Assembly (NCBI GenBank): GCA_947173495.1
Contig: CAMWFQ010000004.1
Location: 124,001-188,000 of the forward strand
DNA: 64,000 bases
Source: an uncultured Lachnospiraceae bacterium
Lineage (GTDB): Bacteria > Bacillota > Clostridia > Lachnospirales > Lachnospiraceae
Reading direction: 5' to 3'
The notes under the pieces were generated by a model. That model did no database searches and had not been told where the DNA came from. It worked only from the letters and a program-made list of their open reading frames with translations. Made by a program: the position numbers and the translations under genes. Below are positions 1 to 64,000 of the stretch, in pieces; position 1 is the first letter of the stretch; each line of letters starts with the position of its first letter.

Positions 1-38
1 AAGGTGATGTAACAAATTTGTAATATTTTAGCTCATAT

Positions 39-110
39 GCACCCGTAGTCTAACGGATAGAACGAAGGCCTCCGACGCCTTTAATGCAGGTTCGATTCCT
101 GTCGGGTGCA
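39..110 (+). tRNA. tRNA-Arg (anticodon CCG)
   Basis: The 7-bp acceptor stem GCACCCG pairs with CGGGTGC and is followed by discriminator A. The anticodon stem AAGGC/GCCTT (65-69 and 77-81) encloses a 7-nt loop whose central bases 72-74 read CCG, so it decodes the Arg codon CGG. The T arm contains the usual GGTTCGATTCC. No CCA is encoded at the end. A 9-nt inverted repeat (1-9 and 115-123) brackets the gene. Confidence 0.95.
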
Positions 111-159
111 TTTGCATCACCTTGAATATTGAAAATGAAAATAGAAAGAAAGGAAATAT

Positions 160-1455
160 ATGAGATTTTCAGAACAGGACAAAAAGCATGTGCTGAAGAC
201 AAGATTCATGTCAGCCGGTTACTGGATCATGGATCATAATAAAATCGTAATGCCTCTTGTTCTGGTGGTTTGTGTACTTATTACCATCATAGTGGCGGTG
301 ACTGCCAATCAGAAGGAAACGCTTGATAAAGAAGCTGAACAGGCTGCAGCAGTGACTGCTGAAAATGAAGAGGCCGTGGAAGAGGAAACCGAAGTTCTTC
401 AATTTGATCTGGAAGAAAATGCACATCCGGAAATCAATCAGGTGGTAAGGACTTATTATGATGCGCAGGCGGAAGGCAACATTGAAGTGATCACGTCGCT
501 TAACACGCGTTTAAATGAGATTGAGACGATCCGTGTGCAGGAGCTGAGCAAATACATCGACTCTTATCCGGTGCTGGATGTGTATACGAAGCCGGGAATG
601 GAAGAAAATGCCTATGTAGCATATGTTTATTCTGAGGTATTGTTTTCGGATGCGGAGGAAGCGCTTCCCGGGATGCAGACCTATTATATCGGGCTGAATG
701 AGAATGGTGAGTATTTTATCAATGATGGAACTTATGATGACACCATTTGGGATTATATCAAGGAAATCACGCTTCAGGATGATGTGGTGGATCTGAACAA
801 CAGAGTGGCGGTTGCCTATAATGAAATGCTTGCTGAGAATGAAGAGCTGAATGAATTTGTAGCGTATCTGAAAGAAAAGATAAACGAAGAGGTTGGCGAG
901 ACTCTGGCACTGGCTGAAGCAGAAGAGACACAGAATGACGTAATACCGGAGGCGGAGCAGGAAGAGGAGACGGAGCAGGAATCCGGGCAGCGAGTAATTA
1001 AAACAGTTCGAGCTACAGATGTGGTAAACATCAGAAGCTCTGACTCCGAAGAGGCGGACAGACTTGATAAAGCGCAGATAGGACAGGAATTTACGCTGTT
1101 GGAAGAAAAGGGAAACGGATGGAGCAAGATCCAGTATAATGACAGAGAGGCCTATATCAAGAGTGATTACCTGGAAGTAGTGGTGGAAACAGAGCAGAGT
1201 GAGACAGGCGTCGATTCCACTGATGATATACAGGAGGCATCTGTTTCAAATTCAGGAGTACAGGCGTCAGGTACAGAAACGGTTGAGGTTACGGAAAGCG
1301 TCCGGGTTCGTAAAAGTGCCAGTACAAGTTCGGAAGCGTTGGGAACAGTCTACGCTGGTGATAAGCTGCAGCTTGTCATGAAACAGGCTGATGGATGGAC
1401 CAAAGTGATTTATGATGGACAGACTGCATATGTAAAATCAGAATATGTTAAGTAA
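160..1455 (+). CDS. Membrane-anchored protein with two C-terminal SH3b domains
   Basis: This 431-residue protein has a short basic cytoplasmic N-terminus, one transmembrane helix at about residues 29-50, a long acidic extracytoplasmic region, and two bacterial SH3 (SH3b) domains at about 280-345 and 370-431. Each SH3b repeat carries the typical V-N/R-I/V-R-x-S start and a late G-W-x-K-V/I-x-Y-x-G/D segment. SH3b domains usually bind peptidoglycan peptides, so a role at the cell wall is inferred; no catalytic domain is visible. The middle region (about 80-250) is Glu-rich and of unknown fold. The ATG follows AAAGGAAAT. It stands alone between the tRNA and an oxidoreductase gene. Confidence 0.85.
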   Translation: MRFSEQDKKHVLKTRFMSAGYWIMDHNKIVMPLVLVVCVLITIIVAVTANQKETLDKEAEQAAAVTAENEEAVEEETEVLQFDLEENAHPEINQVVRTYYDAQAEGNIEVITSLNTRLNEIETIRVQELSKYIDSYPVLDVYTKPGMEENAYVAYVYSEVLFSDAEEALPGMQTYYIGLNENGEYFINDGTYDDTIWDYIKEITLQDDVVDLNNRVAVAYNEMLAENEELNEFVAYLKEKINEEVGETLALAEAEETQNDVIPEAEQEEETEQESGQRVIKTVRATDVVNIRSSDSEEADRLDKAQIGQEFTLLEEKGNGWSKIQYNDREAYIKSDYLEVVVETEQSETGVDSTDDIQEASVSNSGVQASGTETVEVTESVRVRKSASTSSEALGTVYAGDKLQLVMKQADGWTKVIYDGQTAYVKSEYVK

Positions 1456-1569
1456 TTATGATAAACGATATAACCGGCGCAGCGCAAGCTATGCCGGTTG
1501 TAGTGCATTTACGTAACGATTCAGCCAGGTCTGCGTATTTGCAGAGAGAGAAGGTCTTGGGAGGTTGAC

Positions 1570-2565
1570 ATGTTGGGAAAATTTAATATTGGTATTATGG
1601 GGACAGGAAATATAGCGTCTGTCATGGCAGATACGGTTAATAAAATGAAAAATGTAAGACTGTATGCTGCCGCATCCAGAGAAAAGGTTAAAGCAGATGT
1701 CTTTGCAGGAAAATATGGATGTAAAAAAGCATATGGATCTTATGAAGAACTTGCATCGGATAAAAAAGTGGATCTGATTTATATTGCAACGCCACATTCA
1801 GAACATTTTGCAAATGCCAGAATGTGCCTGGAGTATGGGAAACCGGTGCTTTGTGAAAAGGCATTTACAGCGAATGCTTCTCAGGCGAAAGAACTGATCA
1901 GGCTTTCACAGGAAAAGAGAATCTTCCTCGGAGAAGCGATCTGGCCGCGTTATATGCCGCTGGCAGATACCATACAGGAAGTGATCAGAAGCGGAGTGAT
2001 CGGAGAAGCAAAAACATTGACCGCCAATCTGGGATATGTGATTGACCATGTGCCCAGGCTTCAGGAACCGGCATTGGCGGGAGGGGCGCTATTGGATGTG
2101 GGAATTTATACATTGAATTTTGCGCTGATGTTTTTCGGAACCGATATTGACAGGATCAGCTCAACCTGTACCTACACCAAAACAGGAGTGGACGAGCAGA
2201 ACAGCATTACTTTGATTTACAAAGATGGGAGAATCGCGCATCTCAACAGTTCCATGGTTTCCTGCAGCGACCGTAAGGGGATTATATACGGGACAAAAGG
2301 ATATCTCATTGTGGAAAATATCAATAATTTTGAGAGCATAACGGTTTATGACACCTCCAATAAGAAGGTGGGACAATATAAGCGGCCCAGACAGATTTCA
2401 GGATATGAATATGAGGTGGAAGCCAGCAGAAAAGCAATAAGCGAGGGACTGACGGAGTGTGCCCAGATGCCTCATTCAGAGACGGTCCGCGTGATGGAGA
2501 TTATGGACAGTCTTCGAAGGGAATGGAAGATCACATATCCTTTTGAAAAGACAGAAACAGAATAA
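1570..2565 (+). CDS. Gfo/Idh/MocA-family NAD(P)-dependent oxidoreductase
   Basis: The 331-residue product opens with a Rossmann fold: the nucleotide-binding motif GIMGTGNIA lies at about residues 8-16. The family motif E-K (here LCEKAFTANASQAKE, about residues 95-109) carries the catalytic lysine. The C-terminal half is the alpha/beta substrate domain (GGALLDVGIYTLNFA). This resembles the dihydrodiol dehydrogenase / glucose-fructose oxidoreductase branch, which acts on sugars or related polyols; the substrate cannot be told. The start ATG has GGGAGG 4 nt upstream. A strong terminator follows, so the gene is probably monocistronic. Confidence 0.9.
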   Translation: MLGKFNIGIMGTGNIASVMADTVNKMKNVRLYAAASREKVKADVFAGKYGCKKAYGSYEELASDKKVDLIYIATPHSEHFANARMCLEYGKPVLCEKAFTANASQAKELIRLSQEKRIFLGEAIWPRYMPLADTIQEVIRSGVIGEAKTLTANLGYVIDHVPRLQEPALAGGALLDVGIYTLNFALMFFGTDIDRISSTCTYTKTGVDEQNSITLIYKDGRIAHLNSSMVSCSDRKGIIYGTKGYLIVENINNFESITVYDTSNKKVGQYKRPRQISGYEYEVEASRKAISEGLTECAQMPHSETVRVMEIMDSLRREWKITYPFEKTETE

Positions 2566-2585
2566 AACAGATTTTTTGGGAAATG

Positions 2586-2624
2586 ATAAGACAGAATGAT
2601 GGAAAGCATTTTGTCTTATTTTTT
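2586..2624 (+). terminator. Rho-independent terminator of the oxidoreductase gene
   Basis: A 13-bp stem (2586-2598 with 2607-2619, one G-U pair) closes an 8-nt loop and ends in a run of six T. The dispersed repeat starts 3 nt after this T-run. Confidence 0.9.
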
Positions 2625-2626
2625 AT

Positions 2627-2712
2627 GCGCAGGCCCGCACAGGGGAATATGCCGCTAAAGCGGCGTGCGGGCCGCGCGGCGAGTAGGGAGAAAAAACCTT
2701 CCCTACTCGATT
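2627..2712 (+). repeat. Dispersed two-hairpin repeat, unit A1
   Basis: The outer stem is GCGCAGGCCCGCAC with GTGCGGGCCGCGC; the inner hairpin is GCCGCTAAAGCGGC; the second hairpin is GAGTAGGGA with TCCCTACTC, followed by GATT. It begins 3 nt after a terminator T-run. See the findings for the family. Confidence 0.85.
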
Positions 2713-2812
2713 GCGCAGGGGCGCACAGATGAAATTGTTGCTTACGCAACGTGCGGGCCGTGCGGCGAGCAGGGAGAAAATCTGCCCTGCGCGAAAGTGT
2801 TTCCGACTCGAT
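2713..2812 (+). repeat. Dispersed two-hairpin repeat, unit A2 (mosaic)
   Basis: It abuts unit A1 head to tail. The left outer arm (GCGCAGGGGCGCAC) is of the GGGGC type but the right arm (GTGCGGGCCGTGC) is of the GGCCC type, so the outer stem pairs only in part. The inner hairpin is GTTGCTTACGCAAC. The second hairpin is shifted to GCAGGG with CCCTGC. This looks like a recombinant of two unit types. Confidence 0.75.
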
Positions 2813-2832
2813 TATCAGGAGAAGTTTGAGAG

Positions 2833-3264
2833 ATGAAAAGTGATGATGTAAGGATTCTGCAGGAGGTGCAGAAAAACACCAAAATGGCTATGAAGGCCAT
2901 CGATACGATCAACGAAAAAATATATGATGATAATTTATCCATGGATGTAACAAGAGAATCCATGAGATATGCGGAGATCTATAATAAAGCGGCAGGCCGC
3001 CTGCTGGAGGGAAAAGCCGCTTTTTACAGAGAAAACGGTTTTCAGGATATTCTCTTGAAAAACGGGGTACGTGCAAATACTGCGCTCAACACCAGTACCA
3101 GTCATATTGCGGAAATTATGATACAGGGCTCTAACAGAGGGCTGACCAGCATGTGGAAAGCCATCAATCATAATGAGAATGCCGGAAATATTTCCATGGA
3201 AGTGGCGAAGGAGCTTATGGATTTTGAAGAAAAAAATATTGAGAGATTAAAGCACTATCTGTGA
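2833..3264 (+). CDS. Small helical protein of unknown function
   Basis: The 143-residue product has no signal peptide or membrane segment and reads as an all-helical protein: amphipathic stretches at about 5-35, 40-70, 85-110 and 115-143. It has no recognised catalytic motif and I do not recognise the family. The ATG has a weak GGAGAAG site upstream. It lies between the repeat locus A and gdhA and has its own short gap to the gdhA promoter. The codon use and composition fit the neighbours, so it is probably a real gene. Confidence 0.75.
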   Translation: MKSDDVRILQEVQKNTKMAMKAIDTINEKIYDDNLSMDVTRESMRYAEIYNKAAGRLLEGKAAFYRENGFQDILLKNGVRANTALNTSTSHIAEIMIQGSNRGLTSMWKAINHNENAGNISMEVAKELMDFEEKNIERLKHYL

Positions 3265-3274
3265 AAAACTGTAA

Positions 3275-4729
<1,455 letters not shown>

Positions 4730-4743
4730 GAATCAAAAAACTA

Positions 4744-4775
4744 CCCGGAAACGCGATGTTTCCGGGATTTTTTGT
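4744..4775 (+). terminator. gdhA terminator
   Basis: A perfect 9-bp stem (CCCGGAAAC with GTTTCCGGG) encloses the loop GCGAT and is followed by six T. The integrase remnant on the other strand ends just beyond. Confidence 0.95.
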
Positions 4776-4777
4776 TT

Positions 4778-4936
4778 TCAAACATTCTTCTGTTCTGCGA
4801 AATATGCCAAGTATTTCCGCTTCCTTTTTGGCGCCTGTCCCGGCAGATCCTCCCAGTAGGAGACCCGTACAGCCCAGGGATGACGTCTGCTGCCGGGGAG
4901 CTTTACTACACTTCCATAGCCGTTTGGTAATTTCAT
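4778..4936 (-). pseudogene. Truncated site-specific integrase, N-terminal remnant
   Basis: The 52-residue frame begins MKLPNGYGSVVKLPG and continues RRHPWAVRVS, which is the start of the arm-binding domain of Tn916/phage-type tyrosine integrases of Clostridia. It continues to a KYLAYFAEQK segment and then stops; the core-binding and catalytic domains are absent. GGGAGG lies 7 nt before the chosen ATG, so the start signals remain intact. It abuts the gdhA terminator and borders an AT-richer patch carrying an Abi gene, suggesting the scar of a lost mobile element. It could in principle be a short functional protein, but truncation is the simpler reading. Confidence 0.65.
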
Positions 4937-4996
4937 GGTGAGACCTCCCGCTGAAAAATATAAATAACTGTCCTGGTATGACATACAGGGGGGATT

Positions 4997-6024
4997 TTAG
5001 TTAACTATTTTCAAATAAGCAAATTTTTGTTCCATCAATTTATTTAGCCGGTCAAACAGATCGTCAGGAAATCCGAATAGTTTTAAGACAGTTTGACCAT
5101 TAAAGGATGTGTTCCTATATGGGTATAAAGCATTTCGTAATTCTGTGATAAAATTGAAAGCTATATATTGGTCGTTAAGCATTACCATGATTGATAATAA
5201 AACGGCCAGGGTATCATTCTGCCCTATTTTGGAATTATATTCATCCTCGCTTATGGCATAATAAGTAAGCAATAAAAGCTGGCGCTTAGGCAGTTGCGGA
5301 AGGTTAACAATACTAAAAGTTCTATTTCCGTGAGCAATTTTATTACGATATTCTTTGGTCAGACCAAGAGCCTTTCGTACAAATTCTTTGGTTTCTGCGT
5401 CTGTAAGCAAGCCAGGACTGATAAATGAGTCACAAATGGCAGTTTTATCCTGACTTTGAAGGATATTGTACCATTCAATGGTTAATCCATATGAAATATT
5501 AGTTGTTAATATCCAAGGAGGGATATGATTCTTATGGTTTAAATAGTGGAGCATAATAGGATTATTTCTTGTATCGATAATACATTTTTTAGTTCTTTTA
5601 TAATATTTAGCCGTCGCTTTGTTGAATTGGAATAATGCCCCCTGTACAGATAGTCGTTCGGATTTAGTCCGTTATTATCATTTAAATCTGTATAAACTCC
5701 ATATTTCTCAGAAATACGATATGATATTCGTGATTTCAGTGCTTTTTCTAAATATAGAATATACTTAAATAGAATACTGTTCAAAGAAGTGTCGATAATA
5801 TGTAGAGTATATAATTCCTTAAATTTAGTCCCTTCGCGAAAATTATCGCTGTTTCCATCCTGTAAAAAAGTATTTTTATATCCATTGATCAGGTTATAAT
5901 ATGAAAAATTTTCCAGAGCCTCTTTAGCGAAATATTTATCTTCTATGATAACATTACGAGCCTCTAATATTTCTATCATTTCTTCGTATGTTTTAAATGG
6001 TTTGTCATATGTTATCTGACTCAT
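4997..6024 (-). pseudogene. Abi_2 (AbiD/AbiF-like) abortive-infection gene with a frameshift
   Basis: The two halves sit in different frames. The upstream half carries the Abi_2 N-terminus (KPFKTYEEMIEIL, then FSYYNLINGY) and the second half the C-terminal block (NPIMLHYLNH, IPPWILTTN, then EYRNKIAHGNR with the RNxxAH-type motif). The frames join at a run of six A on the coding strand (5585-5590); one more A would restore a single reading frame. Abi_2 proteins abort phage infection in lactococci and many Firmicutes. The start at 6024 is where family members usually begin, but AAGGAGG lies 16 nt away, so the start is uncertain. Its base composition is clearly AT-richer than its neighbours, a sign of transfer. 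A sequencing error or ribosomal slippage is possible. Confidence 0.75.
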
Positions 6025-6033
6025 GATAAAAGA

Positions 6034-6072
6034 AAAAGTTCCTCCTTCCATAGACTGGTAAGAGGAACTTTT
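6034..6072 (-). promoter_or_regulatory. Terminator-like hairpin in the Abi_2 leader
   Basis: On the minus strand a perfect 11-bp inverted repeat (AAAAGTTCCTC with GAGGAACTTTT, 17-nt loop) overlaps the only ribosome binding site of the Abi gene, and its 3' arm runs straight into a T-rich tract before the ATG. This geometry fits an attenuator or a site that hides the ribosome binding site. Confidence 0.55.
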
Positions 6073-6135
6073 GCTAGTCATATCAACAACGACCATTTCT
6101 GTTGAATTTCATCTTACCGTAATTATAGGGGATTG

Positions 6136-6531
6136 TCAAGCAATTTTTATAGGATCACCAACCCTTACTAACGGATCCCTGGGTGTCAAAGGCCTTATAT
6201 CCTTCTTGTCAATATTCAGGGGAACATATTCTTCAATTGGCGATTCTAATAATGGAGACAAAGAAAAGTTAAATGTTACCGGTCGTGTGGCCATTTTTTT
6301 ACAGATGGAATAGTTGTTTTCAGTTTGAATTACATCAAGAGTATCTTTAACATGGATGAGAACATCCAGATCGTTACCATCCAAATCTTTAACTGTGTCT
6401 ATAATTTCATATACTTGAATTTTGGCACCCTGACAGAGGACTGATTTCCCCGCACTGACAATGATTGTACGTTCATCAAGGATACGTAATACATTTCCAA
6501 TGTAATATGAATCCGGATTAGCTGTGTTCAT
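6136..6531 (-). CDS. Small beta-rich protein of unknown function
   Basis: The 131-residue protein begins with a segment of alternating hydrophobic strands (IGNVLRILDERTIIVSAG) and a GAKIQVYE turn that resembles the beta-barrel of FlgT C-terminal-like domains. It has no signal peptide, membrane segment or catalytic motif. GGGAGAGG stands well placed before the ATG. It is the first gene of a probable transcript with the Abi_2 gene, separated by about 110 nt containing the hairpin described there. Whether it takes part in phage defence is unknown; it may simply be a neighbour. Confidence 0.65.
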   Translation of the reverse strand: MNTANPDSYYIGNVLRILDERTIIVSAGKSVLCQGAKIQVYEIIDTVKDLDGNDLDVLIHVKDTLDVIQTENNYSICKKMATRPVTFNFSLSPLLESPIEEYVPLNIDKKDIRPLTPRDPLVRVGDPIKIA

Positions 6532-6652
6532 AAATTGACCTCTCCCTTGTAATAGAATATAGTTTAGTAATTATTTAAAGCAATTCCCGCAGGTGGAATA
6601 TCCCTGCGCCTTTCAGTCATCAATGTCAGTCTCTGTTATACAGCATTATAAT

Positions 6653-6678
6653 AAGCAGGGGAATAATTTCCCCTGCTT
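6653..6678 (-). terminator. Hairpin downstream of the chemoreceptor gene
   Basis: A perfect 11-bp stem (AAGCAGGGGAA with TTCCCCTGCTT, 4-nt loop) lies just after the minus-strand stop. The following minus-strand sequence is AT-rich (TTATTATAAT) but has no clean T-run. Confidence 0.6.
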
Positions 6679-6716
6679 GATTCAATAGCTATTCCCGTGA
6701 GGCCGGGCATCTCCTG

Positions 6717-8066
6717 TTATGCACTGGCAAGCTGAATGATCTTCTCCATATCAGCGATCAGATTTTTGGAATAGTTTTCCGCTTCCCGGTAAATCTGCCT
6801 GGCTTCCGAATAAGATCCGCTGTTGAGGGCATTGATGGCTGATGCACCATATTGATGGAATTTCTTATGTTTGGAGCCTAATCCTTCCCAGATAGTTCGA
6901 ATCTCAGGAATGCTGGGAGTTATGGCATAATAAAAATGTCCGAAGCCACATTTAGTGGAATCCAGCTGAAGGGGAGTGACAGACTGCGAGTCTATCATTT
7001 TTTTCAGATTTCCCAGCCAGGTATTATGGGAGGAAATAGCAGTATGCATATATTGGATGAATTCGTCATTTTCCAGATGGAAGAAAGCGTCTTTTGTCAT
7101 TACACCCATTTGCTTGACGGTCTCATCCAAAGTCTTCTCGATGGTAACGACGGGCTTGGTAGCCTCCTGCAGTTCATCTCCAACTTTACGCATAAATTCA
7201 CTGCTGTCCCTGAGCTGATTCTCCATTTCTTTCATGGAATGACTGATTTCCTCACTGACGGCTGCAATGGAGCTGATGGAGTGATTTACTTTGGAGACAT
7301 ATTGCTGGCTTTCGTCATTTAACTCCCACACATTCATAATTTTGTCTGTCATGGAAGCGAGAGAACCGATTGTGCTGGCTGAACTCTGAACACTTTTTTT
7401 GGAGGCGCTCTTCATGTTTTCAACGAAGGTATTCATGTTTCCGGTCATTTTCTGAGTCTGCTCCGCCAGGGCACGAATCTCATTGGCAACTACGGCAAAT
7501 CCTTTTCCGGCTTCCCCTGCACGGGCAGCCTCCACAGAAGCATTCAATGCAAGAAGATTGGTCTGCTGGGAAATGGAGTCTATCCCCTCGATAACGGCGC
7601 TTATATGATTGATGATGCCCGCCAGTTCATCCATATCCTTTTGCATTTCACGGGAAACATCAATGGTCTGACTGGATAATTCCTTAATGGTTGTCAGCTC
7701 GTTCTGACCGGCCTCAATTTTTCGATAAACTTCTTCTGTTTCTCTGGAAACCTTGACGATGGTTTCGGTCAGTTCATCATGCTGATTGTTGGTATTCCCG
7801 GAGGCGCTTCCGAAAATGGTCTCTGTGGCGTTTGTTACGCGCTGGGAAATATCCATGATTTTTTCAGTCTGATACTGCATGGTCAGGTCGAGAGAACTGA
7901 TTTGCATAACTGCATTAATATTTTTCTCGAAAACTTCTGCGAACTGTTTTCTTCCATTTAAAAGCCGTCTGTAAATTCCGTTCAGTTCGGGTTCTCTTGA
8001 GTAGTCGGAGTCTTTCAATTCTGATACTGCCCGCATGAGTACCGATTTTCTCTTTCTGATTGCCAT
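6717..8066 (-). CDS. Soluble methyl-accepting chemotaxis protein with C-terminal zinc-binding (CZB) domain
   Basis: The 449-residue protein has no transmembrane helix. The chemoreceptor signalling hairpin is clear at about residues 160-210 with the conserved tip [18 protein letters not shown] and [17 protein letters not shown]. The last 110 residues form a CZB domain: the zinc ligands are His in SSHNTWL, Cys in KCGFGHFYY, and two His in [13 protein letters not shown] receptors respond to zinc and, through it, to oxidants such as hypochlorite, and signal through CheA/CheW. The start at 8066 is chosen because AGAGGA precedes it by 8 nt; an earlier in-frame ATG lies further upstream. No other chemotaxis gene is nearby. 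Confidence 0.93.
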
Positions 8067-8112
8067 ATGCATATCCTCTTTACTTTCTTTAGAATTAAAT
8101 ATGTTATATACT

Positions 8113-8140
8113 ATCATACGGGATTTTAAACTTTTTGCAA
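8113..8140 (-). promoter_or_regulatory. Probable promoter of the chemoreceptor gene
   Basis: On the minus strand TTGCAA and TATGAT are separated by 16 nt, about 45 nt before the start codon. It shares a 296-nt divergent gap with the next promoter; nothing else was seen in that gap. Confidence 0.5.
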
Positions 8141-8301
8141 GCTTTTTCTGTCTTTTTCATATGGATTTTCCAATGGATACTTTATCCATCAGATGTATTG
8201 AATTTTTTGCAGGGAGAAAACAGAGCGAAGGTGAAGTGCTTGAAAAAAAAGAGGAATGCAGTATAATAGATGGCAGATTCCGGGAAAATAGCAGGGAGCT
8301 T

Positions 8302-8329
8302 TTTACCAAAAACACATAATGGTTATAAT
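8302..8329 (+). promoter_or_regulatory. Probable promoter of the TPR-DUF4037-DUF4125 gene
   Basis: TTTACC and TATAAT are separated by 16 nt; the transcript leader would be about 28 nt. Confidence 0.5.
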
Positions 8330-8362
8330 ACATGACAGACAGATTATGGAGGTGGATGCAGT

Positions 8363-10696
8363 ATGGTAATCGAAAAAGTTTTGGAGCAGCTGGACGAGAT
8401 GTTTTCACAGCACCGGACGGATCAGGTGGAAGAGTTTTTGCTGAGTAAAATTGAGGAAGCGTCAAAGGAAAATGATACCGCGTCAGTGATCACGCTTCTC
8501 AACGAGATTGTGGGACATTACCGGGAGATGGGAGAATTTGAAAAATCCATATCCTGTTGCAGAGAACTGCTGGTTTTGACAGAGCAGGCAGGGCTGAAAG
8601 GGTCTGTCGCCTATGCGACGACTCTGCTCAATGTAGCCAATGCGTGCAGAGCGGCGGGACTTTTGCGGGAATCTATGGTTTATTATCAGGAGGTTAAGAA
8701 GATTTATGAAGATAAGCTCTCTTCTGATGATTTCAGGTATGCCAGTTTTTATAATAATATGAGTCTTTTGTTTCAGGAAATGGGAGATTATGAGAGTGCC
8801 TGCGACTGCCTGGAGCGGGCTCTTTCTATTGCGACGATGTATACGGAAGCCAGAATTGAGGTGGCGGTGACCTACACGAATCTGGCGCTTTCACAGCTTA
8901 AGCTCAGTCGTTTCGAGGAGGCGATCGGAAATCTGAAGAGGGCGTTTGCAATTTTTGAGATGGACGAGGAGCCGGATTATCATTACAGCGGTGCGCTTTC
9001 AGCCATGGGAGAGGCGCAGTATCTGGCAGGAAATCTGGAGGAAGCCGCCCGCTATTATAAACTTGCGCTAAAAGAAATTGAGAGAAATACGGGCAGGAGC
9101 AAGGCTTATGAGATTACGCTGCAGAATCTGAACGCCGTGACGGAAAGGCTGGGAGCGTTTCCCATGGAAAACAGGCAGTTTAAAAATGGTCTTGAGCTGT
9201 GCGAGGCTTTTTATGAGGAATATGGCCGCCCAATGATTTTACAGAAGTTTCCCGAGTATGAGAAGATGATTGCGGCAGGACTTGTGGGGGAAGGATCGGA
9301 GTGTTTTGGGTTTGATGACCAGACTTCAAGGGATCATGATTTCGGACCGGGGTTCTGCTTATGGCTTACGGATCCGGTGTATGATGAGATCGGAGAAGAA
9401 CTGCAGAAAGCTTACGATGAACTGCCCTCCACTTATATGGGGATTACCCGATTTACAACCTTGAAGGCGCAGAAGCGGGTAGGAGTTTTCAGAATCGGCG
9501 ATTTTTATGAAAGCCTGATCGGGCTTAAGGATATCCCGACCACTCAGAATCAATGGCTGTTTCTGGATGATTATCGTCTGGCCACGGCGGTAAACGGAAA
9601 AGTATTCAGAGATGACCTGGGCGAGTTTACCAGGATCAGAAGAGGAATACAGGAGTATTACCCGGAGGAAGTAAGAATCAAGAAGATTGCCAGACAGGCG
9701 GCATTGATGGCACAGTCCGGTCAGTATAATTATTCCAGAATGTTTGGAAGAGGGGAGAAAGTCACGGCATCTATTGCGCTCTCTGAGTTTATGAAGCATA
9801 CAATGGCCATGGTATATCTTTTGAACCGTACCTACGCGCCTTTTTATAAGTGGATGCACAGGGGGATGGAAAAACTGCGGGTGCTGCCTGAGATCAGAGA
9901 GATCCTGAACATGCTGGTAGACTTCCCAATGGGAGACGAACGGATCCCACAAACCATAGAGATGATCGTAGCGCTGATTATTGCAGAAATGAAAAAGCAG
10001 GGGCTGACCAGTGGGGAAGACAATTACCTGGATCATCATACGGACAGGATTTTAAGAAGTCTTCCGGAAAAGGATCATAAGGATGATTCTTTTAAAGCGG
10101 CTCTGGTGGAAGAACTTGTTCTTCTGGAGTGGCAGGCCTTTGACAAGGTGGAAAATGAAGGGGGCAGAGCAGACTGTCAGGATGACTGGAACACCTTTTC
10201 CATTATGCGGAGGAGCCAGTATGATACATGGACAGAGGAAATGCTGAAGAGCTATATCCATGATTTCAGAAATGCCGGCGAGAGGGGATGGAATCTGATC
10301 GCAGAAAAATACGGACGCATGATGGAAAGTACGGCGCCGCTTAAATATGCCGGAATCAGGGATTCATTCCCGGAAGTCCCGGATATGAAGAGACAGATCA
10401 TTGAGGAGATCATCAAAATTCAGGTGGCGTGGATGGAGGAATTCGCGAAAGCGTATCCAAAGGCGGCGGGAAACGCCAGAAAAATCCACACAGCGGAGGA
10501 TACGCCGTTTGATACTTCCTATGAGACCTATCTTCGGGGAGAGCTGTTAACCTATTCGGATGAAACACTGGATCTGTATGGAAGATTTATTGCCCGGCTG
10601 TGCAGAGAAAACAAAAATCTTGCAGAAATGATTATGACCAATACGGCGCATCTTTATGGATATTCTTCTTTACAGGAGCTGGAGGAAAAACTGTAG
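8363..10696 (+). CDS. TPR protein fused to DUF4037 nucleotidyltransferase-like and DUF4125 domains
   Basis: The 777-residue product has three parts. Residues about 1-260 are tetratricopeptide repeats (several blocks such as ASFYNNMSLLFQEMGDYESA and ALSAMGEAQYLAGNLEEAA). Residues about 275-560 match DUF4037, with the nucleotidyltransferase-like motif GSECFGFDDQTSRDHDFGPG at about 311-330, where G-S and the D-x-D pair would bind nucleotide and metal. Residues about 575-777 match DUF4125 (LEWQAFDKVENEGGRADCQDDW). The reaction is unknown; a nucleotide-transfer activity on a substrate presented by the TPR region is an inference. GGAGG precedes the ATG. A MATE exporter gene follows after 52 nt and may be co-transcribed. 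Confidence 0.85.
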   Translation: MVIEKVLEQLDEMFSQHRTDQVEEFLLSKIEEASKENDTASVITLLNEIVGHYREMGEFEKSISCCRELLVLTEQAGLKGSVAYATTLLNVANACRAAGLLRESMVYYQEVKKIYEDKLSSDDFRYASFYNNMSLLFQEMGDYESACDCLERALSIATMYTEARIEVAVTYTNLALSQLKLSRFEEAIGNLKRAFAIFEMDEEPDYHYSGALSAMGEAQYLAGNLEEAARYYKLALKEIERNTGRSKAYEITLQNLNAVTERLGAFPMENRQFKNGLELCEAFYEEYGRPMILQKFPEYEKMIAAGLVGEGSECFGFDDQTSRDHDFGPGFCLWLTDPVYDEIGEELQKAYDELPSTYMGITRFTTLKAQKRVGVFRIGDFYESLIGLKDIPTTQNQWLFLDDYRLATAVNGKVFRDDLGEFTRIRRGIQEYYPEEVRIKKIARQAALMAQSGQYNYSRMFGRGEKVTASIALSEFMKHTMAMVYLLNRTYAPFYKWMHRGMEKLRVLPEIREILNMLVDFPMGDERIPQTIEMIVALIIAEMKKQGLTSGEDNYLDHHTDRILRSLPEKDHKDDSFKAALVEELVLLEWQAFDKVENEGGRADCQDDWNTFSIMRRSQYDTWTEEMLKSYIHDFRNAGERGWNLIAEKYGRMMESTAPLKYAGIRDSFPEVPDMKRQIIEEIIKIQVAWMEEFAKAYPKAAGNARKIHTAEDTPFDTSYETYLRGELLTYSDETLDLYGRFIARLCRENKNLAEMIMTNTAHLYGYSSLQELEEKL

Positions 10697-10748
10697 GCGT
10701 TTTTTGCCAACAGGGAGATGGAAAGGGAGAAAGATCGGGAATAGGAAG

Positions 10749-12107
10749 ATGGAAAAGAAAGTACAAAAGTCATATGAGATCGATATGTGTAATGGGCCGT
10801 TGTTTGGAAAAATCCTGCTGTTTACTCTGCCGCTCATGCTTTCCGGTATCCTGCAGCTTCTTTTTAATGCGGCGGACGTGGTAGTAGTCGGAAGGTTTGC
10901 CGGGAACGAGGCACTTGCCGCAGTGGGTTCCACGGGCGCCCTAACCAATCTTCTGGTCAATCTTTTTATCGGCCTGTCGGTGGGGGCAAATGTATTGGTA
11001 TCAAGATATTATGGGGCAAGACAGGAGGAGGAGGTGAGCCAGACGGTTCACACTTCCATGCTGATCAGTATGACAGGAGGAATCCTTCTGACTGTTCTGG
11101 GGATTGTGGCGGCAAGACCGCTTCTGCATATGATGGATACACCGGATAACGTAATCCGCCACTCCGTTCTCTACATGCGGATTTATTTTATTGGGATGCC
11201 GGTTATGCTGGTGTTTAATTTCGGCAGCGCGATTCTGCGCGCCATTGGAGATACCAGAAGGCCCCTGTTCTACCTGATTATAGCGGGTATTATCAATGTG
11301 GTACTGAACCTTTGCTTTGTGATACTGTTTCATATGGGGGTAGCGGGCGTGGCATTGGCGACGGTCATTTCTCAATGTGTATCTTCTGCTCTGATCATCA
11401 GATGCCTGATTCAGAGCGAGGGCTGTTTTAAGCTACAGTGGAATAAGCTAAGGCTAAACTGGGACAAATTCAGGAAAATTGCTGCCATTGGTCTTCCGGC
11501 AGGGATACAGGGGACTTTGTTTTCCATTTCAAATGTGTTGATCCAGTCCTCCGTTAACTCCTTTGGCTCTGTTGCCATGGCGGGCAATACGGCCGGAAGC
11601 AATGTGGAAAGCTTTGTGTATACGGCAATGAATTCCGTTCATCAGACGGCAGTCAGCTTTACGGGCCAGAATCTGGGAGGAAGAAAGTATGAGAGGATCA
11701 ATAAGATATTGATAGAATGTCTGATTTTTGTGACTATGATCGGCCTGGTCATGGGAAACGGGGCTGTTCTTCTGGGAGAGAGAATTCTGGGATTCTATTC
11801 TTCAGATCCGGAGGTAATTGCTTATGGGATCCAGAGAATGAAGATTATCTGCACCTCTTATTTTCTGTGCGGTATAATGGATGTACTGGTAGGCAGTATT
11901 CGTGGAATCGGATATGCGGTGATGCCGATGATCGTTTCTCTTCTGGGTGCCTGCGTCTTTCGTGTTGTCTGGATCTATACGATCTTTCAATGGGAGAGGA
12001 CATTGCGTACGCTTTACATTTCCTATCCGGTTTCATGGATGCTGACGGCACTGGTGCATTTGATATGCTTTGTTGTGGTCCGAAAAAAGCTGGAGAATAG
12101 AAAATAA
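10749..12107 (+). CDS. MATE-family multidrug/toxin exporter
   Basis: The 452-residue polytopic membrane protein has about twelve transmembrane helices in two halves. Typical MATE segments are FGKILLFTLPLMLSGILQLLFNAAD at the first helix (read in two parts) and the SVGANVLVSRYYGA region in helix 2-3, repeated in the second half by VHQTAVSFTGQNLGGRKYE. Such proteins export cationic drugs or metabolites using a Na+ or H+ gradient; the substrate is unknown. The start at 10749 fits the AGGAAG just before it and the usual N-terminus; a longer frame to 10656 overlaps the preceding gene. A strong terminator follows. Confidence 0.92.
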   Translation: MEKKVQKSYEIDMCNGPLFGKILLFTLPLMLSGILQLLFNAADVVVVGRFAGNEALAAVGSTGALTNLLVNLFIGLSVGANVLVSRYYGARQEEEVSQTVHTSMLISMTGGILLTVLGIVAARPLLHMMDTPDNVIRHSVLYMRIYFIGMPVMLVFNFGSAILRAIGDTRRPLFYLIIAGIINVVLNLCFVILFHMGVAGVALATVISQCVSSALIIRCLIQSEGCFKLQWNKLRLNWDKFRKIAAIGLPAGIQGTLFSISNVLIQSSVNSFGSVAMAGNTAGSNVESFVYTAMNSVHQTAVSFTGQNLGGRKYERINKILIECLIFVTMIGLVMGNGAVLLGERILGFYSSDPEVIAYGIQRMKIICTSYFLCGIMDVLVGSIRGIGYAVMPMIVSLLGACVFRVVWIYTIFQWERTLRTLYISYPVSWMLTALVHLICFVVVRKKLENRK

Positions 12108-12148
12108 GAAGTTTTTATGGACAGTATTTCTTACATACCCGGATAAAA

Positions 12149-12175
12149 AGATCTGCTTTGGGCAGGTCTTTTTTT
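12149..12175 (+). terminator. Terminator of the MATE exporter gene
   Basis: An 8-bp stem (AGATCTGC with GCAGGTCT, one G-U pair) is followed by seven T. The repeat locus B begins 3 nt later. The 359-nt gap to the next gene holds this terminator, two repeat units and the GntR promoter. Confidence 0.9.
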
Positions 12176-12177
12176 AT

Positions 12178-12263
12178 GCGCAGGGGCGCACAGATGAAAT
12201 TGTTGCTTACGCAACGTGCGCCCTGCGCGCGAGTAGGGGAAGATAGCTCTCCCCTACTCAATT
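12178..12263 (+). repeat. Dispersed two-hairpin repeat, unit B1
   Basis: The outer stem is GCGCAGGGGCGCAC with GTGCGCCCTGCGC; the inner hairpin is GTTGCTTACGCAAC; the second hairpin is GAGTAGGGG with CCCCTACTC. It starts 3 nt after a terminator T-run. Confidence 0.85.
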
Positions 12264-12352
12264 GCACACGGGCACCCAGAGGAAAAATGTCAGCAGAAGC
12301 TGACGGGTGCCCGGTGCGCGAGTAGGGAGAAAAAGCCTCCTCCGCTTGATTT
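12264..12352 (+). repeat. Dispersed two-hairpin repeat, unit B2 (divergent)
   Basis: The outer stem is now CGGGCACCC with GGGTGCCCG and the inner hairpin GTCAGCAGAAGCTGAC: both differ from B1 in sequence but keep pairing. The second hairpin has decayed (GAGTAGGGAG against CTCCTCCGCTT). Confidence 0.75.
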
Positions 12353-12377
12353 GAAAAAATTTCGTTTTGAGTATATA

Positions 12378-12412
12378 TTGACAATATTGTTTATATATGA
12401 TATATACAATAT
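12378..12412 (+). promoter_or_regulatory. Promoter and operator of the GntR/ABC operon
   Basis: TTGACA (12378-12383) and TATATA (12401-12406) are 17 nt apart. An inverted repeat ATATTGT/ACAATAT (12384-12390 and 12406-12412) covers the spacer and -10 box, so a dimeric repressor bound there would block RNA polymerase. Autorepression by the GntR protein encoded next is the likely arrangement, as in YtrA-type operons. Confidence 0.65.
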
Positions 12413-12466
12413 ATAAACGTTTAGCAGATATCTGTCAGGAATTCCAATAAGTAACAGAGGTGACAA

Positions 12467-12841
12467 ATGAATATAATAATCAGTAATTCAAGTGACAGTC
12501 CCATTTATGAGCAGATTACGTCTCAGATCAAAACACTGGTCATGAGCGGCCAGCTGAAGGAGTCAGACCCCCTTCCGTCCATGCGTACTCTGGCAAAGGA
12601 ACTTCGCATCAGCGTGATCACTACTAAGCGGGCATATGAGGAGCTGGAACGGGATGGGTTTATCACAACGATAGTAGGGAAAGGCAGCTTTGTACGGGCA
12701 GCCGATACCAGACTGGTGAGAGAGGAAAAATTAAAGCAGATTGAGGATTTGCTTTCGAGAGCAGTAGCGATTGCGCAGCAGAGCGCTATTCAGCGGGAAG
12801 AGCTTGAAGAGATCATTGATCTGATTTATCAGGAAGGATGA
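12467..12841 (+). CDS. GntR-family regulator, YtrA type
   Basis: The 124-residue protein has the N-terminal winged helix of GntR proteins: PIYEQITSQIKTLVMSGQL, then PLPSMRTLAKELRISVITTKRAYEELE split over residues about 36-62, and the wing segment TTIVGKGSFV. The short C-terminal helical tail (about 45 residues) without an effector domain is typical of the YtrA subfamily, which usually represses an adjacent ABC transporter operon. The ABC ATPase gene starts 8 nt after its stop, which fits. GAGGTGAC stands before the ATG. Confidence 0.93.
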   Translation: MNIIISNSSDSPIYEQITSQIKTLVMSGQLKESDPLPSMRTLAKELRISVITTKRAYEELERDGFITTIVGKGSFVRAADTRLVREEKLKQIEDLLSRAVAIAQQSAIQREELEEIIDLIYQEG

Positions 12842-12849
12842 TATAAAGT

Positions 12850-13761
12850 ATGGAAAATGTAATTACAGTTAAAAATCTGACTAAAAGGTACGAAGGATTT
12901 ACCCTGGACAATGTAAGTTTTCAGATTCCTGAAGGTGCGGTTGTAGGGTTTGTGGGGGAAAACGGAGCGGGCAAGAGCACTACCATGCGGGCCATATTGG
13001 GGCTGGTCTCTGCAGACAAGGGAGAGGTGGAGATACTGGAACACCGGATCGGAGAAAAGGATCAGTCCTGGCGGGAACAGATTGGAGTGGTATTTGACGA
13101 ATGTAATTTTCCGGGGGTTCTGAAGGTGAAATATATTCAGAAGATCCTGCGGAACATGTACCGGAGCTGGGATGATGAAAAGTTTCTGAAATTTGTCACA
13201 CGCTTTGAACTTCCTCTGGATAAAGCAGTCAAAGATCTTTCCAGGGGAATGAAAATGAAGCTCTCTATCGCAGTATCTTTATCTCATGACAGCAGAATTC
13301 TGATCCTGGATGAGGCGACCAGTGGCCTCGACCCGGTGATAAGAAATGAGATCCTTGATATTTTCCGGGAATTTATTGAAGACGGAAAGCATACGGTGTT
13401 TCTTTCATCACATATCACCTCTGATATAGAGAAGATTGCGGATTATATCATGTTGATCCACAATGGAAAACTTCTTTTTATAGAAAATAAGGATGAGATT
13501 CTCTACAACTATTGTATTGTGAGGTGTAGCAAAAAGCAGGCGGAGCTGATTCCTGAGGAACTGATTATGGGAAAGGAAGAAAATGAATTCGGGGTCAGCG
13601 TGCTTGTAAAAAATAAAGGAAGGCTCCTGGAGAGTTCCTTTGAGAGCAGGGCGGGAGCTGTGGATGAGAGCCGCATTGTCTTTGACAGAGCGGGAGTGGA
13701 AGATATTCTGATCTACCTTGTAAAAAAGGAAGAAAGCGGAAAAGGAGGAAGAAGCAGATGA
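12850..13761 (+). CDS. ABC transporter ATP-binding protein
   Basis: The 303-residue ATPase shows Walker A GENGAGKST at about residues 36-44, the signature LSRGMKMKLS at about 131-140, Walker B ILILDEAT at about 151-158, and the switch histidine in SSHITSDIEK. The C-terminal 80 residues form the extension common in exporters of the CcmA/YtrB type. It pairs with the membrane protein whose ATG overlaps its stop codon (ATGA). Together with the GntR regulator it resembles systems responding to cell-wall antibiotics or peptides; the substrate is not known. Confidence 0.95.
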   Translation: MENVITVKNLTKRYEGFTLDNVSFQIPEGAVVGFVGENGAGKSTTMRAILGLVSADKGEVEILEHRIGEKDQSWREQIGVVFDECNFPGVLKVKYIQKILRNMYRSWDDEKFLKFVTRFELPLDKAVKDLSRGMKMKLSIAVSLSHDSRILILDEATSGLDPVIRNEILDIFREFIEDGKHTVFLSSHITSDIEKIADYIMLIHNGKLLFIENKDEILYNYCIVRCSKKQAELIPEELIMGKEENEFGVSVLVKNKGRLLESSFESRAGAVDESRIVFDRAGVEDILIYLVKKEESGKGGRSR

Positions 13762-14402
13762 AAGGGCTTATATTAAAGGATTTATATATATTGAAGGGAT
13801 ATTCAAAACAATATGGAATCATTTTGCTCTTTATGGCATTATGGTCTTATATTACAAAAAATACATCCTTTATGACCGTTTATTTTGTAGTGATCAGCGG
13901 AAATGTTGTGATGAGCAGTGTAAGCACAGATGAAGCGTCCTCTTTCCAGAGATTTGCCCTTACAGCGCCTGTCAGCAGAAGAGCGCTGGTAGGATCAAAA
14001 TATGTTCTGCTTTTGATTACGATGAGCGGGGGGTATCTTCTGGCCCGTCTAATGGATTTATTGATGCGTTTTTCGCCTAACAAAAATCAGGTATGGTTTG
14101 ATATGGATGGCATGATTGTGTCAGTGTGTCTGTTCGTATTGGCAAATGCCATTTCATTGCCGGCAATATTTAAACTGGGAGTAGAAAAAGCAAGATACAT
14201 TTATATTGTAGGTATGCTGGCAATTGCAGCAGCTATTTTTGGAGCTGCCAATTTTCTGGAGGAGACAGGAACTTCCATGGATGCCAGAATAGCGGCAATT
14301 TCACCGGTAGTTTTGAACGGTTTCTTTGTGATTGTAGCAGCGTTTTTCCTGGTGATTTCTTATCTGGTTTCCGTCAGACTGGTAGCAAAGAAAGACTTTT
14401 AA
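13758..14402 (+). CDS. ABC-2 type permease (ABC2_membrane_5-like)
   Basis: This 214-residue protein has six predicted membrane helices and starts MKGLILKDLYILKGYSKQYG, the usual N-terminus of the small ABC-2 permeases that partner CcmA-type ATPases in Firmicutes. It overlaps the ATPase gene by 4 nt (ATGA), so translation is coupled. No further gene belongs to the transcript: a gap of 177 nt with a separate promoter follows. Confidence 0.88.
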   Translation: MKGLILKDLYILKGYSKQYGIILLFMALWSYITKNTSFMTVYFVVISGNVVMSSVSTDEASSFQRFALTAPVSRRALVGSKYVLLLITMSGGYLLARLMDLLMRFSPNKNQVWFDMDGMIVSVCLFVLANAISLPAIFKLGVEKARYIYIVGMLAIAAAIFGAANFLEETGTSMDARIAAISPVVLNGFFVIVAAFFLVISYLVSVRLVAKKDF

Positions 14403-14497
14403 AAGAAGTCAAAATAACTGCTTTTTCATAATCTGTACAGTAAATGCGCAGATCTGGCTATATAGTTGCAAAAAAGTACTAATTAATACGAATAATG

Positions 14498-14526
14498 TTG
14501 AAATTTGACGGATCATAATGTATGCT
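14498..14526 (+). promoter_or_regulatory. Probable promoter of the Panacea-domain gene
   Basis: TTGAAA (14498-14503) and TATGCT (14521-14526) are 17 nt apart. The leader is about 50 nt. Confidence 0.45.
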
Positions 14527-14579
14527 TATAGCAGGAACAAAGAGTGCGGGAAGTTTAAAATGGCAGGCGGGGATGGTAC

Positions 14580-15620
14580 ATGAAAGAAATGAAGGCATTT
14601 TGTGAAGAATGCGGAAATGATGTCTGTTATATTGTCAGTGAAGTGCAGATGGAAGGGGAGCTGCGGGGCGAACGTTATATATATACCGGCAAAAAGGCAA
14701 GATGTGCAGACTGCGGGGCAGTGCTGGAACCCCGGGAGGTGAAAGCGTATAATCTACGGGCACTGCAGAACATCCACAGGGAGAAAAACAGAATTATTTC
14801 CCTGGATAAAATTTTGGAGATCCCCGGTAAATATGCCATTGGAAAGCGTCCTCTTTCCCTTCTTCTGGGCTGGGGTGAGCAGACTTTTTCGCGTTACTGT
14901 GAAGGAGACCTGCCTACCAGACAGTACTCGGATATTCTCATTCGGATTTATGAAGAGCCTAATTATTATGCAGAGCTCCTGGAGGAAAATAAAGATAAGC
15001 TTAAAACGCCATCCACCTATGAGAAGAGCCGGAAGGCAGTGGATAAACTGCTTGGAATTGCCCGGAAGGGCGAATCCGGAATTGATCAGGCGGCGGTATA
15101 TCTGATGGAGCAGTGCGGCGACATTACGCCATTGGCGCTGCAGAAAGCACTTTACTATGTACAGGGATTTTATTATGCTTTTTATCAGGAGTTTTTGTTT
15201 TTGGAGGAGTGCGAGGCCTGGGTGAACGGACCGGTTTACCGGGAGATTTATACCAGGTATCGGGAGTACTGCTTTGATCCCATGAAGAGGAATTCTCTGA
15301 AGGCGGATGCTGATTTAGAAGGCGGAAGGGATAAAAAAAAGGCGGAGTTCAGCCCTCCCTTTTCTTCTGCAGAAAAGACGATACTTGACAGTGTGATCAG
15401 GAATATTTGCTGTTATAGCGGTATGGTCCTTGAGCGGTTTACCCATACAGAGATGCCATGGCTGGTTTCGAGAGGAAATTTGTATACTGCCGCCGTTTCC
15501 AGCAGAGTGATTCCCAAAGCGCTGATCGGAGATTATTTCAGTGCAGTTAAGCAAAAATATAATATGATTAATCCCAATGATATCAGGATGTATATACAGG
15601 ATATGCTGGAACAGATATAG
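14580..15620 (+). CDS. Zinc-ribbon/HTH protein with C-terminal Panacea (SocA-like, DUF4065) domain
   Basis: The 346-residue protein begins with a four-cysteine zinc ribbon (CEECG at about residues 8-12, CADCG at about 42-46) and a helix-turn-helix like that of MqsA antitoxins (LSLLLGWGEQTFSRYCEGDL at about 90-109). Residues about 160-300 form a Panacea domain: DITPLALQKALYYVQGFYY and the later EAWVNGPVYREIYTRY. Panacea proteins are antitoxins of PanAT-type toxin-antitoxin pairs or proteolysis adaptors such as SocA. No toxin-like small gene is next to it: aroA starts 19 nt after the stop and an ABC permease lies upstream. It may be an orphan antitoxin, a regulator or an adaptor. Confidence 0.85.
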   Translation: MKEMKAFCEECGNDVCYIVSEVQMEGELRGERYIYTGKKARCADCGAVLEPREVKAYNLRALQNIHREKNRIISLDKILEIPGKYAIGKRPLSLLLGWGEQTFSRYCEGDLPTRQYSDILIRIYEEPNYYAELLEENKDKLKTPSTYEKSRKAVDKLLGIARKGESGIDQAAVYLMEQCGDITPLALQKALYYVQGFYYAFYQEFLFLEECEAWVNGPVYREIYTRYREYCFDPMKRNSLKADADLEGGRDKKKAEFSPPFSSAEKTILDSVIRNICCYSGMVLERFTHTEMPWLVSRGNLYTAAVSSRVIPKALIGDYFSAVKQKYNMINPNDIRMYIQDMLEQI

Positions 15621-15639
15621 ATTAAATGAGGATTTAATA

Positions 15640-16929
15640 ATGAAAAAGGAATATCGTGTCCCGAAAATGGAGACTGTGAAAGAAATCAAGGTGCAGGTTC
15701 CTGGATCAAAAAGTATTACAAACCGTGCGTTACTGCTGGCGGCACTGTCAGATGTATCGTGTACCCTGCATGGAATTTTGTTGAGTGATGACTCCAGAGC
15801 GTTCCTCGAAAGCCTGAAGCGGCTGGGATATGAGCTGCGGACAGATGAAGAAAACAGAGAAGTGAGGATTCAGGGAACAGGAGGAGTCATTCCAAATTCT
15901 CATGCCCGGATCAATGTGCGGAGTGCGGGAACGGCAGCCAGATTTCTGACAGTCATGCTGGCGATAGCAGGAGGAGAGTATGAGATGGAGGCATCTCCTC
16001 AGATGTGCAGACGTCCCATGCAGCCGCTTCTGGATATATTGAGACAGGCAGGGGTACAGTTTGTATTCCGGGGAGAGGAAGGCCACTTTCCTTTCCGGAT
16101 GTTTTCAGAAGGCATATCTTTGGAAGAAGTCTGCGTTGATACAGGGATCAGCAGCCAGTTTGCCAGTGCGCTTCTTATGTCGGGAGTGATGCTCGATACA
16201 GGGCTTAAGGTGATTCTGAAGGGCGGGAGAGCCGGCGGATCTTATATTAAAATGACGCTGGCCATGATGAGGCAGTTTGGTATTCCCGTAAAACAGGAAG
16301 GGAATGTTTGCCAGGTGCCCTGCTGCAGAAGCTTTGGAAGAGAAAAGTATCAGGTGGAACCCGACATATCCGGCGCATGTTACTTTTATGCACTCGCACC
16401 TCTGATGGGGACGAATGTGGTGGTTAAGAATGTACATGAAGATTCCCTCCAGGGAGATATCAGCTTCTTAAGGCTTCTTGTGAACCTGGGATGCAGGATG
16501 AAGGATGAAGAGGAGGGAATTCTGATTTCCGGAGAAGGCATGGAGAAATATCCGGGACTGGAGGTTTCTATGAAAGATTTCTCTGATCAGACTATGACAA
16601 TGGCGGTATTGGCGCCTTTCGCATCAGGTCCGACGCTGATTCGGGATGTGGGTCATATCCGTTTTCAGGAATCCGACAGAATTGGCGCCATTTTGACAGA
16701 GCTGGAGCGTATGGGCATCCAATGCGAGGAGGTGCCTGATGCAGAAGGCATCAGGATTTTCCCGGGAGAAGTACAGGAATGCCGGGTGGAGACCTATGAG
16801 GATCACAGAATGGCGATGGCGTTTACTCTGATTGGTTTAAAGACAGGCAGGATTACGATTTTGGATCCGGACTGTTGCAAAAAGACTTTTGAAAATTATT
16901 TTGAACTGATCGATCAGATAACAAAATAA
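15640..16929 (+). CDS. aroA: 3-phosphoshikimate 1-carboxyvinyltransferase (EPSP synthase)
   Basis: It condenses shikimate 3-phosphate with phosphoenolpyruvate, the sixth step of the chorismate pathway. The 429-residue length is normal. Diagnostic segments are PGSKSITNRALLLAAL near residue 20, the NVRSAGTAARFLT motif (GTAxR class), the GRAGGSYIKMTLAMM loop and DHRMAMAF near residue 390. The start at 15640 follows GAGGATTTAATA; the longer frame would run into the Panacea gene. Only 19 nt separate it from that gene, so the two are probably co-transcribed. No other aro gene is present here. Confidence 0.97.
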   Translation: MKKEYRVPKMETVKEIKVQVPGSKSITNRALLLAALSDVSCTLHGILLSDDSRAFLESLKRLGYELRTDEENREVRIQGTGGVIPNSHARINVRSAGTAARFLTVMLAIAGGEYEMEASPQMCRRPMQPLLDILRQAGVQFVFRGEEGHFPFRMFSEGISLEEVCVDTGISSQFASALLMSGVMLDTGLKVILKGGRAGGSYIKMTLAMMRQFGIPVKQEGNVCQVPCCRSFGREKYQVEPDISGACYFYALAPLMGTNVVVKNVHEDSLQGDISFLRLLVNLGCRMKDEEEGILISGEGMEKYPGLEVSMKDFSDQTMTMAVLAPFASGPTLIRDVGHIRFQESDRIGAILTELERMGIQCEEVPDAEGIRIFPGEVQECRVETYEDHRMAMAFTLIGLKTGRITILDPDCCKKTFENYFELIDQITK

Positions 16930-16950
16930 ATTAAATTTAAATTTGATTAT

Positions 16951-16981
16951 ATATGCCGGCACGCACAGCGTTCCGGCATAT
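16951..16981. terminator. Hairpin after aroA
   Basis: A perfect 9-bp stem (ATATGCCGG with CCGGCATAT) closes a 13-nt loop. There is no T-run on the plus strand, so a role as aroA terminator is only possible. Confidence 0.4.
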
Positions 16982-17067
16982 GGTGCGTATCCGGCGGACA
17001 TACACATACGGCTCAGGGATAGATAAAAGGAGTTCTGCAGTGTAAAAAATCGTACTGGAGGTTGAAA

Positions 17068-18387
17068 ATGGAAGAAACGAAAAAGATGCAGGAAGAAAGA
17101 GAGAAGGTTCTAATTGTAGGGGCGGAAACAGGGGCGGATTCTGAGGAGTTCGAACGTTCCATGAAAGAAATGGAAGGACTTGCAGAAGCATGTTTTATGG
17201 AGCCGGTGGGAATCATTACCCAGAAAATGGAGGCGGTCAATAAGGGATTGTATATCGGAACGGGAAAGGTATCAGAAGTGAGAGAGACGGCTGCACTGCT
17301 GGAGGCGGAGCTGATTCTGTTTAATGATACTCTGACACCTTCTCAGCTGCGAAATCTGCAAAAGGGGCTTGCACTTCCGGTCATGGACAGAACGGCATTG
17401 ATCCTGGAGATTTTTCAGACCAGGGCAAGGACCAGAGAGGCGAGACTTCAGGTGGAGTGTGCAAGACTGAAATACCTTCTTCCCAGGCTGGTAGGAATGC
17501 ATGGCGCATTGACCAGACAGGGGGGAACCAGCGGCAGCATGAGCAGCAGAGGAGCAGGTGAGAAGAAGCTGGAGCTGGACAGAAGGCGGATTGAACACAG
17601 GATATCGGAGCTTTCCCGGGAATTGGAGCGTGTGTCAAAGGAGAGAGGCGTACAGCGCCAAAAGCGTCAGAAGGGCAGGATTCCCCTTGTGGCGCTGGTA
17701 GGATATACCAATGCGGGAAAATCAACCATTATGAATGGAATGATCGATCTTTTTGTTGGAAATGATACAAAAAGAGTGCTGGAGGAGGATATGCTTTTTG
17801 CCACGCTGGATACAGCGGTGAGGAGAATTTTTATGGATCATAACAGAGATTTTCTGCTTTCGGATACGGTGGGATTCATTCACCGGCTTCCCCATGATCT
17901 GGTGGAAGCCTTTCATTCCACTTTGGAGGAGACGCAAAGCGCTGATCTGCTTCTCCAGGTGGTAGATTATTCGGATCCGGCCTACAGAGAGCAGATGGCT
18001 GTTACCGCCCAGACACTCCAGGAGCTGGGCGCCGGAGATATTCCCATGATAACGGTATTTAATAAGACGGATAAGTGTGAGGAGGAAACGCGCTATCCCA
18101 AAATCGTGGGGGATCATAAAATCTATCTTTCGGCAAAAGAGGAGGGATCTATCCGGCTGCTGGCAAATATGATTGCAGAACGCATCTTTTCGGATCATAT
18201 CCAGGCTAAATTTTTGATTCCCTATGAATGTGGAAATGTGGTATCCTATTTTATGGAACGCGCACAGGTACAGGAGATGAGGTATGAGGAGACAGGTACC
18301 TGGCTTCGGGTGGAATGCCACAGGGCGGACAGAGATAAATATGCAGAGTATCTGCAGGAAAATATGGGGGAAGTAATTCATGGATAA
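17068..18387 (+). CDS. hflX: Ribosome-associated GTPase HflX
   Basis: HflX splits stalled or hibernating ribosomes, often after heat or antibiotic stress. The 439-residue protein has the HflX N-terminal domain with NDTLTPSQLRNLQ at about 90-102, the glycine-rich SSRGAGEKKLELDRRRI linker, and a GTPase domain with G1 GYTNAGKST, G3 DTVGFIHRLP and G4 NKTD. The ATG at 17068 has GGAGG at 17057-17061; a TTG two codons earlier is less likely. Its last 8 nt overlap the start of the rluF gene, pointing to a coupled ribosome-maintenance pair. Confidence 0.95.
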   Translation: MEETKKMQEEREKVLIVGAETGADSEEFERSMKEMEGLAEACFMEPVGIITQKMEAVNKGLYIGTGKVSEVRETAALLEAELILFNDTLTPSQLRNLQKGLALPVMDRTALILEIFQTRARTREARLQVECARLKYLLPRLVGMHGALTRQGGTSGSMSSRGAGEKKLELDRRRIEHRISELSRELERVSKERGVQRQKRQKGRIPLVALVGYTNAGKSTIMNGMIDLFVGNDTKRVLEEDMLFATLDTAVRRIFMDHNRDFLLSDTVGFIHRLPHDLVEAFHSTLEETQSADLLLQVVDYSDPAYREQMAVTAQTLQELGAGDIPMITVFNKTDKCEEETRYPKIVGDHKIYLSAKEEGSIRLLANMIAERIFSDHIQAKFLIPYECGNVVSYFMERAQVQEMRYEETGTWLRVECHRADRDKYAEYLQENMGEVIHG

Positions 18388-19093
18388 GGAACGTCTGAAT
18401 AAATATCTGGCATCCTGCGGCATCTGTTCCCGACGGGATGCAGACCGGTTGATTACGCAGGGACGGGTGCTTGTGAACGGACGGAGAGCAGAAACAGGAA
18501 TGCAGGTGGGAGAGGAAGACAAAATTCTGGTAAACGGAAAACCTGTACATGGGAAAAACGAAAAGGTAGTTCTTGCGTATTACAAACCTACAGGCGTAAC
18601 CTGTACGGAGAAGGACCGTTTCGCGGACAAAAAAATTACAGATATGGTGAAATTCCCGGTCCGGGTAACCTATGCAGGAAGACTGGATAAGGATTCGGAA
18701 GGGCTGATCCTGCTTACCAATGATGGGGAGCTCATCCAGGCTCTGATGAAAGGAAGCGGAGAGCATGAGAAGGAATATATTGTCAGAGTGAACAGGGAAG
18801 TTACGGAGGAATTTGTAAAGAAAATGCAGGCAGGGGTAGAACTTCCCGAGCTGGGAATCACCACGAAGCCCTGCAGGGTGGAAAAGATAGGAAAAATCAC
18901 CTTCAGGATTGTGTTGACCCAGGGAGTTAACAGACAGATCCGAAGGATGGCGGAAGCGCTGGGATACAGGGTCTATGGCATAAAAAGGGTCCGGGTGGCG
19001 AATATTAAGCTGGAAGGCTTGAAATCAGGGCAATTTCGGAAACTGACAGGAGATGAATTACGTGCGTTATATAATTTGTGCCTGAAAAAATAA
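18380..19093 (+). CDS. rluF: 23S rRNA pseudouridine synthase, RluF type
   Basis: The 237-residue protein has an S4 RNA-binding domain at the N-terminus (RLNKYLASCGICSRRDADRL), then the RsuA/RluB/E/F catalytic domain with the active-site aspartate in YAGRLDKDSEGLILLTNDG. The C-terminal blocks KEYIVRVNREVTEEF, LTQGVNRQIRRM and the spacing match RluF, which modifies U2604 of 23S rRNA in Escherichia coli. RluB is the alternative. The ATG lies inside the end of hflX. Confidence 0.88.
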   Translation: MDKERLNKYLASCGICSRRDADRLITQGRVLVNGRRAETGMQVGEEDKILVNGKPVHGKNEKVVLAYYKPTGVTCTEKDRFADKKITDMVKFPVRVTYAGRLDKDSEGLILLTNDGELIQALMKGSGEHEKEYIVRVNREVTEEFVKKMQAGVELPELGITTKPCRVEKIGKITFRIVLTQGVNRQIRRMAEALGYRVYGIKRVRVANIKLEGLKSGQFRKLTGDELRALYNLCLKK

Positions 19094-19177
19094 GAAAGAA
19101 ACGAGTTTTATTTTTAAGGCATTTGAAAGTATTTTTGATATTTGTGAATGAAAACTTGCAAAATGGAGGCAGTAAAA

Positions 19178-21139
19178 GTGGAAGATTTTAGGGAAAAATG
19201 CCGTGAATTGGTCAGTCGACTGAATGAGGCATCAGAGGCCTATTATAATGGCAGAGAAGAAATTATGTCGAATTATGAATGGGATGCTCTGTTTGACGAG
19301 CTCGCGGCGCTTGAAAAGGAAACCGGTTATGTTCTGCCTGAAAGCCCCACCCACAATACAGGATATGAGGGGAATAATGGAGAGAGGGAGGAGCATGAAT
19401 TTCCCGCACTGTCGCTTGCCAAGACAAAACAGGTATCCGATCTGCAGAAATGGGCGCAGGACCGGACGGTCTGGCTTTCCTGGAAGCTGGATGGACTGAC
19501 GCTGGTGCTTACTTATGACCAGGGACGGCTTGTCCGGATCCTTACCAGAGGAAATGGAACGGTGGGAACGAATATCACTTATCTGAAGAAGTCGGTCAGG
19601 GGTTTTCCCTTAAAAATTAAATATCAGGGACATCTGGTGGTCCGTGGGGAGGCGGTGATCTCCTATTCTGATTTTGCGGTGATCAACACTATGATCGAAG
19701 ACGATGATGAAAAATACGCCAATCCCCGTAATCTTGCCTCGGGAACGCTCAGTCTGGATGATCCGGAGAAAGTAAAGGAGAGAAGAGTAACCTTTTATGC
19801 GTTTACGCTGGTGTACAGAGAGGATCCGATCATTTCCTGGGGGGAGAGAATGGATTTTCTGGAGAAGGAAGGATTTACGGTGGTGGAGAGAGAGAAGCTT
19901 ACCGCCTCAGAGATTCCACTGGCAGTGGAGCGCTGGACCCGGAAGGTGGAAAGCTCTGAAATGGATTTGCCGGTGGATGGACTGGTGATCTGCTATGATG
20001 ATACAGAGTATGCCTCTTCCGGCAGTGTGACCGGCCATCATGCCTCCAGAGCGGGATATGCCTTTAAATGGCAGGATGTATCGGCACAGACCCGGCTGAA
20101 ATATGTAGAGTGGTCCTGTGCGGCATCCACGATTTCACCGGTGGCGGTTTTTGAACCCGTTCTTCTGGAAGGAACGACTGTTTCAAGAGCGTCTCTGTGC
20201 AATATCAGCGAGATGGAGCGTCTGGGGATCGGACAGGGATGTATGCTTGAAGTGATCAAGGCAAATAAGATCATTCCTAAATGCATTGCAGCTTCAGACA
20301 GCGCCGGTATACTTGAAATCCCTGTCAGGTGTCCGGTCTGCGGCGCGGATACTCAGATTCGCTTAAGTCCGAGAAGCCAGACCAGGACTCTTCACTGTAC
20401 CAATCCGGATTGCAGCGCCAAACATGTAAAGAAGTTTACCCGTTTTGTGAGTAAGGCGGGTATGGATATTGATGGATTGTCGATCCAGACGATGCTGAAG
20501 TTTATGAACGAAGGATTTTTAAAGGATTTTTCAGATATTTATCACCTTTCTGAGCATGCGGAAGTGATCCGGGAAATGGAAGGATTCGGAGAAAAGTCCT
20601 GTGAGAATATGATGCGCGCGATTGAAAGGAGCAGGCAGGTACATCCGGTCAACTTTATTTATGCGCTGTGCATTCCCATGGTGGGAACGGACGCCGCAAA
20701 AAAGATGATTGCCAGGGGAGGATTTCAGGGATTTCTTGACCGGCTGGAGAACCGGAGCGGTTTTGAGGATGTGGACGGCATTGGGCCGGAGAGATCGGGT
20801 TCTGTTCTGGAATGGTATGAAAATGATAAAAACAGGTCTTCCTTGAAAGCGCTTCTGAAAGAGGTTACAATAGAAAAAGTGGAGGAACCGCCCCGGGAGG
20901 GAGGGAGGTGTGAGAACCTTACGTTTGTGATTACAGGGGAGGTTCATCATTACAAAAACAGAGATGAATTCAAGGCCTATGTAGAAGCGGCAGGAGGAAA
21001 GGTGACAGGAAGTGTTACCTCTAAAACCAGTTATCTTGTCAATAATGATACGATGTCCGCCTCCTCTAAAAACCGAAAGGCAAAGGAACTGGGAATACCG
21101 ATTCTATCGGAAGATGAATTTGTAGAACGTTTTGGATAA
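19178..21139 (+). CDS. ligA: NAD-dependent DNA ligase
   Basis: The 653-residue protein has the full LigA layout: an N-terminal NAD-binding Ia-like domain with [20 protein letters not shown], the adenylation motif WKLDGL (nucleotidyl lysine at about residue 103), an OB fold, a four-cysteine zinc finger (CPVCG about 395, CTNPDC about 418), helix-hairpin-helix repeats ([21 protein letters not shown]) and a C-terminal BRCT domain. It is divergent from textbook LigA: the usual KxDG is preceded by a Trp and the SPTQRVGG block is [10 protein letters not shown] second, canonical LigA may exist elsewhere. The GTG start at 19178 is chosen because GGAGG lies 8 nt upstream; the ATG 30 nt earlier has no such site. 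Confidence 0.9.
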
Positions 21140-21180
21140 AAATAAATCAGGATTTAATAATAGAAATGGAGCTGAAAATT

Positions 21181-22086
21181 ATGCCGATTAAAGTGCAGAG
21201 CGACCTTCCGGCGAAGGAAATACTGGAAAATGAAAATATATTTGTCATGGATGAATACCGGGCGATTCATCAGGATATTCGTCCGCTGCAGATCTGTATT
21301 TTGAATCTGATGCCGGTAAAGGAGGACACAGAGCTGCAGCTTGCACGGGTATTGTCTAATACGCCTTTGCAGATCGATATTTCTTTTATGAAAATGAACA
21401 GCCATGTCTCTCTGAACACGCCTATTCAGCATTTGAACAGGTTTTATAACACTTTTGACGAGCTGAAGGGAAAAAAATTCGACGGACTGATCATTACCGG
21501 GGCGCCGGTGGAACAGATCCCTTTTGAGCAGGTGGATTACTGGCCGGAGCTGTGTGAGATTATGGAGTGGACCAGGACACATGTCACTTCCACCCTTCAT
21601 ATCTGCTGGGGGGCGCAGGCGGGGCTGTACTATCATTTTGGAATTGAAAAGGTACTCCTGCCGCAGAAACTGTTTGGTGTCTTTGAGCACAGGGTAAGAA
21701 ACCGAAAGGTTCCTCTGGTAAGAGGATTTGACGATTACTTTATGATTCCTCACAGCAGGCATACGGCGGTGAGCTCAGAAGAAATCCATCGTTGTGACCA
21801 GCTGACAGTCCTGGCGGAATCAGAAGAAGCGGGAGTGCTTCTGTGTATGACCGAAGGCGGAAAGGAGATCTTTGTAACAGGTCATCCTGAGTATGACCGT
21901 TATACGCTCCACAATGAATATATCCGGGATAAAAGTAAGGGGCTTCCGATTCAGCTGCCGGTCAATTATTATCCGGATGATGATGATACCAAAAAGCCCA
22001 GGCTGCAATGGCGCTCACACAGCAATAACCTTTATTCCAACTGGCTCAATTATTATGTGTACCAGGTGACGGATTATGAGCTTTAA
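21181..22086 (+). CDS. metA: Homoserine O-acetyltransferase (MetA family, acetyl-CoA type)
   Basis: It acylates homoserine in methionine synthesis. The 301-residue protein has the active-site cysteine in [15 protein letters not shown] (Cys142 from this start), the PHSRHT block and the TGHPEYD block with the catalytic His/Glu. Position 111 is Glu ([16 protein letters not shown]); in the MetA family Glu here favours acetyl-CoA, whereas Gly favours succinyl-CoA. The start at 21181 has GGAG 9 nt upstream; an in-frame ATG five codons earlier has none. It follows ligA by 41 nt and is probably transcribed with it. No SAM riboswitch is visible. Confidence 0.93.
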
Positions 22087-22149
22087 GAACAAAAGAAAAA
22101 ATAAAATCTTGATTTGATAAATAAAAGGCCTTATTACGAGGGGATACAT

Positions 22150-23523
22150 ATGGAAAAGCTGACGAAATTGATCAAAAAGCCGGGATATGACAAGGAGAAT
22201 GTACATGCTGCGGTTTCTATGGCATGGCCGGCCATAATTGAATCGTTCTTTGCCGCTTTCGCAGGACTGGTGGATTCTCTGATGGTAAGCTCTCTGGGAC
22301 CGTATGCAGTGGCCGCAGTGGGACTGACCACTCAGCCCAAATTTATGGGACTGGCGTTGTTTGTTGCTCTGAATGTATCCATATCGGCGCTGGTGGCAAG
22401 AAGGCGGGGGGAAGACCGGCAGGAGGATGCCAACAGGATCTTATATACGGCTTTGATTTTTCTGACAGCAGCGGCTGTTCTTTTAAGCATTCTGTTCGTT
22501 TCCCTGGCGGGACCGATTATACACTTATGCGGCTCGAACAGTTCCACTCATGAGAGCGCCGTGATCTATTTTCAGATTATAATGGGCGGCATGATCTTTA
22601 ACTGTATTCAAATGGGGATCAATTCGGCCCAGCGGGGGGCAGGCAACACGAAAATCACCATGCGCACCAATCTGACTTCAAACACCATCAATATCATCGC
22701 CAATTATCTGCTGATCAACGGAAATCTTGGATTTCCGGCACTGGGAATCCGGGGGGCGGCACTGGCGACTGTGCTGGGAACGGTGGCGGCTGCGCTTATG
22801 AGCATTCTTTCCATTATGAAGCCGGAAGGATTTATCAGTCTTCCCTATATTGTGAAAAATCATATCAGACCCTCTCTGCAGGCTTTTGTGAATCTGGTGC
22901 GAGTGGGCTACAGTGTGTTTTTTGAACAGATCTTAATGCGGATCGGCTTTATGATGACGGCAGTGATGGCAGCGCGTCAGGGAACGGATGCCATGGCCGC
23001 CCATCAGGTGGGCATGAATATTATGGGCCTTTCCTTTTCCTTTGGAGATGGGCTTCAGGCGGCGGCAGTAGCGCTGATCGGCCGAAGTCTGGGGACTGGG
23101 GATAAGGAGCTGGCAAGAGAATATGGCCGTATCTGCAGGATGCTGGGAGGTGTGATTTCAGTCTGCCTTGCCGTCGTGTATTTTGCCGGAGCAGGGCCGT
23201 TGTTCCGACTGTTCTTTGAGGAGGAGCATATTGTGGCAATTGGCGTGAAGATTATGATGGTTATTATCCTTGTAGTGGTATTCCAGATCAGCCAGGTGAT
23301 CTATATGGGATGCCTGCGCGGAGCAGGAGATACTCTTTATACTGCGGCTGTGTCGACCTTAAGTGTTACCATTATCAGAACGGTGGTCTCTTATCTGGGC
23401 GGTTATGTGTTTGGTTTGGGAATTGTCGGGATTTGGATGGGAGTTTTGGGAGATCAGGTTTCACGTTTTGTGTTTGCGTCCAGACGGTTTAAAGCCGGAA
23501 AGTGGACAGAAATCAAAATTTAA
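22150..23523 (+). CDS. MATE-family exporter, second copy
   Basis: The 457-residue protein has about twelve membrane helices with the MATE repeats MAWPAIIESFFAAFAGLVDS near the N-terminus and MAAHQVGMNIMGLSFSFGDG at the start of the second half, followed by AAAVALIGRSLGTGD. It is only distantly like the exporter at 10.7-12.1 kb and belongs to the DinF/NorM-like clostridial branch; the substrate is unknown. GAGGGG precedes the ATG. It follows metA after 63 nt, which could allow one transcript. Confidence 0.92.
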   Translation: MEKLTKLIKKPGYDKENVHAAVSMAWPAIIESFFAAFAGLVDSLMVSSLGPYAVAAVGLTTQPKFMGLALFVALNVSISALVARRRGEDRQEDANRILYTALIFLTAAAVLLSILFVSLAGPIIHLCGSNSSTHESAVIYFQIIMGGMIFNCIQMGINSAQRGAGNTKITMRTNLTSNTINIIANYLLINGNLGFPALGIRGAALATVLGTVAAALMSILSIMKPEGFISLPYIVKNHIRPSLQAFVNLVRVGYSVFFEQILMRIGFMMTAVMAARQGTDAMAAHQVGMNIMGLSFSFGDGLQAAAVALIGRSLGTGDKELAREYGRICRMLGGVISVCLAVVYFAGAGPLFRLFFEEEHIVAIGVKIMMVIILVVVFQISQVIYMGCLRGAGDTLYTAAVSTLSVTIIRTVVSYLGGYVFGLGIVGIWMGVLGDQVSRFVFASRRFKAGKWTEIKI

Positions 23524-23592
23524 GAATATTTGTCCGGCCTTGTCCATATACTTATAAAAATCAGAGCAATTTCTATTTTCAGGAGGTAAACT

Positions 23593-23835
23593 ATGGCAAG
23601 GGGACAGAGAAAGACAATAGAAGAAAAAATAGCGGAGAAAGAAGAAGTCATTCAGGCGCTGCGGACACGGATCAAGTCAGAACAGAGCGAGCTGGAACTT
23701 CTCCAAAAGGAAAAGAGAGACAAGGATTTTGAAGGCCTGAACAGGCTGCTTTCCTCTGCCGGTCTGGATATTGAAGAAGCCTCAGATATTCTGCAGAACT
23801 ACATTCAAACCCATCAGGAAGGTCAGATGGCATAA
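23593..23835 (+). CDS. Small coiled-coil protein
   Basis: The 80-residue protein begins with a basic start and a heptad-patterned helix (about residues 8-48) rich in Glu, Lys and Leu, followed by a short helical tail. AGGAGG lies 6 nt before the ATG. There is no catalytic motif or membrane segment. I do not recognise a named family. The strong ribosome binding site and intact frame support a real gene. It lies between the MATE gene and the EAL-HDOD gene, which has its own promoter. Confidence 0.75.
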   Translation: MARGQRKTIEEKIAEKEEVIQALRTRIKSEQSELELLQKEKRDKDFEGLNRLLSSAGLDIEEASDILQNYIQTHQEGQMA

Positions 23836-23881
23836 CAAAGGACGAATAAAGGAAAAATAATTGTGAAAATTTACTAAAACA

Positions 23882-23910
23882 TTGTATATTTACTGTAAAT
23901 GGTGTAAACT
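23882..23910 (+). promoter_or_regulatory. Probable promoter of the EAL-HDOD gene
   Basis: TTGTAT (23882-23887) and TAAACT (23905-23910) are 17 nt apart, with a short TTTACTGTAAA palindrome in the spacer. Confidence 0.45.
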
Positions 23911-23955
23911 GAATATACAGAATCCATTTACATAATACATAAGAAGGAGAGTACT

Positions 23956-25179
23956 ATGCTGGTAACGTTAATTCCACTCTTTGATGAAGAAATGAGTGTT
24001 CGTGCCTATTCGCTGTTTTCGCAGAAACAGAATTTTCTGCTGAATCCCAGCCTTCAGGGAACAGGGGTCAATGATGGTGCATCCAATATCACGGGACTGG
24101 AAGTGATCCAGAGTATGGATCTGGATACCCTCTCCTCTGAAAAGGAAATCTTCGTCCCGGTAAACAGTATTTCTGTTTTTTCGGAAAGCCTTGAGCAGGA
24201 TAGAGCCATGAGGAATAGGCTTGTTCTTCTCATGGATAACTCCGTTTTGCCGCAGACAATATATATTGAAAGGCTTTGCCGGTTAAAGGACATGGGATAC
24301 AAGCTGGCCATCCGCAAGCTTCCGGTTCAGCAGTTTGAAGCGTATCGCGAGATTCTTCGTCTGGTAGACTACATTCTGCTGGATCATAAAAAGATCGATA
24401 TTTCAAAGGCCAGGATTTATTTCAGTAAGGTTTATCCGGAAGTGAAGCTGTGCGCCGGAAACATTCAGACACAGGAAATCTTTGAAGAGCTTAAAGCGGA
24501 GGGCGGTTATCAGCTATATGAGGGAGAATTTTACCGGATGCCGGTAACCAGAGGACAGACGCAGGTGGCACCGCTTAAGGTGAACTATATTGAACTGCTC
24601 AATATGGTGAATGGAGATGATTTTGAGCTGACAAAGGCGGCAGATGTTATTGGAAGAGACACGGCGCTTGTGATTTCTCTGCTGAAGATGGTGAACCGGA
24701 TGAGTGTGAATTCGGAGATTACCTCTATCAGGCATGCGGCAGCCATGCTTGGACAGCGCGAATTGAAAAAGTGGATTAACGCGGCGGTGGCAGGCAGGCT
24801 GTACGCAGATAAACCCAATGAAATCACCAGATTATCTCTTCTGCGTGCAAAATTTGCGGAGAACCTGGCTCCGGCCTTTGAGAAGGGAGCGCAGGCGCAG
24901 GAGCTGTTTCTTATGGGCCTGTTTTCGGTGCTCGATCTGATTTTGGATCAGCCCATGGAGGAGGCGTTACATCTGGTAAAGGTGTCAAAGGATATCAGGG
25001 ATGCATTGGTGAACCGTACAGGGGAGTTCGCCCAGGTGCTGGAATTTCTTCTCAGCTATGAAAGTGCGGACTGGCAGGAGATATCGAGAGTAATGATACT
25101 GAAAAAGATTGATATGAATCAGGTGTATGAGGCGTATATCCAGTCCCTGCAGTGGTACCGTGAACTGTATATCGGGTAG
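23956..25179 (+). CDS. Degenerate EAL domain plus HDOD domain signalling protein (YuxH-like)
   Basis: The 407-residue protein has the two-domain plan of YuxH/CdgJ proteins. The first 200 residues follow an EAL fold (MGYKLAIRKLPVQQFEAYREI, VDYILLDHKKIDI, AGNIQTQEIFEELK), but the metal-binding E-A-L signature near the N-terminus is missing, so c-di-GMP hydrolysis is unlikely. Residues about 205-400 form an HDOD domain (ADVIGRDTALVISLLKMVN, then IRHAAAMLGQRELKKWI). Such proteins act as sensors or scaffolds in motility and second-messenger control. A gene-specific promoter precedes it and AGAAGGAGAG stands before the ATG. Confidence 0.85.
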   Translation: MLVTLIPLFDEEMSVRAYSLFSQKQNFLLNPSLQGTGVNDGASNITGLEVIQSMDLDTLSSEKEIFVPVNSISVFSESLEQDRAMRNRLVLLMDNSVLPQTIYIERLCRLKDMGYKLAIRKLPVQQFEAYREILRLVDYILLDHKKIDISKARIYFSKVYPEVKLCAGNIQTQEIFEELKAEGGYQLYEGEFYRMPVTRGQTQVAPLKVNYIELLNMVNGDDFELTKAADVIGRDTALVISLLKMVNRMSVNSEITSIRHAAAMLGQRELKKWINAAVAGRLYADKPNEITRLSLLRAKFAENLAPAFEKGAQAQELFLMGLFSVLDLILDQPMEEALHLVKVSKDIRDALVNRTGEFAQVLEFLLSYESADWQEISRVMILKKIDMNQVYEAYIQSLQWYRELYIG

Positions 25180-25212
25180 GAAAATAACAGCTGCCCTGAG
25201 CATAAAAGCGCT

Positions 25213-25241
25213 GGCAGGTAAAGTTGCGTAACTTACCTGCC
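25213..25241. terminator. Hairpin between convergent genes
   Basis: Complementary arms GGCAGGTAA and TTACCTGCC, extended by GTT/AAC around a GCGT loop with one unpaired A on the left side, lie between the EAL-HDOD gene and the convergent DUF4317 gene and overlap the stop of the latter. T-rich sequence follows only weakly on either strand. Confidence 0.6.
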
Positions 25242-26357
25242 TGTTATTGTAATACCATTGACTTCCACATGATCATTAATCTCGATCATCAGACACCGCC
25301 GGCCTTCAAACATGACCGTGTTTACCAGATCTGCTCTTTCCGGATTTACCCGGACGACCACATCGGGGGTCTTAACCTCAAAGGTCCTTGTGTTGGCGAC
25401 ATTGTCCACCAGAAGAGCAGTATCTTTTCCGGCGGCGGCATCATAGATGGATTCAAAATCAGTCAGTTTTTCTTCCTCAACACCACTTTTCTCCAACAGA
25501 TTTCGCACCTGTATCTTGTCCAGCATAAGGGGTTCAGGAAGCTCCTTATGGTCTTCAATCATTTCTGTAAGATTTTCATGAATATTCTTTATCACTTCAT
25601 ACTCGGCCTCATCCCCCAGCGTTTCCTTAATCAGCGTGTGAAAGGTTTCTTTCTGGCTGCCTGCGGTCAGCGGGAGGACAGCGCCCAGGACCTGATCTAC
25701 AAACTCGGAGTGCGGTTCCTCCGGATTTTTGGTGTAGTAGAGCGTGCTGTGAAGATCGGTGCACCGGTCATTAAAGGCTGGGAAAAGAAAGCCTGTGCAT
25801 GGAGCCTCTACGATCCAGTCGCGGATCCGGTTGTGGAATTCGTTTGCCTGTGCATCATAGCTCAGCCCCGGTTTGGAGAGGTTGACCGGACAGATACAGC
25901 ATAAGATATACTCAAATACCGTATCGGAAGCATCATCCATGGTCAGCCCATCACTGGTTTTACCCGGGACATCGTAGGCATCATGGATCAGGAGAATCAG
26001 ATAATTGCCCACATATTCATAAGAACCGATCACTTTGTCATAAAAACCACTGATCAGTTCATCATCCTTTAATTTGCTATCACGAAGGCGGAGAAGAAAT
26101 TCCTGAGTTCCGCCTTCCTGCTCGCTGGCAAGGGGAAACTCCAGATTCAGCATATTTTTCCCTAAGGTTCCTGAGAGCGCTTTGCGCAGAAGCTCAAAGT
26201 ATTTGTAGATTTCTTCCTCGGGAAGAGAAAGAAACGCCTCCTTGAATTCTGTCTTTCGATTCTTTTCTCCATCCACATAACAGCCGCAGATACGGGTGAC
26301 AGAACAGTTCCTGGGGGTATAAAGCCGTTTGATTTCATTGATTTCCTGTTTGATCAT
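25233..26357 (-). CDS. DUF4317 family protein
   Basis: The 374-residue protein begins with the family block KRLYTPRNCSVTRICGCYVDGEK at residues about 10-32 and keeps the later CPVNLSKPGL block. The function of DUF4317 is not known; these proteins are widespread in Clostridia and soluble. AAAGGAACC precedes the ATG. It lies 32 nt after the giant activator gene on the same strand and is very likely co-transcribed with it. Confidence 0.88.
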   Translation of the reverse strand: MIKQEINEIKRLYTPRNCSVTRICGCYVDGEKNRKTEFKEAFLSLPEEEIYKYFELLRKALSGTLGKNMLNLEFPLASEQEGGTQEFLLRLRDSKLKDDELISGFYDKVIGSYEYVGNYLILLIHDAYDVPGKTSDGLTMDDASDTVFEYILCCICPVNLSKPGLSYDAQANEFHNRIRDWIVEAPCTGFLFPAFNDRCTDLHSTLYYTKNPEEPHSEFVDQVLGAVLPLTAGSQKETFHTLIKETLGDEAEYEVIKNIHENLTEMIEDHKELPEPLMLDKIQVRNLLEKSGVEEEKLTDFESIYDAAAGKDTALLVDNVANTRTFEVKTPDVVVRVNPERADLVNTVMFEGRRCLMIEINDHVEVNGITITGR

Positions 26358-26389
26358 AGAAGGTTCCTTTCATTTCAGGCTGCATTCGT

Positions 26390-29300
26390 TCAGCGCCCGG
26401 TCTGTGCTTCGGGCCGGGATTTCAGGTTTTTATGTGCGGTGGAGAGCATTAACTTAATCCGGTTCAGCTGATTGACTTCACTGGCGCCCGGATCATAGTC
26501 AATGGCCACGATATTACTCAAAGGATACTGTCTGCGCAGCTCCTTGATGACACCCTTTCCCACAACGTGATTAGGAAGGCATCCGAAGGGCTGAGTACAG
26601 ACGATATTATTGACACCCATATGGATCAGCTCCAGCATTTCTCCTGTAAGAAACCAACCTTCTCCGGTCTGGTTCCCGATTGAGACAATGGATTTTGCAT
26701 TCTCTACCGTCTGATAAATGCTGGCAGGCGGCGTGAAGTTGTTGCTTTTTGCAAGGGCTTTGGCGGCACTGCTCCGCAGAAATTCAAGCGCGTCAATGCC
26801 AAGCTTTGAGAGAAAGGCGGCTTTTTTGCTGGTGCCCAGTTCCTGTGCCTTATAAATCTGATTATAGAAGCAGTAGAGCATGAAATCCAGAAGATCCGGA
26901 ACAACCGCTTCCGCGCCTTCCGCTTCCAGCAGTTCCACCAGATGATTGTTGGCTGCAGGAGCGAATTTCACCAGAATTTCTCCCACGATTCCGACTCTGG
27001 GTTTCGTTTCACCGGTGACGGGAATAGCATCAAATTCCTCTACGATCTGCCGGCACATTTTGCGAAAGGTGAAAAAGTTCAGATGCTTTGCGGACACAAA
27101 GGCCCTGCAGCGCTCCAGCCATTTGCGGTGGAGGGCATCCACACTTCCTTTTTCTTTCTCATAAGGACGCATGCGGTAAACGCAGCGCATGAAAATATCG
27201 CCGAATACGGCGCCGCAGGCAGCTCTGGCCAGCAGGTCAGAATTCAGATGAAAACCCGGATTGGATTCAATCCCGGCCATATTCAGGGAAATAACGGGAA
27301 TGTGGCTCATTCCGGCTTTTTCCAGTGCACGGCGGATAAAACCGATATAATTGGTCGCCCGGCACCCGCCGCCGGTCTGGGTCATAATGACCGCCACCTT
27401 CTGCAGATCATATTTTCCGGAAAGCAGCGCATCCATGATCTGGCCTACAACCATGAGAGACGGATAGCAGGCGTCATTGTTAACATATTTAAGTCCCACA
27501 TCCACGGCCCGCCGGTTGTCATTGGGAAGAACCTCAAAATGATAACCGCAGGCATGAAAAGCGCTTTCCAGAATATCAAAATGGATAGGAGACATCTGAG
27601 GACATAAAATGGTATAATCCCTGCGCATCTCTTCTGTAAATTGCACTTTTTCAATTGCAGAGGAACGAACACAGCGTTTCTTTTCCTGCTTTTCTCTCAC
27701 CCGGATGGCGGAGAGCAGAGAACGGATCCGGATCCGCGCGGCCCCCAGATTATTCACCTCGTCAATCTTTAAGCAGGTATAGATTTTATCGGAACCGGTC
27801 AGAATATCATTTACCTGATCGGTGGTTACGGCATCCAGGCCACAGCCGAAGGAGTTCAGCTGGATGAGATCCAGATACTCCACGTTTTTTACAAAGCTTG
27901 CGGCAGCATACAGACGGGAGTGATACATCCACTGATCAGATACAATCAACGGACGTTCCGGACTGGCCAGATGAGAAATACTGTCCTCTGTCAGTACGGC
28001 AATGTCGTAGGAGGTAATCAGCTCCGGTATGCCATGGTTGATCTCAGGATCGATATGGTAAGGTCTGCCGGCCAGAACGATTCCCCGTTTTCCGGTTTCT
28101 TTCAGATAGGAGAGAACCTCCTCGCCTTTTCTTTGCAGATCCTCTCTGGCGCTTGTCAGTTCTTTAAAGCCGAGCCGTGCGGCTTCCATGACTTCTTCCG
28201 CGGGCAGTTCTTTAAATTCTTTCACAAGAGCCTCAGAGACCGTCTTCAGATCCCGGAAGGACATAAAGGGATTACGCAGTATTGTTTCCCCTTTTCCGAT
28301 GGATTCCACATTATTTTTAATATTTTCAGAATAAGAAGTTACAATAGGACAGTTGTAGTGATTATTTGCATCTTCAAATTCATTTCGCTCATAAAAAAGA
28401 GCAGGATAAAAGATAAAATCAACCTTCTGATTGATCAGCCATTCCACATGACCGTGCGCAAGCTTGGCGGGATAGCATTCTGACTCACTGGGGATGGATT
28501 CAATTCCCAACTCGTAGATATTCCGGTTGGAAAGAGGGGAGAGAACCACCTGATAACCCAAATGGGTAAAGAAGGTAAACCAGAAAGGGTAATTCTCATA
28601 CATATTCAGAACGCGTGGGATCCCTACTCTGCCCCGGCGGGCTTCGTCGGCGGCAAGAGGCTCGTATCCGAAGATACGTTTTAGCTTGTAATCGAAAAGG
28701 TTAGGTACTTTATGTTCATTTTTCTGCTTTCCGAGTCCCCGCTCACAGCGGTTGCCGGAGATATACTGACGTCCCCCGGTGAAACGATTGATGGTCAGTC
28801 TGCAGTTATTGGTACATCCCTTACATTTGGCCATACTGGTCTCGAACTGAAGGGCGTTCAGTTTTTCGAAAGAGAGCATGGAGGTTTGATATTCTTCGCT
28901 GCAGCGTTCTCTTGCGATCAGAGCCGCTCCAAAGGCGCCCATAATCCCGGCAATATCAGGACGGATTGCTTCGCAGCCGGCAATAACCTCAAAACTCCGG
29001 AGCACGGCGTCATTATAAAAAGTTCCTCCCTGCACCACAATATTTTTGCCCAGGGCAGATGCGTCAGAGACTTTGATTACCTTAAACAGCGCATTCTTGA
29101 TCACAGAGTAGGCGAGACCCGCGGAAATATCGGGAACGCCCGCGCCTTCCTTCTGGGCCTGCTTTACCTTGGAATTCATAAATACGGTGCATCTTGTCCC
29201 CAGATCGATAGGATGCTCGGCAAAAAGAGCAGCCTGAGCAAAATCTTCCACAGAGTAATTCAGAGACTTGGCAAAGGTTTCAATAAAAGAGCCGCAGCCG

Positions 29301-30643
29301 GAGGAGCAGGCTTCATTTAACAGCACACTGTCCACGGTCTGATCTTTGATTTTGATGCACTTCATGTCCTGACCGCCGATATCCAGAATACAGTCCACTT
29401 CCGGATCAAAAAAAGCGGCGGCGTAGTAGTGCGCGACTGTTTCCACCTCCCCATCATCCAGAAGAAAAGCGGCTTTCATAAGAGATTCTCCGTATCCGGT
29501 GGAGCAGGAACGCGCAATCCGCACATCTTCGGGAAGAAGAGAATAAATCTCTTTCAGGGCTTTAATCGCAGTTTTTAAGGGGCTTCCATCATTACTGCTG
29601 TAAAAAGAATAAAGAAGAGAACCGTCCTCCCCTACAAGAGCAGCCTTGGTGGTAGTGCTTCCGGCGTCAATCCCCAGATAGCAGTCGCCGTGATAGGATG
29701 CAAGATCAGCGGTTTTTACATGATGCCGGGAATGGCGGGATGTAAATCGCTCATATTCCTCACGGGAGGAGAAAAGGGGCTCCATCCGCTCAACTTCAAA
29801 TTCCATTCGGATCTGTCCGGAAAGCTTTCCGGTCAGTTCATCCATGGTATAGGAAACCTCTTCTTTCGCATTCAGAGCGGAGCCGATGGCAGCGAACAGA
29901 TGAGAATGTTCCGTTTCAATCACATGTTCATCATCCAGCTTCAGCGTACGGATAAAAGCGGCTTTTAGTTCGGAAAGGAAATGTAAGGGGCCGCCCAGAA
30001 AGGCTACATGCCCCCGGATAGGTTTTCCACAGGCAAGCCCGCTGATCGTCTGATTGACGACTGCCTGGAAAATAGAAGCTGCCAGATCCTCTTTGGTAGC
30101 GCCATCATTGATCAGAGGCTGAATATCGGATTTGGCGAATACGCCGCATCGGGCGGCAATGGTATAGAGAGAATGATAGGAGGCGGCAAATTCGTTCAGC
30201 CCGCCGGCATCTGTCTGCAGAAGGGAAGCCATCTGATCGATAAAGGATCCGGTACCGCCGGCGCAGATTCCGTTCATGCGCTGTTCTACATTTCCGCCTT
30301 CAAAATAAATGATTTTGGCATCCTCGCCGCCCAGCTCAATGGCAACATCTGTTAAAGGAGCCATTTCTTTTAAGGCTGTGGCAACACTGATAACTTCCTG
30401 GACAAAAGGAATTTCCAGGTGATTGGCAAGGGTAAGACCACCGGAACCGGTGATCATGGGGCAGAGACGGATATTTCCCAGCCGGGTTTCCGCCTGCCCT
30501 AATAAATCGGAAAGAGTTTCTCTTATATTTGCAAAGTGTCTTTTATAATCTGAAAATACGATTGTATGAGCATCATTTAATATGGCGATCTTGACAGTGG
30601 TAGAACCGATGTCAATGCCAAGTGTATAGGATTGATTGTCCAT
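26390..30643 (-). CDS. Giant 2-hydroxyacyl-CoA dehydratase activator-like protein (two BadF/BadG ATPase domains, DUF2229, HgdB-like)
   Basis: The 1417-residue protein starts with two ASKHA-type ATPase domains of the BadF/BadG/BcrA/HgdC family: the phosphate-binding loops are [13 protein letters not shown] at about residue 9 and [13 protein letters not shown] at about 324. Each domain keeps two cysteines for a bridging [4Fe-4S] cluster (Cys127 and Cys166 in the first; [10 protein letters not shown] and GTRCTVF in the second). A Cys-rich segment follows ([12 protein letters not shown]), then a DUF2229 region and a C-terminal HgdB-like half. Proteins with this layout deliver electrons at very low potential by ATP hydrolysis; the acceptor here is unknown. 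No dedicated dehydratase subunits are adjacent. Confidence 0.92.
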
Positions 30644-30714
30644 AATCTACCGCCTTTCTGTTATGAGACCGTATTCCGGTCTTCCTGCCGCCGCATTTTT
30701 CGACATGCGTTGTA

Positions 30715-30743
30715 ATTATACGACAGAGATTTTTAAAATGCAA
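30715..30743 (-). promoter_or_regulatory. Promoter of the activator-DUF4317 operon
   Basis: On the minus strand TTGCAT and TATAAT are separated by 17 nt, about 70 nt before the start codon. Confidence 0.65.
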
Positions 30744-30805
30744 CGAGGGAAAGGTAAACATTTTGTAAAGAATCCATTTAAATTTCTAAAAAAAGAATGG
30801 CTTTA

Positions 30806-30834
30806 TTTACAATTAGAATGAGGGGTGTTAGAAT
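30806..30834 (+). promoter_or_regulatory. Promoter of the rhomboid-like/sigma-like operon
   Basis: TTTACA (30806-30811) and TAGAAT (30829-30834) are 17 nt apart. Confidence 0.55.
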
Positions 30835-30887
30835 ATATGATGTTTCAGCCAAAGTAATGAATCAACCTTTGAAGGAGTAGGAAAATT

Positions 30888-31775
30888 ATGAAATTGTCTC
30901 ATAACTTTGAAAGAAAATTCGGGAAATACGCCATCAGAAATCTTTCTCTGGTATTGATTATATGTTATGCTTTCGGGTATATGTTTCAGTGGATCTATCC
31001 GAACCTGCTTTCTTATCTTTACCTGAACCCGTATGAGATTGTGTTTCACGGGCAGATATGGCGTCTCTTCACATGGCTGATCGTTCCTCCCGGAGGTTTT
31101 GATATCTTTACGCTTCTGATGCTGTACTTTTATTATTCGCTGGGAACCACACTGGAGCGTACCTGGGGAACCTACCGGTATAATGTCTATATCTTTTCCG
31201 GGATTCTGTTTACGATTCTGGGCGCATTTCTGCTTTTTGCCTATACGCTGCTGAGGGATGTGTTTGGCGGAGGAAATGGCGCGTTTACGGCGCTTTGGAT
31301 GATCAATGACAGTTATATGTCTCTGGCGCCCATGTTCAGTACCTATTATGTAAATATGTCTATTTTTCTGGCATCTGCCAGTACTTATCCCAATATGCAG
31401 CTTCTTTTGTTTTTCTTTATTCCCATTAAAATCAAGATCATGGGAATGATCTATGGCGCGTTGCTTGTTTTTGAGTTCATTACGGGAGGTATTGCGGACA
31501 GATTTGTGATTGCCGCATCCCTGATGAATTTTATTGTGTTTTTTATTGCCGGAAGAGGAAAGGTACACATGAGTCCCAGGCAGGCCAGGCGCCGGCAGGA
31601 ATTTAAGCGGGAGGTGAAAAAGACCACGAAGAGCACCAGACATAAATGTGCAGTGTGTGGAAGAACCGACGAAACCAATCCGGAGCTGGAATTCAGGTTC
31701 TGCTCCAAATGTGAAGGAAGTTATGAATATTGTCAGGATCACATTTTTACACATACGCATGTTAAGAGAGAGTGA
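30888..31775 (+). CDS. Rhomboid-like membrane protein with C-terminal zinc finger
   Basis: The 295-residue protein has about six membrane helices. Residues about 45-115 (PYEIVFHGQIWRLFTWLIVPP, then YYSLGTTLERTWGTYRYN) follow the rhomboid core, with the W-R motif in the first loop, but the GxSG serine motif of active rhomboid proteases is not found, so it is probably a pseudoprotease. The cytoplasmic tail is basic and ends in a cysteine/histidine cluster (CAVCG, CSKCEGSYEYC, then HTHVH-like residues) that could bind zinc. GAAGGAG precedes the ATG. The sigma-like gene begins 8 nt after the stop. Confidence 0.8.
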   Translation: MKLSHNFERKFGKYAIRNLSLVLIICYAFGYMFQWIYPNLLSYLYLNPYEIVFHGQIWRLFTWLIVPPGGFDIFTLLMLYFYYSLGTTLERTWGTYRYNVYIFSGILFTILGAFLLFAYTLLRDVFGGGNGAFTALWMINDSYMSLAPMFSTYYVNMSIFLASASTYPNMQLLLFFFIPIKIKIMGMIYGALLVFEFITGGIADRFVIAASLMNFIVFFIAGRGKVHMSPRQARRRQEFKREVKKTTKSTRHKCAVCGRTDETNPELEFRFCSKCEGSYEYCQDHIFTHTHVKRE

Positions 31776-31783
31776 GGACAGGA

Positions 31784-32524
31784 ATGGGGCAGGAGCAGGA
31801 AATAAAATTTGCGCGGACACTGGAAGAGGTAAAGAGCCTTGCAAAAAAGCAGCAGAACAGCATTTCAGAGGATCAGGTAAAGGAAGCCTTTAAGGAACTG
31901 TCATTGTCAGAGCAGCAGTTGGAGCTGGTGTATGATTATCTGAAAAAACACAGGATCGGCATTGGGGAGCCACTGGATCCGCAGGAGTATCTTTCAGACG
32001 GGGAGATCAACTATCTGGAAGAGTATAAAAAAGGACTTGAAGGGAAGGCCGGGCTCAGCGACGGACAGCGTCAGGCGCTGTTTCACGGGGCTATGGCAGG
32101 AGAGAAAAAAGCGCAGCAAGAACTGATCCATGCCTGTCTTTCACAGGTGGCAGAGATCTCCCGACTTTATGCCGGTCAGGGCGTTTCGCTGGACGATCTG
32201 ATCGGAGAGGGAAATCTTGCACTGTCCGCGGGGGTCACTATGCTGGGATGTCTGGAAAATGCCCGGGAAGCGGAAGGAATGCTGATGAAAATCATTATGG
32301 ATGCCATGGAAGAATGTATCGCGGAGAACAGCAGGGTACGGGACCAGGATAAAAGGGTGGAGGAGCAGGTCAATCAGGTGGCCAGAGGAGCGGAGAAACT
32401 GGCAAAAGAGCTCCGAAGAAAGGTAACGGCTCAGGAGCTGGCTCAGGAGACGGGAATGACGCTGGAAACCATTGAAGATGCCATGCGTATGAGCGGCTTT
32501 GCCATAGAGGACCTGGAGCGCTGA
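31784..32524 (+). CDS. Sigma-70-like protein with region 1.1 and partial regions 2-3 but no region 4
   Basis: The 246-residue protein has an N-terminal stretch like region 1.1 of housekeeping sigma factors (ISEDQVKEAFKELSLSEQQL). The middle segment SRLYAGQGVSLDDLIGEGNL aligns with regions 2.1-2.2, the RNA-polymerase clamp-binding part. Where promoter melting residues (aromatics of region 2.3) would be, the sequence is AEGMLMKIIMDAMEE without aromatics. A region 3-like helix-turn-helix (RRKVTAQELAQETGMTLETI) ends the protein; region 4 is absent. It could bind core polymerase without normal promoter use. The ATG at 31784 follows GAGGACAGGA. It sits in an operon with the rhomboid-like membrane protein. 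Confidence 0.8.
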   Translation: MGQEQEIKFARTLEEVKSLAKKQQNSISEDQVKEAFKELSLSEQQLELVYDYLKKHRIGIGEPLDPQEYLSDGEINYLEEYKKGLEGKAGLSDGQRQALFHGAMAGEKKAQQELIHACLSQVAEISRLYAGQGVSLDDLIGEGNLALSAGVTMLGCLENAREAEGMLMKIIMDAMEECIAENSRVRDQDKRVEEQVNQVARGAEKLAKELRRKVTAQELAQETGMTLETIEDAMRMSGFAIEDLER

Positions 32525-32544
32525 CAGGAAAGGCGGGGACTTTC

Positions 32545-32982
32545 GTGAAAATAAAAGAAAATTTGACCCGGTATGAGGATTTTAAATATGTGCTTCAGGA
32601 TGTGGGGAACCTTTACCTGGGAGCCGGCTTTTCTTATGAGGAGCTGCTCTTAAACGAGGCGGTTCCTTTTAAGCTCAAAGCGATTCTCAGACAGTATGTC
32701 CTGAAGGAAGCAGATCCGGAGAACACCCTTGAGAGTCAGTTTTATTATCTGGAGAAGGATTCTTTTCTTTACGAAATTTTCAGCCAGCTGAAGATCCGGA
32801 TCAAAGGGCAGGTGCAGAAAGAAAAGAAACATCTCTTCGGAAAAAGTACCGTTGTGTATCAGGAAAAAATTTATACCCTGCAGGAAATCACACAGATTAA
32901 TCTGGCAAAGAAAAAGGCATCCGGCCTTTTGATCAGCGAGATTATCGTATCCCAAATGGGGATGATGATGTTCAGCGTCTGA
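32545..32982 (+). CDS. Protein of unknown function, third gene of the sigma-like operon
   Basis: The 145-residue soluble protein starts with GTG 20 nt after the sigma-like gene, so it is likely co-transcribed. It has mixed helices and strands, an aromatic-rich N-terminal half and a Met-rich C-terminus (QMGMMMF). There is no known motif. Function unknown. Confidence 0.65.
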   Translation: MKIKENLTRYEDFKYVLQDVGNLYLGAGFSYEELLLNEAVPFKLKAILRQYVLKEADPENTLESQFYYLEKDSFLYEIFSQLKIRIKGQVQKEKKHLFGKSTVVYQEKIYTLQEITQINLAKKKASGLLISEIIVSQMGMMMFSV

Positions 32983-33090
32983 AAATTTTAAAAATGCTCT
33001 TGCAAAAAAGCACTTTTTTTGTTAGAATGTGTTCAGTCAGTCGGAAGTGATTGGCGGTTATGAATTTTGGTAAAATTCCCCTTTTACACT

Positions 33091-33126
33091 GAGCGGGTCA
33101 GAAACTTTGTTTCTGCTCGCTCTTTT
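33091..33126 (+). terminator. Terminator before repeat locus C
   Basis: GAGCG pairs with CGCTC and CAGAAAC with GTTTCTG around a TTT loop, with a small internal bulge, followed by TTTT. The 488-nt gap from 32983 to 33470 holds this terminator, three repeat units, a possible promoter (TTGCAA at 33000, TAGAAT at 33023) and a palindrome before the peptidase gene. Confidence 0.75.
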
Positions 33127-33128
33127 AT

Positions 33129-33209
33129 GTGCAGGGGCGCACAGATGAAATTGTTGCTTACGCAACGTGCGCCCCGCACGCGAGCAGGGAAAAAGTTCCC
33201 TGCTCGATT
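33129..33209 (+). repeat. Dispersed two-hairpin repeat, unit C1
   Basis: This is the cleanest copy. The outer stem GTGCAGGGGCGCAC pairs with GTGCGCCCCGCAC (33167-33179) with one bulged A; the inner hairpin is GTTGCTTACGCAAC; the second hairpin is a perfect 11-bp stem CGAGCAGGGAA with TTCCCTGCTCG around AAAG, followed by ATT. Confidence 0.9.
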
Positions 33210-33294
33210 GTGCATACCTTTACGGAGGAATATGCCGCTAAAGCGGCGCATGGGGCGCACAGCGAGCAGGGAGAAAAAGCATCCCTGCTCGATT
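33210..33294 (+). repeat. Dispersed two-hairpin repeat, unit C2
   Basis: The inner hairpin is GCCGCTAAAGCGGC and the second hairpin CGAGCAGGGA with TCCCTGCTCG. The left outer arm has decayed while the right arm GCATGGGGCGCAC matches that of unit F2. Confidence 0.8.
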
Positions 33295-33383
33295 GTACAG
33301 AGGCGCATAGATGAAATTGTTGCTTACGCAACGTGCGCCCCGCACGCGAGCAGGGAGAAAATCTTCCCTCTTACTCGATTTTT
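33295..33383 (+). repeat. Dispersed two-hairpin repeat, unit C3
   Basis: The inner hairpin is GTTGCTTACGCAAC and the right outer arm GTGCGCCCCGCAC; the left outer arm has a few changes (GTACAGAGGCGCAT). The second hairpin carries a small insertion in its 3' arm. It ends in GATTTTT. Confidence 0.8.
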
Positions 33384-33470
33384 CAGAACAGATAGGATAT
33401 ACTAAATATCAATTAAATACTGGGGCATGTTTCAAACATGCTTCGGGGAAATGTGAAGGGTGAAACATAT

Positions 33471-36398
33471 ATGGACAAACAGTTTGAAAAATGGAAGGCT
33501 TATCAGGTAATGGAAAAGAGAACGATCAGCGACCTGAATTCTGATGGATATCTGCTCAGGCACAGGAAAACAGGAGCGATGATTACGCTTCTTCTCAACG
33601 ACGATGAGAACAAGGTATTTTATATCGGATTCCGGACGCCTCCAAAGGACAGTACGGGAGTGGCTCATATTCTGGAACATTCCGTATTGTGCGGTTCTAA
33701 GAACTTCCCTGTGAAAGATCCCTTTATAGAATTGGTGAAGGGCTCTCTTAATACCTTTTTAAATGCCATGACCTATCCGGACAAGACCATTTATCCGGTA
33801 GCCAGCTGTAATGACCAGGACTTCAGGAATCTGGTACATGTCTATATGGATGCGGTTCTCTACCCCAATATTTACAAGGAAGAGAGAATTTTCAGACAGG
33901 AGGGCTGGCATTATGAGATGGAGGATGAACAGGATGATCTTACCATCAACGGTGTTGTCTATAATGAGATGAAGGGGGCTTTTTCCTCCGCGGACGAGCG
34001 GGTGGAGAGAGAGATTATGGATTCCCTTTATCCGGACACTGCCTACGGACTGGAATCGGGCGGTGATCCGGATGTGATCCCGGAGCTGACATATGAGGAT
34101 TTCCTTGCTTTCCATCAAAAATATTATCATCCTTCCAACAGCTTCATTTATCTCTATGGAAATATGGATGCGGAGGAGTACCTGACCTTTCTGGATGAAA
34201 AATATCTCTCGGATTTTGACGCGATCGAGGTGGATTCCGGGGTGGATGTCCAGAAGCCTTTTGAAAAGGTGCGGGAGCTGGTGAAAGAATATCCGGTGAT
34301 GGAGGAGGAGCCGGTAAAGGATAATACCTATCTGACTTATAATATTTCCATGGGAAGCAGCCTTGACAAAAAGCTCTATATTGCCATGGATGTGCTGGAT
34401 TACGTCCTGTGCTCCGCGCCGGGCGCGCCGGTCAAGCAGGCGCTGATAGATAAAGGAATCGGCAAGGATGTTTACAGTTCTATGGAAAACGGAATTTATC
34501 AGCCGTATTTTTCGATAATAGCCAAGAATGCACAGGAGGAGCAGAAGGAGGAATTCAGATCCACCATCGATGGGGTGCTTTCCCAAATTGTGAAAGAGGG
34601 ACTGGACCGGAAGGCACTTGCCGCTGCTATTAATTATTTTGAATTTAAATACAGGGAGGCGGACTATGGTTCCTTTCCCAAGGGGCTGATTATGGGAATG
34701 CAGGCTCTTGACAGCTGGCTCTATGATAAGGAACAGCCTTTTATGCATATCGAGGCTAATCGTACCTATGAGGAGCTGAAGCATTCTATTGATACGGGAT
34801 ACTTTGAACAGCTGATAAAGGAATATTTTCTGGAAAATACACATAAGACGATTCTGACGGTAAGGCCGGTCCCGGGGCTCACTGCGAAAAAAGAGAAAGC
34901 GCTCCACGAAAAGCTTCAGGCTTACAAAAATACGCTTTCACGGGAGGAAAAGCAGGAAATCGTAAAAGGAACAGCTTCTCTTCGGGAGTATCAGGAGGAA
35001 CCTAATGATCCGGAGGCACTAAAGACGATTCCGCTGCTGACCAGAGAGGATCTGAAAAAGGAGGCGGCGGATTATGTAAATGAAGTGCGCAGGGCGGATG
35101 ACACTACTATTCTTTTTCATGATATCTTTACCAACGGGATCGGTTATCTGAATCTGATCTTTGATCTGAAGGCGGTTCCGGCAAGATTGTTCCCCTATGT
35201 GGGAATCTTAAAGGCAGTTCTTGCCATGGTAGACACGGAGCACTACAGTTACAGCGAACTGTTTAACGAGGTAAATATCCACACAGGCGGGATCAGGGTT
35301 CTTGCCAATACCTACACCGACGCCGATGATCTGAAAAAGTACAGGACCACTCTGGAGATCCGCTCCAAGGCGCTCTACAAAGAGAGAGACAGAGCGATGG
35401 AGCTGATGAAGGAGATCATACTGACTTCACAGTTTGAAGATACAAAGCGTCTGTATGAGATTATTGCAGAGGCAAAATCCAGGATGCAGGCAGTTATGAG
35501 CAGTGCGGGGCATTCTCTTGCACTGATCAGAACCCTTTCCTACTTTTCGCCTACGGCGGCGGTCTCCGGGCAGATCAGCGGGATTCCGCAGTACTGGCTG
35601 CTGGTGGAGCTGGAGAAGAATTTCGAAGAGAGAAAGGAAGAGCTGGTCAGGAATCTGAAGGAGCTGTCCGAATGCATTTTCCGGCCGGAAAATCTTCTGG
35701 TAGATTATACGGCCGGGGAGGAAGGATATCCGGGACTGGAGCAGGCCGTGAGAATGCTGAAGGAGGATCTTTATACCGGAGATACAAAGGAGAAGGGATT
35801 TGTGCCGGAGCTTGTGAAAAAAAACGAGGCTTTTATGACGGCCGGCCAGGTTCAGTATGTGTGCAGGGCGGGAAATTTTATTCAGAAAGGCCTTCCCTAT
35901 ACAGGAGCGCTCAAGGTTCTTAAAGTGATGATGGGATATGATTATCTCTGGAATCAGGTGAGAGTAAAGGGCGGCGCCTATGGCTGCATGTGTAATTTCT
36001 ACAAAAACGGAGATGGATATTTCGTATCCTACAGAGATCCCAATCTGGAAAAAACCATAGAAGTATACGAAAATGCGGCGGATTATATCAAAAATGCAGA
36101 GCTTGGAGAGCGCGAGGTGACTCAGTTCGTCATAGGGGCTCTCAGCGAGCTCGACACGCCTATGACGCCGGCCACGCGTGGATTGTACTCTCTGGGGGGA
36201 TATATGACAGGACTTTCCATGGAGCGGCTGCAAAAAGAGAGAGACGAACTCCTTGCCGTCACGGCGGACACGATCAGAGGACTTTACCGTTATGTAGAGG
36301 CATTTATGGAGGATGAGTGTCTGTGCGTGGTAGGGAATGGAGAAAAGATCAGAGAAAACTGTGATCGCTTTGGGAAGATAGAACGATTGGATTTTTGA
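33471..36398 (+). CDS. M16C-family zinc metallopeptidase (presequence-protease/HypA-like)
   Basis: The 975-residue protein has the inverted zinc motif HILEH at about residues 66-70, with the third ligand glutamate in NEMKGAFSS about 75 residues later, and the M16C block HSVLCGSKNFPVKDPF. The second half carries the paired, non-catalytic M16 domains. The length and layout match bacterial relatives of mitochondrial presequence protease, which degrade short unfolded peptides in a closed chamber. It has no signal peptide, so it probably acts in the cytoplasm. The ATG at 33471 follows GAAGGGTG; a palindrome (GCATGTT/AACATGC, 33425-33441) lies just upstream. Confidence 0.93.
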   Translation: MDKQFEKWKAYQVMEKRTISDLNSDGYLLRHRKTGAMITLLLNDDENKVFYIGFRTPPKDSTGVAHILEHSVLCGSKNFPVKDPFIELVKGSLNTFLNAMTYPDKTIYPVASCNDQDFRNLVHVYMDAVLYPNIYKEERIFRQEGWHYEMEDEQDDLTINGVVYNEMKGAFSSADERVEREIMDSLYPDTAYGLESGGDPDVIPELTYEDFLAFHQKYYHPSNSFIYLYGNMDAEEYLTFLDEKYLSDFDAIEVDSGVDVQKPFEKVRELVKEYPVMEEEPVKDNTYLTYNISMGSSLDKKLYIAMDVLDYVLCSAPGAPVKQALIDKGIGKDVYSSMENGIYQPYFSIIAKNAQEEQKEEFRSTIDGVLSQIVKEGLDRKALAAAINYFEFKYREADYGSFPKGLIMGMQALDSWLYDKEQPFMHIEANRTYEELKHSIDTGYFEQLIKEYFLENTHKTILTVRPVPGLTAKKEKALHEKLQAYKNTLSREEKQEIVKGTASLREYQEEPNDPEALKTIPLLTREDLKKEAADYVNEVRRADDTTILFHDIFTNGIGYLNLIFDLKAVPARLFPYVGILKAVLAMVDTEHYSYSELFNEVNIHTGGIRVLANTYTDADDLKKYRTTLEIRSKALYKERDRAMELMKEIILTSQFEDTKRLYEIIAEAKSRMQAVMSSAGHSLALIRTLSYFSPTAAVSGQISGIPQYWLLVELEKNFEERKEELVRNLKELSECIFRPENLLVDYTAGEEGYPGLEQAVRMLKEDLYTGDTKEKGFVPELVKKNEAFMTAGQVQYVCRAGNFIQKGLPYTGALKVLKVMMGYDYLWNQVRVKGGAYGCMCNFYKNGDGYFVSYRDPNLEKTIEVYENAADYIKNAELGEREVTQFVIGALSELDTPMTPATRGLYSLGGYMTGLSMERLQKERDELLAVTADTIRGLYRYVEAFMEDECLCVVGNGEKIRENCDRFGKIERLDF

Positions 36399-36472
36399 CA
36401 ACTATTCCATAAATCCGGGAAGCTGAAACGTATCTGTAAATAAGGGAAACTTTAAATTTACCGCTTTCTTAT

Positions 36473-36559
36473 GTGCAGGGGCGCACAGGGAGATTTACTG
36501 CTGACGCAGTATGCGCCCCGCACGGCGAGTAGGGAGAAAAAAGCCTTCCCTGCTCGATT
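36473..36559 (+). repeat. Dispersed two-hairpin repeat, unit D (single)
   Basis: The outer stem is GTGCAGGGGCGCA with TGCGCCCCGCAC; the inner hairpin TACTGCTGACGCAGTA differs from all others yet pairs perfectly; the second hairpin is CGAGTAGGGA with TCCCTGCTCG, where T faces G as a wobble intermediate between the two forms seen elsewhere. Confidence 0.85.
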
Positions 36560-36620
36560 TGGAAACAGACAGGAAAGAAGAGCAGAAACGTTTTACAACA
36601 ATGGACAGGGAGGAGTTGCC

Positions 36621-37727
36621 ATGAAAAAGAGAGAAAAAGTCATAAAAGGGATAGCGTTTGCTGTGACAGCGCTGCTTTTGGCCGGCTGCGGGTCGGCCTC
36701 CAAAGGTTATTCGGAGGCCGTGACAGAGGCTGCAGCAATGGATACGGCTGCACAGAACAGTAGTTATGATGCAGGAGGCAGTACCGGCTATTTAAGCGAT
36801 GGGGTCTCTTACGAAATGGAGGAAGAGGCAGCGGCCGCGGAAGAAGGGTATGACCAGGGAGAGGGAGCATCTGACGGCGGGGCGCCGCAGGTAAAGGACA
36901 GCAGCCGGAAGCTGATCAGAAATGTGAATCTGGATGTGGAAACGGAGACGTTTGACGATCTGCTCGTCTCCCTCCGCACCAGAATTGAAGAGCTGGGCGG
37001 ATACATAGAGGAAAGCACAACCTACAACGGCAGCCGGTACAACAGCGGCAGGAGAAGAAATGCCAGTCTGACCATCCGTGTCCCTTCAGAGAAGCTGGAC
37101 GAATTTCTGATGAATGTAGCGGAGGTCTCCAATGTGATCAGCCGCAACGAAAGCGTGACGGACGTTACGCTGCAGTATGTGGATATGGAAAGCCACAAGA
37201 AGGCGCTTCTTGCGGAACAGGAGACACTTCTGAATCTCCTGAAAAAGGCGGAGACAATTGAAGATATTATCAGTCTGGAAAGCCGCCTTTCGGAGGTGCG
37301 TTATCAGATCGAAAGTATGGAATCCCAGCTGCGTACCATGGATAATCAGGTTTCCTACAGTACGGTTTATCTCTATATTGACGAAGTGGCGAAGCTGACA
37401 CCGGTGAAGGAGCAGAGCGTATGGGAGAAGATTTCCACCGGCTTTATGAACAGCCTTTATGATGTGGGAAGCGGACTGGAGAATTTGGGTATTGGTCTGG
37501 TGATTAACCTGCCCTATATTCTGGTGTGGGCTGCAGTGATTCTGATCATCTTTTTGATTATCCGGCTGATGATAAGGCGCGGCAGACAGAAAAGAGCGGG
37601 AAAAGAAGTGGAAAAGTCAAAACCAGCAGGGCGTTTTTCAGGCGCCTTCCTTCCGGCAAAGAAGAAGGACGGTAAAACAGATCCGGTCCCTGCGCAGGAA
37701 GAAGAAGCAGCGAAGGATGAAACATAA
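36621..37727 (+). CDS. DUF4349 domain lipoprotein
   Basis: The 368-residue protein has a lipoprotein signal with lipobox LLAGC (Cys at about residue 22), an acidic Ala-rich linker, a DUF4349 domain at about 95-285 (RKLIRNVNLDVETETFDDLL, then RVPSEKLDEFLMNV and the coiled-coil SLESRLSEVRYQIESMESQL) and one membrane helix near residues 300-325, followed by a basic tail. DUF4349 proteins are envelope proteins of unknown function. The start at 36621 follows GGGAGGAG; the long upstream extension is repeat sequence read in frame. It is followed by era after 21 nt. Confidence 0.88.
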   Translation: MKKREKVIKGIAFAVTALLLAGCGSASKGYSEAVTEAAAMDTAAQNSSYDAGGSTGYLSDGVSYEMEEEAAAAEEGYDQGEGASDGGAPQVKDSSRKLIRNVNLDVETETFDDLLVSLRTRIEELGGYIEESTTYNGSRYNSGRRRNASLTIRVPSEKLDEFLMNVAEVSNVISRNESVTDVTLQYVDMESHKKALLAEQETLLNLLKKAETIEDIISLESRLSEVRYQIESMESQLRTMDNQVSYSTVYLYIDEVAKLTPVKEQSVWEKISTGFMNSLYDVGSGLENLGIGLVINLPYILVWAAVILIIFLIIRLMIRRGRQKRAGKEVEKSKPAGRFSGAFLPAKKKDGKTDPVPAQEEEAAKDET

Positions 37728-37748
37728 CCAAAACAGAGGAAAGCAGAA

Positions 37749-38675
37749 ATGAATGAAATGAATGACCAGTACAGATCCGGTTTCGCGGCATTGATCGGAA
37801 GGCCCAATGTGGGGAAATCCACCCTGATGAATGCGCTGATCGGGCAGAAGATTGCGATTACTTCCGATAAGCCTCAGACTACCAGAAACCGGATCCAGAC
37901 CGTATACACCTCTGCGGAGGGGGAAACGCCCAAAGGACAGATCGTGTTTGTGGATACCCCGGGGATTCATAAGGCAAAGAACAGGCTTGGGGATTATATG
38001 GTAAATATTGCCCGGAAGAGCCTTAAGGAAGTAGACGTGATTCTGTGGCTGGTAGAGCCATCCAACTTCATCGGAGCAGGAGAGCGCCATATTATAGAGG
38101 AGCTCAGCCGTATTTCAACACCGGTGATCCTGGTCATCAACAAAATTGATACTGTAAAAAAAGAAGAGCTTCTGGGATTCATCGATACCTATCGAAAACA
38201 GATGGATTTTGCGGAGATTGTTCCGGTATCCGCTCTTAAAAATGAAAATACAAAGGAACTGATCAAATGCATTATGCTTTATCTTCCCTATGGTCCTGCA
38301 TTCTATGATGAGGATACGGTAACAGACCAGCCTCAGCGCCAGATCGTGGCGGAATTAATAAGAGAGAAGGCGCTTCGGTGTCTGGAGGAAGAAATTCCCC
38401 ATGGAGTTGCGGTTACCATAGAGAAGATGAAGTGGAGAAAGAGGATCGTGGATATTGAGGCGACCATTGTCTGTGAGAAACAGTCTCATAAAGGAATTAT
38501 TATCGGGAAACAGGGAGGAATGCTCAAGAAAATCGGTACAAATGCCAGAAGAGATATTGAGGAATTACTGGAAAGTCAGGTAAATCTTCAGCTCTGGGTC
38601 AAGGTGAAAAAGGACTGGCGAGACAGCGATTTCCTGCTCAAAAATTTTGGCTATAATCCAAAGGAGAGCGAATAG
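37749..38675 (+). CDS. era: GTPase Era
   Basis: Era helps assemble the 30S subunit by binding the 3' end of 16S rRNA. The 308-residue protein has G1 GRPNVGKST at about 17-25, the switch region KPQTTRNRIQ, G3 DTPGIH, G4 NKID and a C-terminal KH domain with GIIIGKQGGMLKKIGTNAR. Length is normal. The Bacillus-type order era-yqzL-recO is kept downstream. Confidence 0.97.
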   Translation: MNEMNDQYRSGFAALIGRPNVGKSTLMNALIGQKIAITSDKPQTTRNRIQTVYTSAEGETPKGQIVFVDTPGIHKAKNRLGDYMVNIARKSLKEVDVILWLVEPSNFIGAGERHIIEELSRISTPVILVINKIDTVKKEELLGFIDTYRKQMDFAEIVPVSALKNENTKELIKCIMLYLPYGPAFYDEDTVTDQPQRQIVAELIREKALRCLEEEIPHGVAVTIEKMKWRKRIVDIEATIVCEKQSHKGIIIGKQGGMLKKIGTNARRDIEELLESQVNLQLWVKVKKDWRDSDFLLKNFGYNPKESE

Positions 38676-38731
38676 AAAAAAGAAAAAAGCACACCCTAAT
38701 ATTATACTTTTTTGATACTAGGGGGCACAGG

Positions 38732-38923
38732 ATGAAACTTTTAAATTACTGGGATCAATTTTTAAGTACGGGAACAATTGATGATTATCTCTCTTATCGG
38801 GAGACCTGCCGAAGAAAAGAGGAGGCGAAGGAGCCGGAAGGAGAGAGGGGAGCAGTTAACGGTGAGGGATCAGGTCAGTGTTACAGGGATCATATTGAAG
38901 GCGGAACCGGTGGGGGAGTCTGA
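38732..38923 (+). CDS. yqzL: YqzL-family small protein
   Basis: The 63-residue frame begins with the YqzL signature (NYWDQFLSTGTIDDYLSYRE), a short protein of unknown function that lies between era and recO in many Firmicutes. The family usually ends at about 45-50 residues; here the frame runs on into the start of recO and overlaps it by 62 nt, the last third being low-complexity and probably not conserved. The start follows GGGGGCACAGG. Confidence 0.7.
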   Translation: MKLLNYWDQFLSTGTIDDYLSYRETCRRKEEAKEPEGERGAVNGEGSGQCYRDHIEGGTGGGV

Positions 38924-39518
38924 CAGAAGGGTTGTGATTTTAACAAGGGAGAGGGGGAAGATAGCGGCGTTTGCCCGTGGCGCAAGAAAGCAGGGCAGCA
39001 GGCTGCTGGCTTCCACCAATCCCTTTTGTTTTGGGCATTTTCTTTTGTACGAGGGCAGGTCGGCATTTGGCGTGGCGCAGGCTGATATCAGTAACTATTT
39101 TGAAGGCTTCCGGGAGGACTTTGAGGCTTCCTGCTACGGGATCTATTTTCTGGAGGTCATGGATTATTATACGAGAGAGAACAATGACGAAGAGGAAATG
39201 CTGAAGCTCTTATATCAGTCGTTGAGAGCACTTCTGCATAAAGGCATTCCCAATCTTCTGGTGCGGTACATATTTGAGATCAAGGCTCTGGTGTTAAACG
39301 GAGAGTATCCGGGCCTTCCGGCAAAAGAGGATCCTTATCTGAAGTCTACGGTTTACGCGGTAAGCTATATCGTGGATTCCACAATTGAAAAACTTTATAC
39401 ATTTACGGTGACTGAGCAGGTGCTCGCAGAGCTTTCGCAGGTCGCAGATTATTACAGGAACCGTTTTATGGACCGGAAAATGAAAAGCCTGGAAATTTTA
39501 AATGAAATTCCATGTTGA
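38862..39518 (+). CDS. recO: DNA repair protein RecO
   Basis: RecO works with RecF and RecR to load RecA on gapped DNA. The 218-residue protein starts with the OB-fold block VTGIILKAEPVGESDRRVVIL and GKIAAFARGARK, typical of RecO N-terminal domains, and continues with the helical C-terminal domain. The usual four-cysteine zinc finger of RecO is not present (only isolated cysteines), which is common in some clostridial RecO proteins. The GTG at 38862 is chosen because the conserved N-terminus begins there and GAGAGGGG lies upstream; longer in-frame starts overlap yqzL more. Confidence 0.9.
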   Translation: MRDQVSVTGIILKAEPVGESDRRVVILTRERGKIAAFARGARKQGSRLLASTNPFCFGHFLLYEGRSAFGVAQADISNYFEGFREDFEASCYGIYFLEVMDYYTRENNDEEEMLKLLYQSLRALLHKGIPNLLVRYIFEIKALVLNGEYPGLPAKEDPYLKSTVYAVSYIVDSTIEKLYTFTVTEQVLAELSQVADYYRNRFMDRKMKSLEILNEIPC

Positions 39519-39543
39519 AAAACAGGGATAAGTCGGATATAAT
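39515..39543 (+). promoter_or_regulatory. Promoter overlapping the recO stop
   Basis: TTGAAA (39515-39520) and TATAAT (39538-39543) are 17 nt apart; the -35 box contains the recO stop codon. It should drive the lipoprotein gene and perhaps glyS and alaS. Confidence 0.75.
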
Positions 39544-39587
39544 GAATGAGATAAATTTGGAGAGAGAACTGCGGCATGGAGGTTAAA

Positions 39588-40265
39588 ATGAGAAACAGCA
39601 GAATATTTTTTCACAGAATGGTGATAAGTGTACTGCTTTTGATGGGTCTGCCCCTGGCCATAATCGGCTGCGGAGATACCTTCGAAAAAAATCAGAGCGA
39701 AAGCAATGTGACTACGATTTCCTTTACAAAGGAGGGCGGGATCCGCTCCAGCACAGAAGAAGGATTTGAGCAGAGTTATTACGATAAAGACGATCTTCAG
39801 CAGAGTATTCTTGAACTGGCGGCTGATTATAACAAAAGCGCCGGAGGAAGCAGAATCGCTGTGGAAAAGGTGGAAGCGGATAACGGCAGGATCCTGGTTC
39901 AGATGACTTATGAGAGAACAGAGGACTATGCGGCGTTTAATCATACTGATTTTTTCGCCGGTTCGCCTTCTGAGGCGGAAGCGGCGGGATACCAGCTGAA
40001 TGTCGTACTGAGCGGTGTGAAAGATCCTCAGGATACCATAGGAAAGGCGGATATTCTTGCCATGAAGGATGAGACGCTTCTGATTACGGACGCAGGAGAC
40101 GAGACGGCAACCAACGGAGAGAATGACTACACAAACAGCCGGGAGATTGAATTAAACGGCCGGGCGGTTTATGTCAGCGATAATGTAACGGTCTCAGACA
40201 ACGGAAAAAAGATCCGATTAAACGGCGAAGAAGGAGAAATCGCATACATTATTTATAAACAGTAG
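39588..40265 (+). CDS. Lipoprotein of unknown function
   Basis: The 225-residue protein has a lipoprotein signal: basic start, hydrophobic stretch [16 protein letters not shown] and lipobox IIGC (Cys about residue 28). The mature part is hydrophilic, mostly beta, with no known domain. The ATG at 39588 is favoured over one four codons upstream because GGAGG (39578-39582) lies 5 nt before it. It begins the transcript that continues with glyS. Confidence 0.75.
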
Positions 40266-40290
40266 AATGACAACGAAAGGGATATGTGTG

Positions 40291-41679
40291 ATGGAAAAGA
40301 CAATGGAAAAAATCGTAGCACTGGCGAAGGCCAGGGGATTTGTGTATCCGGGCTCTGAAATTTACGGAGGACTGGCCAATTCCTGGGATTACGGAAATCT
40401 GGGCGTGGAATTAAAAAATAATGTAAAAAAAGCATGGTGGCAGAAATTTATCATGGAGAATCCTTACAATGTAGGAGTAGACTGCGCTATATTGATGAAT
40501 CCTCAGACATGGGTAGCTTCAGGACATCTTGGAGGATTTTCTGATCCGCTTATGGACTGCAGAGAGTGTCATGAACGTTTCCGGGCAGATAAACTGATCG
40601 AGGACTTTGCAGAAGAAAATCATTTGGAACTGGATGGCTCCATAGATGGATGGAGTCAGGAAAAAATGAAAAATTTCATTGCGGAACATAAGGTTCCCTG
40701 CCCCTCCTGCGGCAAACATAATTTTACGGATATCCGCCAGTTTAATCTGATGTTTAAGACCTTTCAGGGAGTTACCGAGGATGCCAAAAATACGGTTTAC
40801 TTAAGACCTGAAACGGCTCAGGGCATCTTTGTTAATTTCAAAAACGTACAGAGAACTTCGCGCAGGAAGATTCCTTTTGGAATCGGACAGATTGGGAAAT
40901 CCTTCCGGAATGAGATTACCCCCGGAAATTTTATCTTCCGTATCAGGGAATTTGAGCAGATGGAACTGGAATTTTTCTGTGAGCCGGATACGGATCTGGA
41001 GTGGTTTGCATACTGGAAGCAGTTCTGTATTGACTGGCTTAAGAACCTGGGCATAAAAGAAGACGAGATGCGGGTTCGCGATCATGACAAGGAGGAGCTG
41101 TCTTTCTATTCCAAAGCCACTACCGATATAGAGTTTCTGTTCCCCTTCGGATGGGGCGAGCTCTGGGGGATTGCGGACAGGACGGACTATGACCTGACGC
41201 AGCATCAGAACACCTCCGGCGAGGACTTAAGCTACTTTGATGATCAGAAAAATACCAGATATATCCCTTATGTGATTGAGCCGTCTCTTGGCGCGGACAG
41301 AGTGCTGCTTGCGTTTTTGTGTTCGGCTTACGACGAGGAGGAGCTTGAGGGCGGCGACATGCGTACGGTACTGCATTTCCATCCGGCCCTGGCACCGGTG
41401 AAGATAGGCGTGCTTCCCCTTTCAAAGAAGCTGGGAGAGGGAGCGGAAAAGATTTATGCCCGGCTTTCAAAGAAATACAACTGTGAATATGACGACAGAG
41501 GTAATATCGGCAAGAGATACCGCCGTCAGGACGAGATCGGGACGCCGTTCTGCGTGACCTATGATTTTGATTCGGAGACAGATGGATGCGTGACGGTAAG
41601 ATTCAGAGATTCCATGGAACAGGAAAGAGTGGCGATAGCGGATCTGGACGCTTATTTTGCAGAAAAAATGGCATTTTGA
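40291..41679 (+). CDS. glyS: Glycyl-tRNA synthetase (single-chain, eukaryote/archaea-like type)
   Basis: It charges tRNA-Gly. The 462-residue class II enzyme has the motif 1 region near the start ([21 protein letters not shown]), motif 2 around [19 protein letters not shown], motif 3 in [14 protein letters not shown], and a C-terminal anticodon-binding domain. Several cysteines (CRECH, CPSCGKH) in the insertion may bind zinc. This is the alpha2 type found in Gram-positive bacteria rather than the GlyQ/GlyS pair. The start at 40291 follows AAAGGG; it lies 25 nt after the lipoprotein gene and 15 nt before alaS. Confidence 0.96.
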
Positions 41680-41694
41680 ATGCGGAGGAAACAA

Positions 41695-44337
41695 ATGAAA
41701 TCATACGGGGTAAATGAACTGCGCAGAATGTTTTTGGAGTTTTTTGAGGGTAAGGGACATCTTGCAATGAAGAGCTTTTCCCTTGTGCCTCATAATGACA
41801 ACAGCCTTCTGCTGATTAATTCGGGTATGGCGCCCTTAAAGCCTTATTTTACGGGACAGGAGATTCCGCCCAGAAGACGGGTTACGACCTGTCAGAAGTG
41901 TATCCGTACCGGCGATATTGAGAATATTGGCAAGACTGCACGACACGGCACATTTTTTGAAATGCTGGGCAACTTTTCATTTGGCGACTATTTCAAACGG
42001 GAGGCTATTTCCTGGACATGGGAATTTTTGACGGATGTGGTGGGACTGGATCCAGAGAGGCTATACCCTTCTGTCTATCTGGAAGATGACGAGGCGTTTG
42101 ATATCTGGAATAAAGAAATCGGAGTTCCGGCGGAGAAGATTTTCCGTTTCGGTAAGGAAGATAATTTCTGGGAGCATGGGGCGGGCCCGTGCGGCCCCTG
42201 TTCGGAGGTTTATTACGACAGAGGCGAGAAGTACGGCTGTGGAAAACCCGGATGCACAGTGGGCTGTGACTGCGACAGATACATTGAAGTGTGGAACGAT
42301 GTTTTCACCCAGTTTGATAACGATGGAAAAGGGAACTATACAGAGCTGGAGCAGAAAAATATCGATACCGGCATGGGACTGGAGCGGCTTGCCGCAGTGG
42401 TGCAGGATGTGGATTCCATCTTTGATGTGGATACGATCTGTGCGCTAAGGAGCAGGGTCAGCGAGATATCCGGCAAGGAATATAAAAAGGAGTACAAATG
42501 GGATGTTTCCATCCGTATTGTGACGGACCATATCCGTTCGGCTACCTTTATGATTTCGGATGGTATTATGCCGGCCAATGAAGGCAGAGGCTATGTGCTG
42601 CGGAGAATTATCCGGCGGGCGGCGCGGCATGGGAGGCTTCTCGGAATAGAGGGTACCTTCCTTGCAGATCTGAGCAATACGGTGATTGAAGGAAGCAGGG
42701 ATGGTTATCCGGAGCTGGAAGAGAAAAAGGATTTTATTTTTAATGTGCTCACGCAGGAAGAAAATAAATTTAATAAGACCATCGATCAGGGACTGAGTAT
42801 CTTAAGTGAACTGGAAGAAGAGATTTTAAAAGGCGGTAAAGACACGCTGGATGGGGCGGATGCCTTCAAACTCTACGACACCTATGGATTTCCTCTTGAT
42901 CTTACAGTGGAGATTCTGGAGGAAAAGGGACTTAAGGTGGACGAGGAAGGCTTTAAGGCTGCCATGCAGGAGCAGAAGGAGAAAGCCAGGGCGGCCCGTA
43001 AGGTGACGAACTATATGGGAGCGGATGTGACGGTCTATGAATCCATAGATCCGGCCATCACAACGGAATTTGTAGGCTATGATCATCTGACGCATGATTC
43101 CCGTATTCTGGTGCTTACCACAGAGGATGAGCTGGCAGAGGCGCTGACAGACGGGGAAGCGGGGACCGTCATCGTGGAAGAGACTCCTTTTTACGCCACT
43201 ATGGGCGGTCAGTGTGCCGATACCGGAATGATCGTCTGCTCTGATGGCGAATTTCAGGTGGAGGATACCATTAAGCTTCTGGGAGGCAAAGTCGGACATA
43301 TCGGAAGAGTGGTAAAAGGTATGCTGAAGGTGGGGGATCAGGTTACTCTGCAGGTCAATAAAGAGAACAGAGAAAACACCTGTAAAAATCACAGTGCAAC
43401 CCATCTTCTCCAGAAGGCTCTGCGGGAAGTTCTGGGGACCCATGTAGAGCAGGCAGGCTCCTTTGTAAACGGGGACAGGCTGAGATTTGACTTCAGTCAT
43501 TTTTCAGCAATGACCAGGGAAGAGATCAGTGAGGTTGAAAGGATCGTCAATGAAAAAATTGCACAGTCTCTTGCGGTGGAGACGAAAGTGATGAGTCTTG
43601 AGGAGGCCAGAAAGACGGGAGCCATGGCGCTTTTCGGAGAGAAATATGGAGAATCCGTGCGGGTGGTGCAAATGGGCGATTTCTCTACGGAGCTTTGCGG
43701 AGGAACCCATGTAAAAAATACGTCAGCCATTACAATGTTCAAGATTATTTCTGAAAATGGAATAGCGGCCAATGTACGCAGAATAGAGGCGCTTACAGGA
43801 GAAGGCGTGCTGAATTATTATGCTTCAGCAGAAGAGAAACTTCATCAGGCGGCTGCGCTCTTAAAAACCACGCCTCAGGAACTGACGGGAAAGCTGGAGC
43901 ATCTTCTTGCCGAGATGAAAGCGCTTCAGAGTGAAAATGAATCCTTAAAGAGCAAAGCTGCCAGACAGGCGCTGGGAGACGTGTCCGATCAGGTAAGAGA
44001 GATCAAGGGTGTAAAACTTCTGGCCGCCAGAGTTTCAGGCGTAGATATGAACGGGCTGCGGGATCTGGGCGATCAGTTGAAGGCAAAGATTGGGGAAGGT
44101 GTAATCGTACTGATCTCAGACAAAGAAGGAAAGGTAAATATCGTTACCATGGCCACAGAGGAGGCCATGAAAAAAGGCGCTCATGCAGGTAATCTGATTA
44201 AGGGAATTGCAAAGCTTGTGGGCGGCGGCGGCGGCGGGCGCCCGGCAATGGCGCAGGCCGGCGGCAAAAATCCGGAAGGGATTGACGAAGCAGTGCAGGA
44301 GGCTGCAAAGGTTCTCGAAACACAGCTGAAAGCATAG
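41695..44337 (+). CDS. alaS: Alanyl-tRNA synthetase
   Basis: The 880-residue protein has the complete AlaS plan: class II catalytic core (NELRRMFLEFFEGKGH, NSGMAPLKPYF, HGTFFEMLGNFSFGDYF), the editing domain with zinc ligands HSATH and CGGTH, the coiled coil, and a C-Ala domain with GGGGGGRPAMAQAGGKNP. It charges tRNA-Ala and clears mischarged Ser/Gly. GGAGG lies 6 nt before the ATG at 41695; an in-frame ATG directly after the glyS stop has no such site. No T-box leader is visible. Confidence 0.97.
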   Translation: MKSYGVNELRRMFLEFFEGKGHLAMKSFSLVPHNDNSLLLINSGMAPLKPYFTGQEIPPRRRVTTCQKCIRTGDIENIGKTARHGTFFEMLGNFSFGDYFKREAISWTWEFLTDVVGLDPERLYPSVYLEDDEAFDIWNKEIGVPAEKIFRFGKEDNFWEHGAGPCGPCSEVYYDRGEKYGCGKPGCTVGCDCDRYIEVWNDVFTQFDNDGKGNYTELEQKNIDTGMGLERLAAVVQDVDSIFDVDTICALRSRVSEISGKEYKKEYKWDVSIRIVTDHIRSATFMISDGIMPANEGRGYVLRRIIRRAARHGRLLGIEGTFLADLSNTVIEGSRDGYPELEEKKDFIFNVLTQEENKFNKTIDQGLSILSELEEEILKGGKDTLDGADAFKLYDTYGFPLDLTVEILEEKGLKVDEEGFKAAMQEQKEKARAARKVTNYMGADVTVYESIDPAITTEFVGYDHLTHDSRILVLTTEDELAEALTDGEAGTVIVEETPFYATMGGQCADTGMIVCSDGEFQVEDTIKLLGGKVGHIGRVVKGMLKVGDQVTLQVNKENRENTCKNHSATHLLQKALREVLGTHVEQAGSFVNGDRLRFDFSHFSAMTREEISEVERIVNEKIAQSLAVETKVMSLEEARKTGAMALFGEKYGESVRVVQMGDFSTELCGGTHVKNTSAITMFKIISENGIAANVRRIEALTGEGVLNYYASAEEKLHQAAALLKTTPQELTGKLEHLLAEMKALQSENESLKSKAARQALGDVSDQVREIKGVKLLAARVSGVDMNGLRDLGDQLKAKIGEGVIVLISDKEGKVNIVTMATEEAMKKGAHAGNLIKGIAKLVGGGGGGRPAMAQAGGKNPEGIDEAVQEAAKVLETQLKA

Positions 44338-44368
44338 AAAAGTTTTTGACAAGTTTTATGATTAGACA

Positions 44369-44396
44369 TTGACGGAGAGGAATTTTGTGGTATAAT
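44369..44396 (+). promoter_or_regulatory. rpsU promoter
   Basis: TTGACG (44369-44374) and TATAAT (44391-44396) are 16 nt apart; the leader is about 75 nt. Confidence 0.65.
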
Positions 44397-44476
44397 GATA
44401 GGTGTGTATATGGCACATAATAAAAATCCAATCAGTCAATGCTGCAGGGAGGACTGAAGGGAGGGCAGGGTGTAGG

Positions 44477-44653
44477 ATGTCAAACGTAATCGTTAAAGAA
44501 AACGAAAGTTTAGATAGCGCTTTACGCCGCTTCAAAAGAAGCTGCGCAAAAGCCGGTATTCAACAGGAAATTCGTAAAAGAGAACATTACGAGAAGCCTA
44601 GCGTTAGGCGCAAAAAGAAATCTGAAGCGGCTAGAAAACGCAAATATAACTAA
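44477..44653 (+). CDS. rpsU: Ribosomal protein bS21
   Basis: The 58-residue product matches bS21 over its whole length: [20 protein letters not shown] at the start, then the basic tail [19 protein letters not shown]. It belongs to the 30S platform and takes part in initiation. The start is fixed by homology; the frame is open further upstream but is not conserved. It has its own promoter and terminator. Confidence 0.97.
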
Positions 44654-44669
44654 GTATAGTGTATACTGT

Positions 44670-44699
44670 AAAGTCCTTGATTATTCAAGGACTTTATTA
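44670..44699 (+). terminator. rpsU terminator
   Basis: A perfect 11-bp stem (AAAGTCCTTGA with TCAAGGACTTT) closes a TTAT loop; the 3' arm ends in TTT followed by ATTACAT. Confidence 0.8.
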
Positions 44700-44756
44700 C
44701 ATCATGGAAAGACTTTAGATTTTCTTAGGAATTAGGGAAAGAAAGGACTGAATGAT

Positions 44757-45350
44757 ATGTGGGCGAGAGAAATGTTTGATACGGATGTGTATCATTTGAT
44801 CGCAGCATTTATTATTTACAGCATTTTGGGGTGGACGGTTGAATCAATTTATATGTCATTGTGCAACAGGAGGCTGACCAACCGGGGGTTTGGAAGAGGC
44901 CCTTTCTGCCCCATTTACGGGTTTGGCGGGGTGATAGGATATCTTCTTCTTCGTCCTCTGGGCGGAAGTCTTATAAGACTTTACCTGGCGGGTGCGCTGG
45001 TTGCAACCCTCTTTGAGTATCTGGTGGGCAGACTGATGCTGAAGCTGTTTGGAGAAGTATGGTGGGACTATAATGAAAAGCCCTTGAATTATCAGGGGAT
45101 TATTTGTCTGGAAAGTACGATTGCCTGGGGATTTTATGCGATTATTATCGTGACATTTCTTCACGGCAGGATTCTTGGTCTGGTAGACAGATATGACAGG
45201 GTGTGGGGAATCAGATGCTGTAAGCTGGTGATTGCGCTGGTTACAGTAGATTATCTGCTCAGACTGATGAAAATATTTAATATCAGTCTGAAGCAGCAGA
45301 AGGAGAGACTGACAGACGCGTACCGTTCTTTCAGAACAAGATGGTATTAA
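44757..45350 (+). CDS. CmpB-like (PF06541) membrane protein
   Basis: The 197-residue protein has about five membrane helices and the family signature of the putative ABC-transporter type IV / CmpB group: YSILGWTVESIYMSLCNRR followed by NRGFGRGPFCPIYGFGG. Members occur widely in Firmicutes and their transport role is unproven. The start follows AAAGGACTGAATGAT. It stands alone between rpsU and a D,D-carboxypeptidase gene. Confidence 0.85.
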   Translation: MWAREMFDTDVYHLIAAFIIYSILGWTVESIYMSLCNRRLTNRGFGRGPFCPIYGFGGVIGYLLLRPLGGSLIRLYLAGALVATLFEYLVGRLMLKLFGEVWWDYNEKPLNYQGIICLESTIAWGFYAIIIVTFLHGRILGLVDRYDRVWGIRCCKLVIALVTVDYLLRLMKIFNISLKQQKERLTDAYRSFRTRWY

Positions 45351-45423
45351 ATTTGGTACTTGCATTTTAAAATCGAATAAAACATATCCATAGTAGTAGA
45401 ATACATAAGGGGAGAGAAATATT

Positions 45424-46590
45424 GTGAACAAATACTTTAAAGTTACCCTGTGCTATGTGATATGTTTTATTTTTTTGCTGATGATGCCCATGAAGGCTCT
45501 GGCAGTGCCGGCCATTGAAGCTCCTTCCTACATATTGATGGAAGCCTCTACGGGACAGATCATCTGTGAACAGAATGCGGAAGAGAGACGCAGCCCTGCC
45601 AGTATTACGAAAATCATGACGCTTCTGGTGATATTTGATCATCTTGGTATGGGAAGAGTGAAGCTGGACAGTGAAGTGATGACCAGCGCCTATGCAAAAT
45701 CTATGGGGGGATCCCAGGTTTTTCTGGAGGAGGGAGAGGTTCAGAGCCTGGAAACCATCATCAAATGTATTGCTGTAGCGTCCGGCAATGATGCCAGTGT
45801 GGCTGCAGCAGAATTTATTGCCGGAAGTGAGCAGGAGTTTGTGAATCTGATGAATCAGAGAGCAAAGGATATGGGGCTTGCCAATACTCATTTCGAGGAT
45901 TGCTGCGGACTGAGTGATTCTGACAATCACTACACTTCGGCAAAGGATGTGGCAAAAATGTCCCGGGAGTTGATCACAAAGTACCCTCAGATTCTGGATT
46001 ATACAAAGATATGGATGGAGGATATCGTACATGAGACCAGCCAGGGAAGCAGTTCCTTTACCCTGTCAAGTACCAACAAGCTGTTAAAGATGTATGAATG
46101 GACCACAGGACTCAAAACAGGATCAACCAGTAAGGCGCTGTACTGCCTGTCCGCTACGGCAAACAGAGATAATATTGACATGATTGCTGTGGTGATGGGA
46201 TCACCCTCAAATAAGACACGGTTTCAGGATGCAATGGCGCTGCTGAACTATGGATACAGTGTCAGCGCGCTTTATGAGGACCTCAATGAGGAGAAACTGC
46301 CTGCTGTTCCTGTAAAGGGAGGGGTGCAGGATGAAGCGGCGCTGATTTACCAGGGGCCCTTCCATTATCTGGACATAGAAGGCAGCGATCTGAACAGTAT
46401 AGAAAAGACCATTTCTCTGCCGCCGCTGATCGAGGCCCCTGTACAGAGAGGGGATGCAGTAGGAGAGGCGGTGTATAAACTGAACGGACAGAGGATCGGA
46501 AGCGTATCTATTCTGTCGGATGTAACGATCGAAAAAGCAGGATATAAGGATTATCTGATAAAAGTCTGGAAACTGTTTTGCAGTTTGTAA
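45424..46590 (+). CDS. D-alanyl-D-alanine carboxypeptidase (DacF/PBP5-like)
   Basis: It trims the terminal D-Ala of peptidoglycan stem peptides. The 388-residue protein has a signal peptide (cleavage after about residue 27, ALA-VPA), the serine motif SITK, the second motif SGND and the third motif KTGST, then the beta-rich C-terminal domain and a weak hydrophobic tail (LIKVWKLFC) that may rest on the membrane. GTG start with GGGGAGAG upstream. A second paralogue is at 49.8-51.1 kb. Confidence 0.95.
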   Translation: MNKYFKVTLCYVICFIFLLMMPMKALAVPAIEAPSYILMEASTGQIICEQNAEERRSPASITKIMTLLVIFDHLGMGRVKLDSEVMTSAYAKSMGGSQVFLEEGEVQSLETIIKCIAVASGNDASVAAAEFIAGSEQEFVNLMNQRAKDMGLANTHFEDCCGLSDSDNHYTSAKDVAKMSRELITKYPQILDYTKIWMEDIVHETSQGSSSFTLSSTNKLLKMYEWTTGLKTGSTSKALYCLSATANRDNIDMIAVVMGSPSNKTRFQDAMALLNYGYSVSALYEDLNEEKLPAVPVKGGVQDEAALIYQGPFHYLDIEGSDLNSIEKTISLPPLIEAPVQRGDAVGEAVYKLNGQRIGSVSILSDVTIEKAGYKDYLIKVWKLFCSL

Positions 46591-46653
46591 AAATTGTGGT
46601 AGGATATCAGAAACAGGAAGATACTACAGTCAGAAACAGGAAGGAATCATTCA

Positions 46654-47496
46654 TTGATGATATTCATGGGTTTGCTGGGGCTTATGACTTTTTTTCTGGC
46701 AGTGATGGCAGCAGACTGCAATCGCTTTGTGATAAGAACCTACAGCTTAAAAATACAGAAGTTAAAAGGAAAGAGAAGGCTTCTTCTCCTGTCGGATCTG
46801 CATAATAAATCTTTCGGGAAGAAAAACCAAAGGCTTCTTGATGCTATCCGGCAGATTGACCCGGATATGATCCTGATAGCCGGAGATATGTATACTTCTC
46901 AGAAGAACGGCGATACAACTGTTGCGGGGGAGCTGGTCTGCTCCCTTGCAGAGCAGTATCCGGTTTATTACGGAAATGGCAATCATGAGGATAAGACCAG
47001 AAGATGTCCAGATCTGTTTGGCTCCATGTATGAGGATTTTGTCCGGCGGATCAAGGGAGCGGGAGTCAGACATCTGGTAAACGAGAAGGTATGCATTCCG
47101 GAGCTTAACATGGATATTTACGGACTGGAGATCAGCCGCAGGTATTATGGGAAGTTTAACTATGTCCAAATGGACGAATCTTATCTTGAAAGCCTTTTAG
47201 GAAAACCTTCTTCTTCCAGAGTCAATGTTCTGATCGCTCATAATCCGGATTACTTTGAAGCCTATGCCGGGTGGGGGGCGGATCTTGTTGTGTCCGGACA
47301 TGTGCATGGCGGGCTTATGAGGCTGCCTGTGCTGGGAGGCGTGATTTCTCCGGCATTGCGGCTCTTTCCCAAATATGACGGCGGGGAATTTCATCAGGGA
47401 AATGCGGCGCTGATCCTGGGACGCGGTCTGGGAACACATACCCTTCCCATACGGATTTTTAATCCGGGAGAGCTTGTAGTCATAGAGATCAACTGA
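46654..47496 (+). CDS. Membrane-anchored metallophosphoesterase (YkuE-like)
   Basis: The 280-residue protein has an N-terminal membrane helix, then a calcineurin-type phosphoesterase domain with the metal ligand blocks LLLSDLHNKSFG, LIAGDMYTS, YGNGNHED and SGHVHGGL(M)R. It probably acts outside the cytoplasmic membrane on a lipid or envelope phosphate ester, as YkuE/LpxH-type relatives do. TTG at 46654 and ATG at 46657 are both possible starts; AGGAAGG lies 9 and 12 nt before them respectively. Confidence 0.9.
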   Translation: MMIFMGLLGLMTFFLAVMAADCNRFVIRTYSLKIQKLKGKRRLLLLSDLHNKSFGKKNQRLLDAIRQIDPDMILIAGDMYTSQKNGDTTVAGELVCSLAEQYPVYYGNGNHEDKTRRCPDLFGSMYEDFVRRIKGAGVRHLVNEKVCIPELNMDIYGLEISRRYYGKFNYVQMDESYLESLLGKPSSSRVNVLIAHNPDYFEAYAGWGADLVVSGHVHGGLMRLPVLGGVISPALRLFPKYDGGEFHQGNAALILGRGLGTHTLPIRIFNPGELVVIEIN

Positions 47497-47498
47497 CT

Positions 47499-47529
47499 GG
47501 TAACAGTTCAGCCTTGCTGAATAGTTACC
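47499..47529 (+). terminator. Hairpin after the phosphoesterase gene
   Basis: GGTAAC...GTTACC with an inner TTCAGC/GCTGAA stem. A second smaller hairpin (TTCAGAAA with TTTCTGAA) lies at 47538-47556. There is no clear T-run. Confidence 0.45.
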
Positions 47530-47629
47530 GTTACTGTTTCAGAAAGGTTTTCTGAAGTTGACTGCCGGGCGGATTCGTGATAGAATCGTTGGCGGTCGCT
47601 GATATTCTGGCATGGGAGTGAAGGAAAGA

Positions 47630-48268
47630 ATGAATACGAAATTATTTGATCATACGATTTTAAAGGCGGACGCCACAGAAAATGCAGTGAAGAAGATCTG
47701 TGACGAAGCGAAAGAATACGGGTTTATGTCAGTCTGTGTCAATGGCTTTTACACGGCCTTTGCGGCACGGCAGCTTGCGGGGACGGATGTGAAGGTATGT
47801 ACAGTGGTAGGGTTTCCCTTAGGGCAAATGACCACACGGGCGAAGGCGGCGGAGGCTTCTTTTGCCGTGGAGGATGGAGCGGAAGAAATCGATATGGTGA
47901 TCAATGTGGGTGCCCTTAAGGACAGGCAGTACGAAACGGTTCTCGAGGACATCAGAGAGGTAAAAAAAGCATGTGGAAATGCGCTTCTGAAGGTGATCAT
48001 TGAGTGCTGTCTTCTGACGGATGAAGAAAAGGTAAAGGCATGCGAGCTGGCGCAGAGTGCCGGAGCGGATTTTGTCAAAACGTCCACGGGATTTTCCACA
48101 GGAGGCGCAAGAGCAGAGGATGTGGCGCTGATGCGTAAAGCGGTGGGAACACAAATGGGGGTGAAAGCCTCCGGAGGTATCAGGGACAGAGAAAGCGCAG
48201 AGAAAATGCTGGCGGCCGGCGCAGACCGCCTGGGAACAAGCGCTACCGTAACGATCTGCGGACAGTAA
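47630..48268 (+). CDS. deoC: Deoxyribose-phosphate aldolase
   Basis: It cleaves 2-deoxyribose 5-phosphate to glyceraldehyde 3-phosphate and acetaldehyde in deoxynucleoside breakdown. The 212-residue length is normal. The Schiff-base lysine is in DFVKTSTGF, the second lysine in GVKASGGIR, and the early aspartate in HTILKADA. The ATG at 47630 is chosen because GAAGGAAAG is just upstream. No other deo gene is adjacent. Confidence 0.95.
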
Positions 48269-48319
48269 ACCTCCATCATGTTCAGCCTGCCGCTTTGGCG
48301 GGACGCATGGTCATCCATG

Positions 48320-48344
48320 CTATGAAAGTCTTTGACTTTCATAG
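48320..48344 (+). other. Perfect hairpin upstream of scpA
   Basis: CTATGAAAGTC and GACTTTCATAG form an 11-bp stem around TTT in the gap between deoC and scpA, about 40 nt before the scpA start. There is no T-run after it on the plus strand. Confidence 0.5.
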
Positions 48345-48385
48345 TAAGCCAAAAAAGGAAGCGGGAAAAGGAAGGAGCCGGAGAA

Positions 48386-49129
48386 ATGGCAATTTCGGTA
48401 AAACTGCAGGCGTTTGAAGGTCCTCTTGATCTGCTCCTGCATTTAATAGAAAAAAATAAAGTGGATATTTATGATATTCCAATCGTGGAGATTACGGCTC
48501 AGTATCTGGAATACATTAAAGATATGGAAACAGAAGATATGAATGTGATGAGCGAATTTCTGGTCATGGCAGCTACACTTCTGGAGATCAAATGCCGTAT
48601 GCTTCTTCCTAGGGAAGTCAACGATGAGGGAGAAGAAGTTGACCCCAGAGCAGAGCTTGTGCAAAAGCTGCTGGAATACAAAATGTATAAGTATATGTCC
48701 TATGAGCTTAAGGACAGGCAGGTGGACGCAGGGAGAACGCTGTTTAAGGAGCGGACACTTCCCAAAGAAATTGAGGATTATAAACCTCCCGTTAATATGA
48801 AAGAACTGCTGGGAGATGCAGATCTTGTCAGACTTAAGGAGCTGTTTCAGCTGGTGATCAAAAGGCAGGAGGACAAGATCGATCCTGTGAGGAGCACTTT
48901 CGGACAGATCGAGAAGGATGAGGTGGACATGGATGCAAAGACGCTTTATGTGGAGAAGTACCTCCATCTCAACAGGACCTTCAGCTTCCGGCAGCTTCTG
49001 GAAAAACAGAAAAGCAAGATGGAGATCATAGTCACGTTTCTGGTGATCCTGGAAATGATGAAGATGGGGAGGATCTCCATCGTACAGGAAGATACCTTTG
49101 AGGATATCATTATAACATCGAACGAGTGA
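48386..49129 (+). CDS. scpA: Segregation and condensation protein A
   Basis: ScpA is the kleisin of the SMC-ScpAB condensin complex. The 247-residue protein has the N-terminal signature FEGPLDLLLHLIEKNKVDIYDIPI and the C-terminal winged helix. The start at 48386 matches the conserved N-terminus, with GGAAGGAG upstream. scpB follows after 15 nt. Confidence 0.96.
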   Translation: MAISVKLQAFEGPLDLLLHLIEKNKVDIYDIPIVEITAQYLEYIKDMETEDMNVMSEFLVMAATLLEIKCRMLLPREVNDEGEEVDPRAELVQKLLEYKMYKYMSYELKDRQVDAGRTLFKERTLPKEIEDYKPPVNMKELLGDADLVRLKELFQLVIKRQEDKIDPVRSTFGQIEKDEVDMDAKTLYVEKYLHLNRTFSFRQLLEKQKSKMEIIVTFLVILEMMKMGRISIVQEDTFEDIIITSNE

Positions 49130-49144
49130 TGGGAGGCGGAAAAT

Positions 49145-49714
49145 TTGGACAGGCAGAGAGCAAAAGCGGTATTGGAGGCGGTTCTCTTTACTATGGGGGA
49201 AGCCGTGGAGGTGGAAAGACTGGCATCTGTCATCGAAGAGGAAAGAGAATGGACCAGAGAACTGCTTGTGGAAATGAAAGAAGAATATGAGTCCAGGGAA
49301 TGCGGCGTCACGCTGATAGAGCTGGAGAATTCCTTTCAGATGTGTACCAAGGCGGAGATGTATGAATATCTGATCAAAATAGCCAAAACCCCCCGCAAAT
49401 ATGTGCTGACAGATACTCTGCTGGAGACCCTTTCCATCATTGCTTATAAACAGCCTGTAGCCAAAGCGGAGATCGAGAAGATCCGGGGAGTGAGCTGCGA
49501 TCATGCGGTGAACAGACTGGTAGAGTTCGGGCTTGTGGCGGAGGTGGGAAGGATGGACGCTCCGGGGCGTCCTCTTCTGTTTGGCACTACGGAGGAATTT
49601 CTCCGCAGTTTTGGGGTCAGATCGTTAGAGGAGCTGCCGGAGCTGTCAGCGGTTCAAATAGAGGAATTTAAGATCCAGGCGGAGCAGGAGGCAAGTGTGC
49701 AGCTTGATATATAG
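49145..49714 (+). CDS. scpB: Segregation and condensation protein B
   Basis: The 189-residue protein has two winged-helix domains: KAVLEAVLFTMGEAVEVERL at the start and the strongly conserved LETLSIIAYKQPVAKAEIE and GRPLLFGTTEEFL later. It dimerises and binds ScpA in the condensin complex. The TTG start at 49145 is chosen because GGGAGG lies 8 nt upstream and no ATG fits. Confidence 0.95.
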   Translation: MDRQRAKAVLEAVLFTMGEAVEVERLASVIEEEREWTRELLVEMKEEYESRECGVTLIELENSFQMCTKAEMYEYLIKIAKTPRKYVLTDTLLETLSIIAYKQPVAKAEIEKIRGVSCDHAVNRLVEFGLVAEVGRMDAPGRPLLFGTTEEFLRSFGVRSLEELPELSAVQIEEFKIQAEQEASVQLDI

Positions 49715-49822
49715 CACTGCATAGCGGATTCCCTGGCAGTTTCTCTGCACAGCTGTGCAACGCAGAGAGTATCGAAGCTGCTTTTCGTGGCCAGAAAGAG
49801 CCTGCTGCGGGCAGCGTGCTGT

Positions 49823-51121
49823 CTACAGGCTGTATCTTGCCAGAATCTGCTCAAAGCACCAGGAATAATCGATAGCGGGAACATTTTCGGCTGCTACGAT
49901 ATATTCTACTCCATATACATCGCCGCCGGCCAGATATTTGATAGTGCCCACCTGTGTGCCGGCCTGTACGGGAGCGGTAAGGCTTTCCGCTATCTGGCAG
50001 CTGACCTGGAACTGCTCGCCTTTTTTCAGGAGAAGTCCATCTTCCAGGGAAGCAGTCTTTCCGGTATTCCATTTCCCATCCCGGTCAATTTCCAGTCGGG
50101 TATATGCAGTGGAATCAAGCCTCTGGGTCTGCCCGTTCATCACCGGGAGATCCGGCAGGCTGCTTTCGTCATAGGCGGCCTCTGAGAGGCTGTGATACTC
50201 AAAATTTTCCAGCCCGTAGTTCATCAGCTGCCGGGTATCGCTCCATTTATAGCTTTTGTTATTCGGCCAGCCGCAGGCAAGAAGAGCCACCACAAAGGTT
50301 CTGTTATCCCGGTTTAAAGCGCCTACATAACAGTAGCCGGCATTTCCGGTGAAGCCGGTTTTTCCGGAAAGGGCGCCTTCCATCATGGAAAGAAAAGCGT
50401 TGTGGTTATTACAGTGGAAGCTTCTGCCGCTGGGCTGATAGTCTCCGTCTTTTTCATGAAAGCTCTGAAAGGAGTAGGAGGCGGTGCGGGTGATCGTAAG
50501 AAACTCCTCTTTTTTGGGAGAATCCATGATACAATAGGACATGATCCTGGCAAGATCAGCGGCAGTGGTGGAGTGGGCTTTCACGATCCCGTCTTTTCCG
50601 GAGGCAGTGGCGTCCAGACCATTGGGGGTAATGAAAAAGGTATCAAAGCATCCCAGATCCCGCGCTTTCTGATTCATCATATCGGCGAAACCGGCGCAGC
50701 TCCCGCCGATGTGTTCCGCTATCACCACGGCGGAATCGTTATGGGATTCCAGCATCAGAGAATAAAGCAGATCTTCCAGCCGGAAGTATTCACCGGATGC
50801 AGCGTTCAGCTTTACCTTGGGCATACTGGCAGCGTAGGGGGAAACAACGACATAGTCCTCTTTGCAGCCGTATTCAAGGGCAAGGATACAGGTCATGATC
50901 TTGGTAGTACTTGCCATGGGGAGCGGGTTGTGTCCGTCTTTTTCGTACAGAATCCGTCCGGAGGAGGCGTCCATCAGAACGGCGGAGCGCGCATAAAGCT
51001 GCAGGGGCGGAGAAGAGTCTTCCTCAGCCTGCAGCAAAAGAACGGTATCCGGCGACAGAAAAGAGAAGAAAAGGGAGAAAAGGATTGCAAGCAGAACAGC
51101 ATATTTCTTGATTGAGGTCAT
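49823..51121 (-). CDS. D-alanyl-D-alanine carboxypeptidase, second paralogue
   Basis: The 432-residue protein has a signal peptide (about residues 1-32), serine motif STTK, second motif SHND and third motif KTGFTG, then a beta-rich C-terminal domain. It is longer than the paralogue at 45.4 kb and has an Asp/Lys-rich insert in the middle. The scpA-scpB-D,D-carboxypeptidase neighbourhood is common in Firmicutes, where the linked enzyme often serves spore cortex or cell-division peptidoglycan. It converges on scpB. Confidence 0.93.
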   Translation of the reverse strand: MTSIKKYAVLLAILFSLFFSFLSPDTVLLLQAEEDSSPPLQLYARSAVLMDASSGRILYEKDGHNPLPMASTTKIMTCILALEYGCKEDYVVVSPYAASMPKVKLNAASGEYFRLEDLLYSLMLESHNDSAVVIAEHIGGSCAGFADMMNQKARDLGCFDTFFITPNGLDATASGKDGIVKAHSTTAADLARIMSYCIMDSPKKEEFLTITRTASYSFQSFHEKDGDYQPSGRSFHCNNHNAFLSMMEGALSGKTGFTGNAGYCYVGALNRDNRTFVVALLACGWPNNKSYKWSDTRQLMNYGLENFEYHSLSEAAYDESSLPDLPVMNGQTQRLDSTAYTRLEIDRDGKWNTGKTASLEDGLLLKKGEQFQVSCQIAESLTAPVQAGTQVGTIKYLAGGDVYGVEYIVAAENVPAIDYSWCFEQILARYSL

Positions 51122-51203
51122 ACATTTTCATCCGGAAAAGCATTTTCCTTTATTTATATGAGTGAAAAAGAGTAAAATATTCAAAAGAGAGGCAGGATTG
51201 TAC

Positions 51204-51225
51204 TGTGAAAAATAAATTTTTCACA
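51204..51225. promoter_or_regulatory. 22-bp perfect palindrome between divergent genes
   Basis: TGTGAAAAAT and ATTTTTCACA flank AA, about 75 nt before the asparaginase start and 85 nt before the carboxypeptidase start. A second small palindrome GAACTTGTTC lies 4 nt further on. It resembles a dimeric-regulator binding site. Confidence 0.5.
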
Positions 51226-51298
51226 AACGAACTTGTTCACCTTACAAATATTGTGCTGACGCCCAAATTTGCAGGTGTTGGCAGCATGGGGGATTTAT

Positions 51299-52378
51299 AT
51301 GAAAAAGATACTGGTAGTTTTGACAGGGGGAACCATAGGAAGCAAAGTGACGCAGGACTGTATGGATGTGACCGACTCTTCGCCTTATCTGCTTCTCAAA
51401 CTTTACAGACAGCGTTATGGAAGTCCCGGAGGTGCAGATGACGGGAACCGGTATCCAAACCAGACGGGCGAAACAGAAAATGAATTTGAAGTGATAAATC
51501 CTCTGCTGGTGCTGAGCGAAAATATGACGCTGGATACCTGGACTCGTCTGTGCCGGACAATGTGGGAGATTCCTTATGAAACATACGAAGGCGTGATAGT
51601 GACGCACGGATCAGATACGTTGTCCTTTACTTCAGCGCTTCTGGGCATGCTTCTGAGGCATGTGCCGGTACCGGTGGTACTTACGGCATCCAATTATCCT
51701 CTGGGGGAAGAAAAAAGTAACGGACTTGTCAATTTCAGAAGCGCAGTAGAGCTGATCCGCAACAGTTCGCTGAAAGGTGTGTTTACCGTATATCAGAGCC
51801 CGGAGGGTGAAAACAATGTGTATCTGGCAAGCCGCCTGATGGAGGCGGATCCTTACCGTGACCGGTTCGCGGGTTTTGACGGCGTTCCTCTGGGAAAGAT
51901 GGAAAATGGCGTTTTCCGATATGAACCCTGCGAAATCAATCCGTCTCTGGAGGAAATCTGCGGAGAGCGGCAGCCAATAGCCGGTCAGAGCCCGGTTTTC
52001 AGAAAACCGGTTCTTTTACTGCGTCCCTATCCCGGGCTGGACTATGAGATGATCCGTCTGGATAAAAAACCTGCGGCAGTGTTGCATTATCTGTATCACT
52101 CCTCCACAGCCTGCATAGCGGGAGAAGAAAGCTCCCTTCTGCGTTTTATGGAACGGTGCGGTGAGGAGAATGTACCGGTTTATATTGCCTCCTGTAAGGA
52201 CCCGGCAGGGAGAAATTATGCGACGGCAAAGGCGATACTGGAAAAGGGCGCGATTCCAATGGAAAATATTTCCCTTGAGGCATCCTACGCAAAGCTTCTT
52301 CTTCTGTATAATCTGGATGAAAAGACGGCGGCGGAGCGCGTGGGAAGCACCTTCTATTTCGAACAGCTTCCCCGGTAA
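51299..52378 (+). CDS. ansA: Type I L-asparaginase
   Basis: It hydrolyses asparagine to aspartate and ammonia. The 359-residue protein has the N-terminal nucleophile motif LTGGTIGS, the second threonine in VTHGSDTLSFTSALL, and the YPLGEEKSNGLVNFRSA block. There is no signal peptide, so it is cytoplasmic (type I). GGGGGATTT lies before the ATG. It has its own gap of 177 nt upstream. The aspartate made could feed the C4-acid metabolism that involves the following operon, but this is an inference. Confidence 0.9.
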   Translation: MKKILVVLTGGTIGSKVTQDCMDVTDSSPYLLLKLYRQRYGSPGGADDGNRYPNQTGETENEFEVINPLLVLSENMTLDTWTRLCRTMWEIPYETYEGVIVTHGSDTLSFTSALLGMLLRHVPVPVVLTASNYPLGEEKSNGLVNFRSAVELIRNSSLKGVFTVYQSPEGENNVYLASRLMEADPYRDRFAGFDGVPLGKMENGVFRYEPCEINPSLEEICGERQPIAGQSPVFRKPVLLLRPYPGLDYEMIRLDKKPAAVLHYLYHSSTACIAGEESSLLRFMERCGEENVPVYIASCKDPAGRNYATAKAILEKGAIPMENISLEASYAKLLLLYNLDEKTAAERVGSTFYFEQLPR

Positions 52379-52435
52379 AATCTGTAAAAAAAGTGTAAAT
52401 TTTAAAATTTTATTCTATGCGGTTTATGACATTTG

Positions 52436-52444
52436 TGGTATACT
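52436..52444 (+). promoter_or_regulatory. Extended -10 promoter of the decarboxylase operon
   Basis: TGGTATACT is a good extended -10 element; no convincing -35 box is present. The leader is about 75 nt. Confidence 0.5.
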
Positions 52445-52523
52445 TCTATAGATATATTATGGGGATGTATGTGTCCCTGTGAATAAAGTTACAATTTTTT
52501 AATATAAAATGGAGGGCTGAAAC

Positions 52524-53954
52524 ATGAGTACTACTTCACAGGCGAGTCAAAGAATTGAAGCTTTGCTCGATGAAAACAGTTTCGTTGAAATTGGTGCGCA
52601 GGTAACGGCAAGAAACACTGATTTTAATCTGAAACAGACCCAAACTCCTTCGGATGGCGTGATCACCGGATACGGAGTGATAGGCGGCAGCCTTGTGTAT
52701 GTATACAGCCAGGATGCGTCCGTGTTGAACGGCAGTGTCGGTGAAATGCATGCCAGAAAAATTGCGAATCTTTATGACCTGGCGCTGAAGATGGGCGCAC
52801 CGGTTATCGGTCTGATCGAGTCTGCAGGGCTCAGACTGCAGGAGGGGGCAGATGCACTGGCCGGGTTTGGTGAAATTTACAAAAAGCAGGTATTAAGCTC
52901 CGGTGTGATCCCTCAGATTACGGCAATTTTCGGTTCCTGCGGAGGTGGTCTTGCTTTAATTCCCACACTGACTGATTTTACATTCATGGAAGAGAAGAAG
53001 GCAAAGCTGTTTGTCAATGCGCCCAATACGTTAGATGGAAATGAGATCAGCAAATGTGATACTTCTGCAGCGCAGTTCCAGAGCAGTGAAGCCGGGATTG
53101 TTGATGTGGTTGCGCCGGAAGCCGAGCTGATCGCTCAGATCAGAGAACTGGTGGGCATGCTTCCTGCCAACAATGAAGAGGGAACTCCGATGGAGGAGTG
53201 TGCAGACGAACTGAACCGCGCCTGTGAGGACATAGCGGGCTGCGTGGGAGATACCTCCATTGCCCTTTCTCAGATCGCAGATGATGCGAGAGTATTTGAA
53301 GCCAGGGCCGGGTATGCCAGAGAAATGGTGACGGCGCTGATCCGTTTAAACGGTGTGACGGTGGGAGCTGTCGCCAACAGAAGCGAGATCTATGGGGAAG
53401 ATGGAGAAGTGTCTGATAAGTTTGATGCGGTGCTGACTCCGGAAGGATGTGAAAAGGCGGCGGATTTCATCAATTTCTGTGATGCATTTGACATTCCGGT
53501 TCTTTCCCTTACCAATGTAAAAGGCTTCAAGGCGGATAAGTGTGCAGAAAAGAGAATGGCAAAAGCGGCGGCTAAGCTGACTTATGCATTCGCCAATGCA
53601 ACGGTTCCCAAGGTGAATCTGGTGATCGGACAGGCGTTTGGAAGCGCTTATGTCGCTATGAATTCCAAAGCCATTGGCGCGGATATTACTATGGCGTGGC
53701 CGGATGCGCAGATCGGAACCATGGATGCAAAGCTGGCGGCAAAGATTATCTGTGACGGACAGGGCGCGGAGGCTATTGACGCCTGTGCAGAAGAGTATGC
53801 AGCGCACCAGACAAGCGCAGAAGGCGCAGCAAGAAGAGGATATGTGGATCAGATCATTGAACCTGCCGCCACAAGGAAGTATGTGATCGGAGCTTTTGAG
53901 ATGCTGCTCTCCAAAAAAGAAGACCGTCCCGCAAAGAAGCACGGTACAGTTTAG
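52524..53954 (+). CDS. Carboxyltransferase subunit (12S/MmdA-like) of a biotin-dependent decarboxylase
   Basis: The 476-residue protein has the two crotonase-like halves of acyl-CoA carboxyltransferases. The N-terminal half keeps YVYSQDASVLNGSVGEMHARK and GSCGGGLALIPTLTDF, the oxyanion loop; the C-terminal half keeps GQAFGSAYVAMNSKAIGADI and WPDAQIGTM. It should move CO2 between an acyl-CoA (methylmalonyl-CoA or malonyl-CoA) and biotin on the carrier encoded downstream. It is shorter than typical MmdA (about 510) and the acyl-CoA contact loops differ, so the exact substrate is uncertain. GGAGGG precedes the ATG. It is the first of five operon genes. Confidence 0.9.
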   Translation: MSTTSQASQRIEALLDENSFVEIGAQVTARNTDFNLKQTQTPSDGVITGYGVIGGSLVYVYSQDASVLNGSVGEMHARKIANLYDLALKMGAPVIGLIESAGLRLQEGADALAGFGEIYKKQVLSSGVIPQITAIFGSCGGGLALIPTLTDFTFMEEKKAKLFVNAPNTLDGNEISKCDTSAAQFQSSEAGIVDVVAPEAELIAQIRELVGMLPANNEEGTPMEECADELNRACEDIAGCVGDTSIALSQIADDARVFEARAGYAREMVTALIRLNGVTVGAVANRSEIYGEDGEVSDKFDAVLTPEGCEKAADFINFCDAFDIPVLSLTNVKGFKADKCAEKRMAKAAAKLTYAFANATVPKVNLVIGQAFGSAYVAMNSKAIGADITMAWPDAQIGTMDAKLAAKIICDGQGAEAIDACAEEYAAHQTSAEGAARRGYVDQIIEPAATRKYVIGAFEMLLSKKEDRPAKKHGTV

Positions 53955-53972
53955 AAAGGATGCTTACTTAAT

Positions 53973-54695
53973 ATGAAAAAATGGTTATTAGTATTAGGTA
54001 TGATTACCTGTATGCTTGGTTTGACAGCCTGCGGTGAGCAGCAGGAGGAAGAAGCTCCTCTGATGTCAGAAGCAGAAGCCGAGGAACTGGGAGCACAGAT
54101 TGTTGGGACCATCAATCAGTATGTAGTTCTGGAAGCCAAGGACCAGGTGGCGGATCCGCTGTTGTTGAATGCAATTGAAAGCTGGGAATCTGCTGCTGAG
54201 GATATGGGTGATTATGAAGAAATTATCGGTACCGAGTCCCATTTTGACGGGGATGACGGTATCATTGACATCAGAATCAGAGGTTCTGTACGTGAAGCAA
54301 TCGTGGAAATCGTAATTGAGAAGAATGCGCTGGCAAGTGTTTCCGTCAATGTAGAATATACGTTTGGCGAACAGATGAAGAAGGCAGCATTGAATACCCT
54401 TCTCGGAATGGGAACCGTATTTGTAGTGCTGATCCTGATTTCCTTTATCATCAGTCTTTTCACATTTATACCGAAGATCCAGGATAAATTCTCTAAGAAG
54501 AAGGTACAGGAAGAAGTAAAGCCGGCGGTTCAGAAGCCTGTTATGCAGGCGCAGGAAGAAGAAGACCTTACGGATGATCTGGAACTGGTTGCCGTGATTG
54601 CCGCTGCGGTTGCAGCAAGTGAAGGCGCTTCCTCTGCAGATGGATTTATGGTAAGAAGTATCAGGCGTGCCGGCCGTAACTGGCAGAAAGCATAG
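53973..54695 (+). CDS. Gamma-like subunit of a sodium-pumping decarboxylase with lipoprotein N-terminus
   Basis: The 240-residue protein begins with a lipoprotein signal (lipobox LTAC, Cys about residue 20) and about 110 acidic extracytoplasmic residues. Then comes one membrane helix (LGMGTVFVVLILISFIISLF at about 147-166) with the GMGTVF motif of OadG/MmdD gamma subunits, and a Lys/Glu-rich tail with a final ASEGASSADGFMVRSIRR block typical of decarboxylase gamma subunits. Gamma subunits hold the complex together at the membrane. The extra lipidated domain is unusual. Confidence 0.8.
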   Translation: MKKWLLVLGMITCMLGLTACGEQQEEEAPLMSEAEAEELGAQIVGTINQYVVLEAKDQVADPLLLNAIESWESAAEDMGDYEEIIGTESHFDGDDGIIDIRIRGSVREAIVEIVIEKNALASVSVNVEYTFGEQMKKAALNTLLGMGTVFVVLILISFIISLFTFIPKIQDKFSKKKVQEEVKPAVQKPVMQAQEEEDLTDDLELVAVIAAAVAASEGASSADGFMVRSIRRAGRNWQKA

Positions 54696-54771
54696 GAAAT
54701 TTTTTCACAGTATGATCGTCAGATAATGAGAAGCAATTTATTATAACATTTATTTCAGGAGGAATTCAGTA

Positions 54772-55131
54772 ATGAAAAATTATACAATTACCGTAAACGG
54801 AAACGTATATGACGTAGTAGTAGAGGAAGGCACTTCTACAGGGGCGGCAGCTCCTGCGGTACCGAAAGCGGCACCCAAGGCAGCCCCGAAAGCGGCGGCA
54901 AAGGCAGCCGGTGCAGGCAGCATCAGAGTAGAAGCCGGTGCAGCCGGAAAGGTATACAAGATCGAAGCAAGCGTGGGCCAGGCTCTGAAAGCCGGTGATG
55001 CCGTAGTCATTGTAGAAGCAATGAAGATGGAAATCCCTGTTGTGGCACCTCAGGACGGTACCGTAGCAAGCATTGATGTAGCGGTAGGCGATGCTGTTGA
55101 AGCAGGAGCATTACTGGCAACACTCAATTAA
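54772..55131 (+). CDS. Biotin carboxyl carrier protein
   Basis: The 119-residue protein has a short N-terminal domain, an Ala/Pro-rich flexible linker (about residues 25-50) and a C-terminal biotinyl domain with the biotinylation motif EAMKMEIPV, Lys about residue 86. It carries CO2 on biotin between the carboxyltransferases and the membrane beta subunit. AGGAGG lies before the ATG. Confidence 0.95.
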   Translation: MKNYTITVNGNVYDVVVEEGTSTGAAAPAVPKAAPKAAPKAAAKAAGAGSIRVEAGAAGKVYKIEASVGQALKAGDAVVIVEAMKMEIPVVAPQDGTVASIDVAVGDAVEAGALLATLN

Positions 55132-55172
55132 GCGCGGCTGTTTGCTGAGAAAATCAACAGGAGGTAAAAGAA

Positions 55173-56324
55173 ATGGATTATATTGTAACTACACTGTCAA
55201 ATCTAATTCATCAGACAGCATTTTTCAATCTGACCATTGGAAATTATGTGATGATTTTCTTTGCCTGTGTATTTCTTTATCTTGCGATTGCCAAAGGCTT
55301 TGAGCCCCTGCTTTTGACACCCATCGCATTTGGTATGCTGCTGGTCAATATTTATCCTGATATCATGCTGAGTATTGAGGATTCCGCAAATGGTGCCGGC
55401 GGCCTGCTGTATTATTTTTATCTCTTAGATGAATGGGCGATCCTTCCTTCCCTGATTTTCATGGGGGTAGGCGCTATGACGGACTTTGGTCCTCTGATTG
55501 CCAATCCTAAGAGTTTTCTGCTTGGCGCAGCGGCACAGTTTGGTATTTTTGCCGCTTATTTCGGTGCGATCGCTTTTGGATTTAACGATAAGGCAGCCGC
55601 AGCGATTTCCATCATCGGCGGCGCAGACGGCCCGACCTCCATTTTCCTTGCAGGAAAGCTGGGACAGACCGCACTGCTTGGCCCGATCGCAGTGGCGGCG
55701 TATTCCTATATGTCTCTGGTACCCATTATTCAGCCGCCCATTATGAAGCTGCTGACCACAGAGCAGGAGAGAAAGATCAAGATGGGGCAGCTTCGTCCCG
55801 TATCCAAGCTGGAAAAGATCCTCTTTCCTATCGTTGTTACTATCGTAGTCTGCATGATTCTTCCTACCACGGCTCCTCTTGTAGGTATGCTGATGCTTGG
55901 AAATCTGTTCAGAGAATCCGGTGTTGTGAGACAGCTGACAGATACTGCGTCTAATGCGCTCATGTACATCGTTGTTATCCTGCTGGGCACTTCCGTGGGA
56001 GCGACCACAAGCGCAGAGGCATTCCTGAACTGGGATACCTTAAAGATTGTGGCGCTTGGCCTGATTGCGTTTGCTTTTGGTACTGCAGCGGGCGTCCTGT
56101 TCGGAAAGATTATGTGTGTTGCAACTAAGGGCAAGGTGAATCCTCTGATCGGATCCGCCGGCGTTTCAGCAGTGCCCATGGCTGCCAGAGTTTCCCAGAA
56201 AGTGGGTGCGGAAGCAGATCCGACCAACTTCCTGCTCATGCATGCAATGGGACCCAATGTGGCAGGTGTTATCGGTACGGCTGTAGCGGCAGGAACCTTC
56301 ATGGCAGTATTCGGAGTATTCTAA
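55173..56324 (+). CDS. Sodium ion-translocating decarboxylase, beta subunit
   Basis: The 383-residue protein has about nine to eleven membrane helices and the conserved OadB blocks [15 protein letters not shown] (Asp required for Na+ passage in studied homologues), [13 protein letters not shown] and the C-terminal [21 protein letters not shown]. It decarboxylates carboxybiotin and pumps Na+ outwards. AGGAGG precedes the ATG. The family is shared by oxaloacetate, methylmalonyl-CoA, malonate and glutaconyl-CoA decarboxylases. Confidence 0.96.
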
Positions 56325-56358
56325 AAAGAATTTAAATAATTTCAGGAGGAGAATAGAA

Positions 56359-57786
56359 ATGTCAGAACAGGCTAAAAAACCGGTTGGAATCATGGAAACC
56401 GTTCTTCGTGACGCGCATCAGTCTCTGATCGCAACAAGAATGCCTACCGAAATGATGCTTCCGATCGTTGAAAAAATGGATAAAGTCGGCTACCATGCAG
56501 TGGAGTGCTGGGGCGGAGCAACTTTTGACGCATCCCTTCGTTTCTTAAAGGAAGATCCGTGGGACAGACTCAGAAAGTTAAGAGATGGCTTCAAAAATAC
56601 AAAGCTTCAGATGCTGTTTAGAGGTCAGAATATTCTGGGATACAGACCGTACGCAGACGACGTGGTAGACAGCTTTGTTGAAAAATCAATTGCAAACGGT
56701 ATCGATATTATCCGTATTTTTGACTGCTTAAATGATCTGAGAAACCTGCAGGAAGCAGTCAGCGCTACCAACAAGGTAAAAGCGAGAGAAGGAAGAGGCC
56801 ATGCGCAGGTTGCACTTTCCTATACCCTGGGCGATGCCTATACCATGGAATACTGGATGGATATGGCAAAGAAGATTGAGGAAATGGGGGCGGATTCTAT
56901 CTGTATCAAGGATATGGCGGGTCTTCTTGTTCCTTATAAGGCTTCTGAGATGATTTCGGCTATGAAGTCTGCTACCAGACTTCCGATCCAGCTTCATACT
57001 CATTATACGTCCGGTGTGGCAAGTATGACCTATCTGAAAGCAGTGGAGGCAGGAGTGGATGTGATTGACTGCGCGATTTCACCTTTTGCTCTGGGAACAT
57101 CCCAGCCGGCTACAGAAGTTATGGTGGAGACTTTTAAGGGAACTCCTTATGATACCGGTTATGATCAGAGTATTCTGGCTGAAATTGCAGATTATTTCAG
57201 ACCTTACAGAGATGAGTGCCTTGCAAGTGGTCTGTTAAATCCCAAGGTTATGGGCGTTGATATCAAGACGCTGCTGTATCAGGTTCCCGGCGGCATGCTT
57301 TCTAACATGGTGAGCCAGCTGAAGGAACAGAATGCGGAAGACAAATATTATGATGTATTGAGAGAGATCCCCGAGGTTCGGAAAGATCTGGGTGAGCCTC
57401 CTCTTGTTACGCCTTCTTCCCAGATCGTGGGTACACAGGCTGTGTTCAACGTTCTTATGGGCGAGAGATACAAGATGGCCACCAAGGAGACAAAGGCGGT
57501 ACTGCGCGGAGAATATGGCCAGACGGTTAAGCCTATGAACCAGGAGATCATTGATAAGGTTATCCCCGGAGAGAAGAGGATTACATGCCGTCCTGCCGAT
57601 CTGCTGGAAAATGAGATGGATAAGCTTGAGTCAGAGATGAAGGAGTGGAAACAGCAGGATGAGGACGTTCTGTCCTACGCTCTCTTCCCGCAGGTTGCCA
57701 TGGATTTCTTTAAATACCGTCAGGCACAGCAGGAAAAAGTGGATATGACACAGGCGGATACCAAAAACGCAGCATATCCTGTATAA
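56359..57786 (+). CDS. Pyruvate/oxaloacetate carboxyltransferase (5S/OadA-like, no biotin domain)
   Basis: The 475-residue protein matches the carboxyltransferase part of OadA, pyruvate carboxylase and transcarboxylase 5S: ETVLRDAHQSLIATRM at the start, DIIRIFDCLNDLRN, the carbamylated-lysine region CIKDMAGLL and the metal-binding HTHYTSGVASM. It lacks the C-terminal biotinyl domain, which is encoded separately (54.8 kb). It should move CO2 between oxaloacetate/pyruvate and biotin. With the 12S-like subunit it gives the operon both halves of a transcarboxylase. AGGAGG lies before the ATG. Confidence 0.94.
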   Translation: MSEQAKKPVGIMETVLRDAHQSLIATRMPTEMMLPIVEKMDKVGYHAVECWGGATFDASLRFLKEDPWDRLRKLRDGFKNTKLQMLFRGQNILGYRPYADDVVDSFVEKSIANGIDIIRIFDCLNDLRNLQEAVSATNKVKAREGRGHAQVALSYTLGDAYTMEYWMDMAKKIEEMGADSICIKDMAGLLVPYKASEMISAMKSATRLPIQLHTHYTSGVASMTYLKAVEAGVDVIDCAISPFALGTSQPATEVMVETFKGTPYDTGYDQSILAEIADYFRPYRDECLASGLLNPKVMGVDIKTLLYQVPGGMLSNMVSQLKEQNAEDKYYDVLREIPEVRKDLGEPPLVTPSSQIVGTQAVFNVLMGERYKMATKETKAVLRGEYGQTVKPMNQEIIDKVIPGEKRITCRPADLLENEMDKLESEMKEWKQQDEDVLSYALFPQVAMDFFKYRQAQQEKVDMTQADTKNAAYPV

Positions 57787-57807
57787 GAAACTGAAATGAA
57801 TTAGTAT

Positions 57808-57838
57808 GGCCCTCATGCAAATCATTTGTATGAGGGCT
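57808..57838 (+). terminator. Hairpin after the decarboxylase operon
   Basis: GCCCTCATGCAAAT pairs with ATTTGTATGAGGGC (one G-U pair) in a long stem. The following sequence is TCTCATC rather than a T-run. The repeat locus E begins 9 nt later. Confidence 0.6.
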
Positions 57839-57846
57839 CTCATCAT

Positions 57847-57934
57847 GCGCAGGCCCGCATAAGGAAATTTGCTGCTGAAGCAAGCATGCGGGCCGCGCGG
57901 CGAGTAGGGGAAGATAAATCTTCCCTACTCGATT
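57847..57934 (+). repeat. Dispersed two-hairpin repeat, unit E1
   Basis: The outer stem is GCGCAGGCCCGCAT with ATGCGGGCCGCGC, so C-G to T-A change at the tip is matched on both sides relative to unit A1. The inner hairpin is TTGCT/AGCAA. The second hairpin CGAGTAGGG/CCCTACTCG is lengthened by AAGAT/ATCTT. Confidence 0.85.
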
Positions 57935-57948
57935 TAAATAAGACTTTT

Positions 57949-58042
57949 GCAGGCAGGTCCGCACCATAAATGCGGGGAAGTTTGCTGCTGAAGCAGCATG
58001 CGGGCTGTGCGCGGGCAGAGGGAAAAGTCTTCGCTGCCCGAT
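57949..58042 (+). repeat. Dispersed two-hairpin repeat, unit E2 (divergent)
   Basis: The inner hairpin is GCTGCTGAAGCAGC. The second hairpin is now CGGGCAG with CTGCCCG, several bases different from the CGAGTAGGG form but still fully paired. The outer stem keeps GTCCGCAC against GTGCGCGGGC only in part. Confidence 0.7.
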
Positions 58043-58063
58043 AAATGGATCAGGAGGATTTAA

Positions 58064-59002
58064 ATGGAGAATAAGCGTTTCGCGCTTCTGATAGATGCAG
58101 ATAATATTTCGGCAAAATACATAGGTGATATTTTAGAAGAGCTTTCTACCTATGGCATTACCACATACAAAAGGATATATGGGGACTGGACCAGTACCCA
58201 GGCTACGAAATGGAAAGGAGAGCTTCTGGAAAATTCTGTCATTCCGGTACAGCAGTTCAGCAATACAGTAGGAAAGAATGCCACAGATTCCACCCTGATC
58301 ATTGATGCCATGGATATTCTTTATACAGGAAATGTGGATGGGTTCTGTATTGTTTCCAGCGACAGCGATTTCACCCGTCTGGCAAGCCGCTTAAGAGAGT
58401 CCGGAATGGAAGTGATCGGAATGGGGGAAGAAAAGACGCCGCGTTCCTTCCGTGTGGCCTGTACAAGGTTTGTGAATCTGGAGAATCTGGGCAATCAGGA
58501 CGAGGATACGGGGGATGAGGAGCGCAACGACAATACTATTGGCAGGGAAGTGATCTATAATGCTATTACCAATATCATTAATGAAAATGAAAATAAGGGT
58601 AAGAGCGTGGAACTTGCCGCAGTAGGAAACCGACTGGTAAATATGTATCCTGATTTTGACGTACGGAATTATGGTTATAGCCTTCTTTCAAAATTCGTGG
58701 AAGATGCAGGGCTCTTTCTTCTGGAAAAGCGTCAGAATGTTGTTACGCTTTTTCTGAAGGATAATGCCCAGTCCAGGGAAGAGATCAGAGAATTTATCGG
58801 CGAGGCGGTGCATAAGGCAGGCAGAAAGGGAATCGGGATCAGCGAACTCAGCAACCGGGTCTACAATAAGTACGACAATTTTAATGTGAAGGATTTCGGA
58901 TACAGCCAGTTCTCCAAGTTTGTTCAGGGAATTGGGAATGTGGAGGTGTATCAGGATAAGAATGGACGCAAGAGAGCGCGGGAAGGATCCGGAGAGAGAT
59001 AA
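58064..59002 (+). CDS. NYN-domain putative RNase with two OST-HTH (LOTUS) domains
   Basis: The 312-residue protein begins with a NYN (LabA-like, PIN-related) domain: FALLIDADNISAKY with the first metal aspartates at about 9-12, DSTLIIDAMDILY near residue 75-87, and the SSDSDFTRLASRLRESG block at about 98-114 with the further acidic ligands. Residues about 165-230 and 245-305 are two OST-HTH/LOTUS domains, each with the marker FDVRNYGYSLLSKFVED or FNVKDFGYSQFSKFVQG. NYN domains cut RNA and LOTUS domains bind RNA or G-quadruplexes, so an RNA-turnover role is likely. GGAGG precedes the ATG. Confidence 0.9.
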   Translation: MENKRFALLIDADNISAKYIGDILEELSTYGITTYKRIYGDWTSTQATKWKGELLENSVIPVQQFSNTVGKNATDSTLIIDAMDILYTGNVDGFCIVSSDSDFTRLASRLRESGMEVIGMGEEKTPRSFRVACTRFVNLENLGNQDEDTGDEERNDNTIGREVIYNAITNIINENENKGKSVELAAVGNRLVNMYPDFDVRNYGYSLLSKFVEDAGLFLLEKRQNVVTLFLKDNAQSREEIREFIGEAVHKAGRKGIGISELSNRVYNKYDNFNVKDFGYSQFSKFVQGIGNVEVYQDKNGRKRAREGSGER

Positions 59003-59021
59003 ACAGTAGAATTTATGAAAT

Positions 59022-59057
59022 GGCAGGTAACAGTGAGAAGCGTTACTTGCCATTTTT
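59022..59057 (+). terminator. Terminator of the NYN-LOTUS gene
   Basis: GGCAGGTAAC pairs with GTTACTTGCC (one G-U pair) around a short loop, followed by ATTTTT. The repeat locus F starts 2 nt later. Confidence 0.85.
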
Positions 59058-59059
59058 AT

Positions 59060-59123
59060 GCGCAGGGGCGCACAGATGAAGTGCCCCGCGCACGAGTAGG
59101 GAGAAAACCTTCCCTACTCGATT
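59060..59123 (+). repeat. Dispersed two-hairpin repeat, unit F1 (short form)
   Basis: The inner hairpin is missing: only 7 nt (AGATGAA) separate the outer arms GCGCAGGGGCGCAC and GTGCCCCGCGC. The second hairpin CGAGTAGGGA/TCCCTACTCG is intact. Confidence 0.8.
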
Positions 59124-59211
59124 GCGCAGCCCCATGCAGAGAAAGTATGCCGCTAAAGCGGCGCATGGGGCGCACAGCGAGTAGTGGAGAAGTACATTCC
59201 CCTACTCTATT
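59124..59211 (+). repeat. Dispersed two-hairpin repeat, unit F2
   Basis: The outer stem is GCAGCCCCATGC with GCATGGGGCGC, a further paired variant; the inner hairpin is GCCGCTAAAGCGGC; the second hairpin GAGTAG.GG/CCCCTACTC carries a small change. Its end overlaps the stop of the XRE regulator gene on the other strand. Confidence 0.8.
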
Positions 59212-59692
59212 CATCATGATTTCTGTTTGGGATATCTTTGAAAGAAGATTCCTCTTCTTTACGATTCTGAAATTTAACTTTCATAAAAGCAAGGATGTCA
59301 TCCTGATCACGGCTTTCCAGTAAATGAAAATAAAACAGCAGCAGCCGCTCACGACGATTTAAAAATTTAAATTTCTTATTGTTCTCAGGAGCATTGATAT
59401 AGTCTAAAAAGAAAGATAAATCTTCTACCATATTTGTCTTTTCAACCTGCTGCTTCAGCGCAAAATCCATATTAATATGATAGGTAACAACCAGCTCAAG
59501 AAAGTTTTCCACAGGGACACCATATAATTTGGCAAGGTTGTACAGGGAATTGACCGGCGGAGTGATTCTCCCGGTTTCATAATGGGAATAAGTCTGTCTT
59601 GTAATGTTAAGATGTGAAGCGACAAATTCCTGAGAATAGTTACAGGACTTTCGCAGGTCTTTCAGGTACTGCTCCAAAGTTTTGTTAGCCAT
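59207..59692 (-). CDS. XRE-family transcriptional regulator
   Basis: The 161-residue protein has an N-terminal Cro/CI-type helix-turn-helix (LRKSCNYSQEFVASHLNITR, then QTYSHYETGRITPP) at about residues 13-50, followed by a helical C-terminal region of unknown role. GGGAGAG lies 8 nt before the ATG. It faces the secreted protein gene across a repeat-rich AT-rich gap, and probably controls that gene and itself. Confidence 0.9.
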   Translation of the reverse strand: MANKTLEQYLKDLRKSCNYSQEFVASHLNITRQTYSHYETGRITPPVNSLYNLAKLYGVPVENFLELVVTYHINMDFALKQQVEKTNMVEDLSFFLDYINAPENNKKFKFLNRRERLLLFYFHLLESRDQDDILAFMKVKFQNRKEEESSFKDIPNRNHDE

Positions 59693-59780
59693 GCATAATA
59701 CTCTCCCTATACGAATTTCCTTTGGCTGTGCATATACATTTCAAAATTGTATAATAAAAAGAACTTGAAAATATATAATA

Positions 59781-59849
59781 AATAGCATATAATACATAAA
59801 AAGCTATCAATAATAGCATATCTGATATATAATAGCATGTGATAGCTTT
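59781..59849. promoter_or_regulatory. Iteron-like region between the XRE regulator and the secreted protein gene
   Basis: Three copies of AATAGCAT (59781, 59812, 59831) and a 10-bp inverted repeat AAAGCTATCA/TGATAGCTTT (59800-59809 and 59840-59849) surround a TATAAT box (59828-59833). This is a likely operator for the neighbouring XRE protein. Confidence 0.6.
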
Positions 59850-59924
59850 ACCCGACGGATCTTCTGAAAGCTGACGATGCAGGAAGCTTCAGAACCGTAA
59901 ATACAAATCAAGTAGGAGGAAAGA

Positions 59925-60578
59925 ATGATGAAAGCAAGTATCATCAAAAAAATGATGACCGGCGCACTGGCTGCAGCTCTGGTGATGGCTCCTGTAATGA
60001 GCGTTTCAGCTACCACAGATGGAGGATCAACCGAGTCCCGTGCGGAAGAGAGCGTTTCTTCCGGTTCATCAGGGGAAGTTTCAACAGTTGCAGAGGTTCC
60101 TGACACAAGTGTAGTTGCAGGAACCAGAACAACTACAGCGGGCGCTTACCTTGCCACCGGCGTCAACGGAACGGCAGTTACATCCGGTCTGGATGCCATT
60201 GCTTCCGGTTATGGCCTGGCTTCTAACGAGAAGGCTTACAGTAAGTTTTCCAATCTGGATGCCAAGAAGAGCCCTCTGGCCAAAGCGGCAATTGATCAGG
60301 CAGCTGCTTCTCAGGGAGCAGAGGTTGGTCCCATGCTCAATATCGAGCTTGGAAAAATGAGCGGAGGAAAGTACAGCCTCCTTGCTTCCGAGGGCCCTGC
60401 AATCAGAATTGCAGTAGGGATCCCCAGGAATTTTGTAAATGCTGATTATACATACGCAATGGTATGTGTAAGAGCAGGCGGTGTTGTCTCCATTTTACCG
60501 GATGTGGACAGCAACCCCAACACCATCACCTTTGATACCACAGGTGGTGCAGGCGCATATGCAATTATCAGATATTGA
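59925..60578 (+). CDS. Secreted protein of unknown function
   Basis: The 217-residue protein has a signal peptide (KKMMTGALAAALVMAPVMSVSA, cleaved near residue 29), then a Ser/Glu-rich linker and a domain of about 130 residues that is mostly beta with a final strand-rich GGAGAYAIIRY end. There are no cysteines for disulfides after the signal peptide except one (AMVCVRAGG). I do not recognise the family. GGAGG precedes the ATG. The divergent XRE gene is the likely regulator. Confidence 0.85.
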   Translation: MMKASIIKKMMTGALAAALVMAPVMSVSATTDGGSTESRAEESVSSGSSGEVSTVAEVPDTSVVAGTRTTTAGAYLATGVNGTAVTSGLDAIASGYGLASNEKAYSKFSNLDAKKSPLAKAAIDQAAASQGAEVGPMLNIELGKMSGGKYSLLASEGPAIRIAVGIPRNFVNADYTYAMVCVRAGGVVSILPDVDSNPNTITFDTTGGAGAYAIIRY

Positions 60579-60618
60579 TAGAGGCAGTGCAGTCTGTATA
60601 TTTCTATATGAGTGATGC

Positions 60619-60673
60619 GCCGGGTCCCTCCCGGCGGCCGTAAGGGGGCAGCTTTTGAAGGCTGCTTTCCTTA
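60619..60673 (+). terminator. Two hairpins after the secreted protein gene
   Basis: GCCGGG/CCCGGC (60619-60635) is followed by TAAGG..GCAGC with GCTGC..CCTTA (60641-60673). A good stem-loop pair without a long T-run. Confidence 0.55.
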
Positions 60674-60716
60674 TGGCAGTGTTATAAGGCTTAATTTGTC
60701 AAAATTCAGGGAAATT

Positions 60717-62534
60717 ATGCATAGAATAAAGCAGGAACATATTTACTTCATCTTCATTTTAATGATGATCGTATGCATTTTTCAATATGGAATTCATAAG
60801 ATCTGTGGATTTACCCTATACCCGGATGAATTCGGATATTGGGCAAGCGCGGCGGAGATACTTGGATATGACTGGACAGATGTGGCCGCGTTGGGATCCT
60901 ATTATTCCTTTGGATACAGTGTGTTTCTTCTTCCGCTTCTGAAGATATTCAGCGGCGGAACGGACGCATACAGAGCCGCCCTCGCTGTCAATATGATATT
61001 TATGTGTGCAGGCATGATCTTGTTGAGCCGGATATCGGCCAGGCTGTTTCCGCAAATTGAGAAAGTGAAGCTTGTACTTATCTGTGGAATTGCAACGCTT
61101 TATCCGGCCTGGATTTTTTATATGCAGATGACTCTGGCGGAGGCTCTTCTGACATTTTTATTTGTGGGCATTACGTATCTGTTTTTATCCCTGATGCAGA
61201 GACCCCGCGTTGTGACTGCGGTAGCTCTGGCAGTTGTTCTTGTTTATACGTACAGTGTACATATGCGCACAGTGGGCATAGTGGCGGCTGCCGTACTTAC
61301 ATTAACCCTCTGGGGAATCATGAATCCGTCCATGAGAAAACAGATACTGGCTGTACTCTGCGTTCTGACGGTTATGGGACTGGCTGTAGTGATGATCAAG
61401 AGAAATGTGATTCTGTCGGTATTTATGAAGGCGGATGCACAGGTGCTATCCGACAATGATTATGCCAGCCAGATGTGGAAGATCAGAGATATCTTCACAC
61501 TGCGCGGCGGTGTGATTTTTGCAGAGGAGATTATAGGGAAAGTATTTTATCTGGGCACGGCAAGCTTCGGGATTTTTTACTGGGCTGTGGGATGGTGTAT
61601 CAGGGAATCGGCAGATCTGATAAAAAATATGTTCCGCATCATGAGAAAGAAAGAAGGCGCTATTGTCCCGAGGCAGTGGACTGCAGCGTTTTTGTTGCTG
61701 GCAGTGTCGGCGGAAATCCTGATATGCAGTATTTACATGCATGGATCTGCAAAGGCGGACTGTGTGATCTATGGAAGGTACAATGAGTTCCTTATGCCGG
61801 TCATGCTGGTTGTGGGAATCATGAACATGTTGAGAAGCACAAAGCTGGTCAGCAGTACCTTTATATTGGGAGTGATAGCGGGATTTATGCAGTACCCCAT
61901 CCTGTCTGTGATAGAAGCAGAGGGCTTAAACGATCTGCGGGGGTACTTCGTGGTAGGAATCTGCCGTCTGCTGAATAAGGAAACATTTGATCCGGTGCTG
62001 TTTTTTCGGGATACATGGGCCTTGGGAACTCTGTTGATGCTTCTTGCGACAGGGATCGTCTGGATCGTAAAAAAATGGGAAAACACAGCGTGGCCGTTGG
62101 CGCTCATCATAGTCATGGAAATGTTGACCGGGATTGATGCAAGCAGGCGTTATACATACAAAGTAAATCAGGTAAATTTTGAAAATCTGAATATTGTTGC
62201 GAAAATAGAAGAATGCGCGGATCGCGACAGCAGTGTCGTTTTCTTGAAGGAAGGAATTCCGGAGTGGATTGATTTTTATCAGATGCAGATGCCGGACAGA
62301 CCGATTCGCGTGATCAGTGCAGAAGACCTGGAAACGGGGAGCGTGCCGGGAGACTTTCTGATTGCCGACAGCAATACGCAGTGGAAGGAGAAGTTGTCAG
62401 ATATTTATGATAACGCTTTGGCCTCCACTACTTATATCTTGTATTTTAATCACGAAGGAGCAGGGGAAGATGAAAAAGATATGGAAAATATCAGCGTTCC
62501 TGATAGGAATGCTCTGTATTTTTGGATCAGCTGA
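60717..62534 (+). CDS. Polytopic membrane protein, probable GT-C type glycosyltransferase
   Basis: The 605-residue protein has about eleven to thirteen membrane helices and, after the first helix, a loop with TLYPDEFGYWASAAE: an acidic pair at this point is the catalytic signature of GT-C (lipid-linked sugar) transferases. The C-terminal 100 residues are soluble. It probably transfers a sugar from a polyprenyl-phosphate carrier in the envelope. The ATG at 60717 follows AGGGAAATT; the longer frame upstream reads through hairpins. It overlaps the next gene by 65 nt. Confidence 0.75.
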   Translation: MHRIKQEHIYFIFILMMIVCIFQYGIHKICGFTLYPDEFGYWASAAEILGYDWTDVAALGSYYSFGYSVFLLPLLKIFSGGTDAYRAALAVNMIFMCAGMILLSRISARLFPQIEKVKLVLICGIATLYPAWIFYMQMTLAEALLTFLFVGITYLFLSLMQRPRVVTAVALAVVLVYTYSVHMRTVGIVAAAVLTLTLWGIMNPSMRKQILAVLCVLTVMGLAVVMIKRNVILSVFMKADAQVLSDNDYASQMWKIRDIFTLRGGVIFAEEIIGKVFYLGTASFGIFYWAVGWCIRESADLIKNMFRIMRKKEGAIVPRQWTAAFLLLAVSAEILICSIYMHGSAKADCVIYGRYNEFLMPVMLVVGIMNMLRSTKLVSSTFILGVIAGFMQYPILSVIEAEGLNDLRGYFVVGICRLLNKETFDPVLFFRDTWALGTLLMLLATGIVWIVKKWENTAWPLALIIVMEMLTGIDASRRYTYKVNQVNFENLNIVAKIEECADRDSSVVFLKEGIPEWIDFYQMQMPDRPIRVISAEDLETGSVPGDFLIADSNTQWKEKLSDIYDNALASTTYILYFNHEGAGEDEKDMENISVPDRNALYFWIS

Positions 62535-63252
62535 CCTGAAGATCCGGGCGGCAGAGGATACGGATAAAAGGGCGGCACCCGAAATGAATCAGGTCATGAC
62601 CATGCTGACGGATTATGAAGCCAGAACGGAGCCGGATCCCAATGCGGCCGTATCTTTAAGCTATACTGCCGGATCAGCCGTGTGGGTCGTGGGACAGACG
62701 CAGAACGGCTGGTATAAGGTGAACTATCAGGGAAAGGAAGGATATATACCGGTTGAATATGTTACAGATCTGCAGGTGGAAATAGGAAGTACGGGAGCTG
62801 TGGCAGTAAATAATAACACCCTGGATGCATCGGGAAAGGAATCTGGAAATCTATCCGGATCAGAAACAGATGAATCCGTAGCGAGCGGGGATGAGGCAGG
62901 AAAAAAAGAGACAGACAACGTCATAAATACAAATGGCGGGAAAAAAACAGTTTCTCTGGTGGAAGCAGGAATAGATGATGAACTCGCAGCCATGGAGGCG
63001 GAAAATGAACTACTCGTAGAAGAAGTGGAAAGGCAAAGAAGTGAAGCGAACCATTCCCGTGTATGGATAATTGTGATTGTACTCCTGGTAATTGGAATTT
63101 TGGCGACAGGAATTATTTCAACTGTAAATCGGAAAGGAAATGAGAAGAGCAGCAGCCAGAGTGAGAAGAAGGACATGGATATAACGCCGGAGCAGAAGGA
63201 AGATACGTTGGAAGTGATTGATTTGGATAAGGAAGAGGAACAAATGACATGA
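62470..63252 (+). CDS. Membrane protein with SH3b domain
   Basis: The 260-residue protein has an N-terminal signal or membrane helix, an SH3b-like domain at about residues 38-100 (AGSAVWVVGQTQNGWYKVNY, then GKEGYIPVEYV), a Ser/Glu-rich linker, a short coiled coil (about 170-195) and a second membrane helix near residues 205-225, ending in an acidic tail. It may anchor or scaffold the envelope polysaccharide enzymes next to it. The ATG at 62470 has AAGGAGCAGGGG upstream and lies inside the preceding gene; the next gene begins at its stop (ATGA). Confidence 0.8.
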   Translation: MKKIWKISAFLIGMLCIFGSADLKIRAAEDTDKRAAPEMNQVMTMLTDYEARTEPDPNAAVSLSYTAGSAVWVVGQTQNGWYKVNYQGKEGYIPVEYVTDLQVEIGSTGAVAVNNNTLDASGKESGNLSGSETDESVASGDEAGKKETDNVINTNGGKKTVSLVEAGIDDELAAMEAENELLVEEVERQRSEANHSRVWIIVIVLLVIGILATGIISTVNRKGNEKSSSQSEKKDMDITPEQKEDTLEVIDLDKEEEQMT

Positions 63253-64000
63253 AGCTGATGATCCAGATCCCCTGTTACAACGAAGCCGATACACTGGAGA
63301 TCGTCTTAAATGATCTTCCCAAAAGGCTTGCAGGAATTGATGAAATTGAATATCTGATTATCAATGATGGAAGCAGGGATGCGACGGTGAGAGTTGCTGA
63401 AAACTGGGGCGTTCATCACATCGTCAGCTTCAATCAGAATAAAGGCCTGGCCAGGGGATTCATGGCCGGCCTTGACTGCTGCCTGAGAAACGGCGCGGAT
63501 ATCATCGTCAATACAGACGCAGATAATCAATACTGCGCGGAGGATATCCAGAAGCTCATACAGCCGATTCTGGCAGGAGAGGCGGATATGGTCATAGGCG
63601 CCAGACCCATAGATGAGACAGAGCATTTCTCTTATTTAAAAAAGAAGCTTCAGCATTTTGGAAGCTGGGCGGTGAGAAAAGCCTCCAACACGGACATTCC
63701 GGATGCTCCCAGCGGATTCCGCGCCATGAGCCGGGAAGCGGCCATGCACATCAATGTGATCAATGATTATACCTATACCCTGGAGACGATCGTACAGGCG
63801 GGAAGAGATAAGATTGCAGTTACCAGTGTGCCGGTACATACCAATCCGGAGCTGCGGCCATCCAGACTTTCGGAGGGAATCTGGCCGTATGTAAAAAAAT
63901 CCATCGTAATCATTCTCCGCGCTTATATGATGTACCAGCCGTTGAAATGCTTTACCTATCTGTCCGCGCTGCCGATGCTTGCGGGGATGGCAATCGGCAT
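63249..64000 (+). CDS. Glycosyltransferase family 2 (dolichyl-phosphate-mannose-synthase-like), partial
   Basis: The gene is cut by the right window edge; 250 codons are visible. The start has the GT2 block IPCYNEADTL, the NDGSRDAT motif and the DxD-type NTDADNQY. After about residue 220 the sequence becomes hydrophobic (LRAYMMYQPLKCFTYLSALP), probably the C-terminal membrane helices of a polyprenyl-phosphate sugar transferase. It overlaps the SH3b protein gene by 4 nt (ATGA), so the three genes from 60717 form one operon. Such an enzyme would make the lipid-linked sugar used by the GT-C protein. Confidence 0.9.
   Translation, partial: MKLMIQIPCYNEADTLEIVLNDLPKRLAGIDEIEYLIINDGSRDATVRVAENWGVHHIVSFNQNKGLARGFMAGLDCCLRNGADIIVNTDADNQYCAEDIQKLIQPILAGEADMVIGARPIDETEHFSYLKKKLQHFGSWAVRKASNTDIPDAPSGFRAMSREAAMHINVINDYTYTLETIVQAGRDKIAVTSVPVHTNPELRPSRLSEGIWPYVKKSIVIILRAYMMYQPLKCFTYLSALPMLAGMAIG

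Follow-up and report, generated by a model that had tools for sequence, protein, structure and literature searches.

REPs measure 20-40 bp, carry an unpaired GTAG/CGTC tag and for the most part form HH/TT dimers (available text of PMC3733652 and PMC6006769). They are dispersed intergenic palindromes whose subfamilies differ by matched stem changes (available text of PMC3733652), and in the definition of the GTAG type the unpaired GTAG or GTGG lies 0-2 nt 5' of the stem (PMC6006769, accessible sections). The bcr1-bcr18 sequences of the Bacillus cereus group are short mobile repeats tied to TTTAT, with bcr1 present in up to 130 copies per genome (PMC6542083, accessible sections). Elements of the IS200/IS605 type insert 3' of a T-rich pentanucleotide (TTGAT, ATTAT or TTTAT) with specificity on the 5' side only; they cause no target duplication and carry subterminal palindromes (PMC4227781, in the part available). 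Group IIC introns insert at intrinsic terminators (PMC4424553, likewise in part), and the MRSC-65-2 motif is a high-copy, structured mobile-repeat candidate with covariation (available text of PMC11109978).

Here we describe a repeat family from an uncultured Lachnospiraceae bacterium, found in a stretch of 64,000 nucleotides (the window) that is part of a 4.58 Mb draft genome (52 contigs, 97.4% complete). The units are similar to REP/BIME sequences in being dispersed intergenic palindromes with subfamilies that differ by matched stem changes, but they are 85 nt long, contain two hairpins and are arranged head to tail, and no RAYT gene was seen flanked by them. The tag is also different, since the 5' end of a unit is GYGC within a stem with a bulged A, and GTAG is located in stem 2, where many units have GCAG. 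The likeness to bcr lies in short length, apparently mobile character and the link to TTTAT. However, bcr sequences are 100-400 bp long and belong to the B. cereus group, whereas the present units are ~85 nt, a separation made by description, and the available text of PMC6542083 contains nothing on terminator targeting or on polarised head-to-tail arrays. MRSC-65-2 consists of a single long stem and is found in diverse phyla, whereas the present units have two hairpins. An Rfam search (cmscan above the gathering score) of the window and 11 related loci matched only tRNA, in line with an earlier note on this DNA, which knew of no named family with such a layout. Searches of open-access PMC papers, some of them directed at related systems, yielded no description of this repeat family, and the accessible portions of PMC12306157 and PMC1590033 contain none.

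Units of the window and their fold

Each locus was read and folded, and the twelve units that had been reported at six loci are all present (Table 1). All twelve are on the + strand, with lengths of 64-101 nt. An intact unit of ~85 nt consists of hairpin 1 followed by hairpin 2 (GCGAGTAGGG..CCCTACTCGATT). Hairpin 1 contains, in order, GYGC, a bulged A, a 9-bp stem, a purine-rich GGAA internal loop, an inner hairpin and the closing strand; the purine-rich bulge has 9-10 nt on the 5' side only, and the inner hairpin has a tetraloop. The general layout thus stands as first described, but the outer stem is longer, continuing through GYGC / GYRC around the bulged A. The stems named previously are present in the folds, as is the series of T-A, T-G and C-G pairs in hairpin 2. 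The architecture does not hold in every copy, the exceptions being A2, C2, E2 and F1 as listed in Table 1; in A2, the mismatched hybrid outer stem sets GGGGCGCAC against GTGCGGGCC. The junction of array E reads CATCAT. A covariance model (R1) was built from nine of the twelve window units, with A2, E2 and F1 left out, and its scores therefore favour units like these.

Table 1 Units of the repeat family in the window and the sequences directly upstream of each array
Feature	Position	Strand	Basis
Terminator hairpin and T-tract ending TTTAT, target of array A	2588..2626	+	sequence
Unit A1, two hairpins, GATT end	2627..2712	+	fold; R1 104.1 bits (training member)
Unit A2, outer stem a mismatched hybrid, hairpin 2 disrupted	2713..2813	+	fold; R1 68.4 bits over 2713-2796
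Terminator and TTTTTTTAT, target of array B	12145..12177	+	sequence
Unit B1	12178..12263	+	fold; R1 training member
Unit B2, GGGCACCC/GGGTGCCC subtype	12264..12351	+	fold; R1 training member
Terminator and CTCTTTTAT, target of array C	33091..33128	+	sequence; array-free in relatives
Unit C1	33129..33209	+	fold; R1 training member
Unit C2, outer stem with a broken 5' arm	33210..33294	+	fold; R1 training member
Unit C3, stems weakened	33295..33380	+	fold; R1 training member
Weak hairpin and CTTTCTTAT upstream of unit D, no convincing terminator	36436..36472	+	sequence
Unit D	36473..36559	+	fold; R1 training member
Terminator-like hairpin, then CTCTCATCAT, target of array E	57810..57846	+	sequence; relatives
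Unit E1	57847..57934	+	fold; R1 training member
Unit E2, degenerate	57949..58043	+	fold; R1 41.7 bits
Terminator and CATTTTTAT, target of array F	59020..59059	+	sequence
Unit F1, inner hairpin lost	59060..59123	+	fold; R1 54.2 bits
Unit F2, CCCCATGC/GCATGGGG subtype	59124..59211	+	fold; R1 training member

Copy number, distribution and placement after terminators

The repeat occurs far beyond chance in its own genome. BLAST with array C identified 49 places, a 19-mer pattern for array starts (TTTWTGYGCAGGSSCGCAY) had 45 exact matches versus 0 for the reversed-pattern control, and the exact hairpin-2 pattern had 126 versus 0 (with at least three palindromic sites counted on both strands). With scoring limited to 150 candidates, R1 identified at least 153 matches in the genome. 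Across the window and the sequence retrieved around matches, 218 raw R1 matches reduced to 213 non-overlapping matches in 127 arrays, a figure that includes weak matches (E<=0.01), with 190 of the 218 raw matches reaching 40 bits by hand count. Another 18 stretches with the hairpin-2 pattern contained 29 more R1 matches, 14 of them above 60 bits, and all copy numbers for this genome are lower bounds. Seventy arrays consist of a single unit and 57 of two to six units, with neighbouring units abutting with zero gap at 71 of 86 junctions. The genome thus holds about 200 copies of this two-hairpin repeat, often head to tail and in one direction relative to the gene end before them. Hairpin 2 was also found alone in this genome (G000), as near-perfect palindromes AATCGAGCAGGG..CCCTGCTCGATT that were judged by eye to lie just after stop codons or in intergenic positions (L287, L289, L293, L297 and L298); at L286 and L289 a unit comes soon after the solo hairpin 2.

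Most arrays lie directly 3' of an intrinsic terminator, in one orientation and with a TTTAT-like junction. On reading, the 5' flanks of most arrays consist of a hairpin, a T-tract and AT, followed by the first unit. Among the 124 of 127 arrays with enough upstream sequence, the junction ends in AT in 101, in TTTAT in 69 and in TTGAT in four. A terminator, defined as a hairpin of -8 kcal/mol or lower with its foot 3-13 nt away and at least three T, was present upstream of 85 of these 124 arrays versus 39 of the 268 other TTTAT sites in the window that served as controls, and was absent by this rule from the remaining 39 arrays. The distance from hairpin foot to junction has a median of 7 nt and a range of 3-13 nt, which is the range that the rule allows. 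In the 123 arrays with enough sequence on both flanks, a same-strand terminator was found at the left end in 84 and at the mirror position of the right end in four, and no conserved right flank was seen by eye across arrays. Two arrays begin ~10 nt or less from the end of a tRNA gene, past a T-run (tRNA-Gly in L201 and tRNA-Ala in L222). In other genomes, TTTAT precedes 27 of 37 first-in-array units of the GATT type, and most of the rest follow another T-rich tail.

A second dispersed repeat, roughly AACATAAG-hairpin-GTTTGTT, was also noticed by eye at terminator tails, in some places with one of the present units immediately after it. It was seen in the flanks of L236 (position 964, - strand), L246, L244, L212, L194 and L290, in L348, and in the upstream regions of L009 and L012. 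A regular expression for this repeat returned one copy, the pattern being too strict.

Relatives without an array were found for array C and for arrays E and F. The clear case is the array C site in L016, where CTCTTTTAT is followed by a similar right flank with no units; at this single compared locus there is no target duplication, with at most one T within the T-run ambiguous. In L013 the same site reads CTCTTTTAAT with no units and a right flank that is less alike, while L010, L009 and L012 contain remnants or another repeat, as judged by eye. The surroundings of the gene that separates arrays E and F were compared in 18 close same-genus loci (L336-L353), none of which gave an R1 match at E<=0.1. 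The hairpin and T-run of the E site were kept in 14 of these, by eye, after what is apparently the same upstream gene, and in the other four the upstream gene is apparently different. At some loci, array-free relatives keep the terminator, which indicates that it is older than the array.

A gene at position 33438, used as a probe, has up to 78% identity in Lachnospiraceae genomes, with Parablautia as the nearest named genus. R1 was run only on genomes of the organism's own family and on fetched loci, and we infer that the comparison genomes are Lachnospiraceae. Such a search had been proposed in the earlier note, and it recovered the family in the source genome and in others: under stricter filters and with 14 candidates scored per genome, at least 52 of 299 family genomes have a match. 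In the same genus, with 120 candidates scored per genome, 23 of 37 genomes have matches and 14 have none, with 0 to at least 120 per genome. Among named loci around one gene, 2 of 80 have a match. In G004, an identical 90-nt unit follows three different terminators (L261, and L262 twice). The patchy bursts inside one genus fit mobility.

A variant in five genomes (G103, G011, G292, G110 and G015) carries a 5' hairpin of its own and is not located after a T-run. In four of the five, CTCCGCGAGGA precedes the unit, with a slightly different sequence in G015, and this variant may use another target. Its copies (L253-L260 and L266-L268) have the 5' hairpin, mostly CTCCGCGAGGAK, and then the unit with the bulged A, and several are near contig ends. 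In phage and plasmid collections, blastn found no match for unit C1 at E<=1e-5. Four pattern hits in viral contigs were read by eye. L371 contains a full unit preceded by a T-run, in L369 a degenerate unit comes after a tRNA-like end in which ARAGORN calls no tRNA, and L370 has a solo hairpin; L372 was discarded as a chance GC-rich match.

Covariation, array polarity and the object of selection

Covariation strongly backs the fold. In a structure-blind MAFFT alignment of 161 units from the source genome, 91% of cells are paired versus 82% after shuffling, and double changes number 548 versus 204. These units were taken from 214 distinct ones by length and an ATT or ATA ending, and this choice makes the set uninformative on how well the last three bases are conserved. 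When column pairs are ordered by corrected mutual information, stem pairs fill the first four ranks, and the top 15 comprise seven stem pairs, four that are one register off and four that involve loop columns. Subfamilies account for part of the covariation within this genome. For 40 distinct units from other genomes, 95.6% of cells are paired versus 75.5% after shuffling, 26 of 28 pairs change on both sides, and the covariation score is 0.563 versus 0.164 for shuffled and at most 0.086 for slid structures, in an alignment that was fitted to the model and so leans towards the structure. In these genomes the sequences of the outer stem and inner hairpin vary widely with pairing kept; hairpin 1 is conserved in shape and hairpin 2 largely in sequence. 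Selection on pairing, as proposed in the earlier note, is supported by both sets. That note had named an absence of covariation, or a match to an Rfam or transposon family, as grounds for abandoning the idea; covariation was found, and the searches made returned no such match. It had left open what is selected, and the surroundings of the units point to mobility.

Units within tandem arrays are not equivalent. The terminator-proximal unit has the best R1 score in 43 of 57 arrays versus 24.6 expected, and in 61 of 86 neighbouring pairs the score runs the same way, with the terminator-proximal unit higher. Because R1 scores favour units like those of the window, polarity was assessed again with two model-free measures. 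On the full set, the first unit has a closer counterpart elsewhere than the second does in 44 of 57 arrays (p 0.002), and its fold is the more stable of the two in 43 of 57 (p 1e-4). A filtered set of 49 of the 57 arrays, without two arrays cut by contig ends and without units outside 75-100 nt, among them truncated first units, gave 42 of 49 for closeness and 42 of 49 for stability; since this filter favours the polarity reading, the comparison was rerun with no rows dropped, with weaker p values. As a statistical trend, the terminator-proximal unit is the youngest-looking in tandem arrays, which suggests that a newcomer most likely goes in next to the T-tract, ahead of the older units, and that unit structure most likely decays with age.

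Growth polarised at one end, together with exact tandem junctions, is also reminiscent of an integron- or CRISPR-like array, in which a site-specific recombinase would use the terminator as its attachment site. However, there are ~127 separate arrays rather than one platform, most units have no cassettes or spacers between them, and no recombinase family was seen to recur among the ORFs within ~1 kb of arrays, and we consider this explanation highly improbable.

The units could instead be a structured RNA that functions in the host as a backup terminator, an mRNA 3'-end stabiliser or a binding site for an sRNA or protein, in which case the covariation would reflect that function. The strength of the covariation is consistent with this, as are the unpaired adenines conserved in the source genome (A5, which is bulged, in 98%, A15 in 95% and A20 in 94%) and the strand that units share with the upstream ORF, a co-directional ORF end being located within 200 nt of 88 of 123 arrays, a figure without a control. 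Yet the repeat is patchy in one genus, with no match in 14 of 37 genomes, orthologous terminators occur without arrays, second units are more decayed, and the units lie past the terminator, which means that they would be transcribed mainly by read-through. A host RNA is thus unlikely, although the first unit alone may carry a host function. Pairing is at its best in the units next to the terminator, which look the youngest, and poorer in those that follow, an indication that mobility, and not a host RNA, is most likely what selection acts on.

Candidate enzymes and the preferred reading

The features that the units share with IS200/IS605 elements and group A IStrons include the T-rich pentanucleotide (TTTAT or TTGAT at the junctions counted above) and one-sided specificity. 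They also have the subterminal hairpins of IS200/IS605 at both ends. As to target duplication, the comparison covers one locus (array C against L016), where none was seen apart from the one ambiguous T. They differ in that no Y1 gene was found in their own genome and no autonomous copy with these ends was found, in that hairpin 1 abuts the junction, and in their strong preference for terminators. No match to Y1_Tnp (PF01797) was found in the source genome, a draft of the completeness given above. Presence of Y1 does not track the repeat, and Y1/RAYT as a resident mobiliser showed no association with it: by hand count it is present in 27 of 52 unit-bearing genomes (at least 52 being unit-bearing) versus 147 of 247 other family genomes, and within the genus in two of five high-copy genomes (at least 24 matches, the source genome included), three of three low-copy genomes searched and seven of 14 zero-copy genomes. 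In draft genomes, R1 at E<=1 found nothing in 30 loci from 40 Y1 matches of 14 unit-bearing genomes, nor did R1 at 11 further same-genus Y1 loci, and a cognate RAYT gene flanked by the repeat was accordingly absent from the Y1 loci searched. A full-length Y1-encoding element with these ends was sought in the drafts and not found, and for this reason we do not file the units as IS200/IS605 members, though they behave like one. Among ORFs of at least 90 codons within ~1 kb of arrays, no mobile ORF was seen to recur, and those that did recur looked by eye like ordinary paralogues.

Another explanation is that the units are REP sequences of a RAYT (TnpA_REP) transposase that has since been lost from this genome. 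They are high-copy, intergenic and palindromic, with subfamilies that have alternative complementary stem residues as in REPs (PMC3733652, available text), and six unit-bearing genomes (G004, G015, G110, G291, G292 and G298) encode Y1 proteins of 235-279 aa that we take to be RAYT-like. Against this, none of the six loci carries the present units on inspection (four have other palindromes beside the gene and two none that are obvious), and GTAG is part of a stem instead of standing at an unpaired foot, so that we assign a low probability to a lost RAYT. In L314, L315, L325 and L317 (G292, G004, G110 and G015), RAYT-like Y1 genes of 245-279 aa have their own palindromes, which are unlike the present units.

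The source genome has two RVT_1 hits, which bear on retromobility of the group IIC intron kind, where a reverse transcriptase (RT) acting in trans would copy a structured RNA into DNA after terminators. Insertion of these introns at intrinsic terminator motifs (PMC4424553, available part) matches the target anatomy seen here. A 404-aa RT (L306, contig 12) has TIGR04416, a group II RT/maturase family, as its best NCBIfam hit, but at 83 bits it is under the cut-off of 300. Its neighbours are what we take to be an Avd-like ORF and a VR-like C-type lectin ORF, and from these it is presumably the RT of a diversity-generating retroelement (DGR). The second hit is in a 935-aa frame (L305, contig 5) whose fetched part matches Cas1, and the frame is probably an RT-Cas1 fusion. 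No RT was above the group II cut-off where tested, the 85-nt units have no ribozyme match, and Rfam found no intron in the window. A sequence of 85 nt is too short for a group II ribozyme. We therefore regard the two as different elements with the same target, and retromobility of this kind as rather improbable.

Our verdict is that the units are terminator-targeting non-autonomous repeats of the REP/bcr-like kind, and new as such. For how they move, we give an even chance to a reading in which ~85-nt non-autonomous mobile repeats insert after terminators by single-strand transfer of the IS200/IS605 type supplied in trans. The unit would fold as single-stranded DNA (or RNA) into hairpin 1 and hairpin 2, and an enzyme acting in trans would carry out a precise transfer that is specific on the 5' side alone, duplicates no target sequence and recognises the ends by their structure. 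Each new unit would enter between the T-tract and the older units, the covarying stems would be kept by the folding needed for movement, and resident copies would be mostly neutral and decaying. A more tentative possibility, which we think doubtful, is an undescribed class of insertion system that uses termination sites (hairpin and U-tract, or tRNA 3' ends) as attachment sites and adds units singly at the terminator end, giving time-ordered arrays, with an enzyme other than a recognisable Y1 or a group II intron RT.

If the verdict is true, the REP/bcr kind gains a large family from Lachnospiraceae-type gut bacteria, made up of mobile repeats that target terminators. Provided that the polarity holds, each array records the order of insertion, and the matched stem changes mark the needs of the enzyme, which would be mainly for shape in hairpin 1 and mainly for sequence in hairpin 2. 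Two-hairpin motifs after terminators can resemble regulatory RNAs and yet be mobile DNA.
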